Positions 1 to 64,000 of a stretch of 64,000 nucleotides of DNA are shown here, piece by piece. Origin of the DNA: Burkholderiales bacterium. Its GTDB lineage: Bacteria > Pseudomonadota > Gammaproteobacteria > Burkholderiales > Usitatibacteraceae. The position numbers and the translations under genes are program-made. Positions within the stretch are counted from its first letter, which is position 1. Each line of letters begins with the position of its first letter. The stretch spans positions 1-64,000 of the forward strand of contig JANYBL010000058.1 in assembly GCA_025360815.1 (NCBI GenBank), in the 5' to 3' direction. The notes under the pieces were generated by a model. That model saw only the letters and a list, made by a program, of their open reading frames with translations, did no database searches and had not been told where the DNA came from.

Positions 1-476
1 AACAGCCTTCTATGATGGCAATGGTGGAAGCGGCCCGTGAACGGCGGCGTTTGGCGGAAATCGCGGCGGGGCGCGAGAATGCAGCGGGGCGTGAAAACAA
101 TCGCGAAATGTCGGCAGAAGAAATTCGAAATGCCAACATCAATCGCAATTTGCAGACGCTTAAGCAGCAAAAAGACGGCACCAATGGCGTTTTCCAAATT
201 TTGCATAAAGGCCACCGTGCTGCCGAATTTGCCTTCCGTGGCTGGACCACAGACGAGCGCGCCAGTGTACGCCAAGTTTACGAGGTCGATGCGGGGCTGG
301 GCGGCGACGTGGAGCTGGCAACTGTGCGAAAAATGATTGAAATCATCCGCATGCATTACAAAGATAAATTCAACTGGGAATCCAATCGCTTGGGGCGTGT
401 GATTCAGCTCTCAGCCCGGATGGAGGATTCGGCGCAACTTGAAGCGTTTTTAGTCCGCGAATTCTTTGGGACTTAG
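1..476 (+). CDS. hypothetical protein, probably 5'-truncated by the window edge
   Basis: ORF open from the window start in the frame of 12..476, stop TAG at 474-476; no recognised family. Confidence 0.5.
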   Translation, partial: QPSMMAMVEAARERRRLAEIAAGRENAAGRENNREMSAEEIRNANINRNLQTLKQQKDGTNGVFQILHKGHRAAEFAFRGWTTDERASVRQVYEVDAGLGGDVELATVRKMIEIIRMHYKDKFNWESNRLGRVIQLSARMEDSAQLEAFLVREFFGT

Positions 477-669
477 AAAGCACGGGTTTAGCGACGTACT
501 GACATAGCGAATTAGTGCGCATGCTCTAAAAATTTTAACGAAAATCCAGCAGGTCGTTCCACTACGGTAATGTATCGGCTGGTCAAGTAACATCGAATCA
601 TAAAAACTTAATATTGCGCCACAGCGGCACATTACCTGTGCGCCGCCATTGCCAAAACCGGACTTAGCA

Positions 670-2277
670 ATGAATCAAAACCCAGACTTCATCATTATCG
701 GCGGCGGCTCGGCGGGCTCGGTGCTGGCCGCGCGATTGAGCGAAGACAGCAATGTCACCGTCACATTGTTAGAAGCAGGCGGCGATGGCCGCGATTGGGT
801 GATCCGCACACCGTTGGCCAATGTTGCCATGTTGCCCACCAAGCTCAACAACTATGCCTTTGAGACCGTACCGCAGCGCGGGTTAAATGGCCGCCGTGGC
901 TATCAGCCGCGTGGCCGCGCGCTGGGCGGGTCATCAGCCATTAACGCGATGGTCTATATGCGCGGCCACCCGAGTGACTACGATCATTGGGCGGCACTGG
1001 GCAATCCGGGCTGGTCTTTTGCAGACGTTTTGCCGGTCTTCAAACGCACCGAAAACAACGAGCGTTTTACAGATAAGAATGATCCATTCCATGGCCAAGG
1101 CGGCGCGTTGAACGTTGCAGATTTGCGCTCTGATAATCCGTTCCAGCAACGCTATCTCGATGCCGCCAAACAGGCAGGCTTCCCGCTTAATGATGACTTT
1201 AATGGCGCAACCCAAGAGGGAATCGGCTTGCATCAAGTCACGCAAATCAATGGCGAACGCAGCAGTGTCGCACGCGGCTATCTGCACCCGATCATGGGCA
1301 AGCGAGCCAATCTTGAAGTCATTACCCACGCGCAAGTGCAGTCGGTGGTTATCGATGCGAAGTCCAAACGCGCGGTGGCGGTTAAGTTTTTGCAAAATGG
1401 TTCGTTACGAACCATCGCTGCCAAACGCGAAATCATCCTCTCTGCCGGTGCATTCCAATCCGCCCAGTTGCTGATGCTTTCCGGCGTTGGCGATTCGGCA
1501 CATTTGCGGGACCATGGCATTGGCGTCGTGCATCACTTACCTGGCGTGGGGCAAAATTTACAGGATCACCCTGATTTTATTTTCCGTCATTCAATTGATA
1601 GTACCGATTTGGTCGGCGTCTCGTTTGGTGCGGGGCCTAAGATGGTCAAAGCGTTCTACCGCTATCACCAAGCACGGCGCGGCTTGGTGACCACCAACGG
1701 CGCGGAGGGTGGCGGCTTTTTTAAACGTTCTTCGGATTCCGTTGCGCCCGAATTTCAACTCCATTTTGTGGTTGGTAGTATCGAAGACCACGCCCGCAAA
1801 GTGCGGTGGGGACATGGTCTTTCATGCCATGTCTGCCTGCTGCGCCCTAAAAGTCGCGGCACGGTGAAACTCGCGAGCAATAATGCTGCCGATCCGCTAC
1901 TGATCGATCCCGCGTTTTTGGATCATCCCGATGATCTCGAACAACTACTCGAAGGCTACAAACTCACCCGCCGCTTGTTGCAAGCGCCTGCTTTGTCGTC
2001 ACTTTACAAAAGCGATCCCTATGCGAACATGAGCGATGACGATATTCGCGAGCAATTGCGCAACGGTGTCGATACCGTTTACCACCCGGTTGGCACCTGC
2101 AAAATGGGCCCACCTGATGATCCGCTCGCCGTCGTGGATGCAACCTTAAAAGTGTACGGGGTCAAAAATTTGCGGGTGGTCGATGCATCCATCATGCCGA
2201 CACTGATTGGCGGCAATACCAACGCACCGACCGTCGTGATTGCCGAAAAAGCGGTTGGGTTTATTCGCGCGGTTTGA
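670..2277 (+). CDS. GMC family oxidoreductase (choline dehydrogenase-like)
   Basis: N-terminal FIIIGGGSAGSVLAARLSE FAD motif, GRALGGSSAINAMVYMRG, C-terminal YHPVGTCKMG...NLRVVDASIMPTLIGGNTNAPTVVIAEKA; ATG at 670 preferred over 649. Confidence 0.95.
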   Translation: MNQNPDFIIIGGGSAGSVLAARLSEDSNVTVTLLEAGGDGRDWVIRTPLANVAMLPTKLNNYAFETVPQRGLNGRRGYQPRGRALGGSSAINAMVYMRGHPSDYDHWAALGNPGWSFADVLPVFKRTENNERFTDKNDPFHGQGGALNVADLRSDNPFQQRYLDAAKQAGFPLNDDFNGATQEGIGLHQVTQINGERSSVARGYLHPIMGKRANLEVITHAQVQSVVIDAKSKRAVAVKFLQNGSLRTIAAKREIILSAGAFQSAQLLMLSGVGDSAHLRDHGIGVVHHLPGVGQNLQDHPDFIFRHSIDSTDLVGVSFGAGPKMVKAFYRYHQARRGLVTTNGAEGGGFFKRSSDSVAPEFQLHFVVGSIEDHARKVRWGHGLSCHVCLLRPKSRGTVKLASNNAADPLLIDPAFLDHPDDLEQLLEGYKLTRRLLQAPALSSLYKSDPYANMSDDDIREQLRNGVDTVYHPVGTCKMGPPDDPLAVVDATLKVYGVKNLRVVDASIMPTLIGGNTNAPTVVIAEKAVGFIRAV

Positions 2278-2370
2278 GATTTGGGTGAAGGGTGAAAATA
2301 TATAAAGTCTTTGCTTGGCGGGGTTTTCCAAGCGAAACTGGCTGGAGATGCTTGCTAGAGCTAGGGTTTT

Positions 2371-2430
2371 AAAGTTTATTCTCTTAAATTTTATTACCTC
2401 AAAGTTTATTACCTTAAATTTTATTCCCTT
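2371..2430. repeat. 4 x 15-bp AT-rich direct tandem repeat
   Basis: AAAGTTTATTCTCTT / AAATTTTATTACCTC / AAAGTTTATTACCTT / AAATTTTATTCCCTT, read directly. Confidence 0.9.
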
Positions 2431-2481
2431 AAAGCGCCAAAACCGAAAATCTGCCGTTGAATTGGTCAGATAGTTTCGGTC

Positions 2482-3243
2482 TTACTCGGATCCACAACCA
2501 CCCCCACAGCCGCCACCGCCATCCCCTCCACCGCCATCGCTGCCACCATCGCCCTGATTCCCCCCGGAATCTGATCCGCTGTCCGACGAGCCCCAAGAAT
2601 CAAATCCGCTTGTACCGCCATCAATACTCGAATCGGCAAAATCACCACCGCAGTAAATCACGCCGGACGTTGCGCTGTTGGCCGGAGCGCCGCCAAACTT
2701 CTGCCGAAACGCGTTGCAGTCGGCTGAATAATGAAACCCGGCTTTGATTTTTAGTTTCGCATCCAGCGCAAACAGCAGCGGCAAGCGAGTGGGTTTTTTA
2801 GGGTTGATCAATTCTTCGCGGCAGGTGTGCCACCAAACGCGGCGCAGGCCTTCATTACTTTTACTGCCCGATTTCAACACCGCTGCCGGGATGTGGTGCA
2901 TAAAATTGCCAAAGGCTTGCTTACAAAATGCTTGGTACTGCTTGGTGTACAAAATAAATTCATGCCACAGATCGTCCACCACCTGCGACGGCATCGACAC
3001 ATATTTCCCGTCAGCTTTCTGATAGGCCAAAAAATATTGCCGTAGCCCTTTGCCGACGAGCTGGCAATCCTTTAATGCAAGATGGGGGTGATGCTTTTGC
3101 AGCTTCTCGTACAAACCCTGCGGCAGCGAAAACGTACGGATATACTCCGCCCGCCGCGCTCGGCGAAGCTTCGTCCAGATCGTCCAACTAATGAGAGACG
3201 TGCCTGCTACCGCGACGGCGGCGATAACTAGAATGGGGGCCAT
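2482..3243 (-). CDS. membrane-anchored glycine-rich-tailed protein (GRDP-like)
   Basis: N-terminal TM, 'VDDLWHEFILYTKQYQAFCKQAFG' motif, C-terminal GGDGGSDGGGGDGGGGCGGGCGSE. Confidence 0.7.
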   Translation of the reverse strand: MAPILVIAAVAVAGTSLISWTIWTKLRRARRAEYIRTFSLPQGLYEKLQKHHPHLALKDCQLVGKGLRQYFLAYQKADGKYVSMPSQVVDDLWHEFILYTKQYQAFCKQAFGNFMHHIPAAVLKSGSKSNEGLRRVWWHTCREELINPKKPTRLPLLFALDAKLKIKAGFHYSADCNAFRQKFGGAPANSATSGVIYCGGDFADSSIDGGTSGFDSWGSSDSGSDSGGNQGDGGSDGGGGDGGGGCGGGCGSE

Positions 3244-3276
3244 GTTTTTTTTCGCGGTTAGATGGTGGGTGAAAAC

Positions 3277-3795
3277 CTATAGACCTGTAAATTCGAGGGT
3301 GAAAAGACCAGCCCTGCTGGCCAAGTCAATTATTGGCTCTGACTTTTCTCTTGAGTGATAAAAGAGAACATTGGTATCGTCCCAAGATGCCGCATAAATA
3401 CAATCATATTCAGGGATAACGATAAATTGAGAAGGCGCGTTTTGCTTGTCAAAATGACATTGTTGTAAAAAGCCAGTTCTGTCGAGGTATTTTTTAAGAA
3501 ACCTCTTTGATTTGTGGGGCCAGCAACCGCGAGAGCGAATCGTATAAATGGGTGCTAGGGCAAACACAGCTTGCCAGTGGAATTCGAATTTTTTATCGCG
3601 ATTGATGCGTTCGGGACCCTCGTAACATTCCTTCAAATGCCATTCACTTTCATCCACAAGCCAGTGATCAAAAACTGAAATAGCGATTCGCTCCATCTTG
3701 GTCTCGCCTTGATGCCAATGTAGATTAAACAGCTCGGGAAACTGACTATTGATTTGATCCGACAGAGCGGGGCTAACGATAGATAGAAGCTTCAT
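3277..3795 (-). CDS. hypothetical protein
   Basis: 172-aa ORF in an otherwise empty interval on the same strand as its neighbour. Confidence 0.6.
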   Translation of the reverse strand: MKLLSIVSPALSDQINSQFPELFNLHWHQGETKMERIAISVFDHWLVDESEWHLKECYEGPERINRDKKFEFHWQAVFALAPIYTIRSRGCWPHKSKRFLKKYLDRTGFLQQCHFDKQNAPSQFIVIPEYDCIYAASWDDTNVLFYHSREKSEPIIDLASRAGLFTLEFTGL

Positions 3796-3921
3796 TCGTT
3801 ATTTTCGTTTGCCGCTCTAGTTTTTCTGCATTGCAGGATACACTTTGAAGGCGCACATTGACATGCAATCATCTGAAGAATGGCTCCAGTCAAGGCGCTC
3901 CGAGATATTGCCATCATGAAA

Positions 3922-4623
3922 TTATGCCCAGCCACCCGCAATCAACCCCCGAGTCTCCTCAACCGCTACCTGCCACAACTGATCCATCAACTCGTCGGAT
4001 TTCTGATACTCCCCCGCAAAATTACCATCGCCCAAATAGGCGCGCGTCTCGGCGGGGTTCATGAGTTTTAGTTTGGTGTTGTCAATCGGCGTGCGCGGCA
4101 TCGTGGGCTGTGCAGCGCCTGCAATGCGGGTCGCACGAAAATTTTCCATCCACGAGGCATGCGAGGCGATGGGGTCAATCGCCATCACTTTCGCCCATGT
4201 TTTTGGCGCTGCCCACCAGTTGTGGAATTTCACTTTTATGCTGGGATTGTCGGCCATCCATTCGCCCACAAAATACGAAATCGGCGTGTTGCCGCCGTGG
4301 CCGTTGACAATCAGGATTCGTTTGAAGCCGTGTGTGGCCAAGCTATCGAGCACATCGCGCATCATGGCGATCAGCGTTTCCAGCCGTAAAGAAATCGTGC
4401 CCGGATAGGCCATGAAAGTGGGGGTGTGGCCGAACGGAATCACTGGAAACACCGGCACGCCAAGTGGCTCGGCGGCATCGGCAGCGACATTCTCTGCCAA
4501 GATCGCGTCGACGGCCAGACTTAAATACGCATGCTGTTCAGTGCAACCAATGGGCACGACGCAGCGGTCGTCGGTTTTGAGATATTGCTCGATCATCATC
4601 CAGTTGGTGTCGCGGATTTTCAT
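3922..4623 (-). CDS. creatininase family protein
   Basis: VPIGCTEQHAYLSLAVDAILAE, FGHTPTFMAYPGTISLR, ILIVNGHGGNTP. Confidence 0.92.
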   Translation of the reverse strand: MKIRDTNWMMIEQYLKTDDRCVVPIGCTEQHAYLSLAVDAILAENVAADAAEPLGVPVFPVIPFGHTPTFMAYPGTISLRLETLIAMMRDVLDSLATHGFKRILIVNGHGGNTPISYFVGEWMADNPSIKVKFHNWWAAPKTWAKVMAIDPIASHASWMENFRATRIAGAAQPTMPRTPIDNTKLKLMNPAETRAYLGDGNFAGEYQKSDELMDQLWQVAVEETRGLIAGGWA

Positions 4624-4661
4624 GGGTGATTGCCTTGGAATTGTGAGTGTTAGTGTTATTG

Positions 4662-5519
4662 TTATTGGTCGATGGATTGCTTATACCGCTGTCTCGCCGC
4701 TTCTTCCTTTATTACTTCGTCGATTTCTTTGATCAGCCCCTTCACATCGGCTTTCTTCTCGCTGCGTACAAAATGGCCGGTGAGCGGTGTATCGCTTTGC
4801 AGTTTGCCTGTTTTGTAAATTGCCCAGAGCTCGCGGCCATAGTCGGTCAGGAGCAGGTCAGGCGCAAAATTGCCGAACCAATTTTTTAAATTCTCGACGT
4901 CGCGCAGCAGTAGCGCCTCCGCACTGTTGTTACCGGCGGCATCAACGGCCTGCGGTAAATCAATAATTACCGGTCCATCTGCATCAATGAGTACGTTGTA
5001 TTCAGAAAGATCGCCGTGGATCATGCCCGCACAGAGCATTAGCACAACTTGACGAATCAGGAACTGATGATATTCGCGCGCCTTTTGGGCAGTGAGTTCG
5101 ACGTCGTTGAGCCTCGGCGCAGCGTGCCCGTTTTCATCGGTGACGAGCTCCATAATAAGCACGCCGTTGAGGAAATTATAGGGCTTGGGCACGCGCACAC
5201 CTGCAGCGGCCAGCCGATGCAGGGCATCAACCTCAGCGTTTTGCCATGCCTCTTCTTGCTCTTGGCGGCCATAGCGCGAACCCTTGGCCATCGCCCGTTC
5301 GCGACGGCTATTCTTGACCTTGCGACCTTCTGTGTATTGCACCGCTTGGCGGAAGCTGCGCTTGTCGGCTTCTTTATAAACCTTGGCGCAACGGACATCA
5401 TCTCCGCAGCGCACCACAAATACGATCGCCTCTTTCCCGCTCATTAGCTGGCGCACGACCTCGTCAATCAGACCTTCTTCAATGAGTGGCAATAGTCGTG
5501 CGGGGGTTTTCATGGGCAA
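4662..5519 (-). CDS. RIO1-like serine protein kinase
   Basis: GKEAIVFVV, NFLNGVLIMELV, IHGDLSEYNVLID, VIIDLPQAVD motifs. Confidence 0.9.
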   Translation of the reverse strand: MPMKTPARLLPLIEEGLIDEVVRQLMSGKEAIVFVVRCGDDVRCAKVYKEADKRSFRQAVQYTEGRKVKNSRRERAMAKGSRYGRQEQEEAWQNAEVDALHRLAAAGVRVPKPYNFLNGVLIMELVTDENGHAAPRLNDVELTAQKAREYHQFLIRQVVLMLCAGMIHGDLSEYNVLIDADGPVIIDLPQAVDAAGNNSAEALLLRDVENLKNWFGNFAPDLLLTDYGRELWAIYKTGKLQSDTPLTGHFVRSEKKADVKGLIKEIDEVIKEEAARQRYKQSIDQ

Positions 5520-5632
5520 ATTAGACGTTGGAAAAGGAAAAGTTTGATTCTACTAGCCTTTAACCCTGCCATCTCTGAATCGCGCTATCCATGCGCTACG
5601 CACGCTATGCCCAGTCTATTCCTGCGCTATTC

Positions 5633-5893
5633 CTATTTAATCGCAAGTGCAATATTGACCGCCTTTAAAAACAGCGCTTGCTCCGCCCTGGTAGAAACCC
5701 GAAACCGCTCAAATTCCTTGCCGTTCAATTTCACGTCGACAAACAACCCAGCGGGGACTTCATGAAAATGTAAGAACGCGCTGGATTTGCGATAAAACGA
5801 GCCGGGCGTGCGCTCATTGAGCGCGGGAATATTTCGGAGCGACGCGAGCAGGGTAGGGTACTCTGTGAGCGCTGCGGCGCTGGCGTGCTTCAT
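5633..5893 (-). CDS. small conserved hypothetical protein
   Basis: 86-aa ORF directly downstream of the MacB-like gene on the same strand. Confidence 0.6.
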   Translation of the reverse strand: MKHASAAALTEYPTLLASLRNIPALNERTPGSFYRKSSAFLHFHEVPAGLFVDVKLNGKEFERFRVSTRAEQALFLKAVNIALAIK

Positions 5894-5898
5894 ATTCT

Positions 5899-7122
5899 CT
5901 ATTCGTAGCGCAGCGCCTCAACCGGCCGTAACGCGGCTGCCCGCTTGGCGGGATAAAGCCCGAAAAAAATCCCGATCAGCGCCGAGAAGCTAAACGCGAT
6001 AATAATCCCGCTCATGGAAATGCCCACCGCAAGCGGCGAAAATTTGGTGATCGCCGCGCTGCCCAAGTAGGCCAAAAAAACGCCCAGCGCACCGCCGCAA
6101 ACACAGATCACGACCGCTTCGGTTAAAAACTGTAACAACACATCGCGGCGCTTGGCGCCCAGCGCCATCCGAATACCGATCTCGCGAGTGCGCTCGGTGA
6201 CTGAGACCAGCATGATATTCATAATGCCAATGCCGCCGACCAGTAACGAGATTGAGCCAATCGCGCCCAGCAGCAAGGTGAGCATGGTGGCAATCCCCTG
6301 AGCAGCCTCGGCGATGGACGCTAAATCGCGGATCGTAAAATCATCTTCTTGGTCTTCACGTACGCGGTGGCGAATACGCAGCAATTGTGAGGCGTCGTAT
6401 ATCGCGTCTTGCACTTGGCCAGCGCTCGCCGCTTGCGCCAACGCATAGTGGATGCTGCCTGGCTGCCCCCAGCGGATGAGTTGCTGGCGTGCGGTGGTGA
6501 GCGGCACGAACACGGCATCGTCCTGATCGCCGCCGCCCAAATCGCTACCTTTGTTTTCCAACACGCCAATAACTTCAAACGGGCGATTTCGAATACGAAT
6601 TGTCTGTCCGACCGGATCCGCCTCGCCGTAAAGATTGCCTGCCACCGTACGCCCAATCACTGCCACCCGCGAAGCCGAGCGGATTTCGACATCGCCAAAC
6701 AACGAACCAAGATCAGCGTTCCAGTCCTTGATCGTGAAAAATTCAGGTGTGACACCCATGACATTCGCGTTCCAGTTGGTCGTGCCGCTGGCCACTTGAA
6801 ACGGCTGCTGAACAATCGCCGCCACGCCGTTAAAACTCGGCAGCTGGCCGATGGCTTGGGCATCTTGCAGGGTAAGCGTCTGAACCACACCACGACCGGC
6901 GCGAACGCCATTAGAAGTCGACGAGCCGGGGAAAATCACCATCACGTTCGAGCCCATTGCCGAAATCCGGCGGTTAATATCCTCACGCACGGATTCGCCA
7001 ATCGCCAGCATCAGCACCACCGCACCCACACCGATGATGATCCCCAACATTGTTAAACCCGCCCGTAAGCGGTTCATGCTCATAGCGCGGAATGCTTCAA
7101 GAAATACTTGGATGAGATTCAT
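5899..7122 (-). CDS. MacB-like ABC transporter permease (FtsX family)
   Basis: N-terminal MNRLRAGLTMLGIIIGVGAVVLMLAIGES, C-terminal GGIGIMNIMLVSVTERTREIGIRMALGAKRRDVLLQFLTEA; start taken at internal ATG 7122. Confidence 0.93.
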   Translation of the reverse strand: MNLIQVFLEAFRAMSMNRLRAGLTMLGIIIGVGAVVLMLAIGESVREDINRRISAMGSNVMVIFPGSSTSNGVRAGRGVVQTLTLQDAQAIGQLPSFNGVAAIVQQPFQVASGTTNWNANVMGVTPEFFTIKDWNADLGSLFGDVEIRSASRVAVIGRTVAGNLYGEADPVGQTIRIRNRPFEVIGVLENKGSDLGGGDQDDAVFVPLTTARQQLIRWGQPGSIHYALAQAASAGQVQDAIYDASQLLRIRHRVREDQEDDFTIRDLASIAEAAQGIATMLTLLLGAIGSISLLVGGIGIMNIMLVSVTERTREIGIRMALGAKRRDVLLQFLTEAVVICVCGGALGVFLAYLGSAAITKFSPLAVGISMSGIIIAFSFSALIGIFFGLYPAKRAAALRPVEALRYE

Positions 7123-7479
7123 TTTTTGCTCGTATTTTGGTCGCGTAAGTCGTGAGAAATACACCTGTTTAATTGCCAATTTCTAACATTATGCCGTTTA
7201 TTTTGCCTGGCCTTTGCTTTGCTTTATGTTGGTTGGACATCACACGTTCTTGATCGGCTCAGCGGCAGAAGGTTCAAGGCCGCTTTATTTGCTAGCGTGG
7301 CATCTATGGAGATGGCACCCATTTCGGCCTCGCCGTGAATCTACTTCGTCTGTGCGCGTGATGTAGATCCTTGGCGCTTCGCGAGATTGGTGATAACGTT
7401 TCCAATCATAAAAATGCTTGCTAAAGGCCAGTTCGACCACCTGCAACCACGTCCAGCCACCCTCCATCTCAAGGTATCC

Positions 7480-9303
7480 ATGAAATCACGTCGCCAATTC
7501 CTGATCAAAGCGCCTCTCGGCTTACTCGGTGCGTCTGCTGCTATTGCACAAGCTGCCGACACTCCAGCTACATCGACAGCCACTCCGCCAGCGGGCGCGC
7601 CGCCGACTTTCGGTGCGGCACCTGCCGTGGGTCCTGAGGTTTCGAGCGCTACGTTTGCCGAGGCCGAAAAGTTGATGCAGGTGACGATGACTGCTGCGGA
7701 GCGCGATATGGCGGCCAAGACTTGGCGGGTGTCGATGGCTGGTATGTTGGAGCGCCGCGTGGGGCCGCGCAAGGTGCCGCTGGCCGACAATCTGGCCCCT
7801 GCCACGTTGTGGAACCCGATGTTGCCCGGCGTTAACATGAAGCCGGGGCCGGCGCGGGACCGTTTTGTTCGCAGTGGCACTAAAGGAAAGCTAGTTATTG
7901 AACCGCTACCGTCGCGCGACGCAGATATTGCATTTTCACCGGTGACAAAACTCTCGCGATGGATTGAGACGAAAGCGATAACGTCTGAGCGCCTCACGCA
8001 AATCTATTTGGAACGTATTAAACGGCTTGATCCAAAGCTACGCGCGGTGATCACGGTGACGGCTGAACACGCCTTAAAGCAAGCCAGACAAGCTGACAAA
8101 GAAATCGCGGCGGGCAAATATCGCGGCGCGCTCCACGGCATTCCGTATGGCGTGAAAGATTTGCTCGACACGGCCGGCATCGCCACCACCTACGGCGCGG
8201 AACCGTTTCGCAATCGTGTGCCTGCAACAGATTCTGCTGTCGTGGCGCGCCTCAATGCGGCCGGCGCGGTGCTGATTGCGAAATTAAGTTTAGGTGCGCT
8301 GGCTTTGAACGATATTTGGTTTGGCGGGCAGACCATGAACCCATGGTTGCTAGAAGAGGGCGCTTCCGGCTCGAGTGCGGGGCCTGGCGCGGCAACCGCT
8401 GCTGCGCTGGTTGCGTTCTCCGTCGGCAGTGAAACTGGTGGCAGCATCGTCAGCCCTGCGATGCGGTGCGGCATTACCGGCTTGCGACCGACGTTTGGCC
8501 GCGTGCCGCGCACCGGCGCGATGACACTGTGCTGGTCACTCGATAAGCTGGGGCCGATGACCCGCACGGTTGAGGACGCCATGCTCGTACTTAAGGCGAT
8601 TACGGGCCGCGATGCGGGCGATCTGGGTAGCGTGCCGTCCAAACTGGCGTTCGACGCGAATGCACCGATCAAAGGTTTGAAGGTCGGCTATGTGCCCGCT
8701 TGGATGAAAGAAAATCCGGCAACCGATGTCGATCGCGCTGCGCTTGAAACCTTAAAATCGCAAGGGCTCATTCCGACCCCGATCACCCTGCCAGATTGGC
8801 CTTATGAATCGCTGAATTTGATTTTATTTGCCGAGGGTGCGGCAGCATTTGAAGAGCTGATTCTGAGCGGTCAAGCGAACCAATTAAAAGTGCAAGTGCC
8901 CGATGCGTGGCCGAATATGTTTCGCGAATCGCGCTTTTTGTCGGCGGTGGATTTTGTGCAGGCAGATCGGATGCGCAGACGGGTGGCGCAAGAAATGGCA
9001 AGAATATTTACCGAAGTCGATCTGTTGTTGGTACCGTCGCTTCGCGATGAAATGCTCACAATCTCGAACCAAACTGGTCATCCCTCGCTTACGTTGCGGA
9101 CCGGAACCGTTGAGGTTTCAGAAGCGCGTAGTGATTGGGCACCAGACCCGGCAAACCCGATGCCAAAATTTTCACCACCGCGTAAAGTGCCGCATGGCGT
9201 AACGTTAATTGGCCGGTTGTTTGATGAAGGCACCATTGCCAACGTCGGGATGGCACTGGAAAAAGCGGCCGGTGTTTCGGCGTTACGACCACTCGGATTT
9301 TAG
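7480..9303 (+). CDS. amidase (amidase signature family) with putative Tat signal
   Basis: MKSRRQFLIKAPLGLLGASAAIAQA; GIPYGVKDLLDTAGIATTYGAEPF; GSSAGPGAATAAALVAFSVGSETGGSIVSPA. Confidence 0.93.
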   Translation: MKSRRQFLIKAPLGLLGASAAIAQAADTPATSTATPPAGAPPTFGAAPAVGPEVSSATFAEAEKLMQVTMTAAERDMAAKTWRVSMAGMLERRVGPRKVPLADNLAPATLWNPMLPGVNMKPGPARDRFVRSGTKGKLVIEPLPSRDADIAFSPVTKLSRWIETKAITSERLTQIYLERIKRLDPKLRAVITVTAEHALKQARQADKEIAAGKYRGALHGIPYGVKDLLDTAGIATTYGAEPFRNRVPATDSAVVARLNAAGAVLIAKLSLGALALNDIWFGGQTMNPWLLEEGASGSSAGPGAATAAALVAFSVGSETGGSIVSPAMRCGITGLRPTFGRVPRTGAMTLCWSLDKLGPMTRTVEDAMLVLKAITGRDAGDLGSVPSKLAFDANAPIKGLKVGYVPAWMKENPATDVDRAALETLKSQGLIPTPITLPDWPYESLNLILFAEGAAAFEELILSGQANQLKVQVPDAWPNMFRESRFLSAVDFVQADRMRRRVAQEMARIFTEVDLLLVPSLRDEMLTISNQTGHPSLTLRTGTVEVSEARSDWAPDPANPMPKFSPPRKVPHGVTLIGRLFDEGTIANVGMALEKAAGVSALRPLGF

Positions 9304-9411
9304 TCGTAGATAGCGTGCGGATGTTGTGCGTGTCTGGGGAGAAGGGCGGGGGCAGGTGAGGTGGGGGGCGCTGGGGCGGGGGTAGCATTCGCGCGGGAAT
9401 TTAGCGCTAGT

Positions 9412-9849
9412 CTAAATCATCGCCGCAAAGAACCTCACCACGACCGGGCCGGCGAGCACGATCCACGCGAGCGTCATGAGAATGACCGCTAACAGCACCG
9501 CAGCGCTGCCCAAATCTTTTGCCCGCCCTGACAACGGATGCCGCTCGGTGGAGACGCGATCCACGGTCGCTTCGATCGCGGAATTTAAAAGCTCGACGAT
9601 CAGCACGATCAGGACGGTTCCCAGCAGGACAATCTTTTCGACCATGCTCAGGGGTAAAAACCACAAGCCGATCATCGCGGGTATTGCAACCATCAATTCT
9701 TGTCGAAATGCGGCTTCATAGCGAATCGCATGCGTCAGCCCTTGCAACGAATAACGCAGGGCTTTGCCAATACGGCCGACGCCGTCAGTACTTTTTAGCG
9801 TGCTTGTCGTTGCGCTGGGTTGTTCAGGCGATGAGGGCGGTTCAGTCAT
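9412..9849 (-). CDS. dgkA: diacylglycerol kinase
   Basis: ALRYSLQGLTHAIRYEAAFRQE, ELLNSAIEATVDRVSTERHPLSGRAKDLGSAAV. Confidence 0.93.
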   Translation of the reverse strand: MTEPPSSPEQPSATTSTLKSTDGVGRIGKALRYSLQGLTHAIRYEAAFRQELMVAIPAMIGLWFLPLSMVEKIVLLGTVLIVLIVELLNSAIEATVDRVSTERHPLSGRAKDLGSAAVLLAVILMTLAWIVLAGPVVVRFFAAMI

Positions 9850-10059
9850 GGGGTCTGTGGTGGTTGGGCCTGTTGAAGCGGTGGATGGTGGCGGTGGAGC
9901 TCAATGGCTGAACGACTCAATGGCTCAATGGCTGTATGGCTGAACAGATGGATGAGTGAGTGTGAGATTGAGTGTGAGAATGAGTGAAAGTTGCCTCAAA
10001 CGCCGCGCCAATACTCGGGTTTACGATGGCGGCTCCGGTGCCGGGCGGGCATTTAAAAA

Positions 10060-11070
10060 TCAGTGATCGGCCTTCATACTGGCTTTTTGGGCGATGCGTC
10101 CCAGGCGCTCGCGTTCGCCGGCTATGAAGGTCGCAAACTGCGCCACGCTGCCGGGCATCGGCTCGATGCCGCTGGGGACCAATTTTTCTTGCAGATCCTT
10201 GCCGTTGAGTGCGGTTTGAATCTCGGCATTCATCCGCTCTATGATGCCTTGCGGCGTGCCTTTCGGCGCAAATAAACCGGCCCAGTGTTCAATCTTTACG
10301 GAAGGAAAGCCGAGAGCCGCGGTAGTCGGAATCGTCTTGTAGCTCGAGATAGGCTTTTCGGATGTAACCGCCAATGCCTTTAATTTTCCCGCTTTGATGT
10401 GCGGCAGCACAACCACGCTTGATTCGGATGTCGCCGTGACCTGATTGCCAAGCACCGCAGTGACGCTTTCTTGGCCGCTTTTGAACGGGATCGCGGTGAA
10501 GTTGGCGCCTGTCGTCCCCGAGGCAACTGTCGCATCTTTCAACATTTCGATAACAAAATCCGGTGTGCTGCCGCTGCCTGCGGTGGCAAAATTAATGCCT
10601 TCTTTGCCCTGTTTTTTGGTGTACTCAAACAACTCTTTGAGGGTGTTCACCGGCAAACTTGGATGCACCACGATGACGGAAGGGCTCGCCGCAAGCATGG
10701 CGACCGGTACGATGTCGCTATCTGCATAAGGAACTTTTTCGCGCAGGAAACTGTTGGTCACTACACCGGCCGCACCGATCAAAAACGTGTACCCATCCGC
10801 TTTGCTTTTGGCGACATAATCGGTGGCGATAACGGTACCGCCGCCGGGTTTGTTGTCAATCAGGATCGGTTGCCCCAAACGTTTGCTGACCGCTTCAGCG
10901 GCCGTCCGGGCGACGAGATCGTTGGCCCCGCCAGGCGAGAACGGAACGACCCATTTGATCGGCCGCGTCGGCCATGTCTCGGCCCGCGCAGCGTTACCGC
11001 TGGCTACCGCGAAGGCAGCCAGAACGATGCTGCCACAACACGTCAATGCACCATTTTTTATGTTGATCAT
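10060..11070 (-). CDS. Bug-type tripartite tricarboxylate transporter substrate-binding protein
   Basis: WPTRPIKWVVPFSPGGANDLVARTAAEAVSKRLGQPILIDNKPGGGTVIATDYVAKSKADGYTFL. Confidence 0.95.
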   Translation of the reverse strand: MINIKNGALTCCGSIVLAAFAVASGNAARAETWPTRPIKWVVPFSPGGANDLVARTAAEAVSKRLGQPILIDNKPGGGTVIATDYVAKSKADGYTFLIGAAGVVTNSFLREKVPYADSDIVPVAMLAASPSVIVVHPSLPVNTLKELFEYTKKQGKEGINFATAGSGSTPDFVIEMLKDATVASGTTGANFTAIPFKSGQESVTAVLGNQVTATSESSVVVLPHIKAGKLKALAVTSEKPISSYKTIPTTAALGFPSVKIEHWAGLFAPKGTPQGIIERMNAEIQTALNGKDLQEKLVPSGIEPMPGSVAQFATFIAGERERLGRIAQKASMKADH

Positions 11071-11126
11071 CTTGCATTTCCCGGATATTTTTATGTGAAT
11101 GATTTGCGTCGTCGTAAAGGCAAGCT

Positions 11127-13112
11127 TTATTTACTGATGCCTGGCATCACCTGCAACACCACGCCAGAAGGCATTTGCGCCGAACGATACACACGCTGCG
11201 AGGCAACTTTAAAATCCTCCGGCTTGGCATCTGGAATCCGCATGAACACTTGCGGGTTGCGGTCCGTCAGCGGGAACCATGACGATTGGACTTGCACCAT
11301 CATGCGATGCCCGCGGCGGAAGGTGTGCATCACGTCGGGCATGGTGAAATTGACCGCAGTTGGTTGGTTGGGCACAAACGGCTCCGGGTTCTCCCAGCTA
11401 TTGCGATATTTGCCGCGAAACGGTTCACCACGCACCAATTGCTGATAACCGGCGAGCTTGATTTTGGGTGGCGCGACATCTTTCCCAGGCGCTTCAGCGG
11501 CATCGCCTTTGGGATCAGGCAACTCGCTCGGGTAAACATCAATCAGTTTTACCACCCAGTCACTATCGGTTCCAGACGTCGATACAAAAAGCTTTGGCGA
11601 AATTGAGCCTGCAATGGTGACATCAGTTTCTAAAATATCCGTTTGATAGGTCAACACATCGGTACGCGTGCTCGCAAAGCGCTGATCGCTGACCATGTAT
11701 TCCTGCGGCACACTCACCGATGTGTAGCCGATGTAAGGAACAGGTTTTGCAGGGTCGCTGATGTACGCGTCGAAGGCCGGTTCGGTGGTGGCTGGCGCGT
11801 TATAACCGAGCTTGCCGCTTTCGTGAAAGTAGAGTGTCGTTGCCCGCACCTGCGATGGCGGCCAAGCTGGGAATTGCCGCCAAATGTTGGTGCCGGTTTC
11901 AAATATGTGCGCTTTGGCGAATTTGATGTCTGCGGTCTTAGTCTCCGGCTTTTCCTTGAGATTTTTTTCAAAGAACGGGAAGAGGATATTTTTTTGGTAA
12001 TACTCGCTGGTTTTCGACGCAAAACTCACCATGCCAATGCGTTCACCCTCTGAACGTGCCCAACCGCCGTGTACCCATGGCCCAAGCACTAGCCCGTTAT
12101 AAATGCCAGGATTGTTTTTTTCAATCGCACGGAAAGTAGTAAGCGGACCTTGCGGGTCTTCCGCATCAAAGACGCCGCCCACTGTGAGTACGGCGGCTTT
12201 GATATTTTTAAGGTGATTTGAAATGTTGCGGCTCTTCCAGAAATCGTTGTAGAGATCGTTTTGCCACGTGTTTTTCCACATGAAATATTCCGGCTTATCG
12301 ACCAGTTTATTCAGGTTGCCCAAAGTGCCGTGTTTTAAATAAAATTCATAACCGTCGTCAGTCGCGTAATCAAACGGTTCCCATTTTTGCGGACGCGTGG
12401 TCGGGTTTTCTTGTTGTTTAAAACTGGCGTAAAAATCAAAATTGGCAGCCAGCATGAATGCACCGCCGTGATAGGAATCGTCGTTCATGTACACATCTGT
12501 CACCGGTGCCTGTGGCGAGGCAGCTTTAATCGCAGGATGGGAATCAATAATACTGGCCGATACATAAAAGCCGGGCGATGAAATGCCCCACAAACCAATT
12601 CGATTGTTATGGTTGGGGACATTTTTCAATAACCATTCTGCTGAATCAAACATATCGGTGGATTCATCGATGTCGGCGTTGGCACCGGTCGCAATTTTTT
12701 TCACCGGTTTGTGGGGCCGCATATCGATATAAACGCCTTCAGACTTGTGGCGGCCACGCACATCTTGGAATACAAAAATATAGCCTGCTTTGTCGAAATC
12801 CGGTGAGGGACCGAGTTTTTTAGGATATAAATCCACACCATAAGGTGCGACGCTGTAAGGGGTTCGCACCATCAGCATTGGATAAGTTTTCGACAAATCC
12901 TTTGGCACATAAACAGATGTGAACAGCAATTTGCCGTCGCGCATCGGGATTTTATATTCGTATTTGGTGTAGTGTTCTTTGATGCTAAACGCTGTCTGCT
13001 CATCCGATTTTGGCTGGGCTTGGATTCCCCCCGAAACAGTCAACATCGCTAGCATTGCCGACAAAGCCACGATAAAAACAGCACGTCTCATCAATCGCAT
13101 TTCAAACCTCAC
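11127..13112 (-). CDS. CocE/NonD family hydrolase (X-Pro dipeptidyl-peptidase-like)
   Basis: YKIPMRDGKLLFTSVYVPKD, IGLWGISSPGFY, C-terminal FRRGHRMMVQVQSSWFPLTDRNPQ. Confidence 0.92.
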   Translation of the reverse strand: MRFEMRLMRRAVFIVALSAMLAMLTVSGGIQAQPKSDEQTAFSIKEHYTKYEYKIPMRDGKLLFTSVYVPKDLSKTYPMLMVRTPYSVAPYGVDLYPKKLGPSPDFDKAGYIFVFQDVRGRHKSEGVYIDMRPHKPVKKIATGANADIDESTDMFDSAEWLLKNVPNHNNRIGLWGISSPGFYVSASIIDSHPAIKAASPQAPVTDVYMNDDSYHGGAFMLAANFDFYASFKQQENPTTRPQKWEPFDYATDDGYEFYLKHGTLGNLNKLVDKPEYFMWKNTWQNDLYNDFWKSRNISNHLKNIKAAVLTVGGVFDAEDPQGPLTTFRAIEKNNPGIYNGLVLGPWVHGGWARSEGERIGMVSFASKTSEYYQKNILFPFFEKNLKEKPETKTADIKFAKAHIFETGTNIWRQFPAWPPSQVRATTLYFHESGKLGYNAPATTEPAFDAYISDPAKPVPYIGYTSVSVPQEYMVSDQRFASTRTDVLTYQTDILETDVTIAGSISPKLFVSTSGTDSDWVVKLIDVYPSELPDPKGDAAEAPGKDVAPPKIKLAGYQQLVRGEPFRGKYRNSWENPEPFVPNQPTAVNFTMPDVMHTFRRGHRMMVQVQSSWFPLTDRNPQVFMRIPDAKPEDFKVASQRVYRSAQMPSGVVLQVMPGISK

Positions 13113-13131
13113 TCAATTAAATTATTCAACA

Positions 13132-14934
13132 TTACTTTTGACCACTGCTCCAACCATCGCGTAACGTCACGGCGCGATTAAATATTGGCTTGCCCGGTGT
13201 CGAATCAACCCGGTCCGCCACAAAATAGCCGTGCCGCTCAAACTGGTAACTGGCTTCGGCTTCGGCAAGTTTCAACGACGGCTCCAAATAGGCCGTAATG
13301 ATTTGCTTGGCGTTCGGGTTTAGATCGTCAAGAAAATTTGTCGCGCCGTTTGCATCGGCCGCGCGACCCGGATGGGGTACTTTAAAGAGCCGATCAAACA
13401 AGCGCACTTCGCATTCATAGGCGTGCTGAACCGAAACCCAGTGAATATTGCCTTTGACTTTAACCGAATCAGCGCCAGCCGTGCCGGACTTTGTTTCGGG
13501 CAAATATTCGCAATGTACAGCGGTCACCTTGCCGGCCGAGTCTTTTTCTGCGCCAATGCATCTGATCACAAACCCATAGCGCAACCTGACCATGTTGCCG
13601 GGAAATAATCGGAAGTAACCCTTGGGGGGCGTTTCTTCAAAATCCTCGCGCTCGATCCATAGCTCGCGCGAAAACGGCACCGCGCGTTTGCCCAGTTCAG
13701 GCTGCTGCGGATGGTTTGGCGGAAAACATTCTTCAGATTGTCCAGCAGGGTAATTATCAATGATCAATTTGAGTGGATTCAACACCGCCATCCGACGTTC
13801 ACACACATTCAGCGCCTCACGCTGGCAATCCTCTAGTACCGATAAATCAATCCATGAATCAGATTTACTGACACCGATCCGCTCAACAAATAATTTGAAA
13901 CCTGCGGGAATAAATCCGCGTCTGCGCGCGCCGATCAGTGTGGGCATACGTGGATCGTCCCAACCATCAACATGCTTTTGATCGACCAGCTGTTTCAAGT
14001 AGCGCTTGCTGATAATAATATACGTGAGATTCAAACGGGAAAATTCAATCTGCTGCGGCAACGGCGTGTTGATTGCGCCGAACTCAGCTAATTTCGCTAG
14101 CAGCCAGTCATACCATGGGCGCTGATCGGCAAACTCCAAAGTACAAATCGAGTGTGTAATATTTTCCAGGGCATCCTCAATTGGGTGAGCGTAGGCATAC
14201 ATTGGATAAATGCACCATTTGTCTCCGGTACGGTGGTGGTGGGCGTGTTTAATGCGATAGATCGCCGGGTCGCGCAGATTGATATTGGGTGAAGCCATAT
14301 CAATTTTGGCGCGAACAATATGCGTGCCCTCGGCGTGCTTGCCTGCTTTCATCTCACGAAAGAGCTGTAAATTTTCGGCAATGCCGCGGCTGCGGAAGGG
14401 TGAATTTTTGCCCGGCTCAGTCAACGTGCCGCGCGTGCTGCGCATTTCGTCGGCAGATTGTGAATCCACGTAGGCCAAATCATGCTCAATGAGCGTTTCG
14501 GCGAACGCATAAAAATAGTCAAAATAGTCGCTGGCAAAATACAAATGTTCCTTGCCAAATTTTTTGTAATCGCCGCCTATCCAATGCACCGAGTCGATGA
14601 TGCCATCGACAAATTGCTGTTCTTCTTTTTCGGGATTGGTGTCATCAAACCGTAAATGGCAGACACCATCATAGGTATTTGCTAAATTAAAATTAAGCAA
14701 AATCGATTTTGCGTGGCCAAAATGCAGATAGCCGTTCGGCTCCGGTGGAAAACGGGTGCGGATTTTGGCAGGGTCAACGGGTTGATTTTTTTGCGCAGCA
14801 GCGTCACCCGGCGTGCCGCGCCAAGTCCGGCTAGTGTATTTGTGCGTTGCCAAATCATCGTCGATGATGTTGCGAATGAAGTTACTGGTCTGGACGACGT
14901 CAGAAGGTAGTGCAGAATTTTTATTAGTGCTCAT
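13132..14934 (-). CDS. glnS: glutamine--tRNA ligase
   Basis: TRFPPEPNGYLHFGHAKSILLNF; VCHLRFDDTNPEKEE; YPMYAYAHPIEDALENITHSICTLEF; ISKRYLKQLV. Confidence 0.97.
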   Translation of the reverse strand: MSTNKNSALPSDVVQTSNFIRNIIDDDLATHKYTSRTWRGTPGDAAAQKNQPVDPAKIRTRFPPEPNGYLHFGHAKSILLNFNLANTYDGVCHLRFDDTNPEKEEQQFVDGIIDSVHWIGGDYKKFGKEHLYFASDYFDYFYAFAETLIEHDLAYVDSQSADEMRSTRGTLTEPGKNSPFRSRGIAENLQLFREMKAGKHAEGTHIVRAKIDMASPNINLRDPAIYRIKHAHHHRTGDKWCIYPMYAYAHPIEDALENITHSICTLEFADQRPWYDWLLAKLAEFGAINTPLPQQIEFSRLNLTYIIISKRYLKQLVDQKHVDGWDDPRMPTLIGARRRGFIPAGFKLFVERIGVSKSDSWIDLSVLEDCQREALNVCERRMAVLNPLKLIIDNYPAGQSEECFPPNHPQQPELGKRAVPFSRELWIEREDFEETPPKGYFRLFPGNMVRLRYGFVIRCIGAEKDSAGKVTAVHCEYLPETKSGTAGADSVKVKGNIHWVSVQHAYECEVRLFDRLFKVPHPGRAADANGATNFLDDLNPNAKQIITAYLEPSLKLAEAEASYQFERHGYFVADRVDSTPGKPIFNRAVTLRDGWSSGQK

Positions 14935-15059
14935 GGTGCTTGTGGTTGTACTTCGCGTTAGGTGTTGGTTTGTCGTTGCGTTTTAATGGCAGAAGGGATT
15001 GCGGAAGACTTAAGCATGGATTTTCTCATAGTTCAACTGGTTCACACGAGGGATACAAA

Positions 15060-16106
15060 ATGACGAACACGACAACGCAGCCAGTCAGCACGAGAGGGCG
15101 CGTATTGTGGGCCATTGGAACGAGCCTAGCGGCCCTGTCAGGTTGTTTTTTATTCGGCGGTTGCGCGACGACAGTGGAAATTCAAGGCCATCGCGGCGCA
15201 CGAGGTTTAATGCCCGAAAACACCTTGCCGGCCTTCGCCAAGGCCTTGGAAATCGGTGTGGATATGTTGGAGTTTGATACCGGCGTGACCGGTGATGGTG
15301 TGGTCGTAATTTCGCATGAGCGCTGCCTGAATCCCGACTTGGCGCGCGACGTGAATGGCGATTGGCCACCCGCTTCAGCGCCGCGCCCCTGTATCAATGC
15401 CATGGGCTTGCGTGAATTGCAGCAATACGACGTCGGCCGAGTTCGTCCGGCCAGTGAATACGCCAATAAATTCCGCGAGCAAAGCGCAATCGATGGCACG
15501 CGGATTCCCACGCTCGCATCATTGTTCGAAATGGTCAAAAAATCCGGCAATACGCTGGTGGGTTTTAATATCGAAACCAAGTTGGAGCCGGCGTTTCCCA
15601 ACGAGGCACCTGCCCCGGAGGCTTTTGTGGATGCGCTTCTTGGCGCTATTGAGCGGGAAAAAATGCTGCATCGCGTGACCATCCAAAGTTTTGATTGGCG
15701 GACGTTAAAGCTGGTGCAGCAACGCTATCCGAGGGTGCCAACCGTGTATTTGAGCGTGCAACAATCGTGGATGGATAACATTAGGGTCAGCGATGCCGGC
15801 GGCTCGCACTGGACAGCGGGCGTACAAGCAAAGGACTACCAGGGATCGGTCCCGAGGATGGTCAAAGCCGCGGGCGGGGCAGTGTGGTCACCGTATTTCG
15901 GAGATGTTGATCTGTCCAACGTGAAAGAAGCGCGCTCATTGGGGCTTCAAGTCATCGTGTGGACGGTGAATGAAGCGGCCAATATTGAGAAAATGCTGGA
16001 TTTGAAAGTGAATGGCATTATCAGCGACTATCCTAATCGGGTTCGCGATGCAATGCAAAAACGCGGGATGCGCCTGCCACCAGGCATGACCGCGCTGAAA
16101 TATTGA
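15060..16106 (+). CDS. glycerophosphodiester phosphodiesterase
   Basis: lipoprotein-like signal (LFGGCATT), EIQGHRGARGLMPENTLPAFAKALEIGVDMLEFD, IVWTVNEAANIEKMLDLKVNGIISDYPNRV. Confidence 0.94.
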   Translation: MTNTTTQPVSTRGRVLWAIGTSLAALSGCFLFGGCATTVEIQGHRGARGLMPENTLPAFAKALEIGVDMLEFDTGVTGDGVVVISHERCLNPDLARDVNGDWPPASAPRPCINAMGLRELQQYDVGRVRPASEYANKFREQSAIDGTRIPTLASLFEMVKKSGNTLVGFNIETKLEPAFPNEAPAPEAFVDALLGAIEREKMLHRVTIQSFDWRTLKLVQQRYPRVPTVYLSVQQSWMDNIRVSDAGGSHWTAGVQAKDYQGSVPRMVKAAGGAVWSPYFGDVDLSNVKEARSLGLQVIVWTVNEAANIEKMLDLKVNGIISDYPNRVRDAMQKRGMRLPPGMTALKY

Positions 16107-16318
16107 AGGTGATCGCCTGATTGTATGACGTGGGATTCGGCTACTATTGGCGGGCACGTGGTTCGATAGGCTTGCCCGATGGAGCTGCCCGACATACTTG
16201 CCCGGCGCCGCTGCCCCCAAACTTGCCCCAACATTGCTTATGAAGCCCTTAAAAACTTCACCAATCCCGCCATCCCCTATTATCTACACATCTCACCTCA
16301 ACAAAAATTAGGCTGCAA

Positions 16319-17221
16319 ATGAATAAGTTTTTCGCTCAAGTATTAACCACCGCTACCGGATTCGCCATGTTGCTAGCCGTGGCGCCAACCAGCGTGCTCG
16401 CCTGGGGAGCTGAAGGGCACCGCATCACCGGGCTGGTGGCGACCGATCTGCTCACCCCCAAGGCGCGAATTCGATTAAACCAGCTTATGCCGGGTGCGGA
16501 TTTGGCCGATATTTCGCTCTATATGGACGACAAGCGCCGCGAATTGGCGATTGAAATCCCGGCCTCGGATAAATGGCATTACGATAATCAGCCGGTTTGT
16601 GAAGCCAAGCCATATTCGGATTATTGCCGAAACGGCAATTGCGCTTCAGCGCAGATACCCATTTACTTTAAGGTCCTGAGCAACGCTGAGGCGACGACCG
16701 AGGCACGGGTGCAAGCGCTACGGTTTTTGGTGCACATGGTGGGTGATATTCACCAGCCGCTGCACGCCGCTGATGATGGTGACCTTGGCGGCAATTTAAA
16801 ATTTGTGTTGATTCCTGACAACGATTTTCCGCGCCGATTGCATGGCGTGTGGGATAGCGATTTGGTTAAGCTCGCAATGCGCGGGCAGAGCGAGGCAGAT
16901 TATGCCAAAGCGCTGGTCGGCCGTTATCGGGCGAATGAAATTCCGTTATGGCAAAGCGGGATGTCGGCTGGCCTGATTGATGTAAAGGTTGATGTAAAAA
17001 GCTGGATGAATGAATCCTATTTGCTCAGTAAAAACACCACTTATGCCAAGCTGGATCTTTTTGAATGCGGCAAACCTTGGCAATCCTCGCTAACGGTACC
17101 GACACCGTTGAGCAAAACCTATATGGATGCCTCAGGGGAAACTATTGCGCCGCAGTTGGCAAAGGCGGGGGCGCGAATCGCTTGGGTCATCAATCAGGCG
17201 CTGGATGGGGCCGCAAAATAG
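16319..17221 (+). CDS. S1/P1 nuclease
   Basis: signal peptide, WGAEGHRITGLVA, LVHMVGDIHQPLHAADDGDLGGN, LHGVWDSDLV. Confidence 0.95.
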   Translation: MNKFFAQVLTTATGFAMLLAVAPTSVLAWGAEGHRITGLVATDLLTPKARIRLNQLMPGADLADISLYMDDKRRELAIEIPASDKWHYDNQPVCEAKPYSDYCRNGNCASAQIPIYFKVLSNAEATTEARVQALRFLVHMVGDIHQPLHAADDGDLGGNLKFVLIPDNDFPRRLHGVWDSDLVKLAMRGQSEADYAKALVGRYRANEIPLWQSGMSAGLIDVKVDVKSWMNESYLLSKNTTYAKLDLFECGKPWQSSLTVPTPLSKTYMDASGETIAPQLAKAGARIAWVINQALDGAAK

Positions 17222-17296
17222 TGGTTGCTTCGCAAAAATCATAAAAAGCGTTAAAATGTCGCTAGGCTATATTGCCTTTCATATTGGGTGAACAGC

Positions 17297-17608
17297 ATGA
17301 ACAACAGCAAAATCAACGCACGTCGCAACGTTCTCAAACAAATTTCGCTCGGCTTGGCGAGTATTCCCGTGATTGCGATCGCCGGCAATGCCCACGCGGC
17401 CAAAAGCGACGCGTTACGTACCGCGTTGAAATATGTCGACAAGGCCCCGACCGTCGCTGGGGTGACGCAGCGCTGCGACGGATGTATGCAATGGGTTCCC
17501 GGCAAAACGGCCAAAGATTTGGGCGGCTGCAAAATTATCCCGGGCGATACCGAGATCAATCCAGCTGGTCATTGCACCGCTTGGGTCGCGGCACCAGCTA
17601 AAAAGTAA
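17297..17608 (+). CDS. high-potential iron-sulfur protein (HiPIP)
   Basis: Tat-like NARRNVLKQISLGLASIPVIAIAGNAHA; C-x2-C pattern RCDGCMQW, GGCKIIPG, GHCTAW. Confidence 0.9.
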   Translation: MNNSKINARRNVLKQISLGLASIPVIAIAGNAHAAKSDALRTALKYVDKAPTVAGVTQRCDGCMQWVPGKTAKDLGGCKIIPGDTEINPAGHCTAWVAAPAKK

Positions 17609-17730
17609 CAAGACCGTTAAACCATAACTGCCTGAAACGCCGCGTCCAGACTAGAATTTGGTCAGAAAGTGATTTCTTTTATGTCTTAGTTCAGGCGTTG
17701 CTGCATCATTGGCTTTGGTAGGTGCTAAAT

Positions 17731-17757
17731 AAAAAACCGGGCAATGCCCGGTTTTTT
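17731..17757. terminator. bidirectional rho-independent terminator
   Basis: AAAAAACCGGGC-AAT-GCCCGGTTTTTT. Confidence 0.9.
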
Positions 17758-17873
17758 ATTTATTACAAATTTCGCTGCCGTTTTCGATCAAATTTCTGAA
17801 CGCAAGCCGCATGCGCCGCGATGCACTATGCCTTCAAGCATCCGGGCATCTGGGCATCTGAACCTCCAAGTCC

Positions 17874-20579
17874 CTAAGCCGCCTTGGAGATCAACTCACG
17901 CAACACATAAGGCAGAATGCCACCGTGCAAGTAATAATCGACTTCAATCGGCGTATCAATACGTAACAGCACCGCGACCTCTTTAGTGCTGCCATCACGG
18001 CGCTTGATCACCAGGGTCACATCCATCTGCGGTTTGATGCCGTTCTCTACGCCAACCAGATCAAACTCCTCATTGCCGGTAATGCCGAGCGAGTCAACCG
18101 TGTCAGTGCCTTTGAATTGGCAAGGCAATACGCCCATCCCAACCAGATTAGAGCGGTGAATACGTTCGAAGCTCTTGGCAATCACGGCCTTAACACCCAG
18201 CAATTGTGTGCCTTTGGCGGCCCAATCCCGCGACGACCCGGTGCCGTATTCTTCGCCACCAAAGATCATCGTTGGCGTACCGGCCGCAATGTAGCGCATG
18301 GCCGCATCGTAGATATAAGCTTGCTCGCCCGAAGGTTGCATGAGCGTCACGCCACCCTCGACCCGCGAGCCATCCGGCTTGGCGGGCAGCATCAAATTTT
18401 TGATCCGCACGTTAGCAAATGTACCGCGCATCATCACATCATGATTGCCGCGTCGTGCGCCGTAGCTGTTGAAATCAGCTTTCATGACTTGATGTTCGAT
18501 CAAGTATTTGCCTGCCGGCGAGGTATCTTTAATCGAGCCCGCCGGGGAAATGTGATCGGTGGTCACGGAATCGCCGAAGACGCCCAAAGCACGCGCACCC
18601 TTAATGTTGTGTGCAGTGCCGGCCAGCATGCCGAAATCGTTACTAAAAAACGGAGGCTCGGCAATGTAAGTTGAAGTCGGCCAGTCGTAAACTTGACCAG
18701 TTGTGCCTTTGATATTTTGCCAAAGCGGATTATCCGCGCCCAAGTTTGAATACAAGCGTTGGAAAGTGGCGGGGTCTTTGGCAAATTGCATAACGGCGGC
18801 AATCTCCGCACTGGTAGGCCAGATGTCTTTTAAGAAAACAGGGCCATTTGTGCCTTCACCGACCGGTTCGCTTTCCAAATCTTTCATGACCGACCCGGCA
18901 ATCGCATACGCTACAACTAGTGGAGGCGAAGCCAAGAAATTCGCGCGCAAATTGGGGTGAATCCGCGCCTCGAAATTGCGGTTTCCAGATAGCACCGCCG
19001 CGCACACCAAATCATTCGTAACAATCGCTTCGTTAAATGCCGGCGTCAAATCGCCTGCATTGCCAATACAAGTTGTACAGCCATAACCTGCCAAGAAAAA
19101 GCCTAATTTTTCGAGGTATGGGAGCAAACCCGATTTGGTCAAATAATCAGTAACGACACGTGAGCCGGGGGCGAGTGATGTTTTGATATGTGGCTTAACC
19201 TTTAGGCCTGCTTCCACAGCTTTTTTGGCCAGCAAACCGGCCGCTATCATCACGCTAGGGTTCGAGGTGTTGGTGCAGGATGTAATAGCGGCAATCAGCA
19301 CATCGCCCGAGCCCAATTCAATGTCGTCCTTCGTCTGAAAGCGTTTCGGCAAGTCAGCCGCGACTTTGCTAAAACCGTTCTCAGTCGGCGGCTTGGAAAA
19401 CAGTGACGCGAATTGCGATTTCATATTGCCAAGCTCAATGCGGTCTTGCGGACGCTTCGGTCCTGCAAGCGACGCGTTCACGGTTGAGAGATCCAATTCA
19501 AGCGTGGTGGAATAATCCAGATCGCCTTTTTTCGAGACGCCGTACATATTCTGGGCTTTGAAATAGGCTTGGAATGCAGTGACCTCATCGGCCGTCCGGC
19601 CGGTGGATTTCATGAATTCAACGGTCGCATCATCGACCGGGAAAAAGCCCATCGTCGCGCCGTATTCCGGTGCCATATTGGCTATCGTGGCGCGGTCCGG
19701 AACAGATAATGACTCGGTGCCTTCGCCAAAGAATTCGACAAATTTGCCCACTACTTTTGCTTTCCGCAACATCTCGGTCACCACCAGCACCAAGTCTGTC
19801 GCAGTGCGGCCTTCTTTCAATTTGCCGGCGAGGTTTACGCCAACGACATCGGGCGTCAAGAAATAAACCGGCTGGCCCAACATGCCTGCTTCCGCCTCAA
19901 TCCCGCCTACGCCCCAGCCGACGACACCGATACCGTTAATCATGGTCGTGTGCGAATCCGTGCCAACCAATGTGTCGGGATAATAAACGCCATCTTTGGC
20001 ATGGACGCCGCGCGCCAAATATTCCAGATTCACCTGGTGAACAATGCCGATACCCGGTGGCACCACTTTAAACGTATCAAACGCCTGCATGCCCCATTTC
20101 ATGAATTGATAGCGTTCTTCGTTGCGTTTGAATTCTAATTTCATGTTGAGGTCGAGCGAATCTTTACTACCGTAGCTATCAATTTGCACCGAGTGATCGA
20201 CCACTAAATCCACCGGCACTAACGGCTCGATAATCTTGGGGTTCTTGCCCATTTTGTGGGCGACACCACGCATCGCGGCCAAGTCAGCCAACAGCGGCAC
20301 ACCGGTAAAATCTTGCAGCACAATGCGCGCTAAAACAAACGGTATCTCATCTGTCCGCGCCGCGTTCGGTTTCCAGTTTGCGAGCTGTTTGATGTGTTCC
20401 GCTGAAACTTTTTTGCCATCACAATTACGCAACACACTCTCTAAAACGATACGAATAGAAACCGGCAGCCGGTTAACGTTGGGATAGGTTTGCGCCAATT
20501 CAGGCAATGAATAAAATGTGCCCGTTTTGCCTTCGGTGGGGCTGAACGTTTGTTTAGTGTTGTGTAAGTTATGAGCCAT
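17874..20579 (-). CDS. acnA: aconitate hydratase
   Basis: [106 protein letters not shown]. Confidence 0.97.
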
Positions 20580-20690
20580 GATGGTTTCCTAAGCGTGAAG
20601 GAGTGGAGATGGACGGTGGTGATAAGAATGCGGCATCCAAGTAGCGGCGTGTGGGTGCGTTGAGCGTACGTCAAAATAATGGCAGTAAAA

Positions 20691-21098
20691 TTACGCGAGT
20701 GGATTAATGATTTTAAGCCCTTTGAAATAATCGCGGAAAAAACCTTGATCGCGGGTTATGAGTGCGTTGCATTGGAGCAGGGCATGAGCACCAATGATGA
20801 AATCTGAAACGACACGATCATGGCGGTGACCGCCGCGCTCTAGGAACCGGCGCTGCATGATGCCAGCCCTGAGCGCCGCTTGCTCACTTGTGGAAGAAAA
20901 ATTAACTCGCAATTCAGCAAGCGCATCCAATAAATCTTCAACAGGTTGAATTTTAGTGGCGATTTCCGCCAAGACAATATCGCAAACCACTACATCATCG
21001 CGTTCCAATGCGCTTTGTAATTTAGCGCTAGATGTTTCGCCATGGACGGGGTCGTCGGTCAGGACATCAATCAGCGCGGAGGAGTCAATGGCAATCAT
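20691..21098 (-). CDS. PIN-domain toxin (VapC-like)
   Basis: MIAIDSSALIDVLTDD, DFIIGAHALLQCNALITRDQGFFRDYF. Confidence 0.85.
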   Translation of the reverse strand: MIAIDSSALIDVLTDDPVHGETSSAKLQSALERDDVVVCDIVLAEIATKIQPVEDLLDALAELRVNFSSTSEQAALRAGIMQRRFLERGGHRHDRVVSDFIIGAHALLQCNALITRDQGFFRDYFKGLKIINPLA

Positions 21099-21129
21099 GG
21101 GGTCTCAATCATCTGGCGTCCGAAACCAT

Positions 21130-21375
21130 TTACGGCTCCACAGGGTCACTGGGTGCACGGCCACGCAGTTCGCGCATTGCATCGTCGGTTGTCATCCCAT
21201 CAGGAAGCTTAAAACGGCCCCGAACGCGTTTAATAGCTTCGCCTACGTTTTTACTCAAGATCAGCTTGCCGTGGTCGATCTCGATGGTGAGCGGTGTGCC
21301 CTTTGATAAACCTAGGGCATCCCGCACCGACTTTGGTAACGTAATTTGGCCGCGTTCGCCTAGCGTAACTTCCAT
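21130..21375 (-). CDS. AbrB/MazE/SpoVT-family antitoxin
   Basis: MEVTLGERGQITLPKSVRDALGLSKGTPLTIEIDHGKLIL swapped-hairpin motif, just upstream of the PIN gene. Confidence 0.85.
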   Translation of the reverse strand: MEVTLGERGQITLPKSVRDALGLSKGTPLTIEIDHGKLILSKNVGEAIKRVRGRFKLPDGMTTDDAMRELRGRAPSDPVEP

Positions 21376-21619
21376 ATTTTTACCGTTCAGAAAAGTATGT
21401 TCGAATACTGCGCCTAAAATTAGTATGTGTCAATAAATATGGCTAATTCGAGCATACTTTTGTAATGCCCTTATTTTTCCAAGGCGTTGATCTATTCCTT
21501 GGCGAGCGGTCAGTTCCGCTTTTTCATCGCCTTCAGCCATTTTTTGTACGTCTTCGTCGTTCGTTTGGTTTCCTGCTGCTCGTCAATTCGCTTGTTCGCC
21601 TCGTGGCCAATTTGCGCGA

Positions 21620-24226
21620 TCAATTGCTATTGCCGGGTTTTAGTTTCAAGCCTCGCAGCCGTAGGGCGTTGGTGATCACCGAGGCGGAACTTAGGCTCAT
21701 TGCCAGTGCCGCTATCATGGGTGATAGCAACCAGCCCGTAAACGGATAAAGCGCGCCAGCCGCCAACGGCACGCCAAGCGCGTTGTAGAAAAACGCGAAG
21801 GCGAGATTTTGTTTCATGTTACGAATCGTTTCAACCGACAATTCACGGGCGCGTGCGATCCCGTTCAAATCGCCTCTTACCAACGTCACTTGGGCGCTAT
21901 TCATCGCCACGTCAGTGCCGGTGCCCATCGCCACGCCAATATCGGCTTTGGCCAACGCGGGCGCGTCGTTGATGCCGTCACCCGCCATCGCGACAATCCG
22001 GCCTTCTTTTTGCAATCGCTCAACCAGCGCCAATTTGTCGGCCGGCTTTACTTCGCCATAAAACTCTACGATGCCTAATATTGCGGCAACCGCCTGCGCC
22101 GTTATAAGCCCATCACCGGTCGCCATCATGACGCGAATGCCGGCCGCTTTTAACCCTGCCAATGCTTCTGGTGTGCTGGTTTTGATCGGGTCAGAAACCG
22201 CCAAGATGCCCGCCAGTCGGCCATCTACTGCCAAATACATCACGCTGGCGCCGGTGGCTCGCAGCGCATCAGCCTTGGTCGTAAGATCGCTGATGTTTAT
22301 GTTTTCTTGCGTCATTAACGCGGTATTGCCGAGCGCATATTTCTTGCCGTTGATCGTGCCATGAACACCAATACCGGTACTGGATTCAAACTGTGCGGGT
22401 TTATCCAACACAAGTTTTTGTTCACGCGCGGCGGCAACAATGGCGTCGGCTAACGGATGTTCGCTGCCTTGATCGAGACTCGCACTTAGACGTAATACTT
22501 CTTCAGGGGTAAATCCAGCTGCCGCGATGGCCTGCTCAAAGACCGGCTTCCCTTGAGTTAGGGTGCCGGTTTTATCAACAATCAAGGTATCAATTTTGCG
22601 AAAATTTTCGATCGCTGCGGCATCGCGAAATAAAATTCCTTGCGTGGCCGCTTTGCCCGTCGCCACCATAATCGACATTGGTGTTGCCAACCCCAACGCG
22701 CACGGGCAGGCGATGATGAGCACCGCCACCGCGTTAATTAAGCCATATACCCAGCTCGGAGAAGGGCCAAAAAATCCCCAGACGAGAAAGGTCAAGATCG
22801 CCAGACTTACGACACTGACCACGAAATAACTGGAAACAGTATCCGCCATTCGTTGCATTGGTGCTTTTGAGCGCTGCGCCTGTGCCACCATCTGCACAAT
22901 TTGCGCGAGCATCGTGGCGCTGCCCACTTTGTCCGCCCGCATCACTAGGCTGCCATTGCTGTTCAGTGTTGCGCCAATCAGTTTGTCGCCCGCGCGCTTG
23001 GTTACCGGAATCGGCTCACCGGTCAGCATCGATTCATCCACCGCCGAGCTGCCCTCGGTGACCACGCCGTCCACCGGAATTTTTTCGCCTGGCCGCACCC
23101 GTAAGCTGTCGCCAATGTGCACATTGACTAACGGCACATCTTCCTCGCTGCCGCCGGCTTTGATGCGTCGCGCCGTTTTGGGCGCTAATTTAAGCAATGA
23201 TTTAATCGCTGCTGAAGTCTGTGAGCGGGCTTTTAGTTCCAACATTTGGCCAAGAAGAGTCAGAGAAATGATTACGGCTGCGGCTTCAAAATAAACGCTA
23301 ACGCGTCCGTTCATTGAAAACGAGATTGGAAAAAATTGAGGTGCAATGGTCGCGATCACGCTGTAAATAAACGCAGCACCGGTACCCATGCCGATGAGCG
23401 TAAACATGTTCGGGCTCCGATTGATGAACGACTGCACGCAGCGCACAAAGAAAGGATAGCCCGCCCACAGAACGACCGGTAACGAGAAAGCAAATTCAAT
23501 CCAGTTTTGGCTTTGCGCGACACGACCAAATGGCTTGAATTGATGGCCGAACATGGCGAGTGAAAACACAATCAGTGTGAATGGTAGCGTCCACCAGAAC
23601 CGCCGCCGAAAATCCGTTAACTCATGGTTTTCATCATCATCCAAGCTCGGCATTTCAGGTTCTAAGGCCATGCCACATTTGGGGCAACTACCGGAATGAT
23701 CTTGGCGGATTTCGGGATGCATAGGGCAGGTGAATATAGCCCCAAACGCTAGCACTGGCGCGGGGTTTTTATTTTTTTCTGGATGTAAATAATGCGCCGG
23801 ATCGGCCTTAAATTTATCCACGCAACGCGGGCTGCAAAAGTAATAAGTCGTGCCGTCGTGGCTGGCAGATTTATCGGGGTTGGTCGCTGCCTTCATGCCG
23901 CAGACGGGATCGATATTTGGTTTATCAACCGTTTTCACACTCAGTCCCCGGTCAGGCTCGTTAGCAGTCGTTCCGCAGCAAGTGCCGTTGGGTGATTTAG
24001 CGGTGGAACCCGCCAATAATTTTGCGGGCGGCTTATCGGTTGAATCAGCAGGTGAGCAGCACGACATTTTGCCGCCCGCGCCGGGTTTTTCCCCTTGCGC
24101 AGCGTCGGGCTTCGCTGCCGAGCCGCAGCCCGGACCGCCGACGCTGTTAGTTTCCGGCGGCGATGCCACTGCTTGAATCACATCTTGAACGTTACTGCTT
24201 GCGTTCGAAATCTCACGTTCAGTCAT
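21620..24226 (-). CDS. copper-translocating P1B-type ATPase with YHS and heavy-metal-binding N-terminal domains
   Basis: IDPVCGMK...[16 protein letters not shown] (YHS), [68 protein letters not shown]. Confidence 0.95.
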
Positions 24227-24270
24227 GATGAACCTCCATTGGTTTGATTGCCAGAATAAAAGAAATAGGA

Positions 24271-24299
24271 TTAACGCCGTACTAGCCCCCCCGCGTCAA
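24271..24299 (-). promoter_or_regulatory. candidate MerR-family operator/promoter for the copper ATPase gene
   Basis: Minus strand TTGACG-N19-TTAATC (long spacer typical of MerR promoters) overlapping imperfect dyad TTAACGC-N15-GCGTCAA. Confidence 0.45.
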
Positions 24300-24430
24300 G
24301 TGCTATGTTGACGTCCCTGCTGCCGTTTTTGTGGGCATTATCGCCATAGCAGATCAATCGATATGCCGGGGTCCCGCAACACCAAGATTCTGATCGCATC
24401 CGCCGCCTATATTTTTAATGAGGTTTTCTG

Positions 24431-24587
24431 ATGAGCGATTCACTTCTTACTATCGGGCACCTTGCCCGAGCTGCCAATGTGGATATCGAGACCGTCCGTT
24501 ATTATCAGCGAAGAGCGTTACTGCCACCGTCCGGTGTGATGCGGGGCGCATTTCGTTACTACTCCGCGCAGCTCGTTGATCGCATCC
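24431..24587 (+). pseudogene. merR-family regulator, 3'-truncated after the N-terminal HTH
   Basis: MSDSLLTIGHLARAANVDIETVRYYQRRALLPPSGVMRGAFRYYSAQLVDRI then runs into the Tn21-type IR; no dimerisation helix or metal-binding loop. Confidence 0.85.
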
Positions 24588-24625
24588 GGGGTCGTCTCAG
24601 AAAACGGAAAATAAAGCACGCTAAG
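24588..24625 (+). mobile_element. solitary 38-bp Tn21-subgroup (Tn3 family) terminal inverted repeat
   Basis: GGGGTCGTCTCAGAAAACGGAAAATAAAGCACGCTAAG, recognised from memory as a Tn21-type IR; GGGG outer end faces merR, so the element interior lies to the right. Confidence 0.88.
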
Positions 24626-24647
24626 GCGCGACATCGCGCCCAGCCAG

Positions 24648-24998
24648 TCATTTGACGGGCTGCACGTCCGTCACCATCAGTTTGCCGTTGTCGCTGATGG
24701 CCCGAAACTTCACCTTGTCGCCAGGCTGCACCTTGTCGAGCAAGCATTTGTCCTTGACCGTGAACACCATCGTCATGCCGGGCATGTCGAGGTTCTTGAT
24801 GTCGCCGTGCTTGAGGGTGATTTTCCCGGCGTCTTTGTCGATCTTCTTGACTTCGCCGTCGGTCATGTCGGCCGGGTTGTTTGCAGCCTGCGCAGCAGTT
24901 TGGGTATCGGTAGCGGCGGACTGTGCAGCAGCACTCAAAGGAAGGCCAGCAGCTGTCAAAAGGCTGATGGTCAATGTGATAACGGGAATGGTTTTCAT
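24648..24998 (-). CDS. periplasmic copper-binding CusF-like protein
   Basis: signal peptide; GEVKKIDKDAGKITLKHGDIKNLDMPGMTMVFTVKDKCLLDKVQPGDKVKF. Confidence 0.92.
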   Translation of the reverse strand: MKTIPVITLTISLLTAAGLPLSAAAQSAATDTQTAAQAANNPADMTDGEVKKIDKDAGKITLKHGDIKNLDMPGMTMVFTVKDKCLLDKVQPGDKVKFRAISDNGKLMVTDVQPVK

Positions 24999-25076
24999 AA
25001 CGTCCTCTTTCGGTTGAATTTGAGCGGCTCATCCAAAATTGGTGGGCCACCCGATTGATGCAATGGGGTTGATAGT

Positions 25077-25610
25077 TCAGTGCTGATGGTCAGTGTGGCC
25101 GTCCATCGGCTTGGCGTCATGGCCGCTCATCTTCTTGCCCATGACCATCACCGCGCCCTTCATTCCGGCGTCGTAGTGACCGGGCTGCAAACAGGCGAAG
25201 TCGATCTTTCCCGCCTTGCTGAACTGCCAAATTACTTCGCCGGTCTGGCCAGGCGCGACCGTCACCATGTTCGGGTCGGAATGCTCCATCTCCGGGAACT
25301 TCTTCATCACTTCATAGTGTTCTTTAAGCGCCGCAGCCGTGCCCAGCACGAATTCGTGCTTGACCTTGCCGGCGTTTTTGACCACAAAGCGGATCGTCTC
25401 GCCCTGTTTGGCCTGGATATTAGCCGGGGTGAAGCGCATGGTGTCGCTCATGTCAATGTTGACGGTGCGCGTCACCTTGGCGGCGTCGCCTGCGGTGCCG
25501 ATGGCCTGGGTGTCATTGCCGTGGCCTTCGTGTTTGTCATGGGCGCTCGCCCAGCCGCTGGCGGCCAGCATGGCGCAGAGTGTGAGGGTGCGGAGGGTGT
25601 TGGATTTCAT
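25077..25610 (-). CDS. cupredoxin/plastocyanin-like copper protein
   Basis: signal peptide, MRFTPANIQAKQGETIRFVVKNAGKVKHEFVLG, FACLQPGHYDAGMKGAVMV. Confidence 0.92.
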   Translation of the reverse strand: MKSNTLRTLTLCAMLAASGWASAHDKHEGHGNDTQAIGTAGDAAKVTRTVNIDMSDTMRFTPANIQAKQGETIRFVVKNAGKVKHEFVLGTAAALKEHYEVMKKFPEMEHSDPNMVTVAPGQTGEVIWQFSKAGKIDFACLQPGHYDAGMKGAVMVMGKKMSGHDAKPMDGHTDHQH

Positions 25611-25654
25611 GGTCTGTCCTTTCGTTGGATGGTTGAATGGGTGAGTGAGTTGTT

Positions 25655-27079
25655 TCAGTGATCGGAATGGCCGACCGGCTTGCGCACCTGCACCTGGACA
25701 GGTGGCGCGTTGCGTTGGGCACGCGGCATGGTCTGCCCGCCTTCCGACTGGAAGCGAGCAGGTTCAGAGACCGGCCCTGTGTATTCAAAGGCCGTCGTGC
25801 CTGGCGGCTGTTTGTACCAGCCTGGATCTTTGTAGTCGCCCGATTTTTGCTCGCGCCGAACTTTCAGCACTGAAAACATGCCACCCATCGCAACGGACTC
25901 AAATGGCCCCTCGCCGGTCATCATGGGCGCGGTGTTATCGGGCATCGGCATTTCCATTTCGGTCATATCCGACATCCCGCGCTCGCCCATTACCATGTAG
26001 TCCGGCACCAGCGAGGTGATTTGCTTGGCTACACCCCGATGATCGACCCCGATCATGGTGGGCACGTTATGGCCCATTGCGTTCATGGTGTGATGTGCTT
26101 TATGGCAATGAAATGCCCAGTCGCCTTCTTCGGTGGCGACGAATTCGAGCTGGCGCATTTGCCCAACCGCGACGTCCGTGGTCACTTCCGGCCAGCGTGC
26201 CGATTTGGGCACCGCCCCGCCGTCAGTGCCGGTGACCATAAATTCATGGCCGTGTAAATGGATGGGATGATTAGTCATCGTGAGATTGCCGATACGAATC
26301 CGCACTTTGTCATTTTGCCGTACCACCAGCGGATCAATGCCGGGAAAAATGCGGCTGTTCCACGACCATAAATTGAAATCAAGCATGGTCATGATTTTCG
26401 GGGTGTACGCGCCCGGATCAACATCGTAAGCGTTGAGCAAAAACACAAAATCACGATCCACTTCCTCAATCAATGGATGCTTATTTTTAGGATGCGTGAC
26501 CCAAAAACCCATCATGCCCATCGCCATTTGGGTCATCTCGTCCGCATGCGGGTGATACATGAATGTGCCGGGACGCCGAGCGATGAATTCGTAGACAAAG
26601 GTTTTGCCTGGTTGAATTGCGGGCTGGTTTAAGCCCGTCACACCATCCATGCCGTTGGGTACCCGCTGCCCGTGCCAGTGAACCGAGGTGTGTTCGGGCA
26701 ATTTATTGGTGACAAACACTCTGACCCGATCACCTTCCACCACTTCAATCGTGGGTCCAGGCGATTGCCCGTTATAGCCCCACAAATGCGCGGTGAAGCC
26801 TTCACACATTTCACGCACTACCGGCTCGGCCACCAGATGAAATTCTTTTACGCCGCTGTTCATTCGCCACGGCAGTGTCCAGCCATTTAGGGTGACCACC
26901 GGGTTGTAGTGGCGGCCATTCGCTGGCAGGAGCGGGGGCATGGTGTCCGATTTGGTTTGCAGCACAGGTTCAGGCAGCGCCGCCAACGCGACGCGGCTCA
27001 CCGATGTTGCCGCGACGGCACCGACAGCGGCAGCACCCGCTACACCGGCGTTCTTAAAAAAGCTTCTTCTGGAAATCAT
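25655..27079 (-). CDS. multicopper oxidase (copper-resistance type)
   Basis: Tat signal MISRRSFFKNAGVAG; VHWHGQRVPNGMDG, GTFMYHPHADEMTQMAMGMMG, NHPIHLHGHEF, WAFHCHKAHHTMNAMGH. Confidence 0.95.
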   Translation of the reverse strand: MISRRSFFKNAGVAGAAAVGAVAATSVSRVALAALPEPVLQTKSDTMPPLLPANGRHYNPVVTLNGWTLPWRMNSGVKEFHLVAEPVVREMCEGFTAHLWGYNGQSPGPTIEVVEGDRVRVFVTNKLPEHTSVHWHGQRVPNGMDGVTGLNQPAIQPGKTFVYEFIARRPGTFMYHPHADEMTQMAMGMMGFWVTHPKNKHPLIEEVDRDFVFLLNAYDVDPGAYTPKIMTMLDFNLWSWNSRIFPGIDPLVVRQNDKVRIRIGNLTMTNHPIHLHGHEFMVTGTDGGAVPKSARWPEVTTDVAVGQMRQLEFVATEEGDWAFHCHKAHHTMNAMGHNVPTMIGVDHRGVAKQITSLVPDYMVMGERGMSDMTEMEMPMPDNTAPMMTGEGPFESVAMGGMFSVLKVRREQKSGDYKDPGWYKQPPGTTAFEYTGPVSEPARFQSEGGQTMPRAQRNAPPVQVQVRKPVGHSDH

Positions 27080-27103
27080 GTGTATATCCTTTTTATATCT
27101 GTG

Positions 27104-28528
27104 TTAATGACCAGCGGGAGCGTCACTGGTTGGCATCGCACTGGAATTCATTTGGGTCACGTACGGTTTGCCGATCATCGCCATATCAAGGTCCTCCTTG
27201 GCGAGCCAAAAATCACGCAGGGCTTCGATATAACCGTTCACGCTCGTGATCTGGGCGCGTGCGTCAGCGAGCAGATCAAAGACGCCAATGAGCATGCCGT
27301 TGTAGCGCAACAGGTTTTCATCGGCGATGCGTTTACGAATCGGTACGATTTCATCGCGATAGTGTTTGGCGATATCGTAGGTCAATCGGTAGCTTTGGTA
27401 GGTTTGGCGGACTTCTGACCGGGCGTTAATCGCCACTTCAGCCGTGCGGTTAACCGACTGCATGTAAAGCGATTCCGCTTTGACTACTTTGGTGGTGCCC
27501 CAATCAAAAATTGGAATCTCCAAGCTCACCTCAAACCCTTTTTTATACGGATCCGATTTGGCACCCTCCAGTACACGCGTGGGACCGATTTCGAGCACAT
27601 TGATAAAGCGGGTGGCCTTCGACAGGCCGAGGTTCTTGGCAAGTGATTCAGTGCCCAATTTCATGGCTTGCACATCTAAACGCTGCGCCATGGCGATTTG
27701 TTCGACATTGGGCAGATCGTCCACCGCTGTTGGCAGATCCGGTAAGCGGTCCGGTAATTTGTACTGAATTTCCTCGCCCCATAGCCCAAGCAAACGCGAC
27801 AATTTCTCACGCGTGCTGCTCTGGTTCTGCGTGGCGCGTGCGTGATTCAGCGCTGCATCAGCATAGAAGCCCTGCTCTCGTGCCTGCGAGAGCTTATTGA
27901 AATTACCAACGCTAACCATTCGCCGCGCTAATTCAGCGCTGGATTCTGCGACAGTCTTGACCTTGGCCATGTAGCGCACCGATTCCTCCGCCGCCAGCGC
28001 GAGGATGTAGGCTTTTCGGGTTTCCGATGCTAGCCGTAGTACCTCCATCGTCACCATGCGCTGCGTTTGTGCAAAGCTTCGCTGGGATAGTTCTGTTTTC
28101 AACGGAATCGTGAGAATAGATAGCAAATTGAACGTTAGTGTTTGCTCGATCGTAAACTGATCGCGAATGCTCGCCTGCCGCCACGTAAAGTGTGGATTGG
28201 GCAAGCGCCCAGCAGCCACTAAATCTGCTTCAGAAATCCCTAATTCGTCAAACGAGGCTTGCAGACCGCGATTATTGATCACGGCGATTTGCACCGCGTC
28301 GTCAATTGTTAACGATTTTTGCAACAGTTCGCCCACGCGCTTGGAAACAATTTCGCGGTCGGCATCGCTGCGTGACCATTTAAGGTCGTAGCCAGTGCGG
28401 GCTTTAGTGGTTTGCGCAACGGCCGCCAACCCGCCATCTTGCGTGAATGAGGCGCAGCCGCCGAGTGCCAATAAAACAAACGCTGCAGCCAATCGTTGGT
28501 GCTTGAAACGAGAGGGGACGTCCATCAT
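27104..28528 (-). CDS. TolC-like outer membrane efflux protein
   Basis: lipoprotein-like LLALGGCAS, LTIDDAVQIAVINNRGLQASFDELGISEADLVAAGRLPNPHF; stop overlaps the upstream gene region. Confidence 0.9.
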   Translation of the reverse strand: MMDVPSRFKHQRLAAAFVLLALGGCASFTQDGGLAAVAQTTKARTGYDLKWSRSDADREIVSKRVGELLQKSLTIDDAVQIAVINNRGLQASFDELGISEADLVAAGRLPNPHFTWRQASIRDQFTIEQTLTFNLLSILTIPLKTELSQRSFAQTQRMVTMEVLRLASETRKAYILALAAEESVRYMAKVKTVAESSAELARRMVSVGNFNKLSQAREQGFYADAALNHARATQNQSSTREKLSRLLGLWGEEIQYKLPDRLPDLPTAVDDLPNVEQIAMAQRLDVQAMKLGTESLAKNLGLSKATRFINVLEIGPTRVLEGAKSDPYKKGFEVSLEIPIFDWGTTKVVKAESLYMQSVNRTAEVAINARSEVRQTYQSYRLTYDIAKHYRDEIVPIRKRIADENLLRYNGMLIGVFDLLADARAQITSVNGYIEALRDFWLAKEDLDMAMIGKPYVTQMNSSAMPTSDAPAGH

Positions 28529-28959
28529 TTTTTCGCCTCAGGCGGATGTTGTCCCGCCTGTTTTGCTTCGGTTGGTGGTGTCGCTAAAGCCGAGCTTGGC
28601 GCTCCGGGTGATGGCTGAGAAACCAGTACTGGTGCGGCGTTTGGGGCAGTCTGGGTTCGTGAGGGGCTTGCCGTAACCGATGGAGCCGCTGCCTCGCGCG
28701 CATACGCGCGCCAGCCGCCGACTTTGCCCACCTCATCATTCGCCGCTTTCCACGGTTTGCGCTTGTCTTCGCCCAGCAGGTGGTAGTCGGAAAATGGCGA
28801 CTTGTAGAGAGCGGGCGTGGAGGGCGCTTGCGCGCTGGTTGCGTCCTTCGCGCTGCCCTCATTGCGCTCTGCAGATGCCGATAGTTCGCTCGAGCCAGAT
28901 GACACTAAGGCGATAAAGGTTGCCACGTAAGTTGTTGCGTTTTTTGGTATGAATTGCAT
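28525..28959 (-). CDS. hypothetical protein of copper-resistance operons
   Basis: YKSPFSDYHLLGEDKRKPWKAANDEVGKVGGWRAYAREA; overlaps the TolC-like gene start; ATG at 28959 (MQFIPKN). Confidence 0.7.
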   Translation of the reverse strand: MQFIPKNATTYVATFIALVSSGSSELSASAERNEGSAKDATSAQAPSTPALYKSPFSDYHLLGEDKRKPWKAANDEVGKVGGWRAYAREAAAPSVTASPSRTQTAPNAAPVLVSQPSPGAPSSALATPPTEAKQAGQHPPEAKK

Positions 28960-29062
28960 ATTGATCCTCGCTTCGTAAATTGACATAACGAAAAGCGGAG
29001 GATGCCATAACCCATACAATGGTGACACGCGATGGCGTCACAACGCGCGCCGCATTGCATAA

Positions 29063-29554
29063 TTAGTCAGGCAAGAACCCCCGCCGATAAGCGAGGGCGG
29101 TGCGCGGCGGCGGGGCGAGAAGGTCCGGGATATAGGAGGGGTAGAGTGGCGGTGGCGTTAACGCAAAAACATTGGTCGGCGAAACGCTCGGCATGACTGG
29201 CATCGCCTGCATGGCTAACGCGCCAGCTAAATGGCAGAGAACACAGTGGGTACACGGCTTGCCAGCCGGCAGCTTTTTTCCGACGGCATTGCCATGGCAG
29301 GGCATCAGCAAAAGATCAATCTCGTTAGCGCTTGTTGTATCGCTGACTTTGGTCAGCCCGTTAGCGCCAAAAGTTGGCCCGGAAAATCCGTCGGATATCG
29401 TTTTAGTGAAACCACTGACATCCAGCGGAGTAACACGATCGGAAGTCCCGGCAATACCCGACATCCCCGTAATGGGCATAACGGCCGCAATCACGCCGGC
29501 AACGGGTAGCCAAAGGATCATCCATGCTAAAAGTAACTGACGCGATAACTTCAT
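29063..29554 (-). CDS. DUF2946-like Cys/His-containing secreted protein
   Basis: signal segment, KPCTHCVLCHLAGALAM, C-terminal PPPRTALAYRRGFLPD; first gene of the copper cluster. Confidence 0.6.
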   Translation of the reverse strand: MKLSRQLLLAWMILWLPVAGVIAAVMPITGMSGIAGTSDRVTPLDVSGFTKTISDGFSGPTFGANGLTKVSDTTSANEIDLLLMPCHGNAVGKKLPAGKPCTHCVLCHLAGALAMQAMPVMPSVSPTNVFALTPPPLYPSYIPDLLAPPPRTALAYRRGFLPD

Positions 29555-30260
29555 GAATTTGAGACGAGCTTATGCTTAATTGGTTCAAATGATTAGTGTA
29601 GCGCGTGTCAGGTTAAAAATACTGCCAAAATTATTGCCTATTGGGGGCGCTTGAGCCGGTTCTCTGCTGCGACTTCAGGAAAAAATGGGCCTAGGCAGGT
29701 CAGTTTAGCGCCTGAATCTTGGCACACGGCCTCCAAATCAACCTGCACGGATTTTACGCGTATTCAATTTTTTGTTAAGTACGCTTGCAACAAAAAAGCC
29801 GCAGGGCAAAGTGCCCGATCGACCGATGATGGAGAAATGCTGCGGTCGCTATTTGGCACGAGCTTGCAACGGCTGGCACCGGCAAAAAACGGCGATGGAC
29901 CAGTCGCATCACCGCAAGCCAGCCCGGCACGTTACGCAGCCTATGCGGTCAATCGGGCGCGTTCTACCACGGGCCCGTCAGGAGGGAGGAGGGCTAGCGC
30001 ACAGCAAACCGGGTTGCGAAATTGCCCGTCGTTAAAACGAATGGTCGTCGTTCTGCGGCTGTGGGGGTAACCGGCTAAGTCTTGAGTAGCCCGAGTTTGT
30101 TTGTAGGCGCAAGCTGACACAAACCTCCACCAACACCCGACATTAAGCCCATCGCCAAAAAACTAATATTGCTCGGTGGATGCTACCTTCATTTTTTGTT
30201 TACGGGAAACCGATTTTTTCGGCCTCAATCATTGCTTCAGTCATAACCGCCGCTGCAGCA

Positions 30261-30296
30261 TTCGTTGCAGCCTCCGTTGCAGCCTTCGTTGCAGCC
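30261..30296. repeat. 3 x 12-bp tandem repeat
   Basis: TTCGTTGCAGCC / TCCGTTGCAGCC / TTCGTTGCAGCC. Confidence 0.85.
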
Positions 30297-30373
30297 TTTA
30301 GCGCAACGAATGATAACCGCCAAATAAATCCGATGAAAAGCATTTTGACCAACACTATTTTAGGAGATTCGCC

Positions 30374-30604
30374 ATGAATTGGGACACCATCGAAGGTAAT
30401 TGGAATCAATTAAAAGGCAATGTGAAACAGCAGTGGGGCAAGCTTACCGATGACCAAATTGAGGTTATTGCTGGTAAGCGCGACCACCTCGCGGGCAAAA
30501 TTCAAGAGCAATACGGCATCACTAAAGATGAAGTCGAAAAGCAAATAACTGCGTTTCAAAAGCGCCACGCTGACGTCATCAACGCTTTTTCGATTAAAAA
30601 ATAA
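30374..30604 (+). CDS. CsbD family stress protein
   Basis: MNWDTIEGNWNQLKGNVKQQWGKLTDDQIEVIAGKRDHLAGKIQEQYGITKDEVEKQI; SD AGGAG upstream. Confidence 0.96.
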   Translation: MNWDTIEGNWNQLKGNVKQQWGKLTDDQIEVIAGKRDHLAGKIQEQYGITKDEVEKQITAFQKRHADVINAFSIKK

Positions 30605-30861
30605 TTTTTGCCGATTCGTTATTGCGTCAGACTCAGCGTTTGGCGTTCAACGGATTGGCAATTTTATCTGTATTTTTTGAGCCGCTGCACCGTATCGTTG
30701 CACTATCAAAATTTGCAGCATTAGGTCGAGCGCCGCGCTGATCGTAGAGCGGTGCCGATAAAAGCACTAAAAATAGACCATCCCGCCAATGGGGCGTTTG
30801 ATTTACAAAAAATATTTTTAATTTACCAAGCCACATTACTAACATTGAATCTGGAGCCATT

Positions 30862-31410
30862 ATGAACAAGAAATTATCCCTTACCCTAGCTGTTGCCATG
30901 GCACTTTTCGCTTCAGCCAGCATCACTGCAAATGCAATGACAAAAGTTGAATACAAAGCTGAGAAAAACCAAATCTCTGTTAACTATAAATCCGCCAAAG
31001 CAGCCTGCGCAAGCATGGCTGGAAACCCCAAAGATGTATGCGTCGCTCAATCAAAAGCCGATGAAAAAGTCGCCAAGGCTGATCTTGAATCACGCTACAG
31101 TGGGAAAGAAAAAGCACAGCTTAAACTTCAAATCGCAAAAGCCGAAGCAACTTACAGCGTGTCGAAAGAAAAATGTAACGCCAGCACCGGGAACGTTAAA
31201 GACGTGTGTGTGAAAGAAGCGAAAGCGGTGGAAGTAAAGGCAAAAGAAGATGCAAAATTGTATAAAGCCGTTAAAGCCGAAACGAAAGATTCGATTGAGG
31301 CCCGCATGAATGCCGATTACAAAGTGGCCATTGAAAAATGTGATGCACTGACTGGCGACACAAAATCAGCATGTGTAAACAGCGCAAAAACTAGCTTTAA
31401 AAAGAACTAA
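30862..31410 (+). CDS. secreted Lys/Ala-rich protein with three C-x10-C repeats
   Basis: signal peptide MNKKLSLTLAVAMALFASASITANA; CASMAGNPKDVC, CNASTGNVKDVC, CDALTGDTKSAC. Confidence 0.85.
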   Translation: MNKKLSLTLAVAMALFASASITANAMTKVEYKAEKNQISVNYKSAKAACASMAGNPKDVCVAQSKADEKVAKADLESRYSGKEKAQLKLQIAKAEATYSVSKEKCNASTGNVKDVCVKEAKAVEVKAKEDAKLYKAVKAETKDSIEARMNADYKVAIEKCDALTGDTKSACVNSAKTSFKKN

Positions 31411-31626
31411 TACTCTTCTCTAAGGTCGTTCTACGGTTGTTGAATTTGAGTGAATAGCGCAGAATTGCTGTAATGTAAGAGAGGCGCGATTGGTCCATTC
31501 GGTTATTGTTTTAACAGAACCAGGCCGATCGCGTTTATTTCTAACTGGCGTTTAAAGATACTTTTTTGCGCAATTTTTGAATACCAACTTTGCACTGTGG
31601 ATTATGTTGTTGAAAATAACGTCGTC

Positions 31627-32271
31627 ATGAATACCAGTGAGATCAAACTGTTGATTGTTGATGATCATGACGTCGTTCGGGTTGGTTTCCGGCAAATTTT
31701 ATCGGAGAGCGGGCGTTTCCTCGTTGCTGGTGAAGCTAATTCAGCCGCACAGGCGTTCGACCAACTGCGCAAAGATTCTTTCGATATCGTCCTGCTTGAT
31801 ATTTCGCTACCGGACGGTTCGGGCGTGGATGTTCTCAGAAAAATCCGCGAGCGTTATCCAGATACCAAAGTACTCATTCTCTCTGGTTTCGCTGAAGAAC
31901 AATATGGCGTAAACATGCTCCGGGCGGGCGCTGCTGGTTTCTTGAGCAAGACGTGCACCAGCCAACAACTGATCAGTGCAATCGAGACGATCGCGATTGG
32001 TCGGCGCTACGTGAGCCCCAAGCTTGCCGAGATACTGGCCGAAGGCCTGAGCGCGCCGACGGACAAGCCTGTTCATGAGCAACTCTCTGAGCGAGAATTT
32101 CAAATTTTTTGCCGCTTAGCCGAAGGCAAAACCATTTCTGAAATCGCGGAAAGTCTGTTTATTAGCGTCAAAACAGTCAGTACCTACCGATCGCGTCTAA
32201 TGGAAAAAATGGGCTTGAAAACAAATTCAGAACTAACTTATTACGCATTGAAAAACGGCCAGATCCAGTAG
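31627..32271 (+). CDS. LuxR/NarL-family response regulator
   Basis: LLIVDDHDVVRVGFRQIL, DIVLLDISLPDGSG, LSEREFQIFCRLAEGKTISEIAESLFISVKTVSTYRSRLMEKMG. Confidence 0.95.
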   Translation: MNTSEIKLLIVDDHDVVRVGFRQILSESGRFLVAGEANSAAQAFDQLRKDSFDIVLLDISLPDGSGVDVLRKIRERYPDTKVLILSGFAEEQYGVNMLRAGAAGFLSKTCTSQQLISAIETIAIGRRYVSPKLAEILAEGLSAPTDKPVHEQLSEREFQIFCRLAEGKTISEIAESLFISVKTVSTYRSRLMEKMGLKTNSELTYYALKNGQIQ

Positions 32272-32312
32272 CGGGTCGTTCATGCCAATATGCGCCATAA
32301 AAAGTCACGGCA

Positions 32313-32747
32313 ATGAGTCAACACACAAATATAATTGTGCAAAATGTTAAGCATAGCGCCGCCAACATGAACAGCTTAAGAGTGGTGATTGTTGAAGATT
32401 CAGCGAGCATACGAATGCGTCTCGTTGAGCTTGTCCAAGAATTAGTGGGCGTGAAAGTTGTCGGCGAGGCCACAACTGAAACGGGGGCTATTGAGTTATG
32501 TCGCCGCGAGCATCCGGATGCCATTATTCTGGATATGCAACTCGGGGTTGGCAACGGTCTTGGTGTTTTAAAAGCGATGGGCTATTCGACCATGCACGCT
32601 AAGCCCATCATTATTGTACTGACGAATTTTCCTTCACCATCTGTTGAGCGCGCTGCGATTGCGTTAGGGGCCACTGTATTTTTAGACAAATCACACGAGT
32701 TTAATAAGGTTGGTCCGTTACTTCAATCAGCAGCGAGCGCAATTTAG
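32313..32747 (+). CDS. response regulator receiver-domain protein
   Basis: LRVVIVEDSASIRMRLVELV, DAIILDMQLGVGNGL, PIIIVLTNF, FLDKSHEFNKV; no output domain. Confidence 0.9.
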   Translation: MSQHTNIIVQNVKHSAANMNSLRVVIVEDSASIRMRLVELVQELVGVKVVGEATTETGAIELCRREHPDAIILDMQLGVGNGLGVLKAMGYSTMHAKPIIIVLTNFPSPSVERAAIALGATVFLDKSHEFNKVGPLLQSAASAI

Positions 32748-32807
32748 TCCCGTCAAACGCGCGGAGCCCGCTACGTCAAAAAACAGCCCGAAAATAGCTT
32801 AAACCCA

Positions 32808-34184
32808 ATGGAAAATAATAAAACGCCATCAGACGGCCCAGCCGCGATCGACGCCGCCCAAGCTCAAGCTCAACCCTTAGCGCCACGAGCAGCGACAGAA
32901 AATGGTCGTATAGATACCGGCGATAGCAGTTACAGCAGCGACTCTACGCCGTCAGCGGTAGAATCTATCGAGTCTATGCAAACCTTTCAATCGGTGGCGC
33001 TCGGCGTGCTGGCAATCGCCGCGTTCATATGGTTGCTAAAATTTGCTGAAGCCGTGTTTGTGCCGGTTTTACTTGGCCTTATCTTAAGCTATAGCCTGCG
33101 CCCGTTTGTTGATTGGCTCCAGCGTGTGCTGTTCATCCCGCGCATTGCGAGTGCTGCATTGCTGCTACTTTTGTTGTTCGGCAGTGTGGGCGCTGGGTTG
33201 TGGAATTTGCGGGCTGACGCTGCTTCTGTTGCCGCTGAACTACCTAAGGCAGCTCGCATGATTCGAGAATTTATTGGCTCACCGCGCGGCGAAACTTCGG
33301 GGCTTATGAGCGATATTCGAAGCGCCGCTCGAGAATTGGACCAGGCTTCGGCCGCGCTAAGCATCAATCCCGCGGCCGACCAAAAAGCGCCCGCGACGGC
33401 GCCAACAACCGCGAACGCTGGATCTCGCGCCGCATTAGATGAGATTTCTGCTGCTAACGTAAAAAAAATCTACAGCGCCGCCGCGTTACAAAGGGAAAGG
33501 GCGCAAACGCAACCAAGCGCAGCATCGCCTTCGATGGCGGAACGTTTGCAGAGTTTTGCAAGCGATCGTATTGGGGAATTGTTGGGCGTTGCGTCGACTG
33601 TCGGTGTGGCTGGTTTGCTCGCTTTTTTATTACTTTGCGCGGGTACCGAGCACCGTAAAAATTTGCTGCAAATGGTCGGCCAGTCGCTAAGCCGTAAGAA
33701 AATAACGCTTACGATACTGAACGAAATCCACGCGCAGGTTCAATATTATTTGGCTGCGACGGCGGTTACAAATATTGCGCTGGGCCTGTGCACGTGGGCG
33801 CTGTTCGCCTATTTTGGTATCGAGAGGGCGCTTCTTTGGGGCGTTGTGGCGGGGCTCTTCCATCTGATTCCGTATATTGGCACAGGTCTTTTTTTGGGCC
33901 TGTGCTTCCTCGTCGGCCTTGTGTCGCTTGACGGATTCTGGCCCGCATTTTATTTAACCACCATCTGGCTGTTGTTTCAATTCGCGATAGGGTTTGGTTT
34001 AAACAACTATATCCAAAGCCGCTCTTCAAGGATTAACAGCGCCGCGCTCTTTGTTGGTTTCCTGCTGTTTGGCTGGCTGTGGGGTGGTTGGGGGTTAGTC
34101 GTGGCAGCGCCGGTTTTAGCCGCCATGAAAGCTGTTTCGGATCGTGTGCCAAGCCTCAGACAAATCAGCACCTTGCTGTCCTGA
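32808..34184 (+). CDS. AI-2E family transporter (PerM-like)
   Basis: FVPVLLGLILSYSLRPFVDWLQR, ALLWGVVAGLFHLIPYIGTGLFLG, LFGWLWGGWGLVVAAPVLAAMK. Confidence 0.92.
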   Translation: MENNKTPSDGPAAIDAAQAQAQPLAPRAATENGRIDTGDSSYSSDSTPSAVESIESMQTFQSVALGVLAIAAFIWLLKFAEAVFVPVLLGLILSYSLRPFVDWLQRVLFIPRIASAALLLLLLFGSVGAGLWNLRADAASVAAELPKAARMIREFIGSPRGETSGLMSDIRSAARELDQASAALSINPAADQKAPATAPTTANAGSRAALDEISAANVKKIYSAAALQRERAQTQPSAASPSMAERLQSFASDRIGELLGVASTVGVAGLLAFLLLCAGTEHRKNLLQMVGQSLSRKKITLTILNEIHAQVQYYLAATAVTNIALGLCTWALFAYFGIERALLWGVVAGLFHLIPYIGTGLFLGLCFLVGLVSLDGFWPAFYLTTIWLLFQFAIGFGLNNYIQSRSSRINSAALFVGFLLFGWLWGGWGLVVAAPVLAAMKAVSDRVPSLRQISTLLS

Positions 34185-34277
34185 TTTGCCTAAGTCTTGG
34201 GCTTTTGACCTCTCGGGTCCTGTTTTCGGTCTTGCTAGAGCCTGCGGAACCACGCGCTGCTGCGAGGACCCTAAACG

Positions 34278-34427
34278 TTAAAGTGGCTTTCTGCCGCTGA
34301 TCACTCGAAGTAATATCACGACGATGGCAATCACCAACAAAATATGAATCAATCCCCCCATGGTGTACGACGTCACCAAGCCAAGCAACCATAGAATAAC
34401 CAGCACTACCGCGATTGTATAAAGCAT
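34278..34427 (-). CDS. lmo0937 family small membrane protein (below the 60-aa cutoff of the ORF track)
   Basis: Translated by hand: MLYTIAVVLVILWLLGLVTSYTMGGLIHILLVIAIVVILLRVISGRKPL*. Confidence 0.92.
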   Translation of the reverse strand: MLYTIAVVLVILWLLGLVTSYTMGGLIHILLVIAIVVILLRVISGRKPL

Positions 34428-34750
34428 TTTTGTTCTCCTGTTTAAGGTGCCAGAGTTGACCTTTCAACCCCGTATGCAAACCGATCATGCATGGGTAAAG
34501 TAAATTAGTCTGTTTGATAGCGCACATTAAACGCAACATGGACGGAGGCGGAAAGGCGCAATACCCGATATTTAATGTGACGACGGCGGCTCAGGTGTAT
34601 AGACTCAATTGGTCCAATTTTTGCTTATCGCGGTAGTTTCGTTTGTTCGATTTGTAAGAAAGCGCTTTCACGAAGATAGGATATTTGCCGATTTATCGTG
34701 CGCATGCATTTGTCAATAATAGAGTTTTACTGACAAACTAAGGACGAAGC

Positions 34751-36016
34751 ATGCCAATTGCAGCCAACTCACAGTTAGGGAATTTTCAGCACTTCATGTC
34801 GTCAGTAGAGTTAATGCGACATTTAGTGTTGTGCGGTGATGCCCGCGCGAGCGCCAGCACCACTATCGGCACAAATGTCGCTAGCAGCGCGCCTGGATTC
34901 ACTGACACAGCGTCCCGCCCGAACAGCAATTACACCAATCGCCACGCGGACGCAGTTGGGGCTGAGAGTCCATTGGCGATGCGCCATGCCTTTGAACCGA
35001 TTGATCAGCAGCCGATGCCATTGGCACATACGCTCACACCAGCCCTCGAACAGTTACCCAAATCGCCAAAATCAACGGTTCGCCTAGCTTCCGCCGTTGT
35101 CGCCTCACCGCCCGCATCAGTTACTCAGGTTTCAACAGCATCAAAACCAGCGCTGGCAGTGCGCTTTTCGCAACCGAGTTCGACCCAGAACAAATTACTG
35201 GCATTGCTGCCCCATGCGGCACTAGAGCGTTTTGCCGCATACCTCGAATGGATACCCATGCCACTGGGCAAAGTTTTGTACGAGGCGGGCGACCAACTTG
35301 AGTATGTCTATTTTCCCTCAACATCGATTGTCTCGCTTTCCTATGCGCTATCAGATGGCGCATCGGCCGAAGTTGCCATCGTCGGAAATGAGGGGATGGT
35401 CGGTATTTCGCTTGTGATGGGTTGCGAAACGACGCCTACCCAAGCGTTTGTACAGAGCGCGGGTTACGGTTTCAGGCTTAGGGCGAGCGTGATGGTTGCC
35501 GAACTGCAGCTTACCGGTGCGGCAATGCAGCTTTTCTTAAAGTATGCCCAAGCGCTCATGGTGCAGATGACTCAAACAGCAGTCTGCAATCGCCATCATT
35601 CTTTGGCGCAACAGCTAAGTCGCCGGCTGCTGCTAAGCCTCGATCGCGGTTCGACCCATTCACTGAAAATGACGCAGGAACTCATGGCGGCCATTCTAGG
35701 GGTGCGCCGAGAAGGCGTAACCGAGGCGGCCGGCAAATTGCAGCGGGAAGGCTTGATTCGATACAGCCGGGGCGTGATTGAAATTTTGGACCGGGAAAGC
35801 TTGGAACGCGCAAGCTGCGAGTGCTACAGCGTGGTCAAGCTGGAATTTAATCGGCTGTTTCCGAGCCCTGCTAAAGATAGCTCGAGCTGTAGCTCCCCAG
35901 ATGATCCGACACAGGGCCCGCGTCTGCGTGCCCATCAAAAAATGAACAGTGAAACAACGACTAAGAGATTTTCGCAGGGAGGGCGGGCAACGGCAACCGT
36001 TGGGCAAATCGCATAG
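34751..36016 (+). CDS. Crp/Fnr-family transcriptional regulator with long N-terminal extension
   Basis: MPLGKVLYEAGDQLEYVYFPSTSIVSLSYALSDGASAEVAIVGNEGMVGISLVMG; LKMTQELMAAILGVRREGVTEAAGKLQREGLIRYSRG; SD AGGA before ATG 34751. Confidence 0.88.
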   Translation: MPIAANSQLGNFQHFMSSVELMRHLVLCGDARASASTTIGTNVASSAPGFTDTASRPNSNYTNRHADAVGAESPLAMRHAFEPIDQQPMPLAHTLTPALEQLPKSPKSTVRLASAVVASPPASVTQVSTASKPALAVRFSQPSSTQNKLLALLPHAALERFAAYLEWIPMPLGKVLYEAGDQLEYVYFPSTSIVSLSYALSDGASAEVAIVGNEGMVGISLVMGCETTPTQAFVQSAGYGFRLRASVMVAELQLTGAAMQLFLKYAQALMVQMTQTAVCNRHHSLAQQLSRRLLLSLDRGSTHSLKMTQELMAAILGVRREGVTEAAGKLQREGLIRYSRGVIEILDRESLERASCECYSVVKLEFNRLFPSPAKDSSSCSSPDDPTQGPRLRAHQKMNSETTTKRFSQGGRATATVGQIA

Positions 36017-36193
36017 ATCGCAATTGCAATCACAATCGCCGCCGCAAACGCAATCGTGAATTGCTTGTCAGCCATCGCGCAACTGTCCGACGCCATAAAT
36101 CGGTATCTGGGCCGAATTTGCACCAGCTAGTAATTGAACCAATCAGCATTTGAAACAGGACGCGCTGCTTTTTTAATCACAGGAGAAATAAAA

Positions 36194-37072
36194 ATGAACG
36201 CAATCACGAACAAATTCAACGATGCAAACTCAACACCACTGCCGTTAAAATTAAAATCCAAATCAGCAATTCACGCCATCGCCGGCTTGGCCGGCGCAGT
36301 AGCATTGGTACTAGGTGCACAGGCTTTCGCCCAAATTACCCTCTACGAACACGAGGGCTTTCGCGGTCGTGTATTTAGCGCCTCCAGACAAGTTTCCAAC
36401 CTCACGCAGTACGGATTTAATGATCGTGCCTCGTCGGTTATTGTCGAGCGCGGCCGATGGGAAGTATGTGAAGACGTGAACTTTCAAGGACAATGCGCAG
36501 TGTTGCGCAAGGGCAGCTACGATTCACTCAGAGGGCTGGGGTTGAATGACCGCATTTCTTCAATGCGGGCGGTGAACAATCGGGCAAATTACGAAAACGA
36601 GGCGCCAGAACCACTCGCCGCTCCATCCTACGATTATCGCCGCCGCCCAAACGAGCGCCTGTACGAAGCACCAGTGACTTACTCGCGCGCCGTATATGGC
36701 CAGCCATCACAGCGCTGCTGGGTTGATCGCGAACAAGTCAACGAGCCGATCCGAGGCGACGCCAATGTGGGTGGTGCGATCCTGGGCGGGATTCTGGGTG
36801 GCGTTCTTGGCCATCAGGTCGGCGGCGGTCGTGGACGTGACGTTGCCACAGCAGTGGGTGTTTTGGGTGGCGGTGCCGTCGGTGCGAATGTCGGCCGCAA
36901 CAATAATAATATAACCGAACGCGATGTTCGGCGCTGTGAGACCGTTCAAAATGGCCGTCCCGAGCAATGGGATGTCCGATACAACTTTCAAGGGGTAGAG
37001 CACAATATGCAGATGACATCGCAACCGGGCACCACCATCACGGTCAACCGAAATGGTGAGCCGCGCCTTTAA
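36194..37072 (+). CDS. beta/gamma-crystallin-like protein with glycine-zipper 2TM domain
   Basis: ITLYEHEGFRGRVFSASRQVSNL, NFQGQCAVLRKGSYDSLRGLGLNDRISSMR, GGAILGGILGGVLGHQVGGGRGRDVATAVGVLGGGAVG; SD AGGAG. Confidence 0.9.
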   Translation: MNAITNKFNDANSTPLPLKLKSKSAIHAIAGLAGAVALVLGAQAFAQITLYEHEGFRGRVFSASRQVSNLTQYGFNDRASSVIVERGRWEVCEDVNFQGQCAVLRKGSYDSLRGLGLNDRISSMRAVNNRANYENEAPEPLAAPSYDYRRRPNERLYEAPVTYSRAVYGQPSQRCWVDREQVNEPIRGDANVGGAILGGILGGVLGHQVGGGRGRDVATAVGVLGGGAVGANVGRNNNNITERDVRRCETVQNGRPEQWDVRYNFQGVEHNMQMTSQPGTTITVNRNGEPRL

Positions 37073-37313
37073 CATCTCCCAGCATCAGTTCTGGGCGAAA
37101 TGTCGTTGCGATAGCGTTTCGTGCGGGCGCAAATGTAAATGGGCGCCGAGCGTGGGAGCTGAGTGCGGACTGACGCGAACGTAAAGTCGACGCCAACGCG
37201 ACCATTGCCATTTGCAAAATAAACGCTAAAGCCGCGGCAGAATTTCGATTCTCAATCGCGATGGCCTTGAAAAAGCAGCTTGCTCTTGTTACTGCTTCTA
37301 CGAAGGCGGAAAG

Positions 37314-37448
37314 ATGAGCAGCGGCATCATCGGTGCGCGGAGAAATAGCGTCAAAGAAGCCGTTGAAAAATCCGTAACGGCATTGAAAAAAGTCTTGGAT
37401 AAAGCGACAAAAAAGACAAGACGCCGCAAAACCAGCAGTGACAAATAG
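37314..37448 (+). CDS. possible 44-aa Lys/Arg-rich small protein
   Basis: Hand translation MSSGIIGARRNSVKEAVEKSVTALKKVLDKATKKTRRRKTSSDK*; GGCGGAA upstream. Confidence 0.4.
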   Translation: MSSGIIGARRNSVKEAVEKSVTALKKVLDKATKKTRRRKTSSDK

Positions 37449-37492
37449 CAAAATCTGAAATAGCTAAGTCTGGAACAGCAAAAATATCGAAA

Positions 37493-37532
37493 ATATCAAA
37501 AAAAACTCGGTAACGACATGATCGTTACCGAG
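37493..37532 (-). terminator. rho-independent terminator for minus-strand transcription
   Basis: Perfect 11-bp stem CTCGGTAACGA/TCGTTACCGAG, 5-nt loop, then T8 on the minus strand. Confidence 0.85.
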
Positions 37533-37684
37533 CGAATCACTCAGCTTTTACACTCAGGTGCCGAAAAGGGAGGTAAATCAGCACCCTAGTAATTTTGTCT
37601 TGGATTGTTTTATGTTTCTGTGCGGTAGCGAACATAAAATGCAAAAATATTGTTGATGATTTGTTGCAACTTTATCTGCCGCGA

Positions 37685-37736
37685 ATTGGGGCGACTCATT
37701 GGGGCGACTAATTGGGACGACAAACTGGGACGACTC
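37685..37736. repeat. 4 x 13-bp direct tandem repeat
   Basis: ATTGGGGCGACTC / ATTGGGGCGACTA / ATTGGGACGACAA / ACTGGGACGACTC. Confidence 0.9.
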
Positions 37737-37845
37737 GATATGTCCTCAATCGGTTCCCGAGCTAGGCTAACGGTTGCGGAAAATCTGCTTCAGCCAGCAA
37801 TGCTTAGAGGCTTCAATCAGTCCGCTACATCAGTCCGATGGGGTT

Positions 37846-38478
37846 CTAGTTGCGATGCCTCCCAATCAACGTTCGCAAGCCTGTTGTATCCTCAACGGCT
37901 AAATTGTTTGCCACGTTTTCACGCCATCCACGCGACCGTCGATCTCGACGGTGCTGTCAATTTGTGCTTGGTTGCTGGCCAAGCCGTTCAACGCCAGTTT
38001 GCCGCCATCCGCAACGACGGTCATTTTGCCGCTATCCACATAAAGGTCGGCTTGCAATACGCGCTGCACTTTTTCTACAAGCGCACTATTCACCGCTGCA
38101 TTGATCGCCGCCAAATTCATGGCATCATCGGTATTTTTGAGTCCGATTTATTATCGAGCCCTTTAATTGTTTCGATACTCTGCGCTAGCGCCGCAATCGG
38201 ATCAATCTGCGCTTTGCTGGTGGCGGTGCCGTGCAGCGCGATGACCCCGGCTTGGGTGTTTATACCAATATTGAGATCTTTCAAGCTAGCCGATGCCAGC
38301 AACTTTGATTTCAATTTTACGGTCGCCATGGTGTCGTCGATCGATGCCGTCTATGATGTTACAAGCGAAGCTCGTGGATTTGCGTTCGTGTTAGGTGCAA
38401 GCTCCGCTTCAGAACGGCTGCAGCCGGTCAGCAAACAAATTCCAATCCAGAAAAAAATTGTATGAAGGCGTTTTCACA
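37846..38478 (-). pseudogene. BON-domain lipoprotein gene with in-frame TAG and several apparent frameshifts
   Basis: Pieces: VKTPSYNF|FFWIGICLLTGCSRSEAELAPNTNANPRASLVTS*TASIDDTMATVKLKSKLLASASLKDLNIGINTQAGVIALHGTATSKAQ...LDNKSDSK|NTDDAMNLAAINAAVNSALVEKVQRVLQADLYVDSGKMTVVADGGKLALNGLASNQAQ...GVK|NVANNL; two BON repeats in different frames. Confidence 0.8.
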
Positions 38479-39027
38479 GGCGACTTTTCATTAAAAATCC
38501 ATGATTGGGATCCATTGAAGAACCCAATTAACATTAAAATTGAAACGAAGTCCCAGGAAAATCGACCGCGGCGTTCCGGTATTGTGCACGGTTAATGTTG
38601 TCGACAAATGCAGCCCTAAAAATTCCAAACGCTGTAGGACTAGACGTAATTCTCAGGCATGAATTGTTGGTCTCTCCGCGCAAGAAGTATGTACGATATC
38701 GCACATATAGCGGGTATTTTTTGATGTTGCCCATGGCGTTGTGGGACGCCCTGAGACTGGTTTTGGGGTGTGTTTGGGGTGCCTTTGGGGGGTGCCTTTG
38801 GTAATGGGTTTAGGAATGGCCGAGCGAAAGGCCTTAGTGAATGGTTTGCGAACGGGAAAGCCAAATTAAATTTCGCTCGTTGCGCTTGTTGACTTGGTAC
38901 ACTATTTGCCTGAATAATAAGCAACGAGTAGTTGTTGCTAGCTGGCGCGAGCACATCCACTAAAATAATAAAATAGAAATCTACCCAGCTAAGAACGAAT
39001 GGCATCAATCAATCAAACGGGCCCCCA

Positions 39028-39984
39028 ATGTCGAAATCTCAACCAATTACTCAACCGTTCACTCAGCCTTCATCGCAGCCAACATCAACTCCATCGGGGA
39101 TTCCAGTCGCCTCAAAAGGCTCGCCGTCTCCGTCGCATATGGCGGATTTGGTGTTGCAAAGCCATGAAGTTCTCGTTGAAGTGCGCGATCAGACTGCGCA
39201 AGTAAAAGATAAAGTCGAGGATTGCGCCCTCAGCTTGTCCGTCGTGAACGCGGTGCTGGCAAAAGATACGACTTCGGGTGCCCCGCTTCACGAGGTTAAA
39301 CTAGCCATCGCCGAAAATGCAGCGATTGAGGGCAAAGTGCAAGAGTGCTTGGACGAGCTGGCCACGGTGAACAAGTCATTGACCGAAGAAATTGACGTGC
39401 ACAAGAACTTGGTCGACGCACTGGATTTGAGCAACGCTGCCCTGGCTGAAAGCCAAGCGATGGAGGCGGAATCAGCCTACAACGCGATGCATGACGGGCC
39501 ATCCGGGTTACCAAACGTGACGCTGTTTAACGACCAATTGCAAATCGCTTTAACGCAGGCAGCGCAACACCAACGATTGTTTGCAGTGATGTTTATTGAC
39601 CTCGACAATTTTGAGCAAATCAATGACACGCATGGTCATGCAGTCGGCGATCGCGTGCTCTCGACCCTTGCGAAACGATTGCAGGCGCTGGTCAAGGCTG
39701 GCGATACTGTCAGTCGCCGTAGTGGCGATGAATTTTTATTTTTGATGCTCGACATTGAAGATGCTGCGAGTGCGGTCGGCTTTGCGACGAAAATAAATAG
39801 CAGCCTAGCGCTGCCTGTTGAGATTAGCGGCGAGAAAATTTCGCTATCCGCCAGTATCGGTATTGCCCTCTATCCGGAACACGGGCAATTGGCAGCCGAT
39901 TTGTTGAAAAATGCTGACACTGCAATGTATGTCGCAAAGCGGCGGACTAATTCCGGTGGCTGGGCGCTTTATGAACCAGAATAA
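39028..39984 (+). CDS. GGDEF-domain diguanylate cyclase
   Basis: LPNVTLFNDQLQIALTQAAQHQRLFAVMFIDLDNFEQINDTHGHAVGDRVL, SRRSGDEFLFL (degenerate GGDEF as RSGDEF), ADTAMYVAKR. Confidence 0.92.
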   Translation: MSKSQPITQPFTQPSSQPTSTPSGIPVASKGSPSPSHMADLVLQSHEVLVEVRDQTAQVKDKVEDCALSLSVVNAVLAKDTTSGAPLHEVKLAIAENAAIEGKVQECLDELATVNKSLTEEIDVHKNLVDALDLSNAALAESQAMEAESAYNAMHDGPSGLPNVTLFNDQLQIALTQAAQHQRLFAVMFIDLDNFEQINDTHGHAVGDRVLSTLAKRLQALVKAGDTVSRRSGDEFLFLMLDIEDAASAVGFATKINSSLALPVEISGEKISLSASIGIALYPEHGQLAADLLKNADTAMYVAKRRTNSGGWALYEPE

Positions 39985-40024
39985 ACCGCTGTAAACGCAA
40001 AACTCTTTTAGCGGCGCGGCTTTT

Positions 40025-40060
40025 CAGCCATTTTTACCTCAAAATGCCCGCTAATAGGCG
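40025..40060 (+). repeat. dispersed intergenic repeat, copy A (36 nt)
   Basis: CAGCCATTTTTACCTCAAAATGCCCGCTAATAGGCG, 30/36 identical without gaps to 61403-61438. Confidence 0.6.
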
Positions 40061-40669
40061 GTTTCTGGTTCGGCGAATCGGATGGGGTTATCGCGGGTTA
40101 TCGCAGATTATCGTGCGTAATTTTCCTGCCTACCAGCGCCACCATCCGACCGCAGCTTGGACCCAGGCTTGGCCTCATGCTTCACGATAATCAATGACAC
40201 TCGCCGCTCGTCTCGCGTACGCCATAGGTGGATGAACACACCATCCGGCGGTGCGGTGCCGGAATTTCGGGTGTCCCATCGGTTAGTACTCGTGCAGATT
40301 CCCTCGCCAACGTGCGGGCAGTGGCGACGCGCTGCTGCGGGCAGATACCGCTCGATGCCCATTGCCGCCTGTCGCATCCGCACATCGTATTTAAGACGAT
40401 TTTTTGATCCTGCATTCGTCATGGTGAACTTGGATTGCGCCTATGTTACAACGAAGCGCGATGCTCTCCTCATTGTTGCTCGGCGTGGTAGGGGACTCGG
40501 CACTGGTCAGGGCGGAAAACCGGCGAATTTCTCTGCTGCCACCTTAAATTGATTCATATTCTTTAGAACTATGTATGCCAGCGTACAGGCGTCGCCATCT
40601 GCAAGCCTTATATTATTGGTTAATTGCAGTTTTAGCGTCTCTGCATCATCACATCTTTGGGGAATTTGA

Positions 40670-41226
40670 ATGAAAAGCTCAGTCGTTAACAAAGCACAAA
40701 AGCGCGCGATCTTAAACAGCGCCGAGCGGCACCCTTAGCGATGCCAACCGATATGGAATCGTCGGCAACAAACGATATTGCGGCCGGCTTAAATCTGATG
40801 TTGGCCGATGTATTCGCGATTTATCTCAAGACATAGAATTTTCACTGGCATATGAGCGGTCTGCACTTCCGTGACTACCATTTAATGTTCGATGAGCAGG
40901 CCGACCAATTGTTTGCGATGACGGATCCGATTGCCGAGCGGATCCGCAAAATGGGCGTGCCGACCCTGCGCTCCATTGGTCATATTGCCCGTATGCAGCG
41001 AGTGCGGGATAACGATGCAGACTACGTTGAGCCGTGCGATATGCTGGCTGAACTTCGCGATGACAACAAAACGTTCGCGGCCAACTTTCGCGCGGTGCAC
41101 GATCTTTGTAACGAACATTGCGATATCGCGAGTGCCAGTTTGATCGAAGTATGGATCGACGAAACAGAACAACGCACGTGGTTCCTGTTTGAATCCACAC
41201 GCCGGGCGCACACCACCGAGCATTAA
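40670..41226 (+). pseudogene. dps: dps (DNA starvation/stationary phase protection protein), interrupted
   Basis: MKSSVVNKAQKRAILNSAERHP(frameshift)LAMPTDMESSATNDIAAGLNLMLADVFAIYLKT*NFHWHMSGLHFRDYHLMFDEQADQLFAMTDPIAERIRKMGVPTLRSIGHIARMQRVRDNDADYVEPCDMLAELRDD...ASLIEVWIDETEQRTWFLFES; TAG at 40834-40836. Confidence 0.88.
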
Positions 41227-41355
41227 ATTTTAGCGCGCAACCTAATATTGAGACGCCGCCCGTGCAGTGCGGTTGTCAATTCAGCTTCCGACTTTGCATT
41301 AAAAAAGTACGTTGGCCATCGACTCCCGATTGCCTGGCAAACTAAAGGAACAGCC

Positions 41356-41709
41356 ATGTCGCACTTTCGTTGCGTTGTATTGATTGATCATCAACAGGCG
41401 AAGATTCTGCAATTCAACGACGATAGCGTTGATTCGCAAAAAATTCATGCCCACAAACACGATACCCCTCGGCACAACAGCACGGTTCGCACCGAGCATG
41501 CGTTTTTTGGTGAGGTGTGCGCTGCCTTGGCCGATATTGGCGAAATAGTTGTCACCGGCTCGCATACCGCGATCGCAGACTTTCGTCACTATGTGACCAA
41601 GCACCACCCAACCATCGCGTTTCGCATCGTCGGATGGGAAATTGTCGACCATCCGACGGACGGCCAGTTGGTCGCGCTGGCAACAAAGTATTTTGTGAAA
41701 TTTGACTAA
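41356..41709 (+). CDS. conserved protein annotated in related genomes as 'translational machinery protein'
   Basis: MSHFRCVVLIDHQQAKILQFNDD...HAFFGEVCAALADIGEIVVTGSHTAIADFRHYVTKHHPTIAFRIVGWEIVDHPTDGQLVALATKYFVKFD; name from memory. Confidence 0.75.
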   Translation: MSHFRCVVLIDHQQAKILQFNDDSVDSQKIHAHKHDTPRHNSTVRTEHAFFGEVCAALADIGEIVVTGSHTAIADFRHYVTKHHPTIAFRIVGWEIVDHPTDGQLVALATKYFVKFD

Positions 41710-41951
41710 ATGGCCGGCACGCGCGCGTTACCGGTTACACCGGATTTACCGACTGCATCGACGGCGTAACAATGCTCTCAGCACAAGCTGTTGCTGTTTG
41801 CCGTTGCAATGGCGGCGAACAGAACGTCGATGGATACAACGATTAAACTGACCTTCATCTACAATGCCTTGGCGGTGGGGTTATAAAAAAATCACCACGC
41901 AGTGGCGCTAAACCACTAAAGCGCTAAAAACAGAAAGCTTGTCAGCCAATC

Positions 41952-41990
41952 AAACCGCCAGCTCACATAGTTCGAGCAGGCGGTTTTTTT
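41952..41990 (+). terminator. rho-independent terminator
   Basis: AAACCGCC-N19-GGCGGTTTTTTT. Confidence 0.8.
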
Positions 41991-42002
41991 GTGCTGCGGC
42001 GC

Positions 42003-42986
42003 CTATGGCGTAAAAACAATTTCGACGCGACGATTCATTTGCCGTCCGGCAGACGTGGTGTTATCAGCCACTGGTTGTTCCTCACCGTGTGCCTTCATGG
42101 TTAATTGGCCGGCTGATACACCGAGATTAATGAGTGCCGTCATCACGGCCTCGGCGCGCCGCTCTGAGAGCGTGTAGTTCGCGTTAGCACTACCCACGCT
42201 GTCGGTATAGCCGTCAATGATAGCGTTGCGCCGCGGATTATTTCTAAATACTTCTGCCAACTTGACCATGTTTCGATTGCCGTCAGGCAAAAGTTTTGCC
42301 TGTCCACTATCGAATAAAACATCGCCGAGTGTTACTACGATGCCGCGATCGGTTTTTTTGGCGTTGAGGTCTTTCAGTTGCATTTCAAGGTCGTTGACGC
42401 GGTTCGCATTGGCTTGATCCCGTAACGCGTTGGCTGAAGCATTCGCCTGCTCGCGCAGTGCCGTCGCATTTGCGGTGGTGACAGCGGCAGCATCTGCATT
42501 CGCAAGTTCAGCCTTGGTAATGGCATTGTTTTGCTGGGACACGGCAAGCTGGCGCTGGGCGGCATTGACCTCGCTGGTGCGCGATGCCAAGCGCATACGA
42601 TCCCGTTCGGCTGCTGCACCCGCGGTGACAGCTTGCGCGGATTTGGCGGCAGCCGTTTCTTGGGCAATGGCCACGCGCTGGCTGGTCATGTAGGCCAGAT
42701 GGTCAACCGTGGAAATAGTTGCACCATCGGCCAGTGCTTTGTCGGCGATGCGTAATGAATCGCCCGCTTGTTTTAATTCATCTGCCGCCATTGATGCAAC
42801 ATCGGGATTGTTTTGGGCTACATTAAAGCGGTTGCGGGCCTGATCCAGGGCTGCATTGTTCGCGGGCATGGAGCTACAGGCGGAAAGCGTTGCGTACACG
42901 GCTGAGAACGCGAGCGCGGCTAAATTTCGCTGGTTGCCGGTGTTTGCAACTCGCATGGTTTTCATATTCATATTTTCAGTTTTCAT
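42003..42986 (-). CDS. OmpA-family protein with DUF4398-like N-terminal region
   Basis: lipoprotein-like LSACSSMP, NNPDVASMAADELKQAGDSLRIADKAL; GDVLFDSGQAKLLPDGNRNMVKLAEVFRNNPRRNAIIDGYTDSVGSANANYTLSERRAEAV. Confidence 0.93.
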   Translation of the reverse strand: MKTENMNMKTMRVANTGNQRNLAALAFSAVYATLSACSSMPANNAALDQARNRFNVAQNNPDVASMAADELKQAGDSLRIADKALADGATISTVDHLAYMTSQRVAIAQETAAAKSAQAVTAGAAAERDRMRLASRTSEVNAAQRQLAVSQQNNAITKAELANADAAAVTTANATALREQANASANALRDQANANRVNDLEMQLKDLNAKKTDRGIVVTLGDVLFDSGQAKLLPDGNRNMVKLAEVFRNNPRRNAIIDGYTDSVGSANANYTLSERRAEAVMTALINLGVSAGQLTMKAHGEEQPVADNTTSAGRQMNRRVEIVFTP

Positions 42987-43001
42987 ATTGGTTCCGATTA
43001 T

Positions 43002-43412
43002 TTAATTGGGTAGTTTGCGATTAAGCTCTTCGCTTAATACGCGTGCAGCATCTTGCGAATCCTGCGCAGCTTTGCGTGAAGCCACTGTTTGCGCGTGTAG
43101 CTGTGCTACGCGCGCATCGAGTTCTGCTTCTGCCGCGAGCTGCTTTGCACGATCGTAATCCTTATTTGCGACCGCCTGCCGCGCACTCGCAAGTTTGGCA
43201 ACCGCAATCTGCAATTCAGCACCGGCCCGCTCGCTGGTGGAACTGTTGTTGGCAGCTTGAACGGCAGCTTCGGCCGCCGCCATTTGTTCGATGGATACCG
43301 GCGCACTGGCGCAGCCGCCCAGAAGCACAAACAACGACAGCGCGACGATTGCCGCTGGCAAGCCAAGGTTAGTGGGAGGGGTGATGCGACAAAATGGGTG
43401 CATTTTTTTCAT
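43002..43412 (-). CDS. DUF4398-domain lipoprotein
   Basis: LLGGCASAPVSIEQMAAAEAAVQAANN...GAELQIAVAKLASARQAVANKDYDRAKQLAAEAELDARVAQL; start at MKKMHP. Confidence 0.88.
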   Translation of the reverse strand: MKKMHPFCRITPPTNLGLPAAIVALSLFVLLGGCASAPVSIEQMAAAEAAVQAANNSSTSERAGAELQIAVAKLASARQAVANKDYDRAKQLAAEAELDARVAQLHAQTVASRKAAQDSQDAARVLSEELNRKLPN

Positions 43413-43709
43413 GTTGGCTCCTTCAGATTGATTCGTTAATGTTGATTCACCTAATTCGCTCCAGATGGAGGCCGCAGCTTGTGATTTTGGCGAACTAACT
43501 ATGGCCATGATCGCCGAAACTGTCTGTTCGTTACCGCACAGTAAGCGCAGGTTGGTGCCAGCGAGGAAGCGCCCTGCGCAGGCGCCAACCGGGCAATGTC
43601 TGACACTGCTTATCTGTTTGCGCCGACATACCGGATTGAGTCTTTGGGGCAACATTTAGATACTCGAGTTCGACCTAGACATAGAATAAATTTTGCGATT
43701 GGATTCAAC

Positions 43710-44234
43710 ATGGCTCCGCTCTTTTTAGGTTCACTGCGGACGACTGCGACAACGTATTGGACGCGAGATGCGTGGCTTCATCCGTCGTTGCCACGCATTG
43801 CGGTCTACATAATATTTTTTGCGCTGCTCGCAATGGCAATTAGCGTTGATGGAGATGCTTTCCCGCCACGATTGCTGCAGCTGACACAATTAGCGCAGAT
43901 TGAGCAGTTGATGTCCGGGTCACCTGGAACAGAAAGTATGCGAGGTGCGCTCGCAAATGGCGTGAGTGAAGCGTTGTTCACACCGGAGGAGTTCTTGTCG
44001 GCAAAGGCAAAAATATGGAAAAACTTTCGCGAACGAGCACATCAATGCGGGCGGAGTGCTGGGCTAGCGCCGGGCCAAAATAGCAACCCGGAAAATAGCA
44101 AGGCAAAAAACAGCAAGTACGATGCCTGCGTTGAGTTGGCGCGACGCGAGCGGCGTGCGGCGCAGGCGATGGCGAAAGCGAGAATTGCGCCAACGCCCCA
44201 TTCCGCGGAAGATCGTTCGGTTGCCCTCTATTGA
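43710..44234 (+). CDS. hypothetical protein with one TM segment
   Basis: In-frame ATG 43710 within ORF 43596..44234; IAVYIIFFALLAMAISV; no recognised family. Confidence 0.5.
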   Translation: MAPLFLGSLRTTATTYWTRDAWLHPSLPRIAVYIIFFALLAMAISVDGDAFPPRLLQLTQLAQIEQLMSGSPGTESMRGALANGVSEALFTPEEFLSAKAKIWKNFRERAHQCGRSAGLAPGQNSNPENSKAKNSKYDACVELARRERRAAQAMAKARIAPTPHSAEDRSVALY

Positions 44235-44492
44235 CAGGTGGCGACAGGTGGCACCCATGCGCCAGGATTCTCAACTTCCCATGTGAAGATTCCCTTGCCT
44301 GCTCATCTTGGCGCATTTTTTCTATGGCAAGCAAATCTGTTGCGATTGATTCGAGAAATGAATCGATCCATTGATTCGGTGCGAATTCTGGAAACTCCTC
44401 GCGCACGACCAGCGGGCGGGTACACGCGTAATTACCGAGAATTCACCTTGAAATTTGTGTTGACCGTTCATGAAATGACCGTTGCTTGTACT

Positions 44493-45986
44493 TCAACTAT
44501 AGGCGCCGTCGCCTCTGAAGCCCTCAGCGTTACCGGGGTCGTCGTTACCCCCAACATCGCGGGGAATCGTAATGGTAATGACGGTACCTTTCCCGGATGT
44601 TGAACCCCACGAAGCGTCACCACCCAGCGCGCGCGCGCGCTGTCGGATGCCGGACAGGCCATGCGATAGTTTGGCGGGGTTAAACGTTAACGGTAGTCCT
44701 TTGCCATCGTCTTCAAGTATCAGTTGAATATTTTCTTGGTCAAAATGCAGCGTGGCAGTGAAATTCTTAGCATCGGCATGGCGCAGCATATTGGTGGTGC
44801 CTTCCTGCACGATACGAAACAGTGCAATGGATGCATCCGGAGAAATGGCACCCAGTTCCTCGGCTAGATTTAGCTTGCATTTAATGCCGCCCTTGGTGCA
44901 ATTTTCGTTGATGTACCACTCAAGCGCTGCGGCTAACCCCAAATTATCCAATAGCGACGGACGCAGGTTTTCAATGATGCGGCGTTTGATCGCGACAGCG
45001 TCATCGAGCAGTTTCGAAAAGGTCTCAAGTCTCTTGGCGCCATCTGGAATTAGCGATCCGCGGGCCCGCAACCATTCTAAATCCATCTTGGCCGAGGTCA
45101 AGATGCCGCCCAATTCATCGTGCAGATCTCGCGCCAACGCGGTGCGCTCACGCTCGGCAGAGGTGTGAAGGTGATTCGACAATTCGTTTAGCTCGACGGT
45201 TCTGTCTGAAACCAGTGACGATAGGCGCTCATTTTCCGTTTGGCGGATGGCAACCAGCGCCAGCCTGCGGTTAAAATCTTGCAAGAAATAATAGATAACG
45301 AAGCCTAGCAACACTAAATTCAGGACCGCGATGGCCAATATTCCCATCCTCGCGTTGAGCATGTTTTGTTCCTGAAGAATACGGCCTTTCAATAAATCCT
45401 CATTCAGGATCAGCGTGATTTTTTCAACGCTTAATTGCGCTTCATCCATCAAATTTTTGCCGTCGTTCAATTTGATCATCTCGATGGCCTGATCATGTTT
45501 CCCCTGACGTTCGAGTGCGACCGTTGTCTCGATCTCAACAAATTTATTAAAAACGTGCGTCAAAAGGCGATCAAACTCTGGCCTGATGTCTTCGCGGTTT
45601 GCCAATGCTTGCGTTAACGCGACTTGCAGTTGGGGCAAATCTTGTTTGGCACGTGCTAGCGGTTCCAAATATTTTTGATTCTCGGTTAAAAGGTACCCAC
45701 GCTGTCCTGTTTCTGCACTAAGTACGGCCGTAGATAGACGCTCGACCAAGTCAAGATTGTCACGTGCCGCCCGAACCGTCATCCAGCTTGTGTTTACGTT
45801 GCGGTAATTTTGCTCTGAAACCACGACAAAGGTGCACGTTAGCGCCAACGCCGCAATCACTAGGAACAACAAGGCGTTGGGAACGGGTTTTAAAAATGCG
45901 GTTAGCCGCTGCATTCTGGTTTGAAATTCGGGTTTGCCGGTGCCAGCGTTGCTGATTCTTTCAGCGGCGTTATTTTTTTCAGTCAT
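44493..45986 (-). CDS. CHASE3-domain sensor histidine kinase (NarX/DegS-type)
   Basis: LSAETGQRGYLLTENQKYLEPL (CHASE3), RTALARDLHDELGGILTSAKMDLEWLR, GLSGIRQRARALGGDASWGSTSGKGTVITITIP. Confidence 0.93.
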   Translation of the reverse strand: MTEKNNAAERISNAGTGKPEFQTRMQRLTAFLKPVPNALLFLVIAALALTCTFVVVSEQNYRNVNTSWMTVRAARDNLDLVERLSTAVLSAETGQRGYLLTENQKYLEPLARAKQDLPQLQVALTQALANREDIRPEFDRLLTHVFNKFVEIETTVALERQGKHDQAIEMIKLNDGKNLMDEAQLSVEKITLILNEDLLKGRILQEQNMLNARMGILAIAVLNLVLLGFVIYYFLQDFNRRLALVAIRQTENERLSSLVSDRTVELNELSNHLHTSAERERTALARDLHDELGGILTSAKMDLEWLRARGSLIPDGAKRLETFSKLLDDAVAIKRRIIENLRPSLLDNLGLAAALEWYINENCTKGGIKCKLNLAEELGAISPDASIALFRIVQEGTTNMLRHADAKNFTATLHFDQENIQLILEDDGKGLPLTFNPAKLSHGLSGIRQRARALGGDASWGSTSGKGTVITITIPRDVGGNDDPGNAEGFRGDGAYS

Positions 45987-46086
45987 GTTTTCCCTGATTG
46001 ATGTTTAGCGTTGCGCGCTTTAGTTTTGAACGTAGATTTCGGGTTTGCTGGTTACGGTATCTTTTGAGGGGGCTAATATATTCATC

Positions 46087-47529
46087 CTATTCACCATCAA
46101 TCAGTTCGGCAGCATCGGGTGGGCAGACCGCAGAGTGCAAACGCGGGATCGAAACCGTAACGGTAGTACCCGTTCCGGGCACCGACTTCCAGACCGCATC
46201 TCCGCCCAGCGAGCGGGCGCGCTGGCGCATGCCTGACAGGCCGTGGGAGAGCCGCATTGGATTGTAAGTGCTCGGTAAACCTGACCCGTCGTCCTGCAAA
46301 ATAAGGTTGATGGCTGTTTCAGATGCCCACAGGCTAACCGACAAGTGGTGTGCTTTAGCGTGACGCAATACGTTGGTCGTCGCTTCCTGCACAATGCGAA
46401 AAATCGCAATCGCCGTATCGGGTGAGACGCTTCCTAGTCCCTCTGACAGACTGAGGTTGCAGACCAAGCCTGACCGATCACACTGTTCAGTTAAATGCCA
46501 TTCAAGCGCGGCCGCCAGCCCCATATTGTCGAGCAACGACGGTCGCAGGTTCTCGACGACCTGCCGCTTGACAGCCACGGCATCGTCAATCATGCCGCTT
46601 ATCTGATCGCAACGCGCCTCGCCTTCGGCTGATAGTGAGGAGTGATTGCGCAACCAATCCAAATCCATTTTGACGGACGTTAAGATGCCGCCGAGCTCAT
46701 CATGTAGGTCACGCGCTAAGGTGGCGCGATCTCGCTCCGTTGAAGTTTGTAGATGCGATGAAAGCTCATTTAACTCGTCGGTACGTTCCGCCACCAAGCT
46801 GCCCAAGCGCTCGTTTTCGTCGTTTCGTAACGCAACTAGTAGCTGTTTACGCATTAAGTCCAGCATAAACAAATAAACCACAAAACCCAGCAAAATTAAG
46901 TTCAAGGCCGCAAGCAAAAGCATACCGAGCCGGGAGACAAGCGTGTCCCGCGCCCAGAAGGCACGCATTTGTTCAACTTCTAGATCCATTTCGCCAATCA
47001 TGACCGCGACTTTCCTTCTTGCGTCCGACATAAGCGCATTGCCGGCATTTAAGTCAACTACTCTTAACGCCTCATCATACTTACCTGCCTCTGCCAACGC
47101 GACCGCCGTTTCAATCGAGACAAACTTATTGTTGACAGTCGTAGCCAGTTGGTCAATTTGGGCTAGCCGCTCCGGTTGGTTAGCGAAAGCATGCTCCAGC
47201 GCTTGTTGCAATCCAGGCAAATCTTCTTTTGCCTTATCGAGTGGCGCAAGATAGCTTTTATTTCCGCTTAATAGATAGCCGCGTTGCGCTGTCTCAGCGT
47301 TTAACAGTAGCGTTTGCAGCTCAAAAATGAGGCCAAGTTTGTCCCGGCCATCCCGGGTGGCGACGACGCCTTTTGCGATGTTCCGGTAGCTTCTCTCCGA
47401 CGCAATGATGAATGTGACGGTCAACGCCAGCGCTGCGATTAACAAAGCGACCAATGATTTAGGCACGGTTTTCCAAAGGATGGCGAATGTTTCTCGTCTG
47501 CTCATTTTGGGGTCTACTGTTTTCGGCAT
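46087..47529 (-). CDS. CHASE3-domain sensor histidine kinase, paralog of the adjacent gene
   Basis: LLNAETAQRGYLLSGNKSYLAPL, RATLARDLHDELGGILTSVKMDLDWLRNH, GLSGMRQRARSLGGDAVWKSVPGTGTTVTVSIP. Confidence 0.93.
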   Translation of the reverse strand: MPKTVDPKMSRRETFAILWKTVPKSLVALLIAALALTVTFIIASERSYRNIAKGVVATRDGRDKLGLIFELQTLLLNAETAQRGYLLSGNKSYLAPLDKAKEDLPGLQQALEHAFANQPERLAQIDQLATTVNNKFVSIETAVALAEAGKYDEALRVVDLNAGNALMSDARRKVAVMIGEMDLEVEQMRAFWARDTLVSRLGMLLLAALNLILLGFVVYLFMLDLMRKQLLVALRNDENERLGSLVAERTDELNELSSHLQTSTERDRATLARDLHDELGGILTSVKMDLDWLRNHSSLSAEGEARCDQISGMIDDAVAVKRQVVENLRPSLLDNMGLAAALEWHLTEQCDRSGLVCNLSLSEGLGSVSPDTAIAIFRIVQEATTNVLRHAKAHHLSVSLWASETAINLILQDDGSGLPSTYNPMRLSHGLSGMRQRARSLGGDAVWKSVPGTGTTVTVSIPRLHSAVCPPDAAELIDGE

Positions 47530-47699
47530 GTCTGCTTATCCCATTAACGCTGCGTGTGTTGCGAGAGGAGCGGGTGCTTTGTTCGCAGTTTTCAACTCAC
47601 GGGTGCCGCGCCTGCGCCTCGTACCGATGCCCATTTGCGATCGTTTTCGGCGCTGGCTTTTACGCATCAAGATGACAAAACTTGGCATACAAAATCACA

Positions 47700-47731
47700 A
47701 AGCCGTCTGCGCTTTCTGCGGCAGACGGCTT
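47700..47731 (-). terminator. hairpin terminator downstream of the DUF1328 gene
   Basis: AAGCCGTCTGC-N10-GCAGACGGCTT, 11-bp perfect stem. Confidence 0.6.
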
Positions 47732-47754
47732 GGCGATTGTCCGATCGGATTGGT

Positions 47755-47925
47755 CTATTTTTTATTGATCAAACCCATCGCCAGCAATATTAGAAATACA
47801 ACGATAGAAATATAGAAAAGTATTTTGGCAATTTCAACAGCACCGCCGGCAATGCCGCCAAAACCAAACACGGCGGCGATTATGCCAATGACAAAAAATG
47901 TGGCCGCCCATCCCAACATGATCAT
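47755..47925 (-). CDS. DUF1328 family small membrane protein (below the ORF-track cutoff)
   Basis: Translated by hand: [56 protein letters not shown]. Confidence 0.93.
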
Positions 47926-48027
47926 GCTCCTTTAAACAGGGCGCTGCCGAAAATAGGTAAATTTTGTAAATAAACGCTGCATCGCGTGAAGCAAGCGCTG
48001 GACTGGCGCTTCAATACAGGATTTAAA

Positions 48028-48780
48028 TCAAATCTCGAGCAGATCGGTCAGGTCGTCAGCGTGCTCTTCTTCCATCGCCAAAATAGATTCAAGCAGTCTT
48101 CGCGTAGTTGGATCCGCATCGCCTAAATACTGTATGAACGCGCGGTAATTCTCGATGGCAATGCGCTCGGCCACCAAATTTTCGCGAATCATTTCTTGTA
48201 AATTTGTGCCTGAGTGATACTGGGCGTGGCTTCGCTCCGCCAGTCCGACCGGATCAAAGTTAGGCGTGCCACCGAGTTGCATAATACGCTCGGCAATTTG
48301 ATCCGCATGCTGCAATTCTTGGTCTGCATGTTCCACAAACTCTTTTGCCACCATGCGCCCCTTTATGCCGCGGGCGACGTATGAATGTCGCTTGTATCGC
48401 AGCATGCAGACAATCTCGGTTGCCAGCGATTCGTTCAGCAAATGAATGACGGTTTTCTTATCCAAACTATAGTCGGGAGTGACGGCACCATCATCGACAT
48501 TTTTGCGCGCCATTTTTTGCAACAACGCTTTATCAACCAACAATTGCGGCAGTTTTGAATTACCTCTGCCGCGCTTGGGTTTATTAAAATCTATCATGTC
48601 AGGGATCGGCTTGAGCCCGGGAGGGCGGCTTTTTTTATCGCCACGGACTGGGTTCGGGCTTTGCTCTGCTTTTACCTTGAGTTTGTCACCAGGGGATTTA
48701 TTGGGCACCGTTCTTTTAAACGGCGTTGATGCTGGTTTAAGCGCTGGTTGCCTCATCACGATCCCTGACATTTTTAACAA
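48028..48780 (-). CDS. ferritin-like (bacterioferritin-related) protein with basic N-terminal extension
   Basis: LNESLATEIVCMLRYKRHSYVARGIKGRMVAKEFVEHADQELQHADQIAERIMQLGGTPNFDP, MEEEHADDLTDLL; Lys/Pro-rich first ~80 aa. Confidence 0.88.
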   Translation of the reverse strand: MLKMSGIVMRQPALKPASTPFKRTVPNKSPGDKLKVKAEQSPNPVRGDKKSRPPGLKPIPDMIDFNKPKRGRGNSKLPQLLVDKALLQKMARKNVDDGAVTPDYSLDKKTVIHLLNESLATEIVCMLRYKRHSYVARGIKGRMVAKEFVEHADQELQHADQIAERIMQLGGTPNFDPVGLAERSHAQYHSGTNLQEMIRENLVAERIAIENYRAFIQYLGDADPTTRRLLESILAMEEEHADDLTDLLEI

Positions 48781-48815
48781 TAGATTTGAGATGCAAAAAT
48801 TGGTGTTTGCAACGC

Positions 48816-49142
48816 TTACTTATTGTTTGATGTTTTTAAACGGATATCGTTTTTAACAGCAACCACGCCTTTGACGCCACGAGCAATTTCCACGGCGCGA
48901 TTGATTTCATTGGTGCCGTCCGCAAAACCACTTAGCTGCACGGTGCCTTTGAAGGTTTCAACGTTAATGTTGAGCGCGTTAACGGCTTTATCTTCAACAA
49001 ACAATGCCTTTACTTTTGTCGTGATGAATGTGTCGTCCACGCCTTCGCCAAAGCTCTCTTGGCGGGGCGTGCTTGCACAACCGGCCGCCAACATTGAAAA
49101 TGCAACCATCATGCTTACAAACAGTTTTTGAATCGAATTCAT
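48816..49142 (-). CDS. BON-domain lipoprotein
   Basis: MLAAGCASTPRQESFGEGVDDTFITTKVKALFVEDKAVNALNINVETFKGTVQLSGFADGTNEINRAVEIARGVKGVVAVKNDIRLK. Confidence 0.93.
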   Translation of the reverse strand: MNSIQKLFVSMMVAFSMLAAGCASTPRQESFGEGVDDTFITTKVKALFVEDKAVNALNINVETFKGTVQLSGFADGTNEINRAVEIARGVKGVVAVKNDIRLKTSNNK

Positions 49143-49434
49143 GAAAATTTCCTTGGGTTAAACGTTATAAAGGGTGTAGGTTTACGTTTCTAAATGTACA
49201 CAAGTGGCGCTAGAGTTGGTCATCATTACTGGATTTACTTACCGCTAGATTCTTGTTTGTTGTGTGGCTGCTTAATTGTGTTTGTGCATGATTAATTTGC
49301 GCAAGCAGGTTTGCAGTTGACATGTGTAGATTACCGCCCCGGGTGGATATTCTGCGTAGGCGTATTTCGGCAACTAATGACAAGAATTTCCGCGCGATGT
49401 GTAGGTGGAAGCCTACGTCCAATTTAAGTCGGCA

Positions 49435-49968
49435 CTAGCCTGATTTGACCAGCGATGCCAGCCGATACAAGGTGATCGCTTTCCCACACCAGCCTACCAG
49501 ACGGTTTGGCCCGATTAAAATCGCCATACCAACACCGACACCAACCCACAGCGGCCGGGCGGCGGCAAATCGGAGCAGCGGAAATAACTGCTGTGTTATG
49601 GGTGGGGAAGCGGATTGCGATGCTGCAGACGATGTGGATGCGGTTGATAACGTCGATCGCCGATAACGCCGATACCACTCCTCCGCCATACCCACCACGG
49701 ACAGTAACACCGCGCTAAGATTTAACGGTTGGTTGCGCGCCTCGCGTTGTTCATTTGCACGCTCGTCAATGCCGGACTGCATGTGTTGCCGGTAGTGATC
49801 AAGCGCGGCTATTATTTGCGCGGGAGTTCGTGGCGTCGGTTGCACGCGTGTGGCTGATTCACGGGTATTGCCTGTTGCGTTTGCCAAACCGTTGCCCAGA
49901 GCGCTGTTGGGCGACGGCGGGCATAAATTTAATTCGCTTGGCTGAATTGATGGACCCGAATTGGTCAT
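49435..49968 (-). CDS. hypothetical protein, YqjK-like position
   Basis: Overlaps the holin-like gene; C-terminal hydrophobic LLRFAAARPLWVGVGVGMAILIGPNRLVGWC. Confidence 0.7.
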   Translation of the reverse strand: MTNSGPSIQPSELNLCPPSPNSALGNGLANATGNTRESATRVQPTPRTPAQIIAALDHYRQHMQSGIDERANEQREARNQPLNLSAVLLSVVGMAEEWYRRYRRSTLSTASTSSAASQSASPPITQQLFPLLRFAAARPLWVGVGVGMAILIGPNRLVGWCGKAITLYRLASLVKSG

Positions 49969-50363
49969 AACAAGCCTATTAACCAGTTTGCATCTTTTTT
50001 AATTTCGGCGGCACTCAACGCAAATGGCGGGTCTTCCGATACTTCTAACGTGGCAGCTCGATAGCAAATGCCGGCGATTATTAGGAGCAGTAACGGCAAA
50101 CAAAATAGAGCAAAAAATCGATAGGGCGTATCCCAGAACGCTGCAATAATAGCCACCAATAAAAACACGACCGCAATGGCAAGGGCTATAAACGATACGC
50201 ACAATAATAGTGCTTTTCGTTTCAGCCTTTCACGTTCGATTCTCGCTTCTGCGATGAACAACTCAATATGTAACCGGCTCATATTCGAGAGGTCTGCGAT
50301 AAGCCCTTTCACATAGGGCTTATCGTCCATCAACGCCCGCCATCCGAGTTGCATTAAATTCAT
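49965..50363 (-). CDS. phage holin family (YqjE-like) membrane protein
   Basis: MNLMQLGWRALMDDKPYVKGLIADLSNMSRLHIELFIAEARIERERLKRKALLLCVSFIALAIAVVFLLVAIIAAFWDTPYR. Confidence 0.85.
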   Translation of the reverse strand: MNLMQLGWRALMDDKPYVKGLIADLSNMSRLHIELFIAEARIERERLKRKALLLCVSFIALAIAVVFLLVAIIAAFWDTPYRFFALFCLPLLLLIIAGICYRAATLEVSEDPPFALSAAEIKKDANWLIGLL

Positions 50364-50426
50364 TGCGACGCTTCCCTGATTGATTGAGTTGGAATTCTTT
50401 CGCAACAATTCAGATTAAAGGTCAGA

Positions 50427-50825
50427 CTATCGACGTGCAGCCAACCAGCCAATCGTCAGACCAATGGCGGCACCAACGCCGGCACCAATGGCCACTGACT
50501 GCCAAGGCTTATCGTGAACGTAGGTGTCGGTCGTGTCGGCAACCTGCTTTGCCGCGTCGCGACCTTTTTGTTGCAACGTAATCGCCGAATCAGCCATGGC
50601 AGTAACATAGCTCGACAAGCGTTCTGCCGCGGCGGCCAGCTCGGCTTTGCCGGATGATTTTGCCGATTCGATTAACTGGTGCATGTCAGTTTTGATTGCA
50701 TCGCTCGCATCCGATGCTGTTTCACGCATTTGTTGCGCAGCAGCGCTCAGATCGTTTTTGACTTCGCCAATTGTATTGGTTGCCTTTGCGCGGAGTTGAT
50801 CTAAATTGTTGGTGGTTGCATTCAT
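50427..50825 (-). CDS. DUF883 family (YqjD/ElaB-like) protein
   Basis: MNATTNNLDQLRAKATNTIGEVKNDLSAAAQQ...TDTYVHDKPWQSVAIGAGVGAAIGLTIGWLAARR. Confidence 0.93.
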   Translation of the reverse strand: MNATTNNLDQLRAKATNTIGEVKNDLSAAAQQMRETASDASDAIKTDMHQLIESAKSSGKAELAAAAERLSSYVTAMADSAITLQQKGRDAAKQVADTTDTYVHDKPWQSVAIGAGVGAAIGLTIGWLAARR

Positions 50826-50952
50826 GATGATTCCTTTAGTTGTAAATCAGACTAAAAATAGTTTGCTTAAAGTAGGACTGCTCTTTATTGAACGTCGGTT
50901 GCAACGCGCTGAAGTACGGAGCTGCGGAAATAACAATATAAAAAATCGCCGT

Positions 50953-51441
50953 CTATACTTTTTTTGCCACGATGTTATTTTTAACCTCCTTCACACCTTT
51001 AACGGAAGCTGCAATTCGTCCTGCGCGCAGTCGTGCTGCCTCGTTGGGTGCCAAGCCATTCAACGTCACCACACCGAGCTTCACATCTACGTCGATTTTA
51101 AAGACGCTCAGTTCGGTGTCTTTTAGTAAGTCAGCATTGATTGAGCCATGAATGGCACCGTCGGAAATAATGTCTCCTGCTTTTTCGGCAGTTGCGCTTG
51201 TGCTTGCCGAAATTGACGATGCCGCTTTGGATACCGCTGCACCAGCCTTATCTATTTCTGCCCCCACCTTTGCGCTGGCGACGGCAACGTTTTCATTTGA
51301 CTTGTCAATGGCGCTATCGAGCTTTTGGCCGACGGTTTTACCAGAATCTGTTTGCCGTTCACAGGCAACGAGGGTTACTGTGCCCATAATCGCGACAATC
51401 GCCATCGGCAAAACAAAAAATGTTGATTTAAAATTATTCAA
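50953..51441 (-). CDS. BON-domain lipoprotein
   Basis: VTLVACERQTDSG; GAIHGSINADLLKDTELSVFKIDVDVKLGVVTLNGLAPNEAARLRAGRIAASVKGVKEVKNNIVAKKV. Confidence 0.92.
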   Translation of the reverse strand: MNNFKSTFFVLPMAIVAIMGTVTLVACERQTDSGKTVGQKLDSAIDKSNENVAVASAKVGAEIDKAGAAVSKAASSISASTSATAEKAGDIISDGAIHGSINADLLKDTELSVFKIDVDVKLGVVTLNGLAPNEAARLRAGRIAASVKGVKEVKNNIVAKKV

Positions 51442-51815
51442 GATACGTTCCTCTCATGATTGCGTTGGTTACTGTGGCGGTGGTGTTATAAATGAATCGT
51501 CCGCGTGAATCGTATTTAAATTAAATCCAAATGCTCGTTATTGGGTGAGAAAGTTAGACGGAAAACACATGTGAATATGATTCCACGAGGGGCCGTGCTT
51601 CAGTGTCAGCATGTTTGGTGAAGCGTTGTAGGAAGATGCTGACGATACTGATGGGCGAAAGCGCGGCGCTTTCAAAAGTGACAAAGAAGTGACCTAGGAG
51701 TAGCAAGGGAATCCTTGCTGTTAAACCCGTTCTACACCGCTTCTTAGTTTTACGCTGTCTTCTGACAACAGCGGTGGGTCGATGGCGACAGGTTGTTTCG
51801 ATTACGCGTCTCAAC

Positions 51816-52506
51816 ATGAATTTTTGTGCGAACAACGGAGAAATTATTGAAAGCACGATCGCAGCCACGATTGAAGTTGGTCAGCAATGTCATACAGACA
51901 GAATCATTGCAGGCCGATTCGGGACCAAAGCTCAAGCCGACATAATTGCGCAACAAATTTTGCTCTATGTGGCTGATCACGACGTATCCATCTCCCACAA
52001 TAACCCGCCCGGGCAGCATGGGTTATCGGTGTTTGGACATGAAGCTGAGATAACCAGTACCGTTTTTTGGCCGGGCCGCATTATTAAGACGCCAACAATC
52101 AACGTAAATCATGCACGCGCGATCGCTACGCAAAAAGATAATGGTGAAACTGCTGGGCTTGCACAGAAGTTCGGTGTCCAAGGTGCTGCTGCAGTGGCAA
52201 GTTTTGTAATCGGTGCAACTGCGGGACCGATTGTGGCGCTGGAGGGCGCATTTGGCTGCGTAGATGATGCGATGGCAACGATGACCATTCAACACATGGC
52301 CCAGCAGAACGTCAGGGGGCGTTATTCTGGCCGTGCGCATAGCGCACCCAGCCAATGAATTCGGAGTGATTCTAGACTTGGAGAAAGCGGGTGCGGCAGA
52401 TATCGAGTGGGCCGACGGCGAATGGCGTGACGGTGGTTGGGCTGACTTCAATCCGATGAAATCGCCTAATTTGGTAGCGCTTGGTGAGCATCTTGGCCAT
52501 CGTTAG
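51816..52506 (+). pseudogene. conserved glycine-rich family gene ('IAGRF...NPPGQH...WRDGxWADFNP'), frameshifted
   Basis: Frame 1 TDRIIAGRFGTKAQADIIAQQILLYVADHDVSISHNNPPGQHG...; after G5 at 52315-52319 the family C-terminus continues in another frame: GVILAVRIAHPANEFGVILDLEKAGAADIEWADGEWRDGGWADFNPMKSPNLVALGEHLGHR*. Confidence 0.75.
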
Positions 52507-53003
52507 GCGAAACAGTCCAGAACGCCTCGCGAGTGGTTTTTCGACCAAAAGCGCGCCTACTGTCGTGAAAACGCTGCGCGGGCGGTATGGTAGAGGCGTC
52601 TAAAATTAACGGCAGGTAGCATCCTCTCGCCCGTTCGCGGGTGATCGCGCAACGGGTGGCACGGAGCAGGCACTGGCACAAAGTTGAAATTAAATTTGAA
52701 ACCACGTCGGCGCTGGTCGCGGCGGGGCAGGATTTGCATTTGGAATGCTATTAACCCCTATCTTTGCGCCAATGGCACTATGTGGTGCGATGTTATGGCC
52801 ATTCAATTGCCAGTCAATTGCCAGTCAATGTGGTGTTCCTCGCGGGATGGTCTGGTAACATCACTATCTTCGAAGACGGCGCTTTTGCCTCCGTTTTTTG
52901 CCGCTTGAGTCTCAATCATTGATCGTATGAGCAATTTTTGCAGTCGCCGGCAGTCCACATATTTTTGTACCTATTTATGACGTTAATCGCGCTTTCGACC
53001 GAT

Positions 53004-53723
53004 ATGGTCAGCAACACCACAAACCGCATAAATGTTCCGGTGATTGCCATTGACGGCCCGACCGCGTCGGGCAAGGGCACTGTGGCAGCACGGTTAGCGG
53101 ATGCCTTGGGCTTCCATTATTTGGATTCGGGTGCACTTTATCGGCTAACCGGACTGGCGGCAAGGCGGCAGGCGATTGATTTATCTGCGGGGAGAGAAAT
53201 TGCGGATATCACCTGGCGGCTTGATATCCGCTTTCAGGGAGATAAAATTTTTCTCGCTGGCGAAGATGTGAGCGACGAGATTCGTGGCGAAGCAGCCGGG
53301 CAAAATGCTTCCGTGGTGGCCGCCCATCCGGCGGTTCGCGAGGCGCTGCTCGCGCGGCAACGGCAGTTTCGCGAGGCGCCTGGCTTGGTATGTGACGGGC
53401 GGGATATGGGCTCGGTTATTTTCCCGGATGCGGCGCTCAAGGTTTTTCTCACTGCGAGCGTGGAAGCGCGTGCCGAAAGACGCACTAAGCAGTTGAAACA
53501 AAAAGGAATCTCTGCAATAATAGACGACGTTGTAGCGGAATTACGCATCCGGGATGAGCGAGATTGCAATCGCCCCGTTGCGCCACTTCAGTGTCAAGCA
53601 GACGCGCAACTACTTGATACAACTGAGATTTCTGCTGGTATGGCAGTCGAAAAAATCTTAGGCTGGTATAAAACAGCAATTTATAACCGTGACTTAGCTT
53701 CAAACACGCGAGTAGATGCCTGA
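53004..53723 (+). CDS. cmk: cytidylate kinase
   Basis: VPVIAIDGPTASGKGTVAARLADALGFHYLDSGALYRL, GLVCDGRDMGSVIFPDAALKVFLTASVEARAERR. Confidence 0.96.
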   Translation: MVSNTTNRINVPVIAIDGPTASGKGTVAARLADALGFHYLDSGALYRLTGLAARRQAIDLSAGREIADITWRLDIRFQGDKIFLAGEDVSDEIRGEAAGQNASVVAAHPAVREALLARQRQFREAPGLVCDGRDMGSVIFPDAALKVFLTASVEARAERRTKQLKQKGISAIIDDVVAELRIRDERDCNRPVAPLQCQADAQLLDTTEISAGMAVEKILGWYKTAIYNRDLASNTRVDA

Positions 53724-53880
53724 TTGCAAAGTGTTTTTTACAATCGTAATGTAGATTTATTAGCAAATTTAATGTTGTTTCGTGCCGGATTTCACATGAA
53801 ATACCGGTTTTGTATAACGTGTTCTACCCCGATCTTAAGTGGTAGGAGACATTAACCCTCCCGAAAGTGTTTTCTTTCTT

Positions 53881-55608
53881 ATGTCCGCAACCCAAACCGC
53901 AGTAGCTTCTGCAATTAAAACGATGCCCCCGATGGATTCATTCGCTGCTCTATTTGAAGAAAGCGAAACTCGCCAAGAGATGCGGGTTGGCGAAATGATT
54001 ACCGCCGAAGTTGTGTCTGTTGACCAAAATATCGTCGTTGTGAACGCCGGCCTCAAATCTGAGTCCGTGATTCCCGTCGAAGAATTCAAAAACGATAAAG
54101 GCGAGCTTGAAGTTAAAGTTGGCGATTTCGTCACAGTAGCGATTGAGCAAATCGATGATGGCTACGGTGCTACCAAATTATCGCGTGATCGAGCGAAAAA
54201 GCTCTCCGCATGGCACGATCTGGATGTCGCGCTCGACAAGGGCACGATCATCACTGGAATGGTTTCGGGCAAAGTAAAAGGCGGCTTGACTGTGATGGTC
54301 AATGGTATCCGCGCTTTCTTGCCGGGCTCGTTGGTGGATACGCGTCCGATCAAAGACACCTCTGCATTTGAAGGTAAGGAACTGGAATTTAAAGTCATCA
54401 AGCTCGATAAAAAACGTAACAACGTGGTCGTTTCGCGTCGTGCGGTGATGGAAGCTTCAGCCGGCGCGGATCGCGCAGCGTTGATGCAAACACTGAAAGA
54501 AGGCTCCATCGTTAAGGGCGTGGTTAAGAACATCACAGACTACGGCGCGTTCGTTGATTTGGGCGGTATTGATGGCTTGTTGCACATCACTGACTTGGCG
54601 TGGCGTCGCGTGAAGCACCCATCCGAAGTATTGACGGTTGGTGATGAAGTTGAAGCGAAAATCTTGAAGTTCGATCAAGAGAAAAATCGCGTGTCGCTCG
54701 GCATGAAGCAGTTGGGCGATGATCCTTGGATGGGCTTGGCACGTCGCTACCCACAGGGTACGCGTCTGTTCGGCAAAGTGACCAATCTGACTGACTACGG
54801 CTCATTCATTGAGATCGAAGCCGGTATCGAAGGTCTGGTACACGTTTCCGAAATGGATTGGACGAATAAAAACGTACACCCCGCTAAAGTCGTCTCGTTG
54901 GGCGACGAAGTTGAAGTCATGATCTTGGAAATTGATGAAGAACGTCGTCGTATTTCGCTCGGCATGAAGCAGTGCAAACCGAATCCATGGGACGAGTTCT
55001 CGATGTCGCAGAAGAAGGGCGAGCGCGTTAAAGGCATTATCAAATCGATCACCGACTTCGGTGTGTTTATTGGCTTACCAGGCAATATCGATGGTTTGGT
55101 GCATTTGTCTGATTTGTCTTGGAATCTGCCCGGCGAAGAAGCGGTCAAGAATTTCAAGAAAGGTGACGAACTTGAAGCCGTTGTTTTGGCCATTGACGTT
55201 GAGCGTGAGCGTATTTCACTTGGCTTGAAGCAAATGGACGATGATCCTTTTAATAACTACGTTGGCATTAACGACAAAGGTGCATTGGTCAAGGGTACTG
55301 TTAAAGCAATTGATGCTAAAGGCGCAACCATTGCGCTGTCGGGCGAGATCGAAGGCTATTTGCGTGCGTCCGAAATTTCACGTGAGCGTGTGGAAGATAT
55401 TCGCACCCATTTGAAAGAAGGCGATGAAATCGAAGCCGTGATTGTCAACGTTGACCGCAAGACACGCTCGATCAATTTGTCGATCAAAGCAAAAGATTCA
55501 GCCGACGAAAAAGATGCCATGAAAAAGATGGTTGATGATTCGCCGAACAACGCCGGCACAACCAACTTGGGTGCGCTGCTAAAAGCCAAACTCAAGCAGG
55601 GCGAATAA
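53881..55608 (+). CDS. rpsA: 30S ribosomal protein S1
   Basis: [31 protein letters not shown]; repeated S1 motifs ([30 protein letters not shown] etc.). Confidence 0.98.
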
Positions 55609-55830
55609 AACTGTTTTGGCACTATTTGTGCCGCCGTTTTTGTGTTGCGTTAAAGTAGAAAAAGAAATCGCATTCAGGGTGGTTGCGAGAGGATGAGGTA
55701 AGCACTGGAAGGGCTTGGGTTGGCGACAATCCTGCCTCTTCCAATGATATTTTCCAGCCATTGCTGAATGACGATTGTTTTGGTTGAAAACCCACCATTA
55801 TTTGAATATTGGATGTCCCACTTGAAATCC

Positions 55831-56172
55831 ATGACGAAGTCCGAGCTGATCGAAATCTTGTCGGCGCGCCATAGCCAATTGGCACCGAAAGACGCGGAGC
55901 TCGCGGTGAAAACAATGCTAGATGCGATGTCGCATACCTTAGCTCAAGGTGATCGTATCGAGATTCGCGGCTTTGGCAGCTTTGGCCTAAATTATCGGCC
56001 GCCTCGCACGGGACGCAACCCCAAGACGGGTGAAAAAGTGCAGGTCCCTAAGAAATATGTTCCGCATTTCAAGGCAGGCAAAGAGTTGCGCGAGCGCGTC
56101 GACTCGTTGGTGTTTGAAGACGATGTGCTGATATCGCCGGTTAAACAGCCGATGCGAGCCTCGGGTGACTGA
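55831..56172 (+). CDS. ihfB: integration host factor subunit beta
   Basis: [90 protein letters not shown]. Confidence 0.97.
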
Positions 56173-56201
56173 TCAGGTGCACCGCGCAATCACGGTAGAA
56201 C

Positions 56202-56233
56202 AGCCAGACGTGGCAACACCTCTGGCTTTTTTT
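56202..56233 (+). terminator. rho-independent terminator after ihfB
   Basis: AGCCAGA-N12-TCTGGCT then T-run. Confidence 0.8.
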
Positions 56234-56395
56234 CGTCCGAAACTTGTTGTTCCTATTTCTAGCTTAAAAATCTCCCAATGAACTGCAACGGAAAATTCGT
56301 TCACTGCATTGAGGGCAAGACTGCCATTACAATAGTGGGTGTATCAGTTTTGCCTCGATTTCATATTTTGCCAACGCAACTGCGGATAAATTGAC

Positions 56396-56749
56396 ATGCG
56401 AATTTTGATCTGGTTTTTACGCGCAGTGATTGTCGTTTTGCTACTCTGGTTTGCTGTTAAAAACGTCGACTCGGTCACGCTGCGCGGCTATCTTGACTAC
56501 AGCGTCACCGCGCCACTTGCGCTCATTGTGCTCGCCTTTTTTGGTGGCGGTTTGCTGCTGGGGTTGTTAGCATCGTTGCTAACTATTTTTCGCCTCAAAC
56601 GTGAAGTACGAAAACTCAATCGCGCCCTACAACATAAAACCCGCGAGGATGTTGAACATCTCCCGCCGTTAGCGAATAAAAATATAACCAATGCAAGCCC
56701 CAACGCAGTGCTTGCGGCGGCACCACAGTCAATGAATCCGACATCGTGA
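56396..56749 (+). CDS. lapA: LapA-domain membrane protein
   Basis: MRILIWFLRAVIVVLLLWFAVKNVDSVTLRGY; upstream of lapB. Confidence 0.88.
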   Translation: MRILIWFLRAVIVVLLLWFAVKNVDSVTLRGYLDYSVTAPLALIVLAFFGGGLLLGLLASLLTIFRLKREVRKLNRALQHKTREDVEHLPPLANKNITNASPNAVLAAAPQSMNPTS

Positions 56750-56786
56750 TCGTGCCTCTATTGTCTAATCGACCGGTGCCGAAAAT

Positions 56787-58091
56787 ATGCCGCTAGATTG
56801 GGGATGGGGTCCATGGCTGCTGCTTGGCGCCCTCGCGTTTTTTGCGGCGGGCTGGATAGCGGCGCGGTTTGATGTTCGCCAGCTCCTGCGTGAGTCCAAA
56901 GTGCTACCGCAGTCCTATTTCCGAGGACTCAATTTTCTGCTGAATGAACAGCAGGACAAAGCGATTGAGGCCTTTATCGAGGCCACCAATGCGAACCCGG
57001 AAGCGATAGAGCTGCAGTTCGCATTGGGTAGCCTGTTTCGGCGACGCGGCGAAGTGGATCGCTCGATCCGTGTGCACCAATCGCTCTCGGAGCGAAGCGA
57101 TATTAATGCTGAGCAACGGGTGACAGCCTTAATCGAGTTGTCGATGGACTATCAAAAATCCGGGCTACTCGATTACGCCGAAAAGATACTTTCCGACATC
57201 GGTGCTAAGGGCTCCGGCACCGTACCGCAACAGGCCCAAACATTAAAGCTGTTGCTTGATATCTACGTGCAAGAAAACGATTGGAAAAAAGCGATTGATG
57301 TTGCCGAGCAGCTCATCGCGGGGCTCGCTGGCGATGCCAGTAAATTGCGGCAACACAAAGCAATGACGAAAGAAATTGCACACTATTATTGCGAGTTAGC
57401 CGCCGATGAATATGCGAAAGCGTCGGCTAAAAGTCATGGCCAAATCCAAGCCCAAAATCAATCCGAAGACTATGCACTAGCAGAACGGGCGCTCAGTGCC
57501 GCACTGAACACCGACCCGCAATGTGTGCGTGTTCACCTGATGCGCGGCGAGTGGTTGCAAGCGGCGGGACAACATGAAGCCGCCATCGCTGAATGGCAAA
57601 AAATCGAAGTGCAGGATCCAACCTACCTCGGTTTAATGGCCGAAAAATTATTGGCAAGCTACGATGCTTTGGGACGCGGTGCAGAAGGGTTGGCACACCT
57701 GCGCGAGTTGCAACGCCAATATGCCGCGCTAGATTTACTGAATGCGATTTTTACCGCGACCATGGCCAGCGCGGGACCGCAGGCAGCTTATGAATTGGTC
57801 AAAGAAGATTTGCGCACCAATCCGACACTGGTAGGCTTGGATCGTTTGCTGGAAGCGCAAATTTTAGCGGCGCCAGATGATCGAAAAAAAGATCTGACGA
57901 TGCTAAAGGCGCTTGTACACTCGCATTCAAGCCGATTGGCGGTTTATTTGTGCAAGCAATGCGGATTCAAGGCAAAGCAATTTTATTGGCACTGTCCGGC
58001 ATGTGGTGGCTGGGAGACTTTCCCGCCACGTCGGACGGCAGAATATGATTCAGCAGAACGACATTTGGCAAGATCGCATGTGGAAGGTTGA
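56787..58091 (+). CDS. lapB: lipopolysaccharide assembly protein LapB (TPR)
   Basis: SYFRGLNFLLNEQQDKAIEAFIEATNANPEAIELQFALGSLFRRRGEVDRSIRVHQSL; C-terminal YLCKQCGFKAKQFYWHCPACGGWETFPPRR. Confidence 0.95.
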   Translation: MPLDWGWGPWLLLGALAFFAAGWIAARFDVRQLLRESKVLPQSYFRGLNFLLNEQQDKAIEAFIEATNANPEAIELQFALGSLFRRRGEVDRSIRVHQSLSERSDINAEQRVTALIELSMDYQKSGLLDYAEKILSDIGAKGSGTVPQQAQTLKLLLDIYVQENDWKKAIDVAEQLIAGLAGDASKLRQHKAMTKEIAHYYCELAADEYAKASAKSHGQIQAQNQSEDYALAERALSAALNTDPQCVRVHLMRGEWLQAAGQHEAAIAEWQKIEVQDPTYLGLMAEKLLASYDALGRGAEGLAHLRELQRQYAALDLLNAIFTATMASAGPQAAYELVKEDLRTNPTLVGLDRLLEAQILAAPDDRKKDLTMLKALVHSHSSRLAVYLCKQCGFKAKQFYWHCPACGGWETFPPRRTAEYDSAERHLARSHVEG

Positions 58092-58319
58092 TCAATTGTA
58101 GACGTAGCTTCACCGGCGAAGCAGTGACAAGGCGAAAAATTCGCTTTGTATTTCTGGCCGTCGCTATTGCGGAACCAGCATTTCTTCATCACCGTTACGG
58201 CCTATAAATCAATCACGCTTAAGCTCACTCTCACTCAATCTCGCTCGACCTTACTCTCACTGCAGCTTACCCAATTGCTCGCACTCCACGGATACCTCAA
58301 TGAACAGAGAAAACCAAAA

Positions 58320-59051
58320 ATGACTGACAAACCCATTATCGTTGCCCTCGATTTCGACAGCGCTGCCGCCGCCTTGGCGCTGGCTTCACGACTTGATCCG
58401 GCGCTGTGCCGTCTTAAGGTGGGCAAGGAGCTTCACACGGCGGCAGGCCCGCAAATCGTTGACGCATTGATGAAACAAGGTTTTGATATCTTTCTCGATC
58501 TGAAATTCCACGACATTCCCAACACCGTCGGCAGCGCCTGCAAAGTGGCCGCCAGTCAAGGTGTTTGGATGATGAATGTGCATGCGTCAGGTGGGGAAAA
58601 AATGATGGCAGCGGCTCGTGAGGCGGTGGACTCGGTGACTGCAGCGGCCGGCAAAAAATCGTTGTTGATCGGCGTCACCGTTCTCACCAGCGTTTCGCAG
58701 GAAGATTTTAGTAGGATGGGCTTTGGCTTTGAGGGTGATCTAAAAGCAGCGGTTGGTTTTTTTGGAGAATTGGCTTATGACGCGCATTTAGACGGTGTTG
58801 TTTGCTCGGCACAAGACCTTGATATATTCAAATGGAAGCGCAAAGAATTTTTACGGGTCACGCCTGGAATCCGCTTGGCGGGTGATGCGGCAGGTGATCA
58901 ATCACGTATCGCTGCACCTGCTGATGCCATTAAAATGGGGGCCAGCTATCTGGTGATTGGTCGCAGCATCACTGGCGCAAAAGACCCAATCGCCACGCTT
59001 CAACAAATAAATCACGAACTTTCATTAATTGAACAGAAAGCGACAGTATGA
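58320..59051 (+). CDS. pyrF: orotidine 5'-phosphate decarboxylase
   Basis: [69 protein letters not shown]. Confidence 0.96.
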
Positions 59052-60379
59052 AAATCACGATCATAGGCACTGGTTACGTTGGCTTGGTGACAGGCGCTTG
59101 CTTGGCGGATGTTGGCAATAAGGTGCTCTGCCTCGATTTGGATCAACGAAAAATTGATATTTTGAAATCCGGCGGTATCCCGATTTACGAACCCGGCTTG
59201 AAAGAAATTGTTGCCAACAATATTGCCGCTGGTCGTCTCACGTTCACGACTGATGTCGCCGAAAGCGTTGCGTGGGGCGACGTACAATTTATCGCTGTCG
59301 GCACGCCGCCGGGCGAAGATGGCTCGGCAGATTTGCAGTATGTCGTGGCAGCTGCCCGCAATATTGGACGTCACATGACATCCGAAAAAATTGTAATTGA
59401 TAAATCGACTGTGCCGGTTGGAACTGCAGACAAGGTGCGAGCCGCGATTGCGGAAGAATTGAAATCACGCTCTCAAGCTGCCAAATTTTCTGTTGTTTCG
59501 AACCCTGAGTTTTTGAAAGAGGGCGCAGCGGTAGAAGATTTCATGCGGCCAGATCGAATTGTCATCGGTGCGGACGACGATGCCACCATCGAGACCATGC
59601 GCAAGCTTTACGGTCCATTCCAGCGCAATCATGACCGCCTGATGGTCATGGACATCCGCTCGGCTGAACTCACCAAATACGCGGCAAATGCGATGTTAGC
59701 GACTAGGATTTCGTTCATGAACGAGCTGGCGCTGCTCGCTGAAAAATTAGGCGCCGATATTGAATCTGTTCGCAAAGGCATGGGCTCCGATCCGCGCATT
59801 GGCTACCACTTTTTATATCCAGGCATAGGCTATGGCGGATCGTGCTTCCCAAAGGATGTACAGGCGCTTATTCGCACCGGTCAATCGGCTGGTATGGAGT
59901 TGAAGCTACTCGAAGCAGTAGAGCGGGTGAACTACGCGCAAAAACATGTCTTGAGCGAAAAAATCGTCAAGCGTTTCGGATCCGAGTTGAGCGGCAAAAC
60001 CATTGCGCTTTGGGGCCTGTCGTTCAAACCCAACACCGATGATATGCGTGAAGCGCCAAGCCTTGTGTTGATCGATGACCTGACCAAACGCGGCGCGAAA
60101 ATTGTTGCGTTTGATCCGGTCGCGATGAGCGAAGCAAAGCATACGCTCGATGCGAACCCAAATGTCTCGTTCGCAACCGATGCAATGGCGGCGTTGCAAG
60201 GTGCCGACGCCTTGGCGATAGCCACCGAATGGAAAAATTTCCGCGCGCCGGATTTTAACGCGATGAAGGCAGCGTTAAAGACGCCCATTGTGTTCGATGG
60301 CCGCAACCTTTATGAGCCGGAAACCATGGCTGAACTTGGCATTAACTACTACCCTATCGGCCGCAAACAGGCAGTCTAA
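59048..60379 (+). CDS. ugd: UDP-glucose 6-dehydrogenase
   Basis: [50 protein letters not shown] overlap with pyrF. Confidence 0.97.
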
Positions 60380-60382
60380 CGA

Positions 60383-61327
60383 ATGGCCATTGCAAAACTC
60401 TCGCTCCCAGATTGTAAAAATGCCCGCGTCTTAGTGGTTGGCGATGTCATGCTTGACCGCTATTGGTTCGGTGATGTCGATCGCATCTCGCCGGAAGCGC
60501 CGGTACCGATTGTGCATGTGCAGCGCACCGAAGAGCGCCCTGGCGGGGCCGCCAACGTAGCGCGCAACGTGGCGGCGATGGGCGGGCAGGCAATCTTGCT
60601 ATCCGTGGTGGGCGACGACGAAGCAGGACGCTCACTCAGCGCATTGCTCGAGATAGAAAACGTCAAAACGTTATTCCACAAAGACGCACAGCTACCAACC
60701 ACCGTCAAGCTCCGGGTGATTGGCCGACAGCAACAGTTGATGCGCATTGATTTTGAAACCTTGCCGTCCCGCGAAGTCTTGGAGGACAAGCTCGGTGATT
60801 TTGAATCACTGATGGATTCCGTCGATGTTGTCATTTTGTCGGACTACGGCAAAGGGGGGTTAACCCATGTCAGCAAAATGATAGAAGTCGCCAAATCCCA
60901 CGGTAAACGGGTGTTGATTGATCCCAAAGGGGATGATTACGAAAAGTATGCCGGTGCGACGCTGCTCACGCCTAATCGCAGCGAATTTCGGCAGGTCGTC
61001 GGTCGCTGGAAGGATGAAACAGAGCTTGCTGCCAAAGCTGCGCAGCTCCGCGAAAAACTGCAGCTCGATGCCTTGCTGGTGACACGTTCTGAAGAAGGGA
61101 TGTCACTCTTTACGAGCCAAGCGTCTACCCACGAACCCACCCAAGCGCGCGAGGTTTATGATGTTTCCGGCGCGGGCGATACTGTTATTGCCACACTGGG
61201 CTTGATGCTCGCCGCTGGCGCGAGCATGAGCGACGCGATGCGAATGGCGAATCGTGCGGCGGGCGTGGTGGTGGGCAAGTTAGGTACGGCTACGGTCACG
61301 CGGGCGGAATTGTTGGCGGCGTTATAA
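60383..61327 (+). CDS. rfaE1: D-glycero-beta-D-manno-heptose-7-phosphate kinase (RfaE/HldE domain I)
   Basis: VLVVGDVMLDRYWFGDVDRISPEAPVPIVHV, RPGGAANVARNVAAMGG, VYDVSGAGDTVIATLGLMLAAGAS; no nucleotidyltransferase domain. Confidence 0.95.
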   Translation: MAIAKLSLPDCKNARVLVVGDVMLDRYWFGDVDRISPEAPVPIVHVQRTEERPGGAANVARNVAAMGGQAILLSVVGDDEAGRSLSALLEIENVKTLFHKDAQLPTTVKLRVIGRQQQLMRIDFETLPSREVLEDKLGDFESLMDSVDVVILSDYGKGGLTHVSKMIEVAKSHGKRVLIDPKGDDYEKYAGATLLTPNRSEFRQVVGRWKDETELAAKAAQLREKLQLDALLVTRSEEGMSLFTSQASTHEPTQAREVYDVSGAGDTVIATLGLMLAAGASMSDAMRMANRAAGVVVGKLGTATVTRAELLAAL

Positions 61328-61402
61328 TTCACCGTGAGCTACCGTTGGCAATCTGTACCCATTAAACAATCAAATTTAAATACGACAGCCTGAGCCACTT
61401 CC

Positions 61403-61438
61403 CAGCCATAATTGGCTCAAAATGCCCGCCAATAGTCG
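61403..61438 (+). repeat. dispersed intergenic repeat, copy B (36 nt), just upstream of rfaD
   Basis: CAGCCATAATTGGCTCAAAATGCCCGCCAATAGTCG, 30/36 identical to 40025-40060. Confidence 0.6.
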
Positions 61439-61466
61439 CGTTTTAAACCTTAATTGATCGAAAATT

Positions 61467-62462
61467 ATGACTACTATCGTAACCGGCGCTGCCGGACTCA
61501 TCGGCAGCAATATCGTCAAAGCCCTTAATCTACGCGGCATTCGGGACATTGTAGCCGTTGACAATCTCACCAAAGCGGACAAATTTAAGAACCTGGTCGA
61601 TTGCGAAATTGCGGAATATGTCGATAAAAAAGATTTTCTGGAGGTTGTCGAATCCGGCGAATTGGGCGGTGAAGTCGATGCCGTGTTCCACCAAGGTGCC
61701 TGCTCCGACACGATGGAAACCGACGGTCGTTATATGATGGAAAATAACTATCGCTACTCGCTGTCGCTGCTCGAATGGTGCTTGGAGGAGGGGGTACCGC
61801 TAATTTACGCGTCTAGCGCTTCGGTCTATGGAGATGGCAAAGTATTCCGCGAAGACCGTTCCTGCGAAGCGCCATTAAATGTCTACGGCTATTCCAAATT
61901 TTTGTTCGACCAAGCGGTGCGCGAGCGGATCGATACAGCCGGTTCACAGATTGCGGGCTTTCGATATTTCAATGTTTACGGCCCGCGCGAATCGCACAAA
62001 GGCCGGATGGCATCGGTCGCGTTCCACTTTTTCAATCAGTACAAGGCTACCGGTAAAGTTCGGATTTTTGAAGGTACAGATAGGTACGCGAATGGCGATC
62101 AGCGGCGCGATTTTATCTCGGTAGAAGACGTGGTGAAGGTAAATTTGTTTTTTCTCGATAACAGCCATGTCTCGGGTATTTTTAACGTCGGTACAGGTCG
62201 CTCACAGCCGTTTAACGATGTTGCCGTGGCCACTGTCAATACGCTGCGCAAAGCGGAAGGCAAGCCCGCACTCTCGCTCGAGCAAATGATGAGCGGCGGC
62301 ATCGTCGAATACGTGGCTTTCCCCGAAGCGCTCAAAGGTAAATACCAAAGTTTTACCCAAGCCGATATTTCGCTACTGCGAGAGGCCGGCTATTCCGATG
62401 AGTTCTTGACCGTTGAAGATGGCGTGGCGCGATATATGCCTTGGCTTGTTGATCAAAAATAG
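61467..62462 (+). CDS. rfaD: ADP-glyceromanno-heptose 6-epimerase
   Basis: [85 protein letters not shown]. Confidence 0.97.
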
Positions 62463-62520
62463 CGGCAACGATCAATTGATTGAATTTATACTCACGCCAC
62501 TTTGGATAGCTGAAAATCGA

Positions 62521-62548
62521 TTGAAAAAACGAAAAAACGCCGTATAAT
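62521..62548 (+). promoter_or_regulatory. near-consensus sigma70-type promoter
   Basis: TTGAAA-N16-TATAAT. Confidence 0.6.
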
Positions 62549-62895
62549 CAGTGGGTTTTGTGATTTTTCTGTATGTTTTTCTGGTTGGTTTGGGCTGCAT
62601 GTTGAGCCAAGCATACGAAAAAATAAAACATATAGAAACCTGCCGTGTTTACTTCGTCAACCGTTCATCTTTAGCCCCGTTTGTAACAGTGCGTAACAAG
62701 GCTTTCAAGGCCTATCCAAGTTGAAGAGGCTGATATAAATGTTGGTATTTTCAATGCTGTGGAGGTCGTTCCAGCACCGATTGCCTTAATGTTCTGTTGT
62801 TTTGGTGTTCGGCGCGTAAAGCGTTTTCGTATTTACTTTTTATTTGCTTCCCGTTTTTTGCTTTGTAATTTTCACACTCACTCCAAGGAAAACTC

Positions 62896-63609
62896 ATGAA
62901 AAAAATCACCGCAATCATCTTGGCGTTTTTTGCCTCGATCAGTATCGCGTTTGCCGCCGTAAACGTTAACACCGCAACAAAGGACGAACTCGCTACGCTG
63001 AACGGTATTGGTCCGGCTAAAGCGCAAGCTATTATCGACTTCCGTACCAAAAACGGCCCATTTAAATCGTTTGCTGACATTGACAACGTTCCCGGTATTG
63101 GCGCAGGGACCATGGCCAAAATTGAAAAAGACGTAAGCTTGTCTGGTAAGACTACGGTTGTTGCAGTACCAGCCAAAGCTGATGCAAAAGCAGCGCCAGC
63201 CGCACCTGCAAAAGACGCAAAAGCTGACATGAAAGCTGACGCTAAAGCTCCCGCAGCGCCTGAAAAAGCTGCAGCGCCAGCCAAGAAAGACGAAAAAGCG
63301 ATGGCTGCTGATGCCAAGAAAGCAGACAAAAAAGAAATGAGCCCAGCTGACGAAAAGAAAGCAAAGAAAGAAGCTGCTAAAGCCGAAAAAGCCGCTAAAG
63401 CTGATGCTGCCAAGAAGGAAAAAGCAGACAAAGCCGCTAAAGCTGCTGAAGAGAAAAAAGCCAAAGCTGACAAAGCCAAAGCTGAAAAAGATGCCAAATC
63501 AGCAAAGCCAGCCGCTGACAAACCAGCTAAGAAAGACGACGCTAAAAAAGACGCACCAAAAGTTGATGCCAAGGCTGACGACAAGAAAGCCGATGCACCG
63601 AAGAAGTAA
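62896..63609 (+). CDS. ComEA-like helix-hairpin-helix protein with long Ala/Lys-rich tail
   Basis: signal peptide; AVNVNTATKDELATLNGIGPAKAQAIIDFRTKNGPFKSFADIDNVPGIGAGTMAKIE; ~160-aa KA/D-rich C-terminus. Confidence 0.92.
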   Translation: MKKITAIILAFFASISIAFAAVNVNTATKDELATLNGIGPAKAQAIIDFRTKNGPFKSFADIDNVPGIGAGTMAKIEKDVSLSGKTTVVAVPAKADAKAAPAAPAKDAKADMKADAKAPAAPEKAAAPAKKDEKAMAADAKKADKKEMSPADEKKAKKEAAKAEKAAKADAAKKEKADKAAKAAEEKKAKADKAKAEKDAKSAKPAADKPAKKDDAKKDAPKVDAKADDKKADAPKK

Positions 63610-63682
63610 TATCGACGCTGGGTTTGAAGAAATCCAGCCGCGGCTTACGAGTCAACGCAATTTGAAGCAACTCAGAATCAAC

Positions 63683-63712
63683 AAAAAGCCCCGCAAATAT
63701 GCGGGGCTTTTT
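63683..63712. terminator. bidirectional rho-independent terminator
   Basis: AAAAAGCCCCGC-AAATAT-GCGGGGCTTTTT. Confidence 0.93.
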
Positions 63713-63804
63713 GTTGGCAATTGGAGGATCGCTAGTTTTTGCTATCGCAAGTTTAGTGAATAATAATTTTTGCGCCATCAAGTTGATGCAACCGACAACC
63801 GTCC

Positions 63805-64000
63805 CTATCTGTTCTGCAAATTCGACTGACTCAACGGATGCCCAATGAACGCTAACGCAATGGTGCGTGTTGTCGGATTGATTTTCGAATTAGCGACCTG
63901 CGTCTCTTTCAAGGCAAATTCTTGTGCCACAAATTTCCTCGCTTTTGTTTTGAAGACGTCATCATTGACCAGCTGCATTGCCAAGTAAGCACGCGGAACT
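63805..64000 (-). CDS. 3' end of a minus-strand CDS truncated by the window edge, hypothetical
   Basis: Open to the window end: ...VPRAYLAMQLVNDDVFKTKARKFVAQEFALKETQVANSKINPTTRTIALAFIGHPLSQSNLQNR*. Confidence 0.6.
   Translation of the reverse strand, partial: VPRAYLAMQLVNDDVFKTKARKFVAQEFALKETQVANSKINPTTRTIALAFIGHPLSQSNLQNR

Follow-up and report, generated by a model that had tools for sequence, protein, structure and literature searches.

We analyzed a 64,000-nucleotide stretch of DNA from a Burkholderiales bacterium (referred to here as the window), in which the copper P-type ATPase gene copA and a copper operon lie on either side of a merR gene fragment and a transposon terminal repeat. 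The features of the locus are listed below by position in the window; "native" and "element-derived" are assignments made from the sequence comparisons that follow.

21620..24226, minus strand: copA, copper P-type ATPase, native, divergent from merR; 81% identical to that of G004, a genome of the same genus
24268..24299, minus strand: putative remnant of a MerR-type copA promoter/operator, TTGACGCGGGGGGGCTAGTACGGCGTTAATCC, corresponding to TTGACTCTGGGGTNNRGTACRGRGT of four intact merR-copA loci
24431..24587, plus strand: metal-type merR, 5' fragment of 52 codons (helix-turn-helix and wing)
24431..24655, plus strand: chimeric read-through open reading frame (ORF), 74 aa, the last 22 aa from the terminal repeat and spacer
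24583..24587, no strand: CATCC, candidate target-site duplication by sequence; one element end is left and its mate lost
24588..24625, plus strand: Tn21-subgroup (Tn3 family) terminal inverted repeat, 38 bp, GGGG outer end toward merR
24625-24640: GC-rich hairpin GGCGCGA-CA-TCGCGCC, conserved in G187 (a genome of another family; see below)
24626..24647, minus strand: spacer of the element, from the repeat to the cusF stop, conserved in G187, hairpin included
24648..24998, minus strand: cusF-like copper-binding protein gene, element-derived (Pfam CusF_Ec; tree sister G187)
25077..25610, minus strand: cupredoxin (CopI-like) gene, element-derived (tree sister G187, support 0.99)
25655..25793, minus strand: 3' end of the multicopper oxidase (MCO) gene, last 46 codons, element-derived (site counts)
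25794..27079, minus strand: body of the MCO gene, native (site counts; the MCO tree groups it with the genus, 0.998)
27104..28528, minus strand: gene for a TolC-like outer-membrane protein, native (Pfam OEP; groups with the genus, tree support 1.0)
28525..29554, minus strand: two small uncharacterized ORFs (167 and 163 aa) heading the copper operon, no Pfam match

The 38-bp sequence at 24588-24625, GGGGTCGTCTCAGAAAACGGAAAATAAAGCACGCTAAG, is a perfect repeat of the Tn21-subgroup type. A transposon on a Burkholderia anthina plasmid has, at its mer side, a terminal repeat that matches it at 38/38 positions, and at least 5000 plasmid records hold close matches to it. This full identity, together with the near-identical repeats of thousands of plasmid records, makes its assignment by sequence as a Tn21-subgroup end secure. 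Some of the plasmid matches carry extra matching bases beside the repeat, which look like chance extension; the flanks that we inspected differ. The 38-mer itself was not found in the literature searched, and a promoter and terminator scan around the junction gave results near shuffle expectation.

This end stands alone. Within the window, GGGGTCGTCTCAGAAAACGGAAAATAAAGCACGCTAAG has a single match at up to 3 mismatches, where shuffles expect 0. Two probes taken from the repeat, an 18-mer allowing 2 mismatches and a 29-mer allowing 3, each matched the 3.74-Mb draft genome once, at 24588-24625 only. No second terminal repeat in inverse orientation was present in the window or the whole assembly, and the host genome gave no match to the Tn3 DDE transposase (PF01526). 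A preliminary description of this DNA had noted the lack of a second repeat, tnpA and the merR 3' half in the window, and these are also undetected genome-wide (the search for the merR 3' half was run without a positive control). The genome-wide search for a mate that it had proposed thus leaves the solo end standing.

On its outer side the repeat ends merR after 52 codons, as had been proposed. Pfam MerR_1 covers residues 7-53 of the ORF at 24431-24655, and only positions 2-47 of its 69 profile positions. The N-terminal helix-turn-helix and wing are therefore present in this partial match. The head is 57-64% identical to intact regulators that hold the same position in other cassettes; in the alignment, homology to them stops at ...VDRIR, and the reading frame then crosses the repeat. 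Five intact homologues run ~80 residues further, through a dimerization helix and then a C-x8-CPII-like metal-binding segment, and aligning the 74-aa peptide with them bore out the earlier claim that it has neither the dimerization helix nor the metal-binding Cys segment. Since it would be a DNA-binding head with no dimerization or sensor part, the peptide is probably inactive. Among the intact homologues, those at L070 and L089 score nearest the mercury MerR model, just under its cut-off, yet they adjoin copper genes and the first sensor Cys is missing; they possibly form a distinct copper-sensing branch.

Comparison of synteny among relatives, also proposed earlier, located the intact gene: G002, of the same genus, and L089, L121 and L152 carry a complete merR of the same type, placed exactly between cusF and copA and in each case convergent with cusF and divergent from copA (cusF>, <merR, copA>). 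The two small ORFs are likewise conserved in relatives, upstream of tolC/MCO or of the cupredoxin gene. The ancestral order of the window was thus most likely tolC-MCO-cupredoxin-cusF, merR, copA, as judged from present-day gene orders. The merR position in this order rests on G002 and genomes of other groups; G004, of the same genus and with its MCO gene beside copA, has no merR between cusF and copA. The cusF-merR interval is a variable spot of the cassette, with differing extra genes in L089, L121 and L152 (encoding a DUF305-like protein, or a 180-183 aa membrane protein). A further locus of the same genus, L070 (G002:C348), has two merR genes and reads cupredoxin-cusF-merR-copA, with no MCO or tolC gene between the small ORFs and the cupredoxin gene. 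Beyond copA, at 17874-21375, acnA is followed by a VapC/AbrB-type toxin-antitoxin-like pair; several genomes of the genus, e.g. G004, conserve this group, and the adjoining copper cassette is not conserved with it.

Searching about 400 genomes of the order, we recovered one related element, in G187, with 91% DNA identity across the shared segment. This Tn21-type copper transposon, L207:136-7549 (G187:C154), carries the repeat (36/38 identical to that of the window), cusF, cupredoxin, MCO and tolC genes and, further inside, two small ORFs, a resolvase gene (tnpR) and a Tn21-type transposase gene (tnpA). Its tnpR-tnpA module is 88% identical to those of Tn21-subgroup mer transposons; tnpA has a frameshift and breaks off close to the contig edge, so that the element is seen without its far end. 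The junction is that of the window: the repeat, the same spacer with its GC-rich hairpin, then cusF-cupredoxin-MCO-tolC. The site is unrelated. In G187 the element lies at the 3' end of pgi rather than in merR, and the pgi frame now terminates within the repeat (...GSLQKTENKAR). Since one repeat-cusF junction is thus shared by two unrelated sites, and in G187 comes with tnpR and a Tn21-type tnpA, the comparison indicates that the window repeat is a genuine end of a Tn21-type transposon carrying copper genes, with its interior on the cusF side, the orientation that the preliminary description had favored. The hairpin, downstream of cusF, directly abuts the T-rich strand of the terminal repeat; it could serve as a terminator for the copper operon, which reads outward. 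G187, whose genome is 68% complete, holds the sole other copy of the element that we found. When a further sample of about 400 genomes of the order was drawn around G187, it yielded G187 only. The repeat-cusF junction was absent from the plasmid and viral collections searched, and 0/80 MCO loci had a Tn21-type repeat when up to 10 mismatches were allowed.

A sliding DNA comparison showed that the relationships of the operon shift along its length. At the end next to the repeat, the window proteins resemble those of G187: the cusF product is 91% identical to that of G187 versus 46-50% to the copies of G004, G005, G007 and the G002 merR locus, and the cupredoxin is 93% identical to that of G187 versus 46-52% to the same genus copies, which are themselves 57-75% identical to one another. 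At the other end, the TolC-like protein is 67% identical to that of G187 versus 76-79% to those of its own genus, to which the MCO is 87-88% identical. Trees agree, placing the window cusF and cupredoxin with G187 and the MCO and TolC-like protein with the genus. At the DNA level, the window is 92% identical to G187 between the repeat and ~25,793; the figure falls to 75% for the MCO body and 68% for tolC. The distinguishing sites of the MCO gene divide into 27 G187-only and 0 genus-only at 25655-25800, and into 20 G187-only versus 95 genus-only beyond 25800, a switch at ~25,793 with a Fisher p of about 1e-16. This seam lies 46 codons before the MCO stop, and the frame, register and length of the MCO are kept across it. 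These comparisons indicate that the copper operon is a hybrid, in which the element gave cusF, the cupredoxin gene and the last ~46 MCO codons, while the MCO body, tolC and copA are those of the host genus. The earlier suggestion that the element brought in or rearranged the copper operon therefore holds for cusF, the cupredoxin gene and the MCO tail, which are foreign, and not for the MCO body and tolC, which are native.

The model that best fits these data, the simplest at two events and in our view very probably correct, is insertion of the transposon into merR followed by a deletion between direct repeats of the MCO gene. The host would have started with a native tolC-MCO-cupredoxin-cusF cassette convergent with merR, itself divergent from copA. 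A Tn21-subgroup transposon with its own cusF-cupredoxin-MCO-tolC genes next to one repeat would then have entered merR after codon 52, leaving the element MCO and the native MCO in direct orientation. An in-register crossover between the two at about 25,793, as suggested by the mosaic and by what is absent, would have deleted the remainder of the element (MCO body, tolC, tnpR, tnpA and the mate repeat) along with the merR 3' half and the native cusF and cupredoxin genes. What remained would be a solo repeat, a merR of which only the DNA-binding part is left, and a hybrid operon in which the MCO frame is unbroken. One deletion would thus account for the solo repeat, the truncated merR, the missing mate and transposase, the foreign cusF and cupredoxin genes and the hybrid MCO. 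The intermediate, with insertion and direct repeat, was seen in no genome. A counterpoint to the crossover is that the element and native MCO genes are only about 75-80% identical, so that recombination would join diverged sequences over short tracts.

Several other histories could be proposed. Tn3-family elements are reported to move with only one of their ends precise and the other variable, and many solo repeats of the family have been described (PMC4133298), so the single repeat here might reflect one-ended transposition, in which a variable-ended segment running from the repeat through cusF and the cupredoxin gene to the MCO 3' end became joined to the native MCO. We consider this unlikely: a random end would not land in frame and in register within a homologous MCO, and such an event alone leaves the loss of the native cusF, cupredoxin gene and merR 3' half unexplained. 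Still less likely is that the full cassette, from repeat to tolC, was transposon-borne, with MCO and tolC later gene-converted to genus alleles and the far end deleted independently; this would also produce the mosaic at 25,793, but it needs three or more events, where one crossover covers both deletion and mosaic.

Gene order had first suggested to us a wholly native copper cassette in which the repeat is an unrelated solo scar, as the order tolC-MCO-cupredoxin-cusF, merR, copA is ancestral in several relatives. We dropped this reading on the cusF and cupredoxin identities and the G187 junction, and hold it to be highly improbable, as G187 has the same repeat-cusF junction and the foreign cusF-cupredoxin block begins exactly at the repeat. 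Finally, the genome is a draft of 129 contigs, which might suggest an assembly chimera at the repeat. The chance of this appears close to negligible, given that the repeat is single-copy in the assembly, that the cusF side is independently matched in G187 and that the second seam lies about 1.2 kb away, within a gene still in frame.

Insertion into merR followed by the MCO crossover would have consequences for copA. The copA promoters of G002, L089, L121 and L152 have TTGACTCTGGGGTNNRGTACRGRGT in common, and the window holds a diverged form, TTGACGCGGGGGGGCTAGTACGGCGT, with a longer G-run, a weakened inverted repeat and one extra base. This divergence, in a single sequence only, would fit relaxed constraint. 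As in loci with CueR/MerR-type metal regulators and their divergent target promoter, the window fragment has the helix-turn-helix and wing head and a position divergent from copA, and the copA promoter is related to the TTGAC-type elements of intact loci; unlike such regulators, the fragment has no dimerization helix and no C-x8-CPII metal-binding segment. The cognate metal-sensing activator of copA thus appears to be lost. The host genome encodes one other MerR_1 protein, whose gene adjoins an integration-host-factor-like gene; this protein lacks those metal-binding features, and the genome yielded no further metal-type MerR. Because of this, copA probably has a constant basal expression or is run by another system.

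The element can be set beside several known systems. The window repeat and the mer end of the B. anthina element have the same sequence, and the G187 transposition module likewise resembles those of Tn21-subgroup mer transposons, but the cargo here is a cusF-cupredoxin-MCO-tolC copper operon instead of mer; unlike complete transposons of the subgroup, the window has one terminus and no transposition genes. The locus shares with solo Tn3-family repeats and TIMEs a terminal repeat without a transposase (PMC4133298). TIMEs, however, consist of two repeats around a short core (PMC4133298), whereas here a single repeat, in window and genome alike, is linked through a recombination seam to an operon that looks functional. 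Transposon-borne copper resistance is known in Xanthomonas, e.g. TnpLM199 (PMC8453159); compared at the cargo level, these elements are alike in carrying mobile copper resistance, but their cargo is copLAB/copABCD (PMC8453159), unlike that described here. In limited searches of literature and plasmids, we found no Tn21-subgroup element with cusF-cupredoxin-MCO-tolC cargo.

Each component of this history is a known kind of event, and the history as a whole is unusually readable. More broadly, and quite tentatively, an undescribed copper-dedicated Tn21-subgroup transposon (cusF-CopI-MCO-TolC) might circulate in the order and reshape resident operons through insertion and homologous-cargo recombination, with loss of the regulator selected as constitutive copper defense. 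Such an element would be recognizable by its repeat-spacer-cusF junction, GCACGCTAAGGCGCGNCANCGCGCCC. The host, with a copA bereft of its metal sensor, offers a directly testable situation. The locus presents, at base resolution, a case in which what a metal-resistance transposon leaves behind can be hybrid genes instead of the element: where the cargo is homologous to a resident operon, the element becomes deletable, part of its cargo may replace resident alleles, and the regulator may be lost.
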